Positions 1 to 64,000 of a DNA stretch of 64,000 nucleotides are shown in pieces. Location: positions 62,001-126,000 of the forward strand of contig JAQGBZ010000062.1 in NCBI GenBank assembly GCA_034687125.1. The letters are read 5' to 3'. Under the pieces are notes generated by a model. The model searched no databases. It saw only the letters and a program-made list of their open reading frames with translations, and was not told the origin of the DNA. This DNA comes from Neelides folsomi. Taxonomy: Eukaryota; Arthropoda; Collembola; Neelipleona; Neelidae. The position numbers were made by a program, and so were the translations under genes. Each line of letters opens with the position of its first letter. The stretch's first letter is position 1.

Positions 1-2850
1 AAATATGTACATAGTAACATTAATTAACATTATCGTTGATTACTGTCATCAAAATAATTTATGATGCGTACAACTTTGAGTATTTTAGGTTTATACAAAT
101 ATTTAGAATTCATTCATTCATGCGCTTCCATAAATTTCCAAAGTAAAAGAGATGAGTCTTTGAAGTGTAATTAGTAAGGCTTTAGAAGAAAATGGGATAA
201 CATGCAAATGTTCGAGGATCCTTTTTACACTCCAGCTCAAGTGATGATTCGGAAGAGGAGAAAGTTTGAAAAAATACGCAGTTCGGAAATCAAATTACTC
301 CATGTTCTTCTTTCTGTCTCCTCCCCCACTCATGAGTGACTTTGGTTGTTGAGAAGGAGTAAAATTAAAAGTGAAGGGAAGTTAATTTCCTTTTTAATAA
401 GTGAGACGAAATGAAGCTCATCACTTTCGTAATTTAAGAGGGGCGACAGGGGTGAGCGTCTCCTTTCCTCCGGATTAAGAGAAATATAAATGAGGAAGGA
501 AGGGGCAGGGAAATGGGGAAGAGGGGATACAGATAACTAAAACTCGCTTACGGAGCGAAAATGATTTCTCACTGAGAAAAGATGAAGACATCTTTTCAAA
601 CCGCGAGGTCCCATTATTTCATTCCACCTTATCGTCCTTATCGCTTCAACATCGTTTTCCCTCCTTAACGAACCCCATGAGTTGGTGAGTTAAGAGGGGA
701 CGTCGGTGCACGTGGAGCTCCCACTCAATGTCGCCTCTTCATTAAAACTTAAATTTAACAAACTCTGGATTCCGCTTTCATTCTGGTAAATCTTTGGAAA
801 TCTTGTTTTCGAAGCAATTTGAACTCTTGACATGCTATCTAATGTATCTCATCCTCTTACAACTTCCAATATTGCTTCCTTTCACGCACCCTCGGAGTAT
901 TAACCGAAGAAAATACTGAGGCTTCTATTTATCTCATATAGGGGTAATAACGAGGTAACTTATAGGGCTCTTTGCGTTTTCAACGAGAATGAAGGCAATT
1001 CGTATAGTTAACCCTGTCGAACAGCCAGTGGATTTTTAATTAACAATTTCATCTAACAAATGCATAATTAATTGATTCCCGCATGAGCGAGTGAAGGATG
1101 TGGAGGAATTGAATAAAGATAATGGAAATTTCAAATGTTGAATGGTGTAAGAGATGGAGAAAGCATAACCCCAATTGCCTATTATGGAGTGAATCATAGG
1201 GACGTCCTCCGTTCCTTTTCTCCCAATGTTTTTTAAAGACTTCCAATTAAATTATCCAATCCGATTGACTCGGGTCTGTCGATTCATTTCAGCTTTATTG
1301 CTCTCCCTGGTTCTCTAAATATCCTCCTAATGTTCTTCCTGGAATTTTTATGGAATTTCTCATAACGAAGAGGCGGGGAAGTGAAGAACACCATCACTTT
1401 CCCCTCTTCTCCTACCCTAATTCTCATTCCAATCCTCGGTCAATATCATCTTCGAGTAACATTTCTCCAAATCTTCCATCCTCACTGTCAGACAACCCTC
1501 ATCTTTTATTCTTCGAGTCGCCATCACGTCGTTTCCGGCAGAACGATAAGAGATTTCCTCCTGTATAAATTCCTTCCTCCGATTTCCATAATAATAATTT
1601 AGATTCCGAGAATTATCAGATTCCAACTATCACTACCAGATTCATATTATAGATGTAATGACCTTTTCACGACTTTGTAGGGAGATTTTAACTGCATCAA
1701 CGATGACTTTGGGTGGGAATGTTTGAGGTAAATCACCTTGGGCAATATACAGGCAGTTTGAATGGATGTATTTGTACGAATTTGTCTCGCGGTTTTAGTA
1801 TTCAACCATTTCTGTTTAAAATATAGTTGAATGTAATTTTGAGTATTTACACTCGAGGGGAGTTTGAATAAACAGAAACGTTTCCTCGATCCTTTTCCTT
1901 TCTCTCTCTCCGAAGAGCGTAGGTGGTCATGGGGGAATTTTGATATCGAGGTCGTTTGGTGAAGTCGCCCTTCGCCTTCGAATAGGATCAAAAGGGGAAT
2001 CATAACATAACGAGGATCCTCTTCACGATTCAACGTCGCTCCTAATGCATTTTATGTAGTGAGGAAGATATTAGTGGCCTTAAATCACTCAGACCCTGTC
2101 ATCATTAGGAGCTCTTCCCGATTCCAATTCCAGCCCTTCCCAGCCCCATCCCTCCATTGACTCCAGATCATTACTAACTTCCCCTGACCTCTCCCTCATC
2201 TCCGAAAATACACTCTCTGTGCATAATTAAAGAGGGGACATGAGTAAGGCGAGGAATTATGGCAAATTTCTCATTGGGAGATTAAATTCTGTCTGTGTAG
2301 ATTATGGCATTGGCAATTAGGCCGTCGGTATATGACAAGATTCTTTGGTTCGGGTGCGGTGGGGCCAATGTTGACTTTCACCCTACTGCCACGAGGTGAA
2401 TGAGTACGAAGAAAGACATGGGAGGACAATTGAGCCCCCACTTGAGTTCCTTTGAGGCGGAGTAATCAATCTCTCAGCTACACACTCAATAGAGTCTCAT
2501 TAATTATTGCGCTCCGAGCGGGTGAGATTCGTTCCCCATTCGGAGGAAGAGACGCCACAGAACTTCCGGCCTTCGCCCCTCCGCCTCCTTCCAAATTAAC
2601 TCTTTTCACACGGAGGGACTGGAAGACCCATTTTATCTTCTCCTATTCCTATTAATTATTCCCCAGTCCCTTCCGCATCTTCCCTGTACTCATCCACCAT
2701 CTCCACTCAATTTCGACTTGGGACATCAAAGGAAGCAGTAACAAGAGTGACAAAACTAGACGACGTTTATGTACATAGGTACACAAACACGTGCATACTG
2801 CACTCAACTCTAGGAGTTGCGTATTTGTTAAAGTAAATATATAATGGTAT
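1..2850. other. Non-coding, purine/pyrimidine-tract background
   Basis: No gene recognised. Open frames near 1293-1568 (plus) and 1647-2033 (minus) have low-complexity Ser/Pro/Phe or mixed content and no motif. The plus frame follows an acceptor-like ttcatttcag at 1284-1293 but shows no family signature. Confidence 0.5.
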
Positions 2851-4040
2851 ATTTGTACTTGCATTTCTTAAATATAAAGTTACAAACTTTTCCGTCCTAC
2901 TACCTTAAGCATTTGACAAACTTATTAATTAAGTAACTACTACTGTGTTGTAGGCTAGCCTGGTATTACTCTACAGGCTTCTGATTTAATAGACATAAAC
3001 TTTTTTTATTAATTTCATATTATTACATACATACTGATATAATTATTTAAGGGAATTCCTCAGAAGAAGGGTTAACTTTTTATTGCTACAATTAATGTAA
3101 CTAATTTAATTAATTATATGTATATGGGATAAAATTATAGGACATGATACCTATCAAAACTTTTTAATTAATTTGGTAGTTTAACCAAAAGGAGTTTTCT
3201 AGTTAATTCTGATTAGTTCTAAAAACTCTCTTTTTCCAAGCAATTATTGAACACATATTTGCCATTGCATTTGGGCATCTCTTTAATAAATTCTACTGAT
3301 TGGAAATATTCCTATATGTAATTTGATCCAAGTTAAACTTAAGTGTTTCAACAGTACGCTGGAACAAGAAAAAATTCAGTGCATGCATATATTTTTTAAA
3401 CAAACAAACAGATTATAATTTAGGTATTATCAATTAATTTCAGTAAAGTGGATTTATGTAAGTATACTTGAAGTAACTACTTTATTATATATTTTATGAG
3501 TCAGTATGGCTTTAGGCGAGATTTACTAAATTCTAAACCACAATATGAGTAATATAACTTTTTAATTAATCTCTAAAGACTAAATTGTACATGTAAAATC
3601 TTATTAAAAATATGAATATATCGGCTGCAATAGCCTCATTAAAGCTAGAAATCAAACTGCTCGAAGGAAAATGACAAATTCTTCATTTGAAAGATTTCCA
3701 TATTTTAAAGGATTGAACTTTCATCTTTTATTCCCCGTTCTGATTTCAAACTAAATATTATTCACACATCAATGGAATTCGTATTGGTTTAAACAAGAGA
3801 AAGGGAAATGCAGAAAATTCGGAAGCTCGGGGCATTCATTCTGTTAATCATATTTCACTTAATCCGCCCTTTGAATTCATTCTATTCCAACAATTGTTTT
3901 TCAAAGGTTAGTGACATCTAATAATCCTTCACTTCTCATAGTCAACTCCTCATTATTGTATTATATTTACAAGGAATACCGAAGAGTTCTATAAAATTAT
4001 TATATTAATTATTTTATATTTAATAGTTTTTAATATATAA
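2851..4040. other. AT-rich island
   Basis: Abrupt change to very AT-rich sequence with TTAATTAA-type words and a short CATAC/TACAT flavour at its left edge. No open frame, no inverted-repeat pair and no tandem array noticed. It may be an old transposon remnant without surviving signals. Confidence 0.5.
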
Positions 4041-4331
4041 ATCAATAGGAGAAATATTTATTATTTCAAAAATTTCAATGATATCTTCATTATTACATTT
4101 TTGAAGCTCACTAACCCTGATGTTAGTAAGGTTTAACCCTGAGGTGTATTGAGAATGAGAACAAGAGTGGTTGTTCTGAAGGCATAGTCCCTTGATATTC
4201 AGAAAGGTTGCAAGATCCATTTGTTGGATATGTTGAATTTGTTGGATAGGGAGGGTTGAGGATGAGAGGTGGCCGTCGTTGGTTTGAACGAGGGAAGGCG
4301 CATCTACTCCACGAGGACTCGACCGTCTCCT

Positions 4332-4370
4332 CTCAGTCACTCGCCGATCTCCGACCGAGACACAGTCGCT
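4332..4370 (+). promoter_or_regulatory. Candidate TATA-less core promoter with initiator
   Basis: TCAGTC with A at 4335 as possible +1 fits the arthropod initiator. The following 45 bases are CpG-rich, unlike the surroundings. CCGACCGAGA at +17 to +26 partly resembles a motif-ten element, and AGTCG at +30 fits the RGWYV downstream-element consensus but two bases late. No TATA box is seen. The site lies about 745 bp upstream of the candidate signal-peptide exon at 5081-5150. Short motifs like these occur by chance, so this is tentative. Confidence 0.28.
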
Positions 4371-5080
4371 TCGCGCCCCAATCTCATTACATTGTCAAGA
4401 GGATTCATTGAGAAATTCAATTTACAAGACCGCAAGTTCCTCTTAGCTCCTCCACTTCCGAAATATCCAACACTCCCACATTTCCCTCATCAACCCGTCG
4501 GCCTTTGACCTTTAAGGCTCCAACTTGACACTTGGTTTCTCCGAAGGGAAAATTAGAAAGTCTCTCCACTTTGCAGGAAGTTCCGAAGGGTGGGTTGTGA
4601 GCAGAATTGGAGAATTGGCATTTGAAAGGGTGTGAAAAGAAAACTTAAAATACTGGGATTCTCAATTCTCCCATACATAGACTGTCCGGGCTCATTCTCT
4701 CGTTGAGAAGTGAGTGAGTAAATTTCCTCGTTTCAAGATTTATTTCAATTGTTCAGAAGTGAACTTTTTATTTGATTTAAGAAACATTTCTCCACACGAA
4801 CGGATTCTTCAGCCAGATCCTCTTACGGAGTGAAATAAACTTTCCAAAGTTTTCCTCTCCTTTCTCCCTTGTTGTGCGAGAAAATACGGAATTGAGAATA
4901 AGGGAAGTATTTAAAGGATTCAAGAGAGATTCGTGAAATTTTTGAGAGATTTCTCGAGTTAGGTGTGTGGGTGTGCCTCTAGAACCGTCACTTTGATTTA
5001 TGTGTACAAACTGAACAAATACCTCTCGGGGTTGACACAAATCTGCAATTTGCAAAAATATAATCCCATCAGCGACCAAA

Positions 5081-5150
5081 ATGTTCCAACCCAGGATTCG
5101 TCTTCTGGCTTTCTTCGCCTCCATCTGGATCCTCTGGAACTACGGAGCAG
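5081..5150 (+). CDS. Candidate first coding exon with signal peptide (partial gene)
   Basis: ATG at 5081 follows a fair initiation context (GACCAAAATG). It opens 23 codons: MFQPRIRLLAFFASI then WILWNYGA, followed by one base G and a good donor (GCAG|gtaact at 5151). The peptide has the classic layout of a secretion signal: two early Arg, a hydrophobic core LLAFFASIWIL, and small residues (GA) at the end. The protein would therefore be secreted or membrane-anchored. Without splicing the frame stops almost at once (gtaactaac), so the donor matters. Later exons are not identified; any acceptor would have to start in phase 1. It could also be chance, since a hydrophobic run of this length is not rare in this pyrimidine-rich sequence. 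Confidence 0.33.
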
Positions 5151-8100
5151 GTAACTAACTATTTTTTTGACAAAGAAGTCTCTTTTAAGAAAGGAAAAAA
5201 GGACGGAATTCATGAATGCGTTTCTTCTTCCTTTTCCTCCAGTCCCCTTCATTTTACTCGTGTGTGAGGAAGACCGGAAAAATGTTAATTACATTCCCTC
5301 CTTTCCCTCTCGGGGCCTGAAGAAGTGAGAGATTCAATTTCATCTAATTGAGTTCCTTTCCAAAAGAAATCCAACTTTGACTCTTTTAATTAATCTAGTT
5401 AAATCGAAACAAAAATTACTCAAGAGTGAAACAACTTGAAAGAAATAAATGAAGCGCGGAGGAGAACTTCCCTCTTTTCTCCACTTTTATGTAATGTAGT
5501 TTAGCGGATTCGGGGAATTTCTCTATCTTTTTTTTAGTCTCCACAAATCTGCTCCTCATTTTAATCCAATCAGTTTGGAAAAGTTGGTTCAAAGGCCTTG
5601 GAAGTCCCTCAGCCAGAGGCCTTTGAGGGCCAATCTATTGATTAAAAGGTAGACTGGATTACATCCAAACCATTCAAGAAGGTGTGAAGGAAAACAAATT
5701 GTGAGGGTTCGGAGTAAGCTTTTATAATTTTCAATGGCAAGGCGAATGTATTGAAGTTCATTGAGACCCGACGGACACGATGTAATCCTCTCACACTTCT
5801 TCAATGAAGAGCGACAAGGAGACTTACCTGGCCCTTCTCCTCATTTTCACACTTTCTTCCCTCACGACCCAAAAGGTTCCGTTTAATGAGGATGAGAGAG
5901 AAGTGGGGCGGCCGGCAGGCCTTTGTCATTTCCAATCCAAGGGACTCCCTCAAAGGAGAATTGAGTTTGACGGAGAGTGTATTTCTGAAGCCTTTCCCGT
6001 CCCGATATTTGTTGATTTCATATCCGATAATGGACGTCCGAATGTTCAAATGTTCAAAAGTTCTGCTTCAATTACTTCAGCTTTGTCCGTCTCCTCTTAT
6101 CCCTTCCTTCGTAATTTAGCTGTTGAATTCTTCTCCTGAGAACATAAATTCGGTGGCGGCTTCGATCCGGTCGATCCTCATATATTACCTCATATAGAGG
6201 TCCTTCTGTCCTCTTCATTCCCATGAAACTTGTTCAATCCACTTCCAATGTTAAGGCCGTCGTTCTTTAGTATATGATATAACGGCTATATTATATTGAC
6301 TCTCGACTCGTATATTACAGCTGGATGACACATAAATATAGACGGTATTACTCCCGAATATTAGCTTTGGCCAGGAGTGTATTATTCCGCCAGAGATGAG
6401 CCCCTTAATAATATCATAACGAAGAGGAAGGAGATCTCGCTCTATTTTCCATCTGAATATACATTTCAATTTCCCAATCCGAGACAAACATTGAGTGGGT
6501 CGGTGGTCCTTTGTCTCAGTCAGGGAAGTTTCGGGGGCGCTTGTGAAATTCCATCTCCTCCGTCGAATATTTTAAGAGGCGGCAATAACCTCCTCGTTTT
6601 CATTTAGAAATCCAATTTAAATGCAAGTTTCACTTCTCGGATTCATAAATACAGGTCCTTCCACGGATATTATATGCATAAATTATCGGGATAAGAAGAA
6701 TATATAATTTCATCACTTTCATTCCACCAGATTTAAAGTTCAGACACCATGCTTGACACGGTCCTTTCATATACATAGAGATAGTTATTTCTTACGAGAT
6801 GAAAGCAAATGCAATATTTATATATGGAAGTGGAGGACAGCGACATTCCCTGCTTCTCCTCTTTCCAATTCCAATTTTTTTGAAAATCCGCCTCTTCCAA
6901 AAGATCTTTCAGAATTTGCACAGAAAAACTGGGCCGAGATATTTGTAGATTCCCAGCTTCTCTGATGGGTTTTAATCTGCAGAGTTATGCTTTGGGTCGT
7001 GGGGGAAAAGTAAAAATACATTTTGATGTAGAAAAAGATGCAAAATTTATGATCATAAACTTTGGTTATTTGAGTTCAACGAAGTTTTGAGGAGATCGAT
7101 CAAGCGAAAGGCTGGGAATCCTCATCTTCCATTATTGCTGTCATGTTCAAGTTTACAAGGGAAGTTTCCTCTCAACTTTCCGATATTTGCAAAAAATGAG
7201 GGAGAGGTCAGAGGGGCACAGTGGGAGCCTCCGTGAGTCTCAAAGGCCCTTCGAACCCCCAAGCCTCATAATCATAAATAGGAGTCAAGAATCAACTTCT
7301 CTCATTACAATTTACAATTCAACTCGTATGCTCTCGTGGCTCCTCCATCTGCTCGTCCATTATGGATGGGGTTCTCCAAAGCGAGATGATGGCTCCCAAG
7401 GATTTACACGTGTTGCAACAAGGAGAAAACTAAGTATTTAAATGCTTGATACATTTCCATTCTCCCCATTAGCTGCTCACAAAAAAGCGGATCACACTTC
7501 GTGTCTCGGAACCACAAAAGGCTCAAATGCCATAAAGATCTAATTAATGCTCCCATCCATTCTTCCTCCTTTTCATCCCAACCATTCCAAGCTCACTTTT
7601 AAAATATTTAATTTCATTATTATTCAGCAGTTAAAATGTAATCTGTCATTCTGCATCTTTTCTATCTTCATCCATCGTTGGCTCCTCATTTCCATTTAAG
7701 TCAATGTATGCTGAAGAATCATCGAATCCGCTACTTGCAATTTCATTAGGAACCAAGAAAGCTTTTACCCATTAAGATGATTAATATTTGAGACCTGAAT
7801 TCGAAGGAAGTTTTTGTAAATTTAATCAAGTTTTCAAACTTCGCTTATTTGAATTTTCAAAACGCGGATAACGATATAATAAATATTTTATGAATTTAAA
7901 GAATAGCCCAAGCGACATTTAATGCTAAAGGACATAAGTATTAGTCTTTTGTTATTTAAAAGTGGAATTAACTTTTTCCCCTCATAGAACTCAAGTTGAA
8001 TATTCACAACTAAAGTTCCTTTATATCAAAATATCAAAATTTAAACGTCGAGCTTTACGAATTTCAGAATACTCGGATTTAAGAGTTAAGAAACATGGGG

Positions 8101-8517
8101 CTTCATGAATAGTGAATAAAATGGAGAAAAAGAGAAGACTTTTTCACTTTTCCTCATTTCTTATTCATAGCTGAGAAAGTGAGTCGAGCCGTCTGTCTGA
8201 GTAATTAAGTTTGGGAAAAAAGAGGAGAGTTGGGCATATTTTATATTTAAAATGTTAAATGAATGGAAGATGGCTTGAGAGGGTCGCTCGGTCGGAGGTG
8301 TTACTTACACGGCGCCCTGGTGGGCCCGAAGTCGCCCAGTGCGGGCCCTCCATGGGGTCACCGACGAATTCCATCTGGGGTCTCCCCCCTCATTAACATC
8401 TTCTCCCTCGCCCAGGGATCTCACGCGCCTTTGGACACAATGCCCAATTGAACTGCCCCCATTTCCACCCGAGAGGATCATATAAAAGTTCGTTTTAATT
8501 CCTCTCATGAGATTATC

Positions 8518-8531
8518 GGCTCCTAGGAGCC
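8518..8531. repeat. 14-bp perfect palindrome
   Basis: GGCTCCTAGGAGCC is its own reverse complement. No partner or surrounding motif was seen. It could be a dimeric protein-binding site or chance. Confidence 0.85.
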
Positions 8532-11500
8532 CATTTGCTCCTCCTTTTGATCTGGAAAGTAGAGAATGGATGCGTCCAGCAGCGAACGACCCCGGCTTCC
8601 ACATTTGTCCAATTCACTCTGTAATGTCCCCCCATTTGAGCCCCTGTTGATATGAAAGTCAAGAGGGCTGACATTATCTTTTCCAATCATCCAACAACTA
8701 CTGGATTTCATTACGATGACAATCGCAATATTTCAATTCATTATCAACTGGGAAAGCGTGGATGATCTAAAATCTAATGCTACTTATTACGCATAAATTG
8801 AAGCTATACCTCTATCCCGTTGGTAAAATCTTTAGTTGATTAAGTTTATATATAAATTAGATGCTCAATTTATTAGACAGGCCTTTGCTGTTGCATAACT
8901 ACTAAAGCCAACCCAGGGGTGAGCGTAATAAAGTGAATCATTATCATTATTGAACATATGAGAAAAACGGAAATGAATTTGAAAATTGGCCCGAGTTGGG
9001 CAAACGGCGTGCGTCGGGAGTTTCTATCAGTCCAACGATAATAAATTTGATAAATTCCCAAAAGTTTCCTAAGTAGATTGGGTAGGGAAGCTGATTTCCG
9101 AGTTTGATTATCTTCTAATAATACACGTTGAAATTGCTTCTTAATTAGAGAGGAATTGAATTGAAGTTGAGGGTGAAATGTGACAATTTGACAATTGTGA
9201 CATTCTTCCTCATTCCAAGTGTCATTTCCATGCTTGTTATTTTATTAACTAATATAAACTATGTTATTTGGCTCATGAGAGCAACAACAACGTGTGTGTG
9301 CAAATCTTTCGATTTCCTCTCCTAACCAATCCCGGGCATTATTGCGGCTTCCCTGGCTCTAAAGTATTAGGTTAGTGGGAAAGTGTTCAGACTTAATTTG
9401 GAGCATGAGGGATAATAATTTACAATAGTTTATTTAACATTTGGGAGTTTGGGCTCCTTCAATTCCTAATTGTGAGTAAAATTTATTACAAGTAGGAATG
9501 GGCTGGACAAACCAATTTTCTCTTGTCCAAGTTCAAATATTTCTCTTGTCAAGAAGAACGAGGAAATTACAGTTCATGGCAGTGCCGTGTGAATTTTATG
9601 GGAGTTAAAAGTACTGTTGGCACATACTTAATACTCACTTAAACCTCCTTACTTAATAGTCCAATTAACTATGCACGTCCAAACCAACATTCAAATGGAC
9701 GGGCTTTTTGTTCGAGTTTTTCCATAAATATCTAATGAAACAATTTATTAAACTACTCCCAATTTCCCTTTCAAAAATTGAACATTTTTCTTCATTGTCT
9801 ACTGGATAAATTGGGCATTGTTGGAAAAGAAAGAAACTTCCTGATGATTTCCTTTGGAGGTATATGAGTGGGAAAGTCGGTAGTTGCTCTTCAAATTATC
9901 ATAACATGTCACGTAGTATGGTAATTTCATTGAGGCTCATTTCCCACTCCGTGGTTCCGAATCTACGGAAAATGCTAGACATCCACACAACCCCTATGTA
10001 TTCACCTATCATTCCCCTCGAGCCCTCAACTCTCTAATTTAAATATTTATCTCTTCATCTTCATTTAACAATCATAATTTCAACTTTTCGCAGAGGCACA
10101 CACAAGCCCGGGTAGTTTGACAATGAGCAAAAGGTCACGCGCCCTAATGTCCCAGAATTAAAATAATCTTTTATTTGGAGTCCCATGTTAAGCAGGCCGA
10201 GATTGAATACATTGACCCCGTTTTAATCCTTCACTGGGTCATTGATTAGTTGGATGGTTTGCGGATTTGTATTTGTTATATGAACTTCCCCGGGACTTTC
10301 TTCCTTCCCTTCATTAAGAGAAGAGGTCTTAATAGAGAATGTTAGTTGGAATGGAATCATTTCATGGTTTTTGGGTTTAAGTGTAGGAATTAGAATGTGG
10401 GTTGGGAAAGATTATGGATTTACTCTCGGCCTGTAAACTTTGTCCAATTTCCTCTTCTCTTCGAGCTCCAGGAGATGTGATTTCATCGTAGAGGCCATTC
10501 TCTTCGAGACTTCAAAGTTTAACTGAGCGGACGAAGATCACATTCACAATAAACGAGTAAATTGTTAAAAGTTTCTCAAGATTGTTTTAGGGGAGTTTGG
10601 AGCTTTTGGCAATTCGAGCTTTGTTGGTTCGTTGAAGGGATGAAGGAGAGTTGGTTTGGTCACACCTTACACATTCCCTATTTATTATATACACCCGGAC
10701 ACCCTGGCACTCCTGGGTGCCAAAATGAGGGTTCGAGGTTCTCATTGTTAACGTCCGGGTACGGACCGTTGGTGGCGTAGGAGGGTTCCCTGATTTGTGG
10801 CCTCGTGGGAGCGGGGCAAAGTGTCATGTCATTTACTCATAAATTAAATTCCTCAATGTTTTAATTCGGATTCCATTCTAATATTAGGGCTCTCTTGACC
10901 GTATCACATGCAATGGGTAGGGGTGGGTCTCTTTTCTTTATGGCCTTAATATTTCTCCCCTAGGATTTATAAATTTCCAGTCCCCTGGAAAAGTTTGGAG
11001 AAACAATGGGAAGAAAGAAATTTCTCCCTCTTCTCTCCTCACATTAAAGATTGTAAGAAAAAATGGTGCAGGGGGCCTCGCCATTTAAGCATTTCCCATC
11101 TGGAATTTCTTGATTTCACCCTTTATTGCCTATTTAACAAAGAAAGTATGTACAAGGGGGTTGAGATAAGGTGAATTTGTAAACTGATCCCATTCCTCGT
11201 TCCCAAGAGCAGAGTCACACGCGGAGGGAACAAGTGTACTCGGAAATTCTTGCAGCCATAAACTGCGGTCTTATTAGAATTATACATAAAGGACTCTCCT
11301 TCGTCTCGGAAAAACAATCTTCCCAATCCCCAACAACATCCCCTTACTCCAAACTGCTAGAGAACTTGGGTGAATTTGGAATTCAAAGAAGGAGTTTTTA
11401 CAAAGTTTATTTAGTGAAGACCCTTCCAGCATAGTGTGGGGTGTGTAGAGATGGGGTGAAGGGTCTGGCACCCTTGCCAAGCCACCCATCAATTAAGAAA

Positions 11501-14500
11501 GTCAAGTCCTCGTTTACTCGCCCGCCTCCGCTCCTGGGTCTGGGTCGCCATATGGCCTCCGCCTCCTCCGAAGGTGAACCCTAATGAAATCAAGGAGATG
11601 AATGCAGGGAAATATAAATAGCTGGTAGCAATTCAAGTTTATGTTTATTGAGCAACGACTGAGCCTTGAGGGTCTCCATGTCAAGTGTAGTAATTGTTGG
11701 AAGGGGGTTCCTTTCGGCGGTGACCAAACCGCAGGACGCATGGAGCCAATTCTGCACCCACCTCACACATTTAAGACTTCCCTCCTCACACCCTCTAATA
11801 AATGAATACTGAAGTCGTAAAATCCAGGAGCATTTTATAGCTCTTCCATCTCTAGCCAATTCCTAATTAACGATCCAAAACTCGTCCCCTCCGGCGCGAA
11901 GACGCTCTTCACAAATTTCAAGATTCTCCAAGAAACTTTTTCATAAAGAAGTCTCGAGGAATCTAAATTTTTTCCCTCGCATAGTCAGATTAGGCATTAT
12001 CCCCGACGAGACTCTCCAATTGATGTAAGAGTTTGTGTTCTATGCAAACAGAATTTTTAAAGATTCATCATTTGAAAAGCTAATTCAGAAAGTGGGGGTT
12101 TAAACTTGTGGAACTTTAGGGCTCGAGCTAACGAGGGAGATGGATGAGAAGAGTTAGGGAGTAGTTTAATATGGTCTTCTCGTTATTGGAGAGCGGATAA
12201 TTTCTTCTTTGTTTAATGTCCTCATATATTACCATGTGTGAGTATTGCGGGCGGAGGCTTATCATTTCTTCCTATCGTACTCCATTATTTTCCCTCTTTA
12301 TGAAGAGGCTAATGAATGCCTTCCTCACTCCTACTAAATTCGTTACATTTCCCATTACACGTCTCCAGCTCAAGTACGGAAGCCACTATGGGAGTTAAGG
12401 GCTCATGAAATGGAAACGTAAACACAGTTGCTCCACATCCTACCTTATTAAGGTAAATTAAAAAAGAGTTTGTAACGAACCCGCGGTTCGCACAATGGAA
12501 CAACAAAACCAACAATTGACAATAGGATATGAAATGTTAATGGGAAGGCACATAACTTTTTTTGTCTTTTATTTCCAGAGAGGGAATTTATTCCAAACCG
12601 AGGTTGTTTAGTAAAAGGGAAAAAAATAATCCCAGCTTTGGTAAAATTCTTTAGAAATCTTTACTGGATCACTTCACCAGATTCTCATACACTATTTATT
12701 GGCCAAAGGAGAGTCACCGTATGGTTTATAGCCGTTTAAGACTGAGGATAAAAAGTTGGATAGTAAAGTCTTCTCTTTTATTACCCTTTTGGCCGATGGG
12801 CAGAGATGCAAAGTGTTGGAGAATCTTGGGAAGGAGGAGAATGAATGCAAATTTAAAAGAATGGGCATCGACTCAATTGGGTGTGATTATTATTCAGAGT
12901 GTTCCCCTCGGAAGATTCAGTTATCTCATCCGATGGATCTGCCTGTCTCACTCCCTCTCTTTATTTTCCTCCTCCGAGGCCCCCGAGTCGGGTGAAGGCG
13001 TGAAAACTGTATTTCAAAGGTGATCATTATGCATACTTAGATCCTTTCGATACGAATCCTTTTCCTCTCCCTCCATGAAAACGTGAGGAGTGACTCCTTT
13101 AATACCAAATTATCTTTCTTTTCTCTCCTCATATTATTTTTGTCCTCGTTCCTCATGTTGAGGGATGGCGAGATACCACAAACCCTCACAAACTTCCCCC
13201 ATTCAGGTCTTAATGTTTAGAGCGAATCGTTTATTAAACAAATGCAGGGTTTGGTGTGAGATATAATGAATTTCCCTCTGGCACCTTTAATTTCTCTTTT
13301 CAACCTTTCCTGTCAATTTGAAAATGATGGTTATCACTCCCAAAACTTTCATTTCATCCCATCACAATGTGTATGATTACAATGTGAAGAAACCACACAT
13401 AGACATTTTATTAGGAAACCCTCGACAATGCCCGTTTTATAATGGAACTAATAAAATGTTGATACTGTGATCGAAGAATCCCATTTTCTCCATATTAATT
13501 CCACTTTTAATTACTTGAATAACTCTTGTGAATTGAAGCGAAAACAATTCCGCCTTTAAAATCACACACTTGTTCTCTCAGAATTCTCTCCCAGTCGATT
13601 ATTCCTCCGAGATTCTCCCCACATAATTGATAAACGCTCCGATCGTTGGAGAATTGTTAATGAAAACATAAATTGAAGACCCAATAAAGTCTTCCTTAAT
13701 GAATCAAATGTGAATTGGGGCAGGAGAAGGAATCTTTAACTAGGAAATAAGGGGAGGGTCCATTTAATCGATAGAGCAGGATTACAATCCCTCCCACTTT
13801 ATTTATTCATCCGTAACTTTTAATGAAAAGTAATTGTTTATCGGGGCCCGGCATTCCTCCACTACATTCTCAACTATCCATTTCACATAATTTGTATCCC
13901 ATGTGTTTTCCCCCCAATGTTGACTTTGACTCTCACATCGATCCGCAGCCCTGGTGCCCTAATGAACATTCTCTCAATAAACCAAGTTTAAATCTGATGT
14001 AATTTAAAGTCTTGGAATTAAAGTTTGAGCAAAGTTCTCGTCAGATTAAGGATTCTTGAAGGCATTCCCGCATCGGGCATTATTGACATTCTTCGTCATT
14101 ACATCTTGATGAGTTTAAAATGAAAGATTGATGGCGGATATTTTCTCTGGAAAAAGTTTTATGAGTAAGGTTTTTAAGGAGTGAACCTTGGAGCCCAAGA
14201 TGGGAGGAATGAGATCAGAGGTCGAGCGTAAACTTCGGCCTTCCTAAATTAACAACCACAAGTAAATAAATGAATGGCCAAATTCCGCCCGGCTCCTTCA
14301 ACCAGAGGAAAAAGTATCGAAATTTTAATCAAGCCACAAATATTTCGATCACATAATTGTCTCAAAGACTCATCATTCACACGAGATGGGCTTCGGAGTC
14401 GGGAGGCCCACATTTACAACAGCATTTATTACGTGGTTTCCCGCTTTCATTCCAGCTAAGCAACCCATTTAATTTAATTAGTCTTTTATAAATAACTTAG

Positions 14501-16380
14501 CTTCTACTTTATGCCCCTTGCACAGCCACGAGACGCTCCCAGCATTTGATGGCTTCAAACTACTATTATTGAGACATTCCAAATAATTCCTCCATTCCTT
14601 CCTTGTAGAGAAATTCATCCCAATCTCCTCGCAATTAAAATTAAAATCAATGAAATGAACCAAACAAACCGGGAAATTGAATCTTGGAAAAAAACCCAAA
14701 GTGTCTGCATTATTATTATTTTTTGCAACGTTTCATTTTCCTTCCTTTCAACAACGGGTCCCTATGAGGGAAAATTGGATGAAAATGGGATGCTAAATAT
14801 TTGTTGAGGATGGAATGCAGATAAGAGTTTTCGAGAGAATTGGTAGAAGTCAAATGCTCGTTTCCTCAAGTGTACTACCTTTTGAGAAGATGATGAAAAC
14901 GAAAAGTGACCGAACGAGCACTTCAGAATTTCATGGTTAGAAAATGACAGGGGAAGAGGGGAGATGTCGAGTGTTTATCTTGAGGCTCTCGTATCATTTC
15001 TACCTTCTCGATCGGAGAAAATTGGAGGTAAATTCTAGGCTTTTGAGAAAAGGTTGAATCCCTTCGCCCTTTTTACCGCTGGTTAAGGAAATTCTTCTCC
15101 TTTCCCCCTAATCTATTAATTAAAGTGAGGAGTGTAGGGGTCAATTTGTCGGCCCACGAGGCGCCCCAAGACGCCACTCCGCGTATGAATGATCCGTCGG
15201 TAAGCATCCAAGGGGAATTAAACCCACAGCTGGGCAGAAATCCCATAAAGCAATATTATTGATCCGGTCCTGTTGGGTGGAGCTGAAGAAGACAGAGTGC
15301 ATATTGGCATTTGAGGAGACTTGTCCAATTCTGAGATGACGGATGGCCCTTCGTCGAGACCAAAGGATCCACTTGAGCCATTCCTGACTCCAACACTGCT
15401 TGACTCCCTCCTTGTCAAAAGCTTTGAAATCATTTTCCTCTCCTTGTCCTCCAAAATATCCCTCTCATCGCGTTTCCCCCTCTCGTAAAAAAAGAGTCTC
15501 ATGTGTCATTATTTCTCTTCCCTCGCCGACGACAGTCCGGCAAAGGCCCAATTAGCCGCTTCCACAAGGAAGAGCTCCAGAGGCTCAATTATATCTTCAC
15601 CAAGGATAGGCCGCATGGTTATAAAAAAAACAAAAGTTTGAGTGATGAAAATTGGAGGACTGGGTTTGATGAAGGGAGCAAACAAGGCTTGAGCTGCTAT
15701 CTCCGCCACCCATCTTCTCATTTCCCAATTGAAATAACCAACTATTTATTTTAATCGGTGGGAAATTGATTCAGCTCGTGGTCCCTTCAATCAGAGGTGG
15801 GCCTCTAATTCCCCTCTTCCTATCATTACTCCCTGCTCCCCGCGTTGACCAGGAGCGATAAACGTCAGTCAGCTTCTCATAATTATACAGCTCAATGCCA
15901 ACTGTTATATATTTTTTGAATTCCAAACATTTCCATTTTTATTCCCACGTAGGCCTTTATTGCATTCCTACCATGTAATTCATTCTTGATTCATTATTTG
16001 AGATAGAACTTAACGAGAACTCCGAGCACCTCCATTCAGTCCAATGGCAAACTGCGAAGATTCAGTCATATGTGAGCCACGAGGCCTTCTATCAACTTCC
16101 CATTTACAAATGCATAGTAAATAAGGTATGTGCTCATAGGCCAGGGCCAGGTTGTATTTATACAATGTACTGGCTCCTAATTCCTTTCAAATGTCACTCG
16201 TTTGAATTTGAAAGAATTCGTGGGCAGCCCATGGGTTGGAAAAGGGTTCAATTCAAATCATCTCGTTGGTGGTTGTACAATAGGGACTTTGGTAGACATT
16301 TCATTTTATTTCAATTCCAGCTCTGAATAGGGCGATCATTCAAATATGGACAGGGACGAGAGGGATGGAGGGACGATGAT

Positions 16381-16402
16381 GGGATGATCATGGGATGATC
16401 AT
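16381..16402 (+). repeat. Two tandem copies of an 11-bp unit
   Basis: GGGATGATCAT occurs twice head to tail, preceded by a degenerate third copy (GGACGATGAT, 16371-16380). A minor tandem duplication in a purine-rich stretch. Confidence 0.85.
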
Positions 16403-16776
16403 GTGTGCTGGAACCCTTTATGTATAAACTCACTGACTGAGTCATTTGAGTAAAAAGTGAAGACAGGAGAGTTGCCTTAGGTGCTTCGGGAGTCGTCGAG
16501 CTCTGAGAGACACTTTTCCCTCTGACTTCCTCATTTTCTCATTCCGGCTCAGTTGGTGAGATTGAATAAAAAGAGACTTTGTGGGGAATTTGGGTGCGGA
16601 GCCGGGCCAGCTGTCATCGGCCGGAGCAGCTCCCCATTCTCTCTGTCTCCTCGAGAGGAAAATCGAATAGAATAATTCAGCTGCCATAATGGATCGGAAA
16701 ACAGTTTTGTCACTCACAAGACACATTGACTGATGACACGGCTTTCTGCTCTGCTCTCCATGTTCAATCTATTCCT

Positions 16777-16798
16777 TAATAATACTCGGGTATTATTA
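16777..16798. repeat. Small hairpin, 9-bp stem with TCGG loop
   Basis: TAATAATAC (16777-16785), loop TCGG, GTATTATTA (16790-16798). Perfect pairing, AT-rich stem closed by a C-G pair. Probably incidental. Confidence 0.8.
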
Positions 16799-19700
16799 TA
16801 ATATTTTTATCCCGAGGAGGTTGAGCCTTTGCCGTGATCCAATTTATATTTAGATTGAAGCATCAAATTACTTTTCTTCTTCACTACCCATTCGGATTAT
16901 ATGAGGGCTGAGAGAGGCTGCATTTCAAATTTCCATTTTTCTCATGTATGATCTTGGTAATAAATACCTCCTTTCCCTCTACTAATAACCATCCGCGACA
17001 GAAGAAGTGTGTAGGAAGAAGAGAAGAAGGGGAAGGAAGGAGTCAGCCTCTTCTCTGATCTGGGAGAAAATGGGCTTTGTGTTAAAGGATCCAATTGTGA
17101 GCATGGAACAAAGGAGGAATCCTTTTGTTGGGGAGGAAATGAGGGCTTAGCCTCTGATGGGATTTCGACCTCAGGTTCGGCTACATTTTCATTGAGTGGG
17201 AACGGCGGAGTGGAAGAAACGAAGGAAAAGTGAGATTAAGGGCCTACTAAAGTGTTCAAGGAGCAATAATGATGAGATGGCGAAGGATGTGGTAGTTCCG
17301 AATCAGGAAATCATTGGAAAGTTACCCGAGACGGGTTAGGAATTGACACGCGGGCCGTTGAAAGTCGAATGAGGAATTCAGTCCTTCCAGCCTTGCCTGT
17401 AGAGCATCAATCTTGAAATATCGACTTTGCACGATCCCTGTGCTGGGACTTGCCGATTTCTCCTTAGAGAGTTATCCATTTACCCGAAGAATCTCGACCT
17501 TAACTTCTCCACCAGAGGCCCAAGGGACTCTCCAACCCTCCCTATCCACCAATTCGAGGATAATGGCCCACTTCGATTTTTGCATAACATATGTATAACC
17601 TTATTTAATCTGCTCCTTTAAAATTGAAGCCCATTGTGAAGGTTTCTTTTCTCAAACCTAGTTGTTATAACTTTAATGAACCCAAGGAATAATTTATGTC
17701 TTGACTCAGGAAGCTTTCGTCAGTTGTTGGGAATTCTATTGCCAAGTTTATGTAAAAGGTTTATAATTTAATCAAAAATGGACAGATTCCCCATTTCAAT
17801 ATTTGTATTCGAGGGGGTCGATAATCGAATTTTCTATTAATCCATTTTTAATGACTCACCAATGGAGGATAAATCAGTTAAGTATACAGAAAGAATGAAA
17901 GAGACTGTTCTGGTTGGCAATAAAGGGTTGACACATTGGACAAAAACATACCTCAAACCCCAACGTGGGCCCAAATCCTCCTCTTTCCAGGGTGGCCATA
18001 TGGCTTATTAAGTCTGGTAAAAGGGAATTTAAATGTAGATCTCCCATCAATACTCGTCAGGCTACTTCATTAATTAAGAGGATGGGGAATATAAAAGGCA
18101 TAAACTTCTCCTTAAATCTTCCTCTCCCTGCCTCACCCTTTGATTCATGTAATTTTAATCTTCGTGTATAAAAACGGGGCCAAAGAAGGCCCAGTGAGGT
18201 AAACGAGTCTGTCGAGATACGTATTTTATGGATTCCTTGGACTCTTGTGCGAGGGATCGAGATTCGAACGCGACATGCGATGGAAGGAGAGATACAGACA
18301 GGAGAACAGAATCTCTCGAGCATCACTCGCCCTCACATTAATTTTATTTCATAGGTAGGGAAGTAGGTAAAATACGTTAGGAAGGCTTTTACGAGGGAAT
18401 TCCTTATCTTATTTCTCCGGAACTGGTTTCCCTCCCCGCCTCCTCGGGGTGACTTGGAGTGAAATCCGGATTGAGGTAAAGGCAAAAGGCTCGAGAGCCT
18501 CTTAGCATGAGATATGACAAGGAGATGAAATATGATACCCTTGATTTTTACTTCTTTTGTGGGACTCTCACCGTGGCTGGCAGCAATTCTCCCTTTAATA
18601 TTAGAGAGGAATTCCATTCAAGCTTCAATTCAATTCTTAAACTCCCTCCCACACATCACACACTTGAATGGGTCTTTCTTCCACTTTTCCTTTCCCTCTC
18701 GCTTTCACAATTTCGATTAGATAAAATTGACGAGGAGGATTTTTAATTGCAAAATCTCACCCTTTATGCCAAATGCCCTTCTTCATTCTCTTTTTAACAG
18801 ACCTTCTGCTTTGTGCTCCTCTGGTAATGGAGATATTTTCGCGTCTCTTGAGCCCTTCTTGTTCCACTCATTCTGAATTCCTACTCCCATTGTTTCTTTC
18901 CAAAGAAGGGACGTGAGGAGAGGAGAGAGGATTCAAGAAAACCATAAAATATTTATGAACCTATATGTAGTACATGCATGTGTTTAGGGAGTAGAGATAT
19001 CAAGAATAAAAAATGGGAGAAGTGAGAAATGCAGAAGGAAATTTTCCCTGGAAAATTTATTTGAGCGAAATAGATTTACATCCATTTTGGCTCTTTTTCC
19101 GTGGGGCTTCGAACGAGCCGTGATGGTGGTGAACTCTGATTCTTTTCTCTTTTTCCGAAATCTCTAATATGTTTCCATTCTCCTCTCCGAGGCTTCCCCG
19201 AGGAGACAAATTACTATTCTTCCCCAACTCAAATTTTATTTTCCCCTGTCAATCCTATTTCAATTCTCAACCACCTTCTGCGGTTCGGAGCACAATCCTC
19301 ATTTTTCACGCCCAGTCCCCATGGAGGAAAATTGAGGATTTCATCCACGATCCCCTCCCTCTTTTTATCCAGCTCTAACACGGACCTTTAATAGCCGATG
19401 AATTGTATCTTTGTTTAGCAAAAGCGATAAGATCGTTTACCATTCATTATTGCTCGCGTAGAAAAGTTTGGCGCTTAATGACAGGAAACGGGATTTGTTT
19501 TGAAGAGAGTGGCGGTTGAGTCGTAAACAGTGGGGTCTCACCCTAATGATTAACAAATTGGACTGTCTAATCTACTTAAATTACTCCTTTGTTCCCCTAC
19601 TTTTCACCCAAACAACTCAAAAGGGGAACAGATGCAGAAAGAGTGGTTCCCCCTTTGTAACTTCTTCTTCCGATATTTATTTATCTTCTCCGACTCGCCA

Positions 19701-21344
19701 TTCGTAATAAGTAATAAGGCGGATGATACAAAATACCGGAGAGGTATAGGATTCCAGATATGGGCCATAGGAGAAGAAGAGACCTCAACGGGCGGAGGAT
19801 CATTAGAACCTCAGAGCGATAAAATTTTGGAAATGATGAGCCCTTTGGGGCCTCATTTTTGGTTCCGAAGACCATTCATTAGCGAGTCAAAATGGTTGGG
19901 AAGAGTCGGGCCGTAATTTGAGACAACTGGCCTTTTTTGACAAATTGGGATTGAACCGACGGATAGGGAGAGTCACGAATTTCCTATTAAATTTCGTCCT
20001 TTTTCTTCGTCAGTGGAGGAGGGCAGGAGGGAATGAAGGGCCCAGCGCGCCGGTTACTGGTTACGTAAACTGCTACCATTAACCTCAGTATAATTTCCAG
20101 GTCCCGTAAAAAATCTTATGGAGCTTAATTACAAGAGCGAAATAGTTTTTTCCTTGTCATGAAATAATCCTTTTGGCCAGGCTAGAAAATCATTTGGGGA
20201 GTGCAGAAAGGGCTGATTGGGTTCGAAAAATAAAAGTGGAGGCTGGAATGGTAATAGACCTCATGTGATTCTGACGGTAATCTCAAATAAATCCTCGAGG
20301 AACTTGGAAAAATTCCTTCTTCCTCTTTAATCCTCCATTCCCCCGAATCTTCTCTAATGAACCGTGCTCGCCCCCATCTGGCCCCTGACGAGCAGAACAC
20401 ACCCATTGGGCTAATTTATCTCCCACGTAATCTTATGCACAAATCTTTGAAGTATTTGAGATTCGACGAAATAATTAAATGAATTAAAAAATCTCCAGAG
20501 GGGAAATGGGCTGTGTGATCATAATTAGTATGCTACCACAACCCGGGTCATTTTTTACCCAATCCCTCTCAATGGGGGTTGCCCATTTAGTTGGAATAAC
20601 AAGTGTTCACTCCGGAACGTCTCTGGATCTCTCATGAAAGGAAAAAAAGTTCATTAAAACAGGCGTGATTTTACCTCGTAATTTCCAGTGTCGAGTTATT
20701 TATTTCTTTTTATGGGCAAGTTGGAGGAACAACTCCCCAATCTGGATTAAACAACAACCTCGACGCTCGGTCGAGGGAGGATGAGGAATTCTATAAAACA
20801 CATAAATTGTGCACTTCCACACGGACCCTATGTGTTTTCTTAACTAATTCTAATAACCAGTGAAGGAGTGGAAGTGTATTATTTAAGCTATAGTAGAAAA
20901 CCCCCATATCCGATTATACTTAAAACAAGTTGAATTGCAGGGCTTGGCTGGAAAATAAGTAAAAGATGAGATGAGAGCAGCGGGGTATTTTCCCCAAATT
21001 GCTTCATACCTCTCGGATTCCATGCCATGGCCAGTGGAATAGATAAGAGTCAAATTGGGAAATGAAGGTGACAAATCATTGGAAATTGACAAAGCTCTCC
21101 AATGTCCCTCCTGTTTGCCATAAGAAGGGGACGATGAGAGTTGGAAGTGGGGAAAGTTGGGCACATTTGTTTGCTGTCGCAAAAGCCCGTTCTTTCTCGC
21201 CTTTTCTATTTTTGCTCTTTGGACTTATGTCCATCGGGTTGTGATTTATGATTGGAAGCCCTCCATGAAATCGGAGAGTTTGGGAATATCGATCTTCTTG
21301 CATGCCATCCTTAATGAGTATCCTCACTTGAACCCTTGACTTTC

Positions 21345-21762
21345 GCTTTCAGGCATCCTTGTTATTCACTCGGGGCCAAACAAAGAATTGGATAATCTCC
21401 TCCAATCCCTTTCATATTTTATGAGTGAAGATGATCTCCTTAAACAAAACAAATATCAAATTTCTGAGAGAGCGGATCCTCCACGCTACCTGATTTATAT
21501 TCATTTCCCTCGCATTGTATTATGCTTTCATGACTCGTTCCTCAGCGAGCTTTCAGCTTCATTTGCTCTCCGCAGATTCTTCCCGAGTGCAAGTGTAGTG
21601 GAAAGTGAATGTGTTCAGGTTCAATGCAGTGATCCCACTCCGTTTCTAAAACAGATGAAAGATGTTCACGAGAAACTCAATGGATTCTCATTCTTCCTAT
21701 TTCCTCATGGATGCGTCTCCTGTCTACACTTCAGAGTCTATTTGGGTGGCGAAGCGGAGTAA
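21345..21762 (+). CDS. Possible 3' exon, unrecognised protein
   Basis: A pyrimidine-rich tract ending gctttcag (to 21352) is followed by about 135 open codons to TAA at 21760-21762. Starting after that acceptor in phase 1, the frame reads ILVIHSGPNKELDNLLQSL and ends in YLGGEAE. It contains several Cys but no motif or family I recognise. The phase is compatible with the candidate exon at 5081-5150, although that would need a roughly 16-kb intron. Given window size and composition, a few reading frames this long are expected by chance, so this is listed only as the best splice-bounded open frame. Confidence 0.15.
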
Positions 21763-24700
21763 ATAGACAATTGGGAAAAACATTTTGAAAGATAATAAAA
21801 TTAATGAATAGTCGTCGGAGAGGAATGAGCGGGCCGGGGCAGATAGGCCATTGCATCGAGAGAAATTCAATAATCGTTGAGATAAGTGAAATAGGGAATA
21901 TTATATCAAAGAAAGAGTGGTGATAGGAAAGGGTCATATATACTAAGGGCCGGAGTCGCCGTGTCTCCGTTCCTTTTTTTCTCCTTCGATTACTCCGGAG
22001 ATTCGTGGGAGGAGCAAGGGAGTCAAGAGTTGCTCGGCTGGAAGGGGGTATATTATCCAACTTCATAAACATGTGTGTGGTAAAAGGGAGGCGATTGAGG
22101 CTGAAGAATGGCATTGTCGGCTGTCCTCAAAGGGCCGAGACGGAGCACAAAGGGAGACCAGCATTCTTGACATTGTCCTCTCCGCGCTCCGAAGTCCTGG
22201 GAGACTCCGTCCAACTTTCATATGGAGGGACATTTATTTACTGTGGAACAGATGCTCACGGCCGGCCTTAATTTATGCCCAAATAGAATAAATAAATAAA
22301 TTCCTTCCTCAAAAACAATTCACTGCCTCCTCCCCAATAAATATGCCCTTATAAATGAACATGAATTTGGCTTTGAGGCTTCGGAGCAGTTTACGACCCA
22401 GGCAGTAAAGTGTGCTTGGTGTATTCCCCTACAAATCATTTACTTAATTCCATATACGTGCATGCTACACAACTTGTTACAACTTCTTGATGCACACGGC
22501 TGCCATTTCATGAAGAGATGGCATGTTTGCCCACGATTTTACTCAAATTTATCAAAAAATGCTGAGGGAGCCTTTAGTGACTTGGGCCCAATTGTTTTGA
22601 CTTGCATTTCCATTCCCCAGCATTTAATGATTCAGGCTGATGGGGATTAGGAGTGATTTAAAGGCACACGAGGTGTTCAAGGAGTGGGAAAAGAAGCGTC
22701 AAATAATTGTGGGATCCTCCACATGATATCCCAGGAGGCATTTCGTAATTGAAAGGGAAAGGTGGTGAGATAATAAACGTCTATTAAGATTAAAGAGAAA
22801 CATATACATAAACTCTGGCCGTACTTTAGTCCGGGTCTTGTCAGATATGGCCTTATAATAGCGAGACCAGGGAGGTATGTATGGTACTCGTATATAGGAG
22901 TCTTTTGTCCGAATTTGGTCAGTCTCCTTCAAAGGAGCAGCTCCGTGTTTATCCCTTGTAAAACTCTTGACCACATGATATGAGTACCCGTGTGGTTGTG
23001 AAATAAAGATTGTATGTACGGCCTCAACGTAACAACAACGTGGGCAGGTTATCGTATCGTAGCCACCCAGACGCAAATAACCTAAGTACTCCTAATACCC
23101 TTGTAAGTTGTTGAAGGAAGAAAGTGTTGTGGTAACCTGCTGCTCACCCTTTTTATGCTCTACACTCCTCACCAAAATTAAGCCTTTGCCAGACACCTTC
23201 GTTTTTTATCTCGGCCCAGGCACCTTCTCGTTCTTCCTGAAGCAATTGATGAAATATTCCCAAAATCCGGGTTGAGAATGGGTGATGACCGATGTGGGTT
23301 CGTTAAAGGCGAGAGAAGAGCAATAAAATTTGTGAAAATTTTTATTGTCCTATTTTCAAGAAGAACTTACATGAAAGTTTATGGCCCTTCAATATAAATT
23401 TCAATCTTTCGTAATTTCCACATCGTTGATAGCAAGGGAAGTTCCTGAGGATTTGAAGAGTTTTCATATCAGAATATTAGCTTAGTGGAATCAAATGCTT
23501 TGTTGGGGGGTCGCACAGGGTCGAGCTGAACATACATAGTTTATAATTTACTAGCTCGGTTCGGAGGACAAGGGATGAAATAGAGGAAGGGGAGCTCTAT
23601 TGTTTTTTCCAAGACAGTAATACTTTGAGACAGGAAAGATAAACTTGGTAAGACAATAGGGAGGAGAGGGATCATTAGAGGAAAGACGGACGGAATGGAC
23701 GCGACGGGATGACGATGACGGGACGAGATAAGGAATTACCCAACAACGAGACTCGCGATGGATTCATTGGTGAACTTCTTCGCTCCTTCGGTCCATCATT
23801 ATGATTATTGTCCACTCTCAATCTCTCCCACCACGTGAGACTTCTTTGACAATAATGCGGACGACACTCATGTGAAGAACGTGAGCACGAAGGGCCTCTA
23901 ATTGTCTCATTACATGCACATCCGCTCTTATTTATAACACTCATGCTCTCGAAGATGATATGATACTAATCGGAGCAAGGCAATCAAATCCTCGTCAACT
24001 CTCTCTGGCTCGATCATTCCGCCGCGTGAGCTGGAGGAATGAGCTCATTTTTACATAACATTTAAGGAACCCATCTATTTGTATTCCATTTCCTCTCTGT
24101 CAACGCAAGTGGGAGTGGAGGGATTGTAATTTGGGCGAATGGAAATTGCATCTCCGGCACCAGGAGTTTCCTTCATTATAAATTAGGCCCGAACAAACAA
24201 TTTGAAATGGCTGATGAGATCCACCGAACTGTGAATCCTCAAATTCGCCGCCACGACCATCAAAAACCCTAAATGATTTTCTTTCATGTTTCATTTTTAT
24301 TTATTAATATTAAAAGAATTTCCCAAATTGCGAACAAAGATTCTCTACGCGTAGACGAGGCCCGGTGAGTTGTAAAATTAAAGGAGCGGATCCACCTCTG
24401 TATGTATGCATCTCCTCCTCACAACTTGATTCCTTTATCCGTAATCGCGGAATATTTCTTGGAGTAAACAAGGAGGGAATCTTTGCCTTTGAGCTGCTCT
24501 CTAAATTTGGTTGAAACGGGTTGAGCGGTTAGCGGATCTGAAAGGAAAAATTGTGAAATGTCCATTCAACCGAGGTTGGTTCTTGCAAATGGGAAAGGAG
24601 TTCCAAGGAGCTATTTGTCTGCCTGAATAAAAAAACTTATTTCAACCTTCCAATGTACATTTCCAGTTATAACTGCATACATACATAAGATCCTTACATA

Positions 24701-24901
24701 CAAGGATGCATGTAATAAGTACATTTATGAATGATATAAGCAGAGCTCCACAGTAAGACTTCCCATATGTACCGAGTAAGTATTTGCAATGTATTACGGG
24801 AGAAACTCTTTGAGAGACAGCCGAACTTTTCTACTTTCATTCTTCAAATAATAAGAAGGGTCGAAGGAAAATAAACAACCTTCTCTCCCCCAATGCCCGC
24901 A

Positions 24902-24922
24902 CGTTGAGTCCGGGTCTCAACG
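24902..24922. repeat. Short inverted repeat
   Basis: CGTTGAG (24902-24908) and CTCAACG (24916-24922) around a 7-base loop. Only 7 bp, so probably incidental. Confidence 0.6.
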
Positions 24923-24977
24923 CTCAATTTCCCATATTGGAGATGTTATCTGGGTGAACTGATGGTGATTTTTCTCT

Positions 24978-25056
24978 TTTTATTTTCAGGTACGGTCATT
25001 TCATCATTTGCCTCTTGTTCCACGCACTTCCCCCACTTTTCCAATTTCATTGAGTG
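24978..25056 (+). other. Isolated splice acceptor-like tract with short open frame
   Basis: A strong acceptor shape (tctttttattttcag, AG near 24989) is followed by a frame reading TVISSFASCSTHFPHFSNFIE to a TGA, compatible in phase with the donor at 5151. The tail is only 22 codons with no recognisable motif. A similar tract at about 51145-51163 (gtttgtttttgcag) leads to an even shorter frame. Listed as splice-site candidates only. Confidence 0.12.
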
Positions 25057-26074
25057 AGAGAGTCATTTGGAATACCCAGCAAGGGGAGAAGTGAAGGTAA
25101 GATAATTCAACTTCTGGTTCCAAAAGTGGAGAGGAAGAGGAACGACGATGCATCAAAGTCAAGAAAAACATCAAATAATCATACGCTCATTGTCCATTAG
25201 AGAAAATCTTGTAATGAGATGCTTCCCGGAGACACTTTCCCCCAACACGTACAATACACATCTATAGATACTTTCACTTCGCTGGGTTCCCTTTGACAAA
25301 CTCCGAGTTTTTCATATAAATTTCGCCGAAAAAGTTTGGACTCGGGTTGGTTAAGTTCCAAGTTTAGTCCTAGGGTCTCCTTTTTTGCATGGAGATATTC
25401 GGTCAAATTAACGTAAAAGCTGAGAGCACCGCACAAAGATCTGCACCAGAACCTGTTTAGAGAGTCAGGGTCCTTCGGAGAAATGAAGAATATATGTATC
25501 TGTACAGGAGACGCTCTCCCCTTGAATGAGACCATTGAGTGAAAAGGGGGTTTAAGGAATGGGATTTGGAGCATTACTTACTCTAATGCCATGGACTGAG
25601 AGAGTAAAAATACAGAGATGTTGTACAAGAGGGGAATGGGAGCTTCTTATAAAAGCAATAAGAGTTTTTGCAAAAATTAATCTTCTTCTCCATCTAAGAA
25701 TAGTCTTTTACGGTGGGGCAGGGCAAGTTTTAAAATACCCACCTCGCTACATGTTTTCCTTTCTAAATTCTCCATGGGACGGAAAGTGAATGTGAAAGCG
25801 TTCGCACGTTGTTTATGACCCTCATTATTCAATGAAGTTAAAAATATCTACAACTAGCACCCTCGGTTCTCATATAAAAAGATGCCCAAGAATGGTTTTT
25901 ATCTCCATTCGCTATCTTATTAGCGGATTGAAGGCATCTTAAATAATGGAAAGTGCTGTGAGTAAAACTGGCTCATTACTTTGACTAGGCTTCAACTGTA
26001 GTAAAGTTTTAATATCGGGCTGCAGGCCGGCTGATGAGAGTGGAGGTGAAAAGCTCATTTTGAATTGTGTGACC

Positions 26075-26103
26075 GCGAGTCCCGCGACTCCCGCGGGACT
26101 CGC
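26075..26103. repeat. GC-rich perfect hairpin, 12-bp stem
   Basis: GCGAGTCCCGCG (26075-26086), loop ACTCC, then CGCGGGACTCGC (26092-26103). The arms are perfectly complementary and nearly all G/C, in a much more AT-rich neighbourhood. The loop repeats the GACTCC word of the stem. Purpose unknown. It could extrude as a cruciform or form a stable RNA hairpin if transcribed. Confidence 0.9.
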
Positions 26104-29100
26104 AGGAGAAGGATTAACGGAGTTCCTTACTCCAAGGAATGGGCTTAGGGAAATGAGGAGGCATTGCGGGTGAGAGGAGTTGATAAAGTGTGGGACTCCG
26201 GAAGTCGGTGGAGGAAGGAGAGAGCAATAAAAAAGAGAGAGCACGACATCCCCTTTTGTACCAACTATGTATAGTATATTCTCATATTTAGGATAAGTTC
26301 AACAGGACCCAGGAGCAGACGGAGGGAGGGTTTATGAAATGTGAAGTCTTAAATATTGCAAACGTCTCCCGCCTATTCAAGAGGGTCGAGATAAGGAAGG
26401 TCGCTTATTACGCTCGATATGCAAAAACATTGTTTCGTATCCAAGTGTCGTGGTGGGCCATTAAAATCATCCCGATATCATCCGCGAACTCGACTCTGCT
26501 CCGAATGACAAATGGGCACCTCTGGCCTTCTCTTCTTTCATCTTTCGGCTTTCTCTTATAAAGCGCAAGAACTTTAAACTTAGCCTCTTTCTCTTCAACT
26601 TTACGATTTTTTAGAATTAATTAACTCGAGCTTTTAATTAGACGAAATTGCTCTTGTGCCACCAAAGGGCAAAAAGAACAGCTACAGATATACTAACATT
26701 AAATAAAGGGTGTTGTGTATAAGGATCGACTACAACAGTTATAACTAATCCTATACTTCAAGTTAATTGTCATGTTCGTTTGGAGAAATCTCCTAATCTC
26801 CTTCTCTATATCTCACTTCCCGATTATTTTTATGGTGGGTTAACAGTTAAGCTTAATGGCTTTCTCCCTATCTTTCATCTTTCTCCAATTGAATATTTTT
26901 CTTCGCATTCCAACCGCCTGTGCTGCAAGAAAAATTTTTTCATTTTCAACTCTCCATTTGAGAAGATAAGAGGAAGGAAGGTGTTTTAGAGGCAACTGCT
27001 CCTCCTCTCAATTTCATCTCTTGTAATATGAAAGGAGTATGGGGAGCATTTGCGTGGAAGAAATGCCTCATAAAAATTGTTCTCTGGAGAAAATGTAGTT
27101 TACGAAGCCAAGATTTTCAATCGTTGTCTCATCGATGGTGGTGGTGGATCTTTGGAGCAAGGAATTTTTGAACACTCTTCAAATCTCTTACCCGTGTAAT
27201 TCTCCTTCAAATCTTCCTTCATTACTTCCATAGCCCCCGCTCCTTATCTCTTCGTGTTTATACGGTACGAAGGAGCAAATAACAATGAGGAACAACTGGT
27301 TCCCTTCACCCGTTCCAAAATTAAATGGATATTTCTCCAACCCCATCATTTTCACGCTCATTTTCCCCATTAACAATTACGAGGGTGATCGATAAATGAA
27401 GTGAGGTCATATGGGGGATTTGACTGGTTTGAATTGAATTAAAGAATTTTCCTTCCCCCTAATATCCTTGAATTTATTTCAAGCTTCTGAGCCCATGTGA
27501 GTAATGCTCATAGCCCTAAGTGCGCCGAGGTCTTATATGGTCAATTTGAGGTTAAGGAAGAAGAATGGAGGGCCTGAATTAGTGTGTCCGGGGTGGGGGA
27601 GAAAATGATGAAGATTCAATTTGGAGTGAGTGACATCGGAAGACTCTCAAGTTTAATAACCCACTCAAAGGATCAGGGAATGTGGGAATGGTAGAGATAA
27701 AAAGGGAAGAGATTGCATAAGGAATGGTCGTGTTGATCCTTCGAATCGATTCTCTCATATTCACTTCCCCCTTTATGTGGGAGATAAGAGGGTTGAGGAG
27801 TAATCAGAGGTCATCCAGTTGATGGACAGAGGAGAGAACTCGAGGACCAAAAACCTGTCAGCTACGGAAATGGATGAAATGTCCGAAACTCCCTTCTCTT
27901 TAAAATCCGCTCACCCGTTCTTAACTTACAAACTCGCCGGGCCCAATTCACTCATATACGATAATGGACTCTTTCAAACTCCTTCCTCATTATTATTGTT
28001 ATGTAAGGGGAAATGGACCATTCAATGAACTTTAAAAATTATTGAAGTCCGCAGCTTGCATCAATTGCTCTCAATGGGAGATACTGAGGTTTTCATTCAT
28101 TTTTTTTCTTGTAAATGAGCAAAAATGGATCATATTTAAAGTAGATAGTATTCCATATATATAAGATTCCACCAATTAATAATAATAAAAATAAAAGTTA
28201 CTTATACTTTACCTGTTTTAAGAAGCTATTATCAATTTGTTTGTATTGTTTACATTTGAAGTACTAATTATATAATTTTTTAAAATTTTAAAAAATGAAA
28301 AATTATTATTATCAAATCTTTAGAAATGATTAAAAAAATAATTGATTTATGAAATGTCACCTTTTAAATAATCAATTCCCATATTATCTGACTAGAGAAG
28401 CCATAACTTTAAATATCTAACATGTCCAATTCAATTCAATTAATTTGTCAATGAAAGTTGAATTTAATTAAACATAAAAATTTGGATAACGTTCGGAAAT
28501 AAAAGTGTCAACTAGATAATGGAAGATTCTGTATTCGTGAGGAATGAGATATTTGCCAAATATTTCCCATTTCATTCATTCGGATTGGTTTTAATTTTGT
28601 TCTTGAGTTCTCCTTTCGTGTCGTGTGTCGCGATGTGAGAATTTTCCCTCTTTCTCCTCATATTCGATATCTCAAAGGATTTCCTAATCTGAGCCACTCG
28701 AATTCACTAGGGAGCATATGAAGGAATTCTTCCATTGTGTAAATGGAAGAAGCATTGGGTTTTATTCAGGACTATGGAGCCCATTGTGAGAGGAATGTTA
28801 CTGTAATGTTTCCCTCACTCTTCGACTAGCATTCATCTTCATTCTGCGAGGAAACTACAATTGCCACTTCTCGTCTTCCTCTCCCGTGTCACGGAGAATT
28901 TTGAAAGGAGAAAATCGAAAAATAGCCTCATTTGCCTCTCCTGGCGTTCACCCTTTCTGCCGGCCCGCAGCCGCCACAGAAAAGGGAAACTCTTCAAAGA
29001 CTCCCAACGAAATCACCTTTATAGGGAACCACAATCTTATACGAGTCGGTAAATTCGAGACTCCTCCTATACAATGAGACTTTTATATGTAGAAAAAGAA

Positions 29101-30496
29101 GTTGATCGATCCCCATAAAATTATAAAGATTTCCTCATTCACTTTTATTCCCTTCGATTCTCTTCTCTGGACGGGCTCCCACTTGTATTTTTTATTAATA
29201 AATAACTTTACCTAATTCCATAAATATTAATTTTATTCTCTTCCCTATAATAAAAAAAGATCTGGTGAGGATGGCTTAGCCGAAATTACCAACCTTACAT
29301 TTCCTTCAAGTGGAGAGTGGAAATCTCTATTTCTAAATTCACTATTTTCAAACTCCAAGCGAGCCCATAGTTTGTTTTAAAGACTTTCTTTTATAAGAAA
29401 CCGATTCCCATCGGACGCGATTCCACACTGCGCTGAAAAGCCAAATCCCCAGTCCTCTACCTATATATCCCACTTATGTCTCAATATTTGATAAAGATAC
29501 ATATTTTAACAAGCGAGTGTAAATGACAGGAGAGATTGTAAAAAAATAATTTTTCATCGGAGAGTTGGAAAATAAGAAAGGAAAAGCCTGACGTTTGTTC
29601 CACTTGATTAATTTGACTATTAAATTACGTTTAAATGGAGAAAGTTTCTCCCATAAAGAGGGACGGAGGTTGTGAAGGGTCGAGCAGCGTCGATTCTTCC
29701 CAACTTTCCCCGCTCTCCTCATATTTGATGAGCTGTGGAGGAAGTGACAAATTTGGAGGTCTGGAGGCTTGTCGAGATAAAGGAGGAGGTGATGGGTAGT
29801 GGAGTTTAAAGGTATTTTATTTATTTGGCGGAGAGACCTCCCCCGGTCCCCAGCTTCCTCCTCTGGGGAGGAGGACGAACATGAAAAGTTATGTTCGAAG
29901 ACGACCTCAGCCCCCATAAATTTCCCTCTAAGATCTCTTCGAACAATTATTGTTGTTTCCTACCAATTCGCTCCATCGGATGCCCATTCCAACCCCGTCC
30001 GCCTCCCGGGCCGAAAAAAGAGGGAAAGGCCAAAAAAAACTTTCTCTTCCTAAAACTTACTTCTGGATTTATGGTGTAGTTGGAATGGGCCCTCCTTGGG
30101 TTCCCCATTATGGAGAATCATCTTCGTGAAGCCTCCTTTATGTATCTTTATGGTCAGGAGAATACAGGCAGCGGAAAGATTACTCGCCAGCGTTTATTTC
30201 TCCTCACGCCTCTAGAGAAGGTGAAGCGGGAGAAGACTCCACATTCCTCTTCCGCTCCTCTTTACAGACACGAGGCTCTGGAGTCTCTTTTTCAACACTA
30301 ATTTACTCTCTTTGCTGCCCTCCACGCCCACTCTTAATTTATTTCAGCTTCTCTTTCAACCTCTTCCCAACTTCATCTCATTTGTACAAACGACCACATT
30401 CAAATAAATTTTACTTGTTATGATTTTTTCAAATTTAATGCATACAAATATACCGTTGGTATATTCGGAGCCTGATGGAGTCCATTATGTATGTCA

Positions 30497-30500
30497 TTAC
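30497..30500. repeat. Putative target-site duplication TTAC, left copy
   Basis: TTAC directly abuts the left inverted repeat, and the same TTAC directly follows the right inverted repeat at 34363-34366. Four bases can match by chance, but the match falls exactly where the inverted-repeat symmetry ends. Confidence 0.55.
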
Positions 30501-30537
30501 ATATCTGGTGGGCCATTAATTGAGCCGTATTTTTAAT
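30501..30537 (+). repeat. Left terminal inverted repeat
   Basis: Begins ATATCTGGTGGGCCATTAAT and continues TGAGCCGT followed by ATTTTTAAT. Read inward, it matches the right end over 37 positions, differing only at position 6 (T against G) and position 29 (A against T). It lies distal to the 3' end of the transposase-like gene. I noticed no other copy of this motif in the window. Confidence 0.92.
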
Positions 30538-31126
30538 CGATCGTAACTTTAAAATGACAAAAAATTATAAAACTATTAATATGGCATTAGATGAGGAATA
30601 TATTACTTTATTATATACCCAACTATTAGCTGAAATGGTTGAACCCTAATAAACGACAGCTACTTTTCTTTGAGAAAGTCTTGAAGGTTTGGATCGAAAT
30701 GAATGGGACCTTTCATGACATTCTCGTTCAGACCAATCTGACATCGGGGAGATCCAGGCGCAGCCCAAAATTTCATTGTCTCATTTTCCCCATAACGCTA
30801 CTTTTTGTCCATTTAAAATACACACGATTTCACAATATCTCGTAAGTCTCTCGGATTTGAAAGGTATATCGTAGAAGCAAATATGTTCGCAATGAAAAGT
30901 TACCTATAATTCATATTCAAAACCTATTCAAATATTAGAGATTAACTGACGCATGATGATAAGTTACAGGGTTCACAAAAACTTATATTTTCCGGATATA
31001 GAAATAGTCATGATTATTTATTTATAAGTTCAAATTTACTACACTATAAAGTAAAATAAATAATCTGTATAAGAAAAACCACCGTCCCGCCAATTTGATA
31101 ATTAATTTTATAACTTCTATTTTCAC
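30538..31126 (-). other. Transposon 3' untranslated region, inner side of left end
   Basis: AT-rich sequence between the left inverted repeat and the hammerhead-like motif. It has an island of higher GC at about 30650-30850. No peptide of recognisable family is visible on either strand. It could contain a nested, decayed insertion that brought in the hammerhead, but I see no second pair of boundaries. Confidence 0.4.
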
Positions 31127-31174
31127 GGGTTTCGACCTTCGTAGCCTCATCAGGATTGGGACACCAATCGACCC
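31127..31174 (-). ncRNA. Hammerhead ribozyme-like motif, open helix III
   Basis: On the minus strand, 31174 to 31127 reads in order: GGG-T (5' side of helix III), C (position 17, at 31170, predicted cleavage after it), GATTGG-TGTC-CCAATC (closed 6-bp helix I, 31154-31169), CTGATGA (catalytic box, 31147-31153), GGCT-ACGAA-GGTC (helix II, 31134-31146, 4 bp including two G-U pairs), GAA (31131-31133), then A and CCC closing helix III (31127-31130). All conserved core bases of the hammerhead family are present: CUGAUGA, GAA and the U-C before cleavage. Helix III is only 4 bp and lies at the open end, so this is a type III arrangement and may be weak as a monomer. It lies 202 bp downstream of the last recognisable transposase-like codon, on the same strand. 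Cleavage activity is not shown. Confidence 0.75.
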
Positions 31175-33112
31175 TCATCTAAAAATTTAAAAAAATTAAT
31201 TTATCAAGTATGTACAATTTATTTTATTAATATTAATATATTTTATATTATTTATTATTAATGATATTTTTTAAATTAAGTATACTTACTTTTTCCATTA
31301 TCAAGGTATGTTGTCCTTAAAAATCTTACCTAACTAAATGTATATTTTGAATAAGAAACTAGAAAATTAAAATAATTAAAGCATGTTTCTTAAAGCTACT
31401 TGAGTTTCCTCGTTCCCTAATTTAAAAAGTTCAATACAAGATCCCTCAACCGTTATTCTATGAGCCTCTCTTGTTTTGGGGATTGTCAAAGTTGAATCGA
31501 ATCTATCTACAAGGTTAAATTCGGTGCATATCCTATCAATTTCAATTTGTGAAATCCAAAAAAATCCGAATTTTTGATCCTGCATCAAATCTTTTTTGAG
31601 AATTCATACAATTAATAGGGAGTAATGATTGGAGCAGGAAATGGACTTTGTAAACTTTTCCTCCTTGCTAAGGATTTGAGGGCACCGCTAACTCCATCAA
31701 CGGCCCCTTTACCGTGAGAAGTAGCAAAAAAATTCCAAGTTGCAGTCAATTGGTAATCAAAAAAGTGGTGAATCAAGTTACTAAAATTTTTTAAATTTTT
31801 ATATTGAGCTGCACATCCATCGCTAAAATAATCAGCATGTGTGATTTGTGGAAAATTACTTTTCAACCATCCCAAGAAAATATGATTGAAAGCAAAAAAT
31901 GTGGTTGTGTTATGAATTGTGGTGTCACTAATAAAAGCATTTGAGTGGGAAATAACTTGTTTCAAAATAGGATCATAAATATAAACCACACAAGCATGGA
32001 TTGTAGCTTAGTCATTATTCCAATGACGAGCTTGTGGCTCATTTTGAACAAGGAAACTAATTTTCCTTAAAATCAACATGAACTGCAGAAGTTTGATTGA
32101 TCGTCAAATTTTCTTTAGTTGTTTTAAAAATGGAGGCTTGAAAATTACTTATGTAATTGTGAGGCATGAAAAGTTTTAAAGTTTGGAATAAATAATCTAT
32201 GAAATCATCCAGATCACAAACAATTTCCCGAATTTGAAATTGTTTTTGATCTTGACCAGGTTGAAAACGTTATTTCATCGTTTTCTCCAATAAAAGATGA
32301 AATAAATTCCAATAAATTGATGGCTAGCTAATTTGCACCATTTAGGTCGGTAACTACAAAAAATTGATCGTCCTATTTTAATTGTGGGATATTCCTTTTC
32401 AAAATCTTTATACAGATCATTCAAATTTTTAAGTAAGTCAATTTGAAAAAAGGCTTCATTACTGAAATTCCATTTTCAGTAATTTTAGTACAAGAATTGA
32501 TTGATGGTAACTGATATGAATTCTCGTCTAATTCATAAAAGTTTTGCACTTTTTTAATGACCTCACTTATTTTATTTGGAGGTTCTTGCTTGACCGGTTT
32601 CAATGTATCGTTCCCTGAAAGCTTAAATCCTGCCTTTGCTAACTCGTAAGTGGTACCGAGTTCTTTTGCTGTCCTATTTGCATTTCAAGGCGTAATGCTG
32701 AGAAGTTGGATTTTCTCTAAACAATCAACTTTTTGAAGGAACTTGTGCATATTCAATTTAATTTGAGCTAAATCTGCAGAATCGCGTTCTAGCTGTTTTA
32801 TACGTTCAAAATCCAACTTCTCCTTGTCGTTCGATTGGGACTATATCTTGCTGATTAGATTTTCCTTTTAGCAAACAAACATCCCCGGAATGAGCCCGTA
32901 CCCATTCTTCCTAAATGACTGAAAGTATACTTTGAACCAAATTCATAACAATGTTGTGGACAAACATACCCTGGATTTGGAAATTTGTAGTTTTTGGATT
33001 CGATTTGGTCTTTTAAATAGAATGATAAAGAAGTAGAACACTTATCAAAACTCAAGTCGTTTCCTTCTTTTTCTTCGCATTCTTCATCAAGCAACTCAGC
33101 GACACAGTATTT

Positions 33113-33634
33113 CTAAAGATTCAAATTATAAAGATTTAAGATTATATATCATTGTATTTTAATAAAATTTAATGACTATTTGACTAAAAACTCTATTATT
33201 AATTAAAGCAAATTGACTAGAAATAAAAAATAAATAAAACTATTTGACTAGAATGACTAGAATAGATTTGAATGAATAAATTATTGTTAAAATTATATGC
33301 TTGGATATTTTTATACATTTAAAAACTAATTAACTTCTAATAAAATAAAATAATAATAATAACAATAATTGACTAGAAATTAATATAACTATTAATACTA
33401 AATGACTAGGAATATAATTAAATTTATAAACTTTGGCTAGAATAATAAATGATTTTTCCGAGATTATCTAATGACTAAAATGTAAATTTTCCAAATCTAA
33501 TCTTAATATCTAATGACTATATGAATTATATAAATGAATATCTTTATCTTTAAGTTTAAACTAAATAACTAATGACTAGTTATGACTAGTAATGACTAGA
33601 AGTGTTACAAATGAATATTATAAATGAAATTTAC
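33113..33634 (-). other. Intron of the transposase-like gene
   Basis: A 522-bp AT-rich intron on the minus strand. Its donor is AAG|gtaaat (GT at 33633-33634). Its acceptor is a T-rich run ending in ctttag (AG at 33113-33114) before AAATAC. Both boundaries are in phase 0. The coding character (acidic upstream, VAELLDEEC downstream) stops and resumes at these points. The intron carries the TGACTAG-type repeat array. Confidence 0.55.
33173..33600 (+). repeat. Degenerate TGACTA(G) dispersed repeat array
   Basis: TGACTA occurs twelve times within about 430 bp (starting at 33173, 33181, 33214, 33245, 33254, 33370, 33403, 33472, 33514, 33573, 33583 and 33593), usually followed by G or GAA. The last three copies are spaced exactly 10 bp apart and the others are irregular. 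A random hexamer would be expected roughly 0.1-0.2 times here. It reads as a decayed short tandem or clustered motif array inside the transposon intron. Its function is unknown. It could be transposase-binding subterminal repeats or simple-sequence decay. Confidence 0.75.
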
Positions 33635-33769
33635 CTTATTTGTATCCATTATCAGCGTCCCGTTGTCAATTTCCATGTCTCCTTCACCATCGTCTTAAAC
33701 TTCCATTTCTTCGTCTGCTTCATCTTCGTCTTGGTTGTCGTCAACTCTTTTCCTCTTCAGCGATTCCAT
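33635..33769 (-). pseudogene. Transposase-like exon 1, acidic N-terminus
   Basis: Forty-five codons from the ATG at 33767-33769 to AAG, then a splice donor (AAG|gtaaat). The product starts MESLKRKRVDD, with a basic KRKR patch that could act in nuclear import. A very acidic stretch rich in Asp and Glu follows. Codon 25 is TAA (33695-33697), flanked on both sides by codons of the same acidic composition, so it is probably a disabling mutation. The exon ends in phase 0, which fits the phase-0 start of exon 2. I chose this ATG because the acidic composition begins there; earlier ATGs exist upstream in other contexts. Confidence 0.6.
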
Positions 33770-34325
33770 TGGATTTGGGGATCCTCGTCGTGTCTTCTCA
33801 CAGTTCACGACACGTCAATTCGAAGCATGAGAAATCATGAACGAAGGCCCAATTTATGATTTTAGCGGGTTGAATTTAATAGGATATTTTAAATTCATAA
33901 ATTTTTATTTATTTTAACAATGAGTAAACGTATGGATAGACTTTATTTGACAACCCTATGCCAAATATGCGCGCGCGAGATAGCATGCTAGAGAATTTGA
34001 GACAATTGAAATTTTGTATTGCGCTTGGATCTCCTCTCTCCTCAATTTCCTCCTCTGGGGGTAATTTGGTCATGTCATAAACAACGTATACCTACTCAAA
34101 AAATCAGTCAATTCTAGGTGAATTGAATGAGGCTATTACCCAAGCTTTCGCGGTTGCTATGTGCAAAAGAGCATGGGAGGCAGTCGTCGGTCGGTTGTAG
34201 AGATGTATTGAAGTGAATTTGGCTAAATTCACGATTTAATTATTTTATTTATATGATATGATGTATAAGGAATATACCTGATAATTTTAGTGAAATTCGG
34301 TAATGTCATAAAAAAGATTTTACTT
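33770..34325 (-). other. Transposon 5' region upstream of the transposase-like ATG
   Basis: Non-coding sequence between exon 1 and the right inverted repeat, presumably containing the element's promoter. It includes a (GC)4G run at 33969-33977, a palindrome TAGCATGCTA just after it, and a pyrimidine-rich run near 34030-34060. I could not identify a specific TATA box or initiator. Confidence 0.4.
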
Positions 34326-34362
34326 ATTAAAAAAACGGCTCAATTAATGGCCCACCCGATAT
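34326..34362 (-). repeat. Right terminal inverted repeat
   Basis: Read on the minus strand it begins ATATCGGGTGGGCCATTAAT and continues TGAGCCGT followed by TTTTTTAAT. It is the inverted partner of the left end at 30501-30537. It lies about 560 bp upstream of the first transposase-like ATG, so this is the 5' end of the element relative to its gene. Confidence 0.92.
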
Positions 34363-34366
34363 TTAC
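34363..34366. repeat. Putative target-site duplication TTAC, right copy
   Basis: Partner of the TTAC at 30497-30500, immediately outside the right inverted repeat. Together they suggest insertion with a 4-bp staggered cut. Confidence 0.55.
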
Positions 34367-37300
34367 CTATGTAGATTATTAAAAAATTACTTATTATTTG
34401 AATACAAGATTATTGAAAGCTATTTATTAGTAAAAATTATCTGTATATCACATTCATTTTTAGAGTCCTGAGTCGCGTGGATGAGATAGTTAAGCCATGG
34501 AACAGACAAATTAATTGGTCCATAACTTCTCCATAAGAGTTCAGAACATTAAAAAGTATCTTAAGAAAAGGGAGGAATAATAGAGTGCGAGTGAGCTTGG
34601 AGTGTCTTAGAATGGGAGCTTCATTTCCTCATCTAATTTTCCTTATTAGATAAATGGTTATTATATTAGAGGTTATGAGCTTGGTGAAATGTAATTATGG
34701 GATCTCTTGAAGGGAGTGAAAAACAGTAATTGGGTTCCCCTTTCTGGAGGAACGTGTTAAGTCTGCTGAGATTTGTAGAGCCGGAGGTGGAGGAGGCAGC
34801 ATCTGCCCTGCTATTAATTATGGCTTTAATTATCCAGGAGCTATACGACTCTCCATATGATCTTCCTTGGTGTAGGGAAACCTGCGGTTCCGTTCGCACG
34901 ACACGGTTCGACGCCTTTCTTACGTCTTCCTCTACTTCCTCATCCCCTCGAATCTCCCATGGATTTCTATAAAAAGAGGCTGGATGGGAAAAGGCGGCCG
35001 ATAAGGCGTATAATCTTCATCATGATGAACCTCGAAGTTCTTTTGAGGATTGGGGCTTAATATGCAAACGGTTCCTTGGTTTCTCTCTTGCGAATTTCCA
35101 TTTCACTCGGAGAATCTCCCATTTGATAAGGGAAGGAGAAGATATGGAACGTGATCCTTTTATTCATTTATTTATTCCCTTCCTCTCCTCTGTACAGAGG
35201 CATTGTGTGGAGATATGATGAAATGTGTGTAATAGAAGGGTGTTATATAAGGCCTTATTCCTAATTGCAAATTCCTTAATCGCTCTTCTTTAGAGAATTT
35301 TAAAATCCGAGCTCCCGAGTGTGAGGAAAGTGAATGGGTGAGTGATTGAACGGTGATTATATCTCCGTTCTCCACCCCTGATCATCGTGGGAATTTATTT
35401 CCAAACATTTTTTCCCATTGCACAATCCTTGGGCTATGGCCCTATTCTTGGATTGATTTCCATCTGAAGAGAGTGTAAATAGGGACGTCGTCGTGACCGG
35501 CGGGCTTCTCTCATGCCACCTTATGAACATGATGATGTCCAACGACGAAGGATGAGTCGTGAGAATCCTCCGGCCACCAAGTATCGATTCACGAACTTTT
35601 TGCCTTCCTCATCACTCTCGCCCCCACTTCATCATCTTCATCTCTGGCCTAGTGGTGGAATTATATCAATTTATCCACCTCCCCCTTAGGACCATTAACT
35701 CGGTCGGGCCTCTCGGCTCCTACTTTTCTTACTAAAATAAAAAGTTGCTCCACACCCATTAAATGACTCTATTCTTTCCCTATCATCTCATCGCCGCACT
35801 TTTACTTATTCGTGCAAAAATGAATTCCATCACAATATGGCCCTTTCAATCCAAATGGTCTCCGAGGACAAAAGCATTGTTCCCTTATGGAAATTAGTAC
35901 TAATGGAGGTTCATGGGCATTTCTATGGATTTTCCATTTATTGCTGCATCATACCTCTCAATGACTCGTTTTTGAGGAAAGAGTCAAAAGGAGGAGCGCG
36001 TAAATTAAATCATAAGCTCAACAATGAAATCCATAATTATTTGAATATATTGGATCAAGTTCTCACGGTCGGGCGTGAAAGGATGAGCGAAACTCGAAGC
36101 ATGATATGCCATAGAGAAGAGAAGCCAATTGAAATCTCATCATCCTATTCATGCTTTTTATGATCCGAGATTCTAAGAAAGGAGAGGTGATGCATTGGGT
36201 TCTTGGTGGACCATCTTTTTGAATAACAATTATCTCTAACCCCTTGATTTACTTCAGGAGGAGGATCTCATGAGGAGGACAGGAGTTTGAAAATATTTAT
36301 AGTAATGAGGCTGGAAAAAAGTTAATGGGCAGCGGAGGCCTTGAAGTTATTTGTTTCCAAATGGAGCAGATTTATTTTATTGAAGTTACCTTGGGGGAAG
36401 AAGAGGCAGAGTGGATTGGGCCGGACAGGTCCGGTCTTTTCCTCCTGAATTCACTTTGAACTCCCCCGTTATTCATCATGGGGAGAAAGAGAAGAAGAGG
36501 AGGATCCTTTGATTTACCGCTCACTCCTTTGTGTGGAGTCTTTTGGATGTCTTAAAGCTCCCTGTCTCCCCTCGTCTCCTTCTCAGAGACAGTTGTAAGA
36601 ACCGGGCGTATTTGGAGAGTCGATAGAGCTATTAATGCTCCCTTCAATGAAGATTTATTCCCTTTCACCCAACAGTTTATAATTTCCATTCAGACCGGCC
36701 ACTTTAACATCCTTCGTGTAAATATACAGGGTAGCTGAATGGGGAAATTTAAACGATTATTCATCTTAACTTCTTGGATTTGCTTCCTTAAATAAGGTGG
36801 AAGCTTCTAATTGCACTTATTCAATTTACTATGTTTGCCAATTGTTAAGTTTCAGAGAATAGGTACATTTACGTATACTATAGCTAGAACAATAAAACGG
36901 CTACAAATTTTCTTATCTGTTTAAAAATGAAAGAAGACGTCAGAGATTTTTATATTTGAAACCCAATGATTGAGACAAAGATAAATACACAATGGGCAAA
37001 ACCACCCTCTGTCATATAAAAGAAGTATGGAGAAAAAATCCCCGTGTGAGGTTCATTTTGGGTCTCGAGCAGTTTTGATGATCCCAGCTGACAAAATACG
37101 ACATGACACATGAAACATCCCGCTTGTGAACGCTTATACCCAAATGTTTATTATCCGAAATTCATATGGAGTTAAACTCCCTAATCGCATACACATCATC
37201 ATACCTCCCGTATAAGCCCACTTGTTCGTTATTCATATTTGAAATTGCACTTTGAGGAAAGTATATTCAATTTCCAAAACTACCAAATGCATTTTTATTG

Positions 37301-39692
37301 CGTATTAGAAAAGGACAATTTTCAAGAAAAACATTGAGATTTTGGGTGGTAAAAAGGGGAGAAACTCTCGTTATATTATGCTTGTTTAAAGCCCTTTTCC
37401 CAGAGTTCAGCCTTCAATAATGTTTACAAAGTTTAGGGAAAGAATTTAACTTTAAGACTTTTTTCAATTTGAAAGGGAAAAATAGGGAGGATTTTGGAGG
37501 GAGATTTGGAGATTGAGATTCGAGTTTTTTGGTGGGGTATTTTGCCTTCGAATTGAGTCAAGTTTAGAAGAGAGATTTGCTTGTGTGGTTTGCGGAAGAA
37601 AGTCAATATATCAGTAGCTGTACAATGTTTAGAGTTCGTATTTGAGATAAAAGTGAGTCCAATATAAATATCTATAGCTCTTCACTACTTGATCTGAGCC
37701 GGTGGGGATCGGGCGGTGAGAAGACACTGCTGAATATAACGCAAAACTTGTATACATAAATATAGGTACTTATTAGAAGACTCGAATAGAGATTTACATT
37801 GTTGCATTGTGTATATTTAAGGAGATTAGGAATTAACAAGAGCCGCACTCATAGGGAAGAGGCGTGCCCATTGGAGTGTCAAACAAATGCATATTCTGAT
37901 AAGGCTCCCCGATTTAATTCGAGCCTTCCTTATCTCCGCGCCTAATGGGAACACATATTTTCACTTTGCTCATAGGAGGAGATATCCTCAATCTTCATTA
38001 TATTACATTACATTCACACTATTAGAGATATCCTTATTCATCCTGCGGGGCTCTCGATAAGCTTTTTTTAATTTCGGGGAAACGAACGTATCGCGTATAA
38101 TACAATGCAGAACCTTATCTCGTACCGGTATGTGCAATAAATCCATATTTGGGCTTCAAGGCTCGGGCTTGAAAACCTCTTTAAAGGAATGGGAGGGTGA
38201 GGAAGAATTTAAGGAATTATTTGAGACAGAAGAAGAATTTGAGGTTGGAGGAGGGTGAAGGTTTAATTAAATCGTCTCGACTGCGAAAAGGGGGAAGGAG
38301 ATATAATTGCGCTAATAGCACTGGCTCAATTTTTCTAATGAGGAAAAATGGTGTGTGAATGAGTGAATGCTCATAGAAGATTAAATAATTGATCTTTTCC
38401 TTCATCCCGCCGAGACGGAAAAGGATTTGAAGATTCCCCCAGCACGAATTTTTGCTTGGATTCATGCAGATCAATATCCTCAGCTTCAAGAAAAAAATCT
38501 TATATTCATTTCTAAGAATGTTCTCTTTGAGTTATAAATTATTGAAGGACCGCTGAGAGTCGAAAGAAGAGAATTTGAGGAAGAATTGAGGTAGCGACAA
38601 GGGCCGTAATGGGCCTTCGCATCTCTCTAAAAAATTCAGTAGCTATTAGTTAATGATAAGTAAAGATAGGAGAGACGCGGTGGATGGCATTTTAATGGCT
38701 CAGCCTCTTTTATGCATCTCATCATCTCGCATACAATGGGCCCAATTTAATTCATCCTTCGAGGAAAATAACTTAGCCGTGAAGTGAGAAAAGACGTTGA
38801 CAATTGCCAATTAACGATCCTCATGACGGCCGCTCTAATTAGACTAGCCAAAAAGACTAGGAACATTTTCGTACATATCCTCATCACCTCTCATCTTCTT
38901 TGCTGTCTGTACAAAATGAGCTCAATTAATCCTTTGAATCAAATTTTCTTAAGAAAATAGAAGGGAAATGATCGAGGAACGGTCTCGTACTAAACCCTAT
39001 TCAACGGCCTTTTATACACACACAAAATATCTCTTATATGAGAGCTATTTTAATTACGAGACTATTGTTTCCTTTTGAAGGTCTCTAAGCCTCAAATAAT
39101 GACATGGGGAGGAGAAGTTGAGAAAGTGTTGCATAAGAAATCTGTTCCTTTATATCAGTCAAAAGGACGAGCACAACTTTTGTACGTTCGTTGAAGGCTT
39201 ATTATCTTGTGAAAAAGATTTTGGTAGTGAGCTGAGCGATGATTGGGATCCTACTCTACATTCTTATCTTTATTTACTACGTGGTTCTCCCGACATCTGC
39301 GAGAGTTGAATTGAGTCCGCATCTGGTTCCGGAATTTATTTAATTTCGGATTCACCTCCATTTCATTTCAATATTATGAATAAGTGACGGATGACGGATT
39401 GACACTGGAAGCTCCGTCCTGCCCTAGCAGTTCTCCGCTCACCTTGTTTTCCTTCACGCCCCTTTCTTCTCATTGTGAAGGAAGGGCAAGGAGAAAAAGA
39501 ACCTGATCTTCATTGAGGAGGAGCCTTCTTTTATTCTTCCAAATTCACCGAGTCATCTTGGAATAATATTGTGTCATTAAGTCCATGAGAGCCTTTGAAG
39601 CTCTAATCAGCCCCGAAGACAAGTTTGATGTTAATTACTTCTTCGACGTATCTCTCCTTTTTACGCTCCCTCGTGGCCCATTAAAGTTATCC

Positions 39693-39722
39693 GAGAAGGC
39701 AGAGTTATTACTCTGCCTTCTC
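39693..39722. repeat. Perfect hairpin, 13-bp stem
   Basis: GAGAAGGCAGAGT (39693-39705), loop TATT, then ACTCTGCCTTCTC (39710-39722), with perfect pairing. It is too short for a typical microRNA precursor. A T-run suitable for a polymerase III stop is not present directly downstream. Function unknown. Confidence 0.9.
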
Positions 39723-42700
39723 CCGAAGAGGAATAATAACTATCCCATTAAGCTCCCTTTTAATTGAGATGGTGAAGTTCTTTTTCTCCTTATTTAATAA
39801 ATCCTTCGTCGCGCGAGGGCCGGCGGAAGTGCATAGGATGCAGTTGTAGGAAATTGAACAGTCGTAAAGGATTTTTCCATTCCTCTCGTTGTCACATTAA
39901 CATTGGAATTACAAGAGGATTTATGTCGACGTTCGGCCGGGCGCGTGGAGAGGAAAGGGAGCACTTTTTAATAATAATCCACGCTTGAGCTCCAACAAAG
40001 CCCGGTTCTGATATTATTGGAAGGAGCATTATTTACTAGGTTGCATATTGCAATTCCATCCCTTTCATCCCCTTCTATTTTTACTCGCGGCCGCATTTAA
40101 TGCATTCTGGGCAGTAATTTAATTTGAGTGTATGTTTTATCCATGGGGAAAAACCCGTGGGTCCAGGACGGTCTCCACGACCATAATGAAAGATTAATGA
40201 TTTTTCTCATTCCTCTCCTCGGTATGGAGTCACACTATCCATCTCCCTCCATTTGCATCTCAGACCTGCAGTAAATCAAAAGAGTTCTTCCTGACATCTG
40301 AAGCATTCCATCCCACGCCACCAGTGATACACTAACAAGCCTCTCCGCCCTCCTTACAATCATTATTAATCCCTTCCACTTCATTGCTCCCTATTAATCC
40401 TATTGATCCTGGCGGTTGAGCCAAAACTCCCTTTATTAATCTTTTGACTGCCAGGTCAAAGCGAGTCAAGTGAGAAAAAAGAATTAACATTTCTCATCTG
40501 ACTCCTCTCTTTAGTATGGAGATTTGGACGTCTAAAAGCGAAGTGTACGCATATAATATTTACATAGAAGGGCCCTTCATGTGAGAATTGTGATTCCGTT
40601 CGCATTTTCAAAATAGAAATATACTGATAGTTAAGTGGTATCAAAAGGTTTGATTTCAATATTGAGAAGGATTAATCACTCTTGTTTTTTGTGGGGTTGG
40701 GGTGGTGGTTGAATTTCTTTGGGAATCTGATGTGGCTGGATGGAGATGGATGGAGTTTCCTTCGCCAGAATTATGACTTACTCCATTCACACTCATGCGG
40801 AGAGATTTGGAGATGAGGATGATGGGGGAAATCACACGTCGACATTCCTTCAGCTTCTTCTGGGATCTCCCTATCTCCCAGAGATATACAAAATTATCCT
40901 TTCTCATATATCATAATTCACGTTCAGGAGCATTCATTCAAATTGACTTTGACTCGCCGTCCCAAACACGTGTTTATTCCATCGATCAACTTTGATGCCT
41001 CCAGCCGGCTCGACAATGAGAGTAAAAGAATAGAACGCTAAATACACATACACTGGAGAGGATCAAACATCATTTCTACTCATATCTTAATTTACTTTTT
41101 AAACTTGAATTTCCATCCTTCTCGCTCCTTACAAGGGAGCTGAAACTCGTAAGGGAAGAGTGAAGGGAAGGTAATTGAGCTGCAAGAGCAATTAATTTGT
41201 GACTTCTTTTTTCACTCATTTTCTCATGAGAATTCGTGGAGGGATAAATGCACATTTCACAGTGTACAATGACTGTCATTGTCATGAACTCACATTCAAC
41301 ATAGGGAAAAGAATAGAATGGAACAAAAACAATGTCACTTGAGAAAAATGAAAGAAAGTTAATTGAGAATGAAATTTATGGGAACAAAAAACTTGGTTTT
41401 TTCATTCTTTAAAAATTTTGAGTGCTGGCCGTCACCGGCTGATGACGATGCATATTTTTAACGCAATTTTATGTAAATTTCTTGAGAAATGGTCGTGATC
41501 TAACTGAATTTATCATACGGGTAGAGAATGACTAACATCGAACAATCCTATTATTTAATTATAATTGATGATTCATGTTAAGTTTAAATTTAGAATAAAT
41601 GATCTCAATCATTTGAACTTTAAAGTACACTAGATACTTTTTTCTGAATTTTTTTGCATATGGCCTAAATTATAAAATGTTTAGTTGTTTGTAGGAAATG
41701 AGAACAATGCAATCATACTAATAGTTTAATTCAATTGGCGTGCAAATATAATTGCTAATATCCACCCTTTTACGAGAACAGTTATATGAGAGATTTAGTT
41801 TTAAATGCTTGCAAGCGATTAATTCCCCGATTTTGTCTTTTGTTCAAGGGGAAGGGAATTGAACAAAGAAAATTGGCCCGGTAATTGTCAATAAAATAGG
41901 AGAAAAGTGAACTCGGCTGCTTTGAGCTTCATAAGCCATTTTTATGAGGCTTCTGGAGAGAAGATTGTAAATAATTCTTTACCGGCCCTTTTGAGCGTCT
42001 TTTTAATGAGTGAATGATCATTGTCCTTTCGTTCTTGGAGGTACGACTGGAAAATGATGATAATTTACGTTGTCATTTTGTAGTTCATTCAACGTTTGCA
42101 TTTTGATTCTCACCCTTTTTTTCAATTGAAGTTACGAGCTTATTTCATAGAAGTTAGAACTAAAAGATAAACAATGCATTTAAAAGAATAAGAAATTAAG
42201 TATTAGTCATGATGTTCAGCCGTTGATAATTTTTAATTTCATGAATTACAATTTTTTGTGCAATCTTCAATTTTGTCATAAATATTCCTTAATTAACTTG
42301 TCCATTTACTAATACTCAATGGAACATTCAATTAAAATTTCTCAAATAAAAGGAGACTACTAGATTAGAACTTTAGAAATATGAGTTGGAAAGTTGTAAA
42401 GATACAAGAAAGTTTGGAAAATCAGCTTACATTTATTCAGACAGTAGTTTCATGTTGAAGAAGCATCGAGCAGTCCATGACTAATATTTACCGTCCTGAT
42501 CTGAATCTTTTCTTGCATTCTCATCAGTCGAGCCACTCAAAGAATGTATTATTTTTTACCGATACTTGTGAGTGATTATTTGGAATGGAATTGAGTTCAG
42601 CCCTCAAAAGAAATACGATGTCAAAAGGGAACTTGCCAATCTTTCAAATTCAATTTACTTTCAAATGAGCCGAGAATCGAAGAATTGCAATCTTCAAAGC

Positions 42701-43811
42701 TGCGAAGCCCGCATTCCTTCTCCACTTTTTTCTAATTTGTTTCGCAACTTCATATCTTCTCAATAACTCATCTCTTCCCAAAACTCATTTTGGGAGAAGA
42801 TTAAAGAGAAATAAGAGCTAAAATTCCATTCCTTTTCACAAATGGTTTATTAGAGGCGGATAAAGCAATTGATGTTGGATATGTAGTTCTATTATATGAA
42901 ATCCGGTAGTACAAAAGCATAGCTTCTTCGTTTAGCCATTAAGAACAAGTAAAGAATAATGTATGGAAATTATTGAAGCTTCTTTAATGTATGATCAAGT
43001 GAACCGTCGTTGGTAATGTGTGTACATAATATGCAAATCCTCTTCTTTTATTTACTACATAAAGAATAATGGATACAAATATTTGGCCATTCATTCCACT
43101 CGATGGTTTGAGTAACCTGTTCGAGGAAATATTTATGTTCGGCTTGGAGAAGCTCCAATCGCTTTATTGACTTATTCCAGTAGAGGCAATAAGTGTTGGA
43201 ATTCAATTAGTCAGGAAAGTTAATTTGTTTCCAGTGATTAGAAAAAGATAATATACTCCGTGAGCTGGAGAGGATGAGGAGGCGGGATTGTTTTAATAAT
43301 AAAAGAAGGGTCTGTGGGACTCGGAGAAGGAGTGAGTCACTAGGTAAAGATGAGGAACAAAAGGAGCGTAAAAAGTGGGCAAGAGACAAAAGGAGAGGAA
43401 TAAGGCCCATCAATCACCCGACTCTTCTTTTTATGTTGGAGATTATAAGTTTTGATGTGCCCCAAGGCCAACATTATCCATGCATCGGCTCCACGTTCCA
43501 TTCCCTCACTCTCCTTGGCCACTTTCTTTATCGCTCATTTGGCTCACCGAAGTTCTTCTTAATTACCCAATTCTTCCCTCTTTGAACAAACTGTGGATCC
43601 TCCTGGGCTCCCTGAACGCCTTTTGATTTATCTTCCCATCCCCCAAGATCCTCTTTGGAAGTTTAATACACATTTCCCGGCGGAGTTGCCCGGCTTTCCC
43701 AAACCCACTCGCCCTCTCATTTTTATTATCCTCCTTATACAATAAAATACAAAATTGTGGAAAATATTGAGCGAGGTGAGTCGTATAATAAACTCCGCCT
43801 GGTGCTGGGCC

Positions 43812-43860
43812 GCATTTAAGTATGTATCTTACTGAGAGTTAGTTCAGTGCCCGCGGAAAG
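43812..43860 (+). promoter_or_regulatory. Weak candidate core promoter
   Basis: GTTCAGTGCC with A at 43846 resembles an initiator. A degenerate TATA-like ATTTAAGTA sits about 32 bases upstream (43814). The sequence just downstream is GC-rich (CCCGCGG). No exon is identified after it. The TATA match is poor, and such coincidences are expected in 64 kb. Confidence 0.15.
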
Positions 43861-46800
43861 TTTTCCAAGCTCATCAAATGAAATAGATAGGAGGAAATTG
43901 TAAAGTTCTTTCCGAATACCCATACTTTTTTTTCAGGAACGTTCGGAATAGAACTAGTAAATACGCCGTGGGAACCTCTCCAGAATTATTAATTGTATTA
44001 TATGACTAGAAACTCGTTTTAGAGGTGGATTCATAATTTAGTAGATTTTTCATTAGGACGGGTGGAGGAGAGAAAAAAGTATTTATAGTTCCGAGAGGAA
44101 AAGTCAATTTTTGATGAAAAAAGTTGGAGAAAGTCGCGAAGCCCCACTTAAAAGTAACTAAGAGAAATGCTCCGGCCTCGGAGTGACCACTTAAAGTTTA
44201 GTAGCAATTTCTCGAGGATTTACTCATCATTGAGTCACAGGGGAACGTAAAGTGTAGAGCAGGCGGAAGAAGGAACCATTGGGAATTACTGAAAGAAAAA
44301 TCCGGAAATTTTCATTCGGGCCTCGCTCACCACAAATCCACAATTCTCATCTACTTCCTCTCCGCGGAGATACACTTCATCAAGAATAAGAGACCTTCGC
44401 CCACCTCGCCCAATTCCCTTTTGTCCTAAGTTATGACACTCATTCAATTTCCCACATAGCCACCACATAAATACAGATCCTTGGTAATGACAAACCAGTC
44501 GACTTCTCATATTTGCTCGTCCAACCATGAAGTTTTATTTATGGAAATTCCCTCCTCGGCCTTCCGCCCGACCTGAGAAATGAAGGCTTGGGAATTTGAA
44601 TTGGGGAAACGCTGCGTGTTGGCTAAGCTTAATTGAATTGTTTATCAGCGTATTTATTTCCATTATTTTAGAAGACTCTTCCTTGAATATTAATGGAAGC
44701 AGATTCGCGGGGGGACGAAGTGAGTAATCTGTCCATTATTCCCTGCTACGCTTCTCCCTGCACGACCAAGATAGCAAGTCTTGAGGAAGAAAGAGTGAAA
44801 ATATTTAAGTTGGAATTCACGAGATTGAATTCCCATTTGTTTTCCCTCCTGCTATGAGGGTCCTCGGGACTCAAATTGAAGTGGGGAAGAGGACGAATCT
44901 GGTGGAGACAATGAGAGCTCTTTGGATTTGAATCCTCTCCTTTGACTCCCTTCGAACCTCTTACACGCTCCGCCGCCTTTTCTTATTTCAAACCGTCTTA
45001 TTTAAACTTTCGGCATTTGAGTTGACATGAATGTGATTCCCAAATTGCACCTCGCTCCTTTGAGGGCACTTCCTACCTCTCGATTCCTAATGTGACTCTT
45101 GATGGAATATTCATTTGAAAATGAACCTTATTATCTCGACTCGTGACAAATTGGAAACACTATAAATCGTAATGGACGTGTTCTATAAATCCTCACTAGG
45201 CCCCATATGCTTTGCATGTCAGCTCATAACGATTTCCGTTTGAACTTTGGATAGAAAACAACAAGAAAACTTTGGGTTTATAAGTAAATAAAGAAATAAT
45301 TTGCATACTGAGAGTAAATGAGAAATAAGGTCGTTTTGTATCAATTCCCTTCTGCCTAATTGCCTATATATAAAGCTAAACTTACTTTACTATACTACTA
45401 AAGGCTAAACTTTTGTCTTTCAATTTTACTATAAAAAAGAACGTCCTAATAGAATGCCAATAGATTCCAAACTTTTGTCCTCACGAGCCCAAGAGGAAAG
45501 ACATGAAATGAAAGGAGAGTGGAAAGGAAAAAAATCGTATAAATTTCCTTCTCTTTCGAGTCATCCTCTCGTGATGTTAACTAGGCTCGAATGAGGCTGT
45601 GAAGGCCTCGAGATCGAGTTTTAATTGCGGAATTGAGTTCAGGACATTGATTGGGAAGTGGCTGTTGAGCAGGAGCGAAGAACGGAGAAGAGGAGCTTCA
45701 TTAAAGTTTCACAATGCTTGACTCTACAACCAATTCTGACGTCCTTCCTTGGCTCTCAATGAGGACCCTTGGAGTGAAAATGGAAACAAATGAAAGGGAA
45801 AAGTTGGCTGCGTAATTGCATTGAAGGGTGGATGTCTCGAGCCGTGTGTGGATTACGAAGTGAAGGATTTACTAGGAAATTGAAAAAGACGGAGCAAAGA
45901 GGAGGTCATTAGGGCCCATGCCCCTTTTGTCCTTTCGAAGAATCTTCCTCCTAATCGTTCCTAATTACACGGTCAAGCTGAGGGATGCCGAGATTAACTC
46001 ACAGGATTTGAAGAAAACGCCTACGCAAATTTTCAAATTGCGGTTTCCCGACTCCCAGACCATTATTATATTTCGAAAAAGGAGGGGGAGGTTGTGAATG
46101 ATAGCTGAGGATTTGGAGAAGACAATGCTCAATAAAAGAAATGGGGATGGATTTAGAAGAATTAGAGATCGCGTATAGCAAAGTAATGAGAATAAATCTA
46201 GAGAACTGAGGATTAAGGGAACATTAGGGAAATTTCAGAGAAGTAAAATATGGGAGGGTAATTGAGGAAAACAATTGGGGCGTCAATGACTCGATGTGAG
46301 ATGTTTTCTCACTCTAAGAAACACACCCGGGTTTTGGGCTTCCTATATTTATGGGTGTTCAAAATTACGCTCGACATTCCTCTCACCGAAAGTCAAGTGA
46401 GGTAGATTTATTAGCGATTCCCTCTCTTCCCTTTGTTTACTCGAGATTTTTCCGAGAGAGTGCGGATACTTTTTAAATCTCATTATCTCCCTTTCCCAAC
46501 TTGAAGGGAAACAAAGGGGAGCTCCCCGGGACCGTTCGACCCGGCTCCCTTTTGACATTTCCTCTCCCTCACGCGCCCTGATAGATGGGATATGCATTTA
46601 TGATGAGAGGGACACTCCGGCCACTGTCAACCCCGGCGAGAGGATGTGAAATGAAGTGAAAAGGAGAGTAACGAAGCTGATAGAATTCCCCAAACAATTT
46701 TTAGGATTAGGATCCGGGTGGCTGGGCCTTATCCGGGCCCAGGTTCTTACAATTTCAGGCGTAACTAACCTCTGTGAGCAGGGAAGACTCGAGGGCCCGC

Positions 46801-48718
46801 TTTTCGGCTCACTCGAATTTCATTGCATAGCAATGGAGGCCTTGGCTCCAAACTGAGAGGATAATTCGACCCATCGACTCCCGACTGAGATTCAATGACT
46901 ACATGCATAAGAAAGGAGGGGAGTCTTTGGGTCATGTAAAGAACTTCACCAACACACACACATGAAGCATTTGCTCTCAATAAATAAACCTCTTGCTTCC
47001 TCCTACCCCAAATTAAATTTCTCCCTTTATTCTCCCCAACCACTAAATTTGTTTACTTCATCAATGGGACCGGCTTGGGGTTCATAATTCATAAAAGTTC
47101 TATGATATGAGTTCTTCATGGATGATGCATTTTTTACTTAAATCTCATCACAATTTCTGAAGGGTGAGATTGAGGGGACAGAACACACATAATATTACAT
47201 ACAGATTTTTTTGATTTATTCATTGCGTTCCATAATATATTGGTCCATAATAAATATGAGAAGGTCCTTCGATTAAATAAACGAAACATTTTTGAACCTT
47301 TTCTTCTGGGTTCATAACGTATAAATTGAATGAGGAATTGAGGAAGGAAAAGTCAAACAAAGGGAATTCGTTTCACTCCAAGCTCTTCTTTCTTGGGCTC
47401 TTTGGAAAGATCTTTGACAAGAGGTGTGGAAAATTGAGGGGAAATGTTTTTCCTAACTGTCTCGATTAATCGGAACAACCCGGGCGGAAGAACCTTTGAA
47501 TCCTTCCCGTGCCGAAATCTCTCCATTAGATTATCTGAATACATTGCGACCCCACGCACATGGGTTGAGAGTCTGAGACCTCCCGAGGGGGGAAGATTTG
47601 AAACAAAGGGTGGGGAATGGATTTGAATGCGTAATGTGTCATGTGTTGTTCATCTCTCCTGTCTCATGTGTGATTTTTGGAGTAAATGTGATAAATTAGG
47701 GGAGTGACGGTGAGGGAGTTATTGCTCATTCCACGCGTAGTTGTGGGATTATTAGGGCTTGGAATTAGGGGAAATGAGCGTGTGAGGGTCCGTGTGGAGG
47801 GGAGCCATGTGTCTCACTCTCATCCCCTCCAACTCCTAATGAATCTTAAAGACAATCGGATTCTCTGCCTCCGGAGAAGAGTTAATTTCTCGAAGGGAAA
47901 AATGAGGATCGAAGGAGAATCAAAGGGAGAACTCCTTCCCAACAGACAATTCGCATTCGGAGAGCATCTGTCTGTCCGCATTTTTGAGAGTAAAGTTCTC
48001 CAGTTTCCAATTTTAAACTGATTACGCCCTGACAAATTCCTCGTCCTCTCTCGTTAGGCCGTGGAAAATTTATGGTGTGACAGTTCCCGACAGACGGACG
48101 GGTGACTTCCGAACAGACCCCTTTCCTCAGTCTTAAGCTCCTCGTTCGTAAATATGTACGGTAAGCACATGGGAGCGTCCTCGGTGGGACACTTCCTCCA
48201 ATCTTGACTAAAGTCCCGGGAAATGAGGTTAACCTCCATGTACATTCACCAAACTTCCCCCACCACTGCCTTAACTTTCCTTTCGAATGAATAAAAATGA
48301 ATTATAGAACCATGCCCTCCAAAGGGATTTACCATTTCGGAGGTTAATTCTCTTCAAAAGACCGCCCATTAGGAAATATATGAAATATCCTTTGACCTCT
48401 TCAGAGGATCAATTCCGATGGCCCAAGCCGCTTCCCTTTCTCCTCAATTTTTTCACCTTAGAGAAATAAAGGCAATTGTAAATAGGTTGAAAGTTGAAAG
48501 CTCCCCATTTCCGCCGATTTCCTTTTGCCCTGCACATTCATTTCATTTTCCAGAGCCCTTTTATATCTTTTGATATATTCCCTCGGCATTTGCAATTCAA
48601 ATTTTTCCCAGGATCCCGCCCGGGCCTTTCGGAATTCTCTTCTTCCTCTCAGCTCTCCCGAGTTTAAATTCGGGAAGAAAGTTGGAGGAATAAAAGTAGT
48701 GGAAGTGTGGCTCCTGAG

Positions 48719-48824
48719 GTCTCGCACAATCCGATTCCTTCACAAAATCCACGCGAATATTTCCCTCACTATAACCGTTCTGAGTCTTCTGAATCCCTAG
48801 TCAGACCGTTCTGAGTCTCGCACA
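48719..48824 (+). repeat. Local interspersed direct repeats
   Basis: ACCGTTCTGAGTCT occurs at 48774-48787 and again at 48805-48818. GTCTCGCACA occurs at 48719-48728 and again at 48815-48824, overlapping the second copy of the first word. This suggests a small duplication with rearrangement. No gene is recognised here. Confidence 0.8.
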
Positions 48825-51800
48825 CCTACAACTTTTGCCCTTTGTCATTTTAATGCATTCTCCTCCGCCCTCACCTCCCCCACTCTTATCTTTTTCAAGC
48901 TCATTCAGATACGATTGCAATAATCTAAGCTACTGTCGCGATCCATTCCCATTTCCTTCTCTCTCTTTGATTTACTCCTCTAATTTCCCATACACCTAGT
49001 GGCCCACATTCCCACACATTTTTAATACCTGACATTTCGGAATTATGTTTCCAAATGTAGGTGAACAAAGGGTATTACGTTTTAACCACTCTAATCTAAC
49101 CCCAATCTAATTGTATAAATTTTCACAAAAGAAAGGCAGTTTATCATTTGGAACGGTATTTATACAATGTTTCTTGTAAAAATATTTAGATAACGTTACA
49201 TATTACCTGCGTATACCATTGAAATTATACACATACTTTAGGCATGCATATATAAATACGTTTTGTTATTATTGGGATTTTTTTCTGTAAACGACATTAA
49301 ACGTTAAGCTAAAGGTGTCAAAAGGAAGGTTAAGAATATAAAGACTGAAGAAGAGTATCGATTTGCAATTCATCTTGATCAGTATGATCAATAATTAGGA
49401 ATGCAGATGCTGTTGAGAGAGTGACAGGGGCGGATGTTCGTCGTCGCCGACTGAACTCCAGACGATTTCAAACTCAAAGGAACCTCCCGTGAGACATCCC
49501 ATGGAAATTCATGAGCCCTCACGATTTTTCAATCACCCTCTTCAATTATTTATACATTCAGCTTGATATGCCGTGTCAGTATGGGAAAATTTGATCAGAG
49601 TCCATAATCCGCGAAGGTCGGATTTAGGTACATGGATCTGAATACTGCGTGGTATTTCCCACGGAATTCATTTCGAAGGTGAATCCATTTGTCAACGTTC
49701 CTGGAGTATTTAATCGAACTAATAAATTCCATATTCTAATTTCTTCATGTACACTCAACATCATGGCATGGATGGAATCTAATCAAATTAAAATCTGGTA
49801 GAGCATAAAAATGTATTATCTTTGAGCATTAGCTGTAGCCCTCCTCGTAGCTTTGCTATAATATTCTGATCTGAATGGCATTATGGATGGAATTTGAAGT
49901 GTGACGAGAGTATTTTATCAAAGGACATTAGGGGAAATTGCTCGAGTTTGAGATTTGGTATGTGTGACATTTAGTATAATCTGATAATGTCAAAGCTGTT
50001 ATATTGACCTTACCCCTCTTGATAATAGGAAATACTTTTCTCTCATGTTCACACGGAGTTACTCGGGTTGTGAAGAGTGGAGATTCTTGCATTCTTCGGG
50101 TTGGAAGTATTTAAATAGCTCGTTGGAAGTGGCTCGTTTTCTCCATCTATTTAAAGTGTGAGTAGGGAAATGAAGGCTCGTGAAGATAATGATCTGAAAT
50201 TGAAGTTGGAGTGATGGCTCTCTCGTATTATTAGTAGGCAAAGGAAAAGAATCGGATGTTTGCCCAAACCCGCCGAGAGACTCGAGTAACTCGTCAAGTG
50301 AAAGTCAACAGAATAAAGAGTTTGTTGCGGAAAGACCATTTGTTCATCAAATATCTTTTTACATGCCTCTGAGCATTTTCATTACCGGCCACGTGCACAC
50401 GGTAAATAACTACGGAAATTTTGATTCGCAGGGCTGTGAGAGAAAAAACGATCGCCCTTCCTCTCTGTAATTAGAGCAATTAGGCCGAACAACCACTTTC
50501 AATTATTACTAATGTTCAAAGAGAGAAGCTTTTACGAGTTGAGATCCCTGGCCGCAAATCGCCCAACGCCATTTCCATGTCATCCACCAGGCCCTCAAAC
50601 TCCAACCAACTGGCCCATCACAATTCCCCAAAGCTTTCCCTGATTCCGTCTATTGTGCTACAAGCATTATTCCTCACCCAGGAGGAAGATTCGATAAATA
50701 AGGCTTGTTTACATTCTGCAGATCTTTCCCAGATTAAGATTCAACCCATTAGACGAACCTCCTTTGAATCCCAACTGACTTTTCAAAACAATATTCTCGC
50801 CCTTAATTAAAGGAGCGCGAGGGGGATCTTGTAATTGTTAATATCTGTAGTTTGAGCTAAGCTAATGAAAGATATCTGATTGTTTACCTAGCTTTGCACC
50901 CAGGGATGTGCTCAAACACAAGCATTTGTTTCAGCCAGATTGTTCAACTCGAGATTCGAAATTGTATATTAGAACATAGATTATGGACATTTGCTCCTCT
51001 CTCTCATCTACTCATTTGCTCATCGAGGCATGAGTACTCCTAATGACTCATTCATTCTTGGAGGGGGAATCCCCTCATCCCCGGCCCAACCATAAAGAAA
51101 CAATAATTATTATTATTAACAATCAATGATTTAATTACAAAATCTCTTTGTTTGTTTTTGCAGGTATGTTAATTTTCTCTCGGTTGGAGTGATGGAGAAA
51201 ATGGCGACTTTGTGGTTCTCCCCGCATCCCAATTCCTCTCCAATCATAACAAATGGAGAAGTAAAGCAAACATTATCTTCCCAGCCTTCACAGCTAAAGT
51301 GGAGTATAAACGGAGAGTGTATCTCTTTGCATAACAAAAGGAAAAACCTCATGATTGATTTCAAACCGCGGATCAGGAATAATTTATGGGCTATTTGGAA
51401 GGGTAATTTGGGGGTAGTTGTCAGCCCGCTGGATTGGTTTAACTCTTCCACCCGCCGTCCATTTATATTACTCTCAATTCCTCTTTCTTCCAAATTATGT
51501 CGATAAAAATGTGAGCTGGAGGGGAAGTGTGTAGAAGAGCTGGGCGTTTAAGGTGACGTTTACAGCTTGGCATTTCCCTTTATCACTTTAAAGTCCCCAT
51601 AACCTTGTTTTTCTCTCATTGTTCCCGGACGGGACATTTTCCCTGACGATACATTTTCACTTCACGATGCTAAGCCCTAGCCTATGGTAAAATCCTGACT
51701 AACGCTCAGCTTCCATGTAAATGTAGCGCGATAGGAGAATTCCGAGCTTTTAAATCTATTTTCTTTTTTCGCAGCGCATTCTTGAACAAACAAAGGTTGA

Positions 51801-53432
51801 CTTTGAAAGGGTCAATATAGGAAAATGGGTTTAAATAGAATTAAACTACAAATTCAAATCTTTCCACTGTTTTCTTTTAAGGAGGAATGGAGAAGGTGTA
51901 TTATGAGCCGTATTAGCATAATGAGAAGAAGAGAATTGAATATAGGCGGATTTTGGGGAGTCACAGCAGGGAGGTTCGTGTATGTAGGGTTGGAAATCAT
52001 CTAATAATGGCCCACGTCTCACCCATCAATTTCTTAATTTTATTGTCCGTGCGAAGGGCCGCGGAAGAATTGAAGGAGAGGAATTGTGACGAAACATCTT
52101 CACCCATAATAATAGGGAGGAGAAATGAAACAAGAGATGGGCCACATCGCATCTGGTCCACTTCCCCTGGATAATTATCCTAACGAATTACTCCACGCTC
52201 ATTCCTCACTTTATCCACACACTTCTTTCCTCGTTGACTCTTTGTATGGATAAGGAGGGAGGGGAGTTTTAAAGCCCAGAATTCTTAACGTTCTTAATAC
52301 TTGCTTTCCCCTCATGTCGTATCTGTCATTGAGGATGTTTCCCGACTTCCTCATAGACGTTTTAAATATCAAATTTAAGATAGTTTGTATTTGAATGTAT
52401 ATTAAATTTATGACATTGTACGTACATATTATGTTATACGTGAATCATACGCACTAATAGTTCACGTGTACAATAATGTTCGTTTTTTATACTTTGGTAT
52501 TTGTAGGACATTCATTTCTGTTCCTCATTATAAAGTAAAAATAATACAGTTTGGGAATGCTGCAGTGAACTGCATTTTAATTTCTAATTCTCTAATAATG
52601 CATCTGGCGCTGGGAGGAGCTATATTTAAACTGCAATGAATTCAGGTTTAATTATGGAAGCCTGAATATGAGAGTCGTTCGACTTCAAATGTCAGATATG
52701 CCGGCTAAAATTACACTGTCCGTGTAAAATTGGTCTCATATTTAATTTAAAGTCAGTTGTCTTCTCTCATCGCGAAGTTGGTAGTAGCAAGGGCGTGTAT
52801 GTGTCAAATTAGAATTTCTGGGATTCCTCCTGAATAATTCTCTTATAAAGAATGTTAACAACGAGGACATCGTTTTAAAAATGGAACATAAAGCAGGGAC
52901 GTGGGAGACAAATTAGTGACAGCGGAATCCGGGAGAATAAAAGAGTTGAGATGCGTGGTGAGGGGAGATTACTCTGATGTAGTAAGAGTGAGTCAGCGAG
53001 GGCCCGGTCCCCGATCCACCCATTCGTCCTACCACGGTTAATAATGGCCTTCAGGGGCGGGGTAGTCTTCCGAGCCAAATGATCTCCTTCCAATTGATTG
53101 CGGATATCGGCGGATTGGAACCGCGAGGGCACGGAGTCATTATGTCACTGTGGCCAAGGGACGACAAGGAAAAGACGTTCGGAATCGATGGATAAAAATT
53201 AGTTGCGTTTCTGGATAATTTATTTAACGATTTTCCTCTCGATCTACGCAATGTATTTTTATGAGGGCTATAACAATAGATTATAAATGTCAGGTACCAA
53301 GGGAGGGGAAACCTCCTCATAGGGAATCTCCGTGGTCGGGAATGTTTGGGTGAAGGACAAGTGCGGCTCTTCACTCCTCAGATTTGCGTGGTCTCAAAGT
53401 GTCGACTGAAATATTCTGAGCCTGAAGGAGGG

Positions 53433-53547
53433 CATAAATAAGGAGTTGGGAGACAGGGGATCCTCAGCACGCGAAAAGTCTCGAGGAGGCGGCCGATGAG
53501 ACCACATGAGTTAGTTCGTCAGTTAAGTCACGTCAAGTTCCGCCAGT
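53433..53547 (+). promoter_or_regulatory. Candidate TATA + initiator promoter and non-coding first exon
   Basis: CATAAATA at 53433-53440, one base from the TATAAATA consensus, is followed 33 bases later by CCTCAGCAC with A at 53466. This is the right spacing and sequence for an arthropod initiator. The next 80 bases are CpG-rich (CGCGAAAAGTCTCGAGG, GGCGGCCGATG). A splice donor GTGAGT occurs at 53548, so 53466-53547 could be an untranslated first exon. A second initiator-like TCAGTT lies at 53519. No coding exon is recognised downstream in the window. Confidence 0.3.
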
Positions 53548-56500
53548 GAGTCCAACTAATAATTTACTGAAATCAATAACTCCCCTCGAGGACCACACAC
53601 GCAAACATAATGATATCTCTTAAGCCCCTTTCTTCCTTTCCCTTACAAGGGGAAGTATGAGGAAGCGGCAGTGGAAATGCTAAGCTTCCAATTTACCCCC
53701 ACATTATTAATTTCATCTTCCGAAACAAGGATCTTTGTGTATTGTGGGCTTCGAGTTTAATAATTTTTTATGAGGGCCCTTAATATAAATGTTCTCCTTC
53801 CTCCCATTCTCATTCCTTCTCACTTTTCACTTTGGAGAAGGGAATTTATGTAGAGTACGGTCGGCTACATGCATATTTTACTCCGGGGTTTTGTGGAGGG
53901 ATAAAGTCTTCCTCTTCCTAATCACATGGGAGCCCCACCCATCTTGTTATTTTTCTTATCGCACCAGTTCCCTTCTCCCGACCGGCTCACACGGAACTTG
54001 CGAATTGAAATTCAGAGCCGGGATCGCTGGCGAGTGTAATTCCTAATTTGATTCTCCCTGAGCCTCTTTAGCTCTCAAAAATGAAGAGGAGGCGAAGTTT
54101 GAGAAAGATGATAAGTAGAGAGGGGACGAGTAGTTAGTGGAACTTTCAAATCAACTTTCTTCGTTTGAGTTGTCAAAGTTGGGAGAGGTGGGCTCGGGAC
54201 TTTCCCTTGATTTCATTCAATGAATGCATCCAGGATGAGGCGAACTGGCCGCAGAGAAAAACTTTGGGCGAATTAGACGGGCGGCCCTCTCGAGGAAACT
54301 TTTTATCTCCGTGCCAAATGCAGAAAGGAGAGCTAAGATAAATGTTCGAGGTCAATTAAGGTGGAACACGCATCGAAGAGCATGAAATCTTTCACACTTT
54401 AGACAATGGGGGGATGGACGAGTAATTGAACCGTAGAATTAGAGATGGAGAAATGCCATCCTCCCTTATCGCCTTCTTAAACCCTCTTTAATGCCCACGT
54501 CTCAATTACGGGCGAAAGGATTTTTTATATTTCCCCGCCTTCTTTTTATATATCTTCTTTCTCCCTTTATTGATTCTCATTTTTTTCTCCCCTTTATCGC
54601 TCAATTGTTTACAGTTCGAATATTCCCAATAATGCCTAAAGTGAAGATGAATTTATTCAGGACGCGGCTTTTCTCCCTTTATGGGCGGAGGGAGATAGGG
54701 AGAGAAACGATTCCCTCATCCGCCGTCCCACTCGACAGGCGAGGGGAAATTTGGCCAAATGATGAAACTTTTCCCTACTTAGCCTCTCATTCAGGAAAAT
54801 GCGGAGAGAAAATGAGAAAGTGGTTCGGCTCAAAAATGGAGTCAATTTAATCAACATAAATATCTCACAAGGGACGGTTTATTTATGAGAGTCGAGAACG
54901 GTTTATTCACAATAAGAGAACTTTGGAAATTATTATGATCATTCGGCAGGACAATGGAGACCCGATGAGCAAAGGAGCTCGTCTTAATGACCAAAAGCCA
55001 AAACAATATGAATGGTGAGGGACGGCCCAAGTTCCCCTCAACATCCTCATCGCCTCATGATAATAAAAGTATTTTTCCGATCCGCCCTCAAAAATATGAC
55101 TCGGTGAATGGCGTTCTCAACTATGGATTCCAGATGTTTATAACTTTCCTCATTATCATTGAATTCAATTAAGACAGAGGGGCTGAGGTCTTTGATTTAT
55201 CACTTGACTTTCCTGGCCCACCTACTGGGACACTCACTGCATTTGAGGGATTATTTACCCATCAAATTGAATCATAATACCCGTGGCCCTCTTTCCACTT
55301 CTGAATATATAACGTAATATTATGGCCTATTGAATTAGAAGCTTTATCCTCGGACAACTTCAGAAACTTTGCGTTATCAAAAGTAAGATTTCCCTCGTGG
55401 CTCCTCTCCCCATCTTCGCCCCGAATCATCATACAAGACCGAGGAGGGGAAGACTCAGACACTCAAAGATGTTCGCGTAATAGGATTCGAAGAGATTGAT
55501 CCCAAACATTACACGTCGTCATCTCCGAATATTGGACTCATAATGGAGGGGAAGACAAAATAAATGTTCGTAAACATGAAACGACCCCGAAGTCACTTGT
55601 AAATAAATAGACCTCCATCCTCGGGCCTCATCACATCCCTCACTCATGTCCGATTTTATATTTACTCTCCTCCTTCAATTTGTCCGCTTTGATCAACAAG
55701 GGTCAAAAATCGGAGAGGGATCGTTCCTTCTTTCTCCTCCACAGATTTCCAAAGAATGCATAAAGAGGAAGGAAATTCTTCTTGAGGCATTAACTTGGAA
55801 TTTCCCAACATTCTTCCCATTTCTCTTTGGCCGATGGGCAGAGTGAGCCTCAAGGATTTTGTCTAGGGGAGTTTCTGTGCTGCATCAGATGTCGAGGACG
55901 GAATTAGCGGAGATGAAATGAGCTTACTCCTTCGTCCTCCTTTATTCTCTGCTAAACCTCCCCTTCAGAGGTCGGGTGTTCACTTTTGGAGGTGGGGGAC
56001 GAGAAAGTCCAATCATCCACATTTCCTTCTATTATGTACTCCCATCCACTCACTTCCCTTGATTACAAATGGAACCCCATCGATGTATTTTCTTCTTTCA
56101 ATGAGTAATAAATAGGGAGTTGTACACAGGAGTGAAATAAATAAAATCCCTTTTCCTCTCATCCAAGAAAATGCATTAAAACATGGACTTGGGCTCTTGA
56201 TAAAAGTGTGGTTAATTAACTTGGACGTTGAAAAAGAGACACCGGCTGCCCATTTCATTAATTTCCATTGGTCAGAGATGTATTAGATGAAGAACCAAGT
56301 ATATAGTTAAACACTGAGGATTGATGGGATATACTCTCAGAGGAGACTTTAGTAAGGATATACTTTATTTTAGATAGTACTTAGTTATATAGAATAGATG
56401 GTGGTTCCCAATTTCTTGACTTTCCGTCAAGGGAGTTCACTTTTCCGGTTCCTTGATTTACTTCCTCGATATAGATATGGTGGAGCAATATTCTCGCCGT

Positions 56501-59500
56501 ACAACTTTGTAATTAATTGCCACATCTCTATTATAGGGCCATTGGGAGTCGGGCTAATTTGAGGTGGAGATGGGAAGATTCTCCCCTTGGTTAACTTGGT
56601 CCATTCCTTCCCCATCGCCACCTCCAAGTTTCATAAAGTCGGATCCATAAAACCAATAAGTTGGGTCGAGGAACCCAAGTTCCTTCCGGCAAAGGATCAA
56701 ATATTCATTGGGAACCCTTGATTGGCAGTTGGGGGGATAGGGACCTTAACCCAAATTGCTCCTCTTCACTTTTACGCTCTCCGCTCTAAACGGAGAATTG
56801 AGTTGTAAAAGAGAAACAAGTAATTCACTGATGAATATTAAATACTCTTCTTCTCCAACGCGCTGCTCTAACTATTACTTTACAATTTGCCGTTCAAGTC
56901 CTTTAGAAAATTGAACTTTTTCCATTTCTTCTCCACTCCTTGGGAAGTGAAGGGCTTTAAAACCACAATACGCCTTTCAAAGTCCTTGGAACTTCGTGTC
57001 TTGGAATTTGGCCATTCAAATTTCAAAAAATTAAATATTTATAAACTACAGAAGGCATTTTACTTTCAAAGTCAGAAGGCTATTTTCTGTAAACATGGAT
57101 TATGCCCAAGTTAAAGTGTAATATTTCCAGGTTTTATTTATCTAAATGTGTCAAATAGGTCGCAGTATCAGCAAATATCTTGTTAAATATGGGCATATTT
57201 GCAAACTGCTTGTGATTGGAAATGAAATGTTTGTCGTAGATTAATTAGGAAGGAGGCAAAGTGGGAATGAGATGGCGTGAAGGATACTTCGTTCGGATTT
57301 ATGCGGAAAGGCAAGGGGGAGACGGACGTAATTTATCGGGATCCGAAAATAGGTGAGTTTTCGACAGCCCTTATATGAGAGTGGCACGAAGGGAGCTCAC
57401 GTAAGAGTAAACAGGGTGCATGAGAACCCCACATTTCCATCCACATTTTTTTATAGCCAGTAAAGTTCTAAATAAGGGAGACTCTCCTTGTAAGGGTAAA
57501 TTGGAATTAGTCAGATGAGGAGGACATTTCCCTCCTGTGGATCGCCAAATGAAAATGAAACAAAGCGGTCGAGGGGTCCTTATTTATGGGGAGGGACAAA
57601 GGGAGGGATATGTCAATTGAGTGTAATGATGTCGGAGGAACGGGAGCGCGTAGAATGGGAAATGATAAATAGAACTCTTCGTCTCCACTTCCATCTGCTT
57701 CACTTGGATTAATTCTCTGAAATTCGATTCCCGTAAGACAAACATGGGAAGGCGGTGGGCGACGGCAGTTGTTCCGCTCTATCTCTCCTGACATTCAATC
57801 TGGCTGAGGAGTAAATGTTTTCCGTTTTGTTTGACAAGCTTTTACTCTATGAAACCCAATCTTAATTTCCAACAACTGGGATAAATTATTGGACAGGTTT
57901 AATGAATTTTTCATATCCATATATGGCACCTCCACCTATCACAATCTGAGTATGAACCCAAAAATGTAATTTGCATCAATAAATAAATGTATTACATTAG
58001 GAAAGCCTCCTGCACACGCGGCGTGTAGTTCCTTTCTACTCATATTATTAACATGACAAAAGGTGAAATGCAAATATGGGCATATGCAATTTATAAATTT
58101 GGACAAATTACTCTGTGTATTTTTTATAAGGCCAATTTTAAACCAAACAATGCGTCTAAATCTATAAGTTCACCTATATGGAAATATCATGCATGGCCTA
58201 TGCATTTCATGGTCCACTGTTTTTTTGTAAATTTTGATTTGTGATTTATGTCGAGTGACTTAGTTATGCGACGGATCTATTGAGATAATTTACCCCTCGT
58301 TTTTGTCGACGAGAAATCCCTCGATTTGTTAGGAAGAAATGAAAGAGAGGAATGGTGAAGACATCCGTGAAAGTTGTGAACAATTTATGGATGTCGAACC
58401 TGATGAGGATGAGAGAAACGGCGGTGGTCAAGTGGAGAAACCGAATGAAATTTGCTAGTGATCAATTCCTTCTATCCTTCTAACATGGACCTTGTTTTTT
58501 TACGTAACTTTTAGTCGTTTCCGCTTAATCTCCCTTCAACGCTTCACGTTGAGATGAATCAACAGAGTGACACTCATGCCGAAACCATAATCTCGTAAAA
58601 AAATCTAGCACAATAGAGGAAAATGAATGATTTACACTTGATAAGCTCCTCAGTCATAACACAAATACTTTTGTCACCCATGGATCATCTGGATTGTACA
58701 ATGGGGAGCCGAGGTTGACACGAACTGTCAACAAGAGTAAATGCTGGGAATGGAATAGCCAGTTTCCCTTCCCTTTTTGCGCCAATTCCCTTCAGACAGA
58801 GGAGAAATGGGTCCTTTCCTTTGAATGATGATTTTTATTATTGAGTTTTCCGAGCTGGGCGAAGATTGGAAGCATAGTGAAATGAGTAAAGTGTGTGTTT
58901 TGGGCATAACTGGATAGGTATCTAGTGTATCTAAATATATTTTAGCTGTCAGTTTGGAATCAGTATAGGAATGGAATAAATTAAATGAAAAAGATTGAGA
59001 CGGAAGATGAAGAATTGCCCTAATTTTCTCTGGAGTGTAATCAGGGTGGTTATCTATAATTCAATCATCTTTCCGTAAGCCCCTTAATGTATGCAGATAT
59101 AAGAAAGACGTAATGAAACATAAGTGGGACTGGTGGAAGAGATAAATCTTTGTTCAGACAAAAACCCTGAGCTTGGTATTCCTTCCACGGTAAATCATTC
59201 AACTTTCAAGCTCAACTCTTCCCAAACTCCTCTCCACACTTCACAGATGGATTAAACTACAATACTCTTCCTCATAAGCGATAAATACTTGAATGAATGG
59301 ACATCTTCCCAAGTTTGTCCATTCACTTTCAATGAAATTAAAATAAATATTCCACGCAAATTTATTGCCATTTGAGCAAAGGAGTTTTGATGGTAGTAGG
59401 CTATAAGAAAAGTCAGGAGTCTAAAATGGGATTCGCATGCAAAAAAGCTGTTTTTCCAACTTGTAATTTTTTAGGACTTGGATTGTGAGAGGGGCTTAGT

Positions 59501-62500
59501 TCTGAACACGCCATTCCTCAATATGGGACCTGCCATGAATTCATAAGGGGTTTAACTCCGCTCAAGAGTTGGAGAGGGCCATCGGCCATTCTCCGGAGCA
59601 AAACATGATATTATATGTTCCTTTTTTAATTAATTTGAACGTTGAGAAATGGAGAAACATTTGTAAGGGAAACAAAAGCGGCCGAAAATTGTATGCAAAC
59701 AGAAAGGAAATGGTATTTTTCTTCCTCAAATAAGTGAAGGTGTATTTTCTTTTCGCTCTTACTTTCTTAATCGCTTTCTCTTCACTCGCACGATTACAAG
59801 TCCTGTGTGTCTCCTCTATGAAAGACTGGGCAAACATTCCATTAATTCACCGGCATTAACCGCGACGAACATTCATTCAAGCTGAATAAATATTAGGAGG
59901 AAATAAGAAAGTGAGGAATATAATAATAAGGACATTAAGTTTTTCTTGGGCTCTCAGGGTTTCCCTTCTTCCATTGGATTTCATTCAAATCGAGGGTAGG
60001 GGAATTGGTAAGTGTTTTCTTCAGATGAAATATATGGCATGTGCCAGACTTTTATACTTTTCTAATGCAACTCGCGAAATGTCTTACCCTCACTTACGGG
60101 AAAGAGCCGGTTCGAGGGAAAGAATTGATAAACATTCTTCTAATGTGGTTTAGAATGGGCCGTCGTCATCGTCCCCTCTCATCTACCCATTTCTCACCCG
60201 CGCCCTTTCCATTCAATCTTCTTTTAATGCACCTTCTCAAGATTCCCTTTCAACGAGGGCAAAGAATTTAAACAAACCCCCAGTCGGAATTATATACGAT
60301 CCTATATATGAATGAATTCGGCCCCATTCTTCTTCCTCTCCCCCTTCTCAATTCAAAATTGTGTAATAATGGTAATTCTTTCATTCTTTTCCCTTGTTGA
60401 ACTTTGTAATTTCCTCACAGTAGGAGAAAAAGGGGACTTTCAATTTTTTGAAACGAAAGTGAAGTAGAGCCACTTTTTGAAATTTATGTATAAAAATTAA
60501 AATTTATGAAGAGATATATTACGATCACACACGATGAATCGGGGCATTCTTTCTTGGTGAAACTGCCAAGGAATCTTTGTTTCGTCTTCTTCTCAACCGC
60601 AGTTTGGGCTTAACATTGTAGAACTCTGCAGACTCCAGAGTAGTCTGGCCGGAGATATTTTGGGGTTCTGAATATTGTATCCGGGCGGCGAGCCGTATAT
60701 TATTTGTGTCCCGGGAATAAATTAAGGACAAGAGGACGAAGGAAGGCAGTTTGGAAGAACGGGCATAAATATACCAGTCTTTCACTCTCAGGCATTCTCC
60801 GTCGACCCTTGATTATGTTGAGGTATGACGGTGAGGAAAGGAATTTATTCAAACGGAAAAATCAAGGAAAAATAATTACTCAAATTCATATTATATTTAC
60901 TTTTTCCTCTGAGCTCAAAGAGAGACTTTAGTTGTTTAGCTTTTTTCTATTCAGCAGGGCTTTTCCAGAATGGCGAAAATCCCCATTTTTATATATTTAC
61001 ATAATGACTTCGTAAAATGCCAGGGAGTCAGGAAAGAGCTAATGTGTTTTACAGCTCGGGGACATTTGAATGCTTTTCCCTGTTGGAGGTTCAGACTGAA
61101 AGGAACCCGAGGATCACATATGATTCTGGCTCATTCGCTTAATAATTTGAATCGATGGGGAAATTGTGAGAGATTCACGGTGGGGTTACAACAGGACTTT
61201 CCAATTTGCCACACACCCCAATGCTATTTCCCAAATATGCCCTAGGTACGGCCTATGTATGAGAATGGCGGAGAAGGATAAAGTTCAAGAGCTGGCCTTT
61301 CCACAGCAGCTCCACTTTCCCACATTTTATCCCATGTAGGGTTGGTAATATGGGAAAGGGAGTTTTTAAATTTCGAAGGTAATCCAAAGAGCCCGAGGGC
61401 CGCTTTCTCATTAGCATCAGTGTCCCCAGCTCCTTTTTCCTCTTGTAAGGAGCAAATGGAGTGGTTTATTTAAATGAGGAAACCCCGACTTCATTTGCAC
61501 GTGAATCTTCTCTCCTGAGGAGATTGAGGGAAATGAGGGAAGAGGATGAGATGAGGCAGAAGAGTGCCTTGCTGTGAAAGGAAATTGCTCTTCTGTTTAT
61601 TTTTTCGGGAAATTCAATTTCCCTCACTCTCTCCACACTATCTTCCACGAAGGAAGAAAGATGAAGAGTCGGTTGGGCGAGAGACCACAAGCGGAGCAGA
61701 CAAAAACTGTGTCTACTTGTCAATCAATTTACGTCCTTCTTCATCTCGCAGGATCTCAAGGAGTGATTCTTTGACTTTTCCCGTATTTTAAACGGGAATT
61801 AAAAGGGAATTTGCCGAGAAAATGTGATTTTGAATTCCAGTGAATTCAATTTCAAGTAGAGATTTGATATTAAAATGAAATTTCTTTCAGCCCTCACCCT
61901 TCCTCTAGGAGTGAATAGAAATTGAAAGTTAGGATGAAATCAGATTTCTTTTCACTTTTATCTCCCTTTATGAATCCGAAAGTGGAAGTTGGATCTCTGG
62001 AGCTCCGGAAGAAAAAATACAGTGAAATAAATTTGAGACGAAATCCTCGAACTTCATCCTTCCAGTTGAGGGAAGTGCGATAAAAATGCCTGTTGTCCTA
62101 TAAATATTTAATGGCTCTTCTTGGCCCTCAACCGAAATAATTCTCCCAGGAATGAAGAGGTGGAGAGGAGATATCCTCAAATCATTATAGAAATTGAAAA
62201 TTAGATTTCGTGGCTCGTGGATTCCCATTCTTTCCCCGTCGCCTCCACCGTGGCCGAGGGTCCGCTGACAACGAGCCGAAGAGTGGCTTGAATCACGAGT
62301 GGTCCTCAGATGACTGCAAACATGGGGAGACGATTCCTTTTGTTTCACGTATGGATGTCTCCTAATGGGAGATGAGCAGCTGAGATGCTTCTCAACGTCT
62401 CCCTCCACTTCCATGTTTGTCGTGGAGAAATCCGAGCTTCTGCTGGCTCTTCGGCAAATTGCCCTGATTGCGCTTTGAGTATCTCACGGGCCGAGATAGA

Positions 62501-64000
62501 TGATAAACTATCGTCCACTCTATCTCTTAAATTGGATGGGACCAGGAAAAATAATGAAGATAAAACATGTGGAAGAACTTTGCCAAGTTTATATATAAAG
62601 ATAAAAGGCGTAAGTGACTTATCTGCACTGCCATGAGAGCAGTTCCTTGTCCGAACCTCATTGATTGACTTCGTTCCGCCATTCATCAAGAAAAAAGTTT
62701 TCCTCTTTCTTTGTCCTCATTCAGCCCAAACCTCGCATTGTTGGTCAGTGGGGAAGGAGGGCCTTCATAAATACATATTGGAACATTTCTTCCAAATATT
62801 GAATTCACCCACGGTGCATTCGAAATCTTTTTTCCTTCCCAGGAGACCGCTATTGATATACATGATATACAGGGACCCAATCTGGGAGATCAAAGGGCCA
62901 AACGTCCGCACTCAATATAATGGAGGACAAAAAATAATGATTAATTGCAGGGCAATAATGTGAAGCATTTGGAGAGATCGGTTTCCCCATCATGGCTTCC
63001 CATTCCCGCTCTCTAGCCCTGTAATGAGGAGAGAATGCAGAGGTATTGGGAAAGGAATTAAAATATATATAATATTATATACTTGGCTCAAGGATCCCCT
63101 CATGAAAAATCATGCCATTAAGAGCGGAGATGAGGACATCATCATCATACATCTTTCACAGGCGGATGATTCCACAATTCGGTCGATGAATTCGGCCGTA
63201 GCCCATTGAGGTCCACGAGTATTCCCAGACCGCAGCAAGGTCTTTTGTCCTTCTCCGACCCAACTGTTTAGTTAGGAACACATCAGAGAGACTTTTCCTT
63301 CGAGTGGTAGGGGAATCCACTCGAGCATTGTTTAGACCCACACACACACGACTGGTACGAATGTGCATCTACTCTGGACATTTCCCCACTTAAAAAGGGA
63401 ATCAGTCGACGTGAACGAACCGTCAACCGTCAGCTTGGTCACAATGTCATACATGCTCTTTACGAATTGAAGATTACCACTAATGGACCCGCTCCTTCCT
63501 GCACATTTCCCTTTCATCCTCCTTTTATATATTATCCTAAAGTCAAAATTCATATGCTATTGAACGATGATCCTTTTGAAATGGAACAACTGGGGAGGGG
63601 GAGGAACCCACAGGCTGGAGAGCACTTCTAACTTAATGAGGATAGAAAAACATGGGAGAATCTGCTTTTTTAAAAGAATAAAGAAAACAATGGATGTTAT
63701 TTTATCCATTTACGTCCGCATTTAACCGTTTCTTATCCCTTAAGAAAGAAAGAACTTTTTCCGGGGTTTGATCTACAAATCCCTCCTACAGCTTCTCAAC
63801 CTCAATTCTTCCAAATACTTAACATACATGACATGTACAAGTTGTGTGAAAGCCTGGAAATCCATATGTATGTAATGTGCGTATGTTTAGGGACATAACT
63901 CAACTGTCTTCTATTATTAAGTTCTCATTGTGATAACTTCATATATTGCTTTTATTATTTCTCTCTGACTACATAGGCCCGGCGCTCCAAAGAAAAATCC
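53548..64000. other. Long non-coding stretch to window end
   Basis: No recognised coding exon, although it may be intron if the promoter at 53433 is real. The frame at about 60950-61245 (plus) follows an acceptor-like ctattcag and contains several Cys and Trp, but has no recognisable motif and stops at TAG. A CACACACAC run lies near 63339-63347 and an AT-rich, TACAT-rich patch at 63800-63970. Confidence 0.4.

Follow-up and report, generated by a model that had tools for sequence, protein, structure and literature searches.

A type III hammerhead ribozyme behind the transposase-like gene of a terminal-inverted-repeat DNA transposon in the collembolan Neelides folsomi

The minus strand of the window, as the whole 64,000-nucleotide (nt) stretch of Neelides folsomi DNA under analysis is called here (GCA_034687125.1, contig JAQGBZ010000062.1, positions 62,001 to 126,000), carries at positions 31127-31174 what is, judged from its sequence and its relatives, a genuine type III hammerhead ribozyme. 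Ribozymes of this kind are known; what appears to be new is the carrier context, a DNA transposon bounded by terminal inverted repeats (TIRs). In this family the hammerhead lies past the coding end of the transposase-like gene and on its sense strand, where it probably cuts the transposase transcript, with removal of the poly(A) tail as the most likely result, and may thereby lower or time transposase output.

31127..31174, minus strand: type III hammerhead ribozyme core (motif scan, Rfam Hammerhead_3, covariation)
31169..31170, minus strand: predicted cleavage between C31170 and G31169 (from the hammerhead rule)
31125..31178, minus strand: 54-nt block for comparing relatives (alignment)

Architecture and conservation of the hammerhead

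The core of a hammerhead comprises C3 U4 G5 A6 N G8 A9, G12 A13 A14, the pair 15.1-16.1 and H17, and cleavage falls 3′ of UH. From 31174 down to 31127, the minus strand reads GGGU C^ GAUUGG UGUC CCAAUC CUGAUGA GGCU ACGAA GGUC GAA ACCC, with the caret at the predicted cut. These are, in order, the 5′ strand of helix III (GGGU), C17, helix I, CUGAUGA, helix II, GAA and the 3′ strand of helix III (ACCC), just as the first-pass annotation of this DNA had described them within 48 bases. Helix I has 6 base pairs (bp), helix II 4 bp, two of them wobbles, and helix III 4 bp; the cleavage triplet is GUC, ending at C31170. A relative elsewhere in the assembly, C91, bears an intact hammerhead at the corresponding position and in the same orientation, downstream of a transposase-like frame, with a helix III of 6 bp. 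Neither it nor the window copy, C62, departs from the core at any position. In both, helices I and II are closed by loops and helix III is open, which is the type III topology proposed at first reading. The loops, UGUC and ACGAA, are the same in the two intact copies, and UGU could pair with ACG in a possible contact between loops 1 and 2, as judged by eye only.

Judged from related copies, the hammerhead fold is kept by selection. Across the 54-nt block, C62 and C91 differ at 10 positions, all of them among the 32 paired positions and none among the 22 unpaired ones. Four pairs changed on both sides (three in helix I, one in helix II), one helix II pair went from G-U to A-U, one change extends helix III, and no pair is broken. 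When 2,000,000 sets of 10 substitutions were simulated, 5,416 were confined to the stems and a single set was confined to them with no broken pair. Among six segments aligned between C62 and C91, the ribozyme has the highest identity, 81.5%; the catalytic frame stands at 66.8%, the C-terminal frame at 59.9%, and three other 3′ stretches at 57.4%, 62.3% and 52.6%.

The same pattern was sought in an alignment of five rows, four of them full-length. All lettered cells of helices I and II are standard pairs in both sets. Over the whole structure, 88.2% of cells pair in the five rows and 92.2% in the four, versus 22.7-56.6% and 25.0-59.4%, respectively, when the partners are slid. Three measures stand out, each reached by 0 or 1 of 500 shuffles: the covariation score, the count of paired cells and the count of cells changed on both sides. 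Two others do not: the number of pairs with two-sided change, reached in 55 of 500 shuffles with five rows and 65 with four, and the number of additional pair types, reached in 445 and 280. The shuffles have low power, since they draw on just four or five rows, and two of these are 91% alike. Helix III has suffered losses in decayed copies and shows no two-sided change, so that its support comes from the core pair and from C91. The compensatory changes that the first-pass annotation had hoped for in other copies are therefore present in helices I and II and absent from helix III.

The lack of a covariance-model hit above threshold, which the first-pass annotation had named as refuting, did occur, although the models recognize the ribozyme below the curated score. 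At gathering thresholds, Rfam gave no match anywhere in the window, and at E<=10 a 1-kb stretch gave five matches, the hammerhead not among them. On 86-base stretches, for which the Rfam filters are laxer, Hammerhead_3 (RF00008) matched the window at 31124-31177 in the right register with 29.4 bits (E 4.5e-5) and C91 with 34.1 bits (E 2.2e-6), both under the curators' gathering score of 48.5 bits. Neither RF00008 nor RF00163 retrieved a match when run against the whole genome; the RF00008 run missed the window's own ribozyme too, so its negatives weigh little, and neither family search shows absence. A model built from four copies retrieved those four and a fifth, C730 (26.8 bits), the next best match in 125 kb from 21 sources scoring 10.5 bits.

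Predicted folds are mixed. The minimum-free-energy (MFE) fold of 111 bases includes the hammerhead with a stability not above that of shuffles (z -0.86); z-scores relative to shuffles do not stand out for the folds and are not counted as support. In a 174-nt context, the C62 fold contains the hammerhead and C91 is predicted to fold otherwise, and the 54-nt MFE folds of the decayed copies C8 and C507 are not hammerheads.

By motif scan, this is the sole hammerhead in the window. Across the genome, pattern scans allowing two mismatches found 29 and 38 places, whereas the reversed pattern gave 12 in each case. A motif scan of 89 sources (330,409 bases), which took in all 29 of the former loci and 30 of the 38 latter, found beyond C62 and C91 weak forms in one locus only (L012), with a helix I of 3 bp or a helix III of 1-2 bp. 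Exact pattern scans of the viral_contigs and genome_contigs collections gave no matches, and the transposase piece has no relatives in viral_contigs. Tandem hammerheads around an RNA unit, the hallmark of retrozymes and Penelope-like elements, were not found: every locus that carries a ribozyme, the window included, has one.

The carrier transposon and its relatives

By its ends and its relatives, the carrier is a TIR DNA transposon spanning about 30746-34036, from a family with 4-bp target duplications. Both its presence around the ribozyme and the position of the latter, 3′ of a transposase-like gene and in its sense, had been claimed in the first-pass annotation; a TIR search and the frame pieces, all on the minus strand, bear this out.

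33998..34036, minus strand: 5′ TIR of the ribozyme-bearing transposon, GAGGAGATCCAAGCGCA... (TIR search to 34034, last two bases by eye)
32060..33112, minus strand: more transposase-like pieces, interrupted by stop codons and shifts of frame (frame list)
31615..32007, minus strand: transposase-like piece with the motif SDG...QYKN...SHGKG..DG (frame list, genome matches)
31379..31603, minus strand: C-terminal transposase-like frame piece, stop codon at 31376-31378 (frame list, C91 alignment)
30746..30783, minus strand: 3′ TIR of the ribozyme-bearing transposon (TIR search from 30748, the two outermost bases by eye)

The TIRs of the window element start GAGGAGATCC. The 5′ TIR is 86.5% alike to the other arm and is common to C104 and C221, deletion derivatives in which both end regions are present and transposase and ribozyme are absent. 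The C91 subfamily has a different TIR (GGGTCATTC), which the automatic search listed for C91, with TATA on both flanks, and C361 has a third TIR with a TTAT duplication, seen by eye, the automatic search having listed no TIR for C361. Given these different TIRs in three subfamilies, the ribozyme or its remnant is common to subfamilies whose TIRs have diverged. Duplications are inexact for the window copy, flanked by GAGA versus GATG, and for C104, flanked by TATA versus TATG; C221 has a 4-bp duplication, AATG, by eye, and exact TATN duplications of 4 bp flank four of the four small C91-subfamily copies read. These small copies (L083-L086, on C826, C38, C171 and C308) are 326-327 bp long and internally deleted, and since they are 98-100% identical to the end of C91, they have probably moved recently. 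Among the matches listed, 3 of 53 extend to the ribozyme, and copies without it have spread. As internally deleted, ribozyme-less copies have multiplied, the DNA can probably move without a ribozyme in cis, and the ribozyme would act on the transposase RNA.

The gene itself is in pieces. Within 32060..33112 these lie at 32060-32269, 32278-32475, 32424-32684 and 32858-33112, and the window frame, broken up in several frames, is inactivated; a 392-amino-acid (aa) frame in C361 is matched by stretches of C62. In searches for a DDE/D transposase fold, the protein matched neither Pfam at cut-off nor NCBIfam, and against the PDB it found antibody chains only (E 0.14 or worse). The label “transposase” thus rests on the TIRs, the duplications and the derivatives more than on the protein itself. 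Long frames are scarce throughout the window (1-64000), the longest stop-to-stop frame having 171 aa among 264 of at least 62 aa; the window is gene-poor or its genes are finely split.

The comparison set consists of loci from one 75.1-Mb assembly of 840 contigs. Searched with the transposase-like piece 31615-32007, it gave eight matches on six contigs, the query's own included; the C91 and window transposases are 55% identical over query residues 1-101. The ribozyme or a trace of it occurs at six loci, intact in C62 and C91 and decayed in the other four. The C8 remnant, 91% like C91 over 784 aligned columns, has lost core G12; that of C507 lacks G12 and most of the 5′ strand of helix III; that of C730 retains the 3′ half; and that of C361 consists of the final 13 nt only, beside a deletion. 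The core residues that related copies had been expected to keep are intact in C91, and a core base is lost in the decayed C8 and C507. The motif is absent from the stretches read of two transposase-bearing loci, C756 and C138, and the 1.3 kb downstream of the transposase-like part of C440 has no homology. C766 (contig end reached), C81 (internal deletion in the ribozyme region) and C150 (partly read) gave no ribozyme. The C8 remnant is flanked by inverted repeat arms of 204 nt, 97.5% alike and starting TACAGTGAGCGTCA (L070, 3440-3643 and 5304-5507, reverse complement), and the C507 remnant lies between inverted repeat arms of 411 nt, 97% alike, in which ACACACC-like units are abundant (L071, 3340-3750 and 4383-4793).

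A 37-bp repeat (30501-30537 and 34326-34362) was considered as the end of the element and dropped after the copies had been compared; on sequence grounds it most likely belongs to another small element that surrounds the ribozyme transposon. The stretches 30501-30745 and 34037-34362 are the likely remains of this outer element, with the TIR GGGTGGGCCATTAATTGAGCCG, and 38 of 41 listed matches cover this outer part only. Three outer-element copies were read: in C101 the two outer parts (71% and 79% alike) are separated by 188 nt and the ribozyme transposon is absent, C479 has one good part and one weak, and C314 has one part. Between these three and the window the inner junction does not align, and an exact empty site was not seen.

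Predicted fate of the transposase transcript

The predicted cleavage site lies 206 nt past the stop codon (31376-31378), close to the 200 nt or so estimated at first reading. There, between C31170 and G31169, the transposase transcript would fold and cleave itself. The resulting mRNA would end in GGGUC with a 2′,3′-cyclic phosphate, and if the ribozyme precedes the poly(A) site in use, the transposase message would be left without a poly(A) tail. Loss of the tail may in turn lower or time transposase output, amounting to self-restraint of the element. Engineered ribozymes in 3′ untranslated regions (UTRs) switch genes likewise, according to excerpts of PMC6353947. A limit on transposase output is the most likely role of the ribozyme. 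The placement of signals around it is recorded by motif only:

31179..31190, minus strand: 3′-splice-site-like tract, TTAAATTTTTAG (motif only)
31017..31022, minus strand: poly(A)-signal-like AATAAA, roughly 150 nt beyond the cut (motif only)

Two further AATAAA hexamers stand ahead of the window ribozyme, from 31256 and 31228, and in C91 an ATTAAA and an AATAAA precede the ribozyme and an ATTAAA follows it, again as motifs only. With such signals on both sides, the ribozyme may fall outside the polyadenylated mRNA. The splice-like tract, TTTTTAG, ends at 31179, four bases ahead of the ribozyme, and is found in C91 and C730 and not in C8; donor-like motifs on the minus strand are GTAAG at 31325-31329 and GTAAGT at 31284-31289. 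These motifs suggest a candidate intron directly upstream of the ribozyme, which would remove both earlier AATAAA signals. Soon after the ribozyme comes a G-rich stretch, GGCGGGACGG (31083-31092, minus strand), with similar stretches in C91, C104 and C221. Pairing between this stretch and the 3′ helix III strand could compete with that helix, so that a switch is conceivable, if speculative.

With the coding end on one side and the 3′ TIR on the other, as in both C62 and C91, the ribozyme might also part the two TIRs in read-through transcripts and so open a TIR hairpin that would otherwise feed small-RNA silencing. This proposal argues from position, however, and small ribozyme-less copies have spread well with TIRs about 300 nt apart, which makes it unlikely. 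A ribozyme beyond the poly(A) site in use could instead cut the nascent transcript and aid 3′-end formation or transcription termination, with the tail kept, in line with the hexamers that precede both intact ribozymes. Yet hexamers are expected by chance in so AT-rich a region, and the two window signals fall inside the possible intron; such a role is improbable.

Nor does the ribozyme look much like a passenger, captured long ago from a retrozyme, a Penelope-like element or a circular RNA and of no present use to the transposon. Elements of these kinds are known to include hammerheads (excerpts of PMC7761336 and PMC6155905), and four of the six loci are decayed. The rank of the ribozyme as the best conserved of the six segments, its pairing, preserved by double changes across subfamilies that differ in their TIRs, and the failure of RF00163, albeit in an insensitive search, to find another hammerhead in the genome leave this history with a small probability.

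It is very improbable that the block is conserved as code for a C-terminal peptide (frame CGSKGVPLLMRLRRSKP) and not as RNA structure. Seven of the 10 differences between C62 and C91 do fall on third codon positions of that frame, but third positions differ at none of eight unpaired sites versus seven of 10 paired ones (Fisher 0.004), a pattern that follows the fold. The window copy moreover has a stop in frame CGSKGVPLLMRLRRSKP, the shared transposase stop lies upstream, and the compensated pairs and full hammerhead core would go unexplained. Chance resemblance is negligible: loose motifs (helices of at least 3/3/3 bp) are expected 8.6 times in 75.1 Mb of random sequence on both strands, a genome of this size, but 2.12 Gb of random single strand, matched to the window in dinucleotide frequencies, contained none with helices of at least 6/4/4 bp, and C91 has a second intact hammerhead in the same place with compensated pairs.

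Known hammerheads and the meaning of an apparently new carrier

In excerpts of five papers (PMC7761336, PMC3088659, PMC6155905, PMC7936874, PMC6431247), type I hammerheads are found chiefly in metazoan retroelements, and the type III form occurs for the most part in plants and circular RNAs, with some examples from termite and dipteran genomes and one from the Clec2 3′ UTR; a few genomic hammerheads lie in introns. The type III hammerheads of plant retrozymes, viroid-like RNAs and termite and dipteran genomes, as excerpted from PMC7936874 and PMC7761336, share with the present one the open helix III, the loop-closed helices I and II of 6 and 4 bp, the CUGAUGA/GAA core and the RUH cleavage site. 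Loops 1 and 2 measure 4 and 5 nt here, whereas 6-8 and 4 nt are typical in the excerpted part of PMC7936874. The same excerpts describe the termite copies as isolated motifs without recognizable open reading frames, in contrast to the single ribozyme of the window, which sits in a DNA transposon. The discontinuous hammerhead of the mammalian Clec2 3′ UTR (PMC6155905, in excerpt) is likewise of type III and likewise follows the coding part of a protein gene, but it has a very long helix I and resides in a host gene, whereas the present ribozyme has a compact form and is part of a transposon gene.

Penelope-like elements, Terminons and metazoan retrozymes resemble the present case in bearing a self-cleaving motif on a mobile element; in the excerpts of PMC7761336 and PMC6431247 their hammerheads are type I or minimal, whereas here a type III ribozyme rides on a DNA element that has TIRs and belongs to a family with target duplications of 4 bp. 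The carrier has the TIRs, the target duplications (in relatives), the transposase-like gene and the many internal deletions of other TIR DNA transposons with 4-bp duplications, and differs from them in carrying a ribozyme and in a transposase without a Pfam family at cut-off. Among the open-access papers listed in the literature searches, none reports a hammerhead in a TIR DNA transposon in its title or the start of its abstract. As Rfam gathering scores and the filters applied to long stretches missed the type III hammerhead of this window, more may hide in DNA transposons elsewhere.

A broader reading, tentative and on balance doubtful, is that self-regulation by a built-in hammerhead is common to an entire lineage of cut-and-paste DNA transposons. 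The ribozyme would set the amount of polyadenylated transposase mRNA, perhaps switched by the G-rich stretch, and would have been kept while TIRs and protein diverged. Genomic hammerheads, so far as the excerpted sources go, are mostly tied to retroelements and circular RNAs, and one kept by selection behind the transposase of a DNA transposon needs another reason. The simplest such reason would be control of transposase expression, and if that is true, the family would offer a case of ribozyme-based self-limitation of a mobile element.
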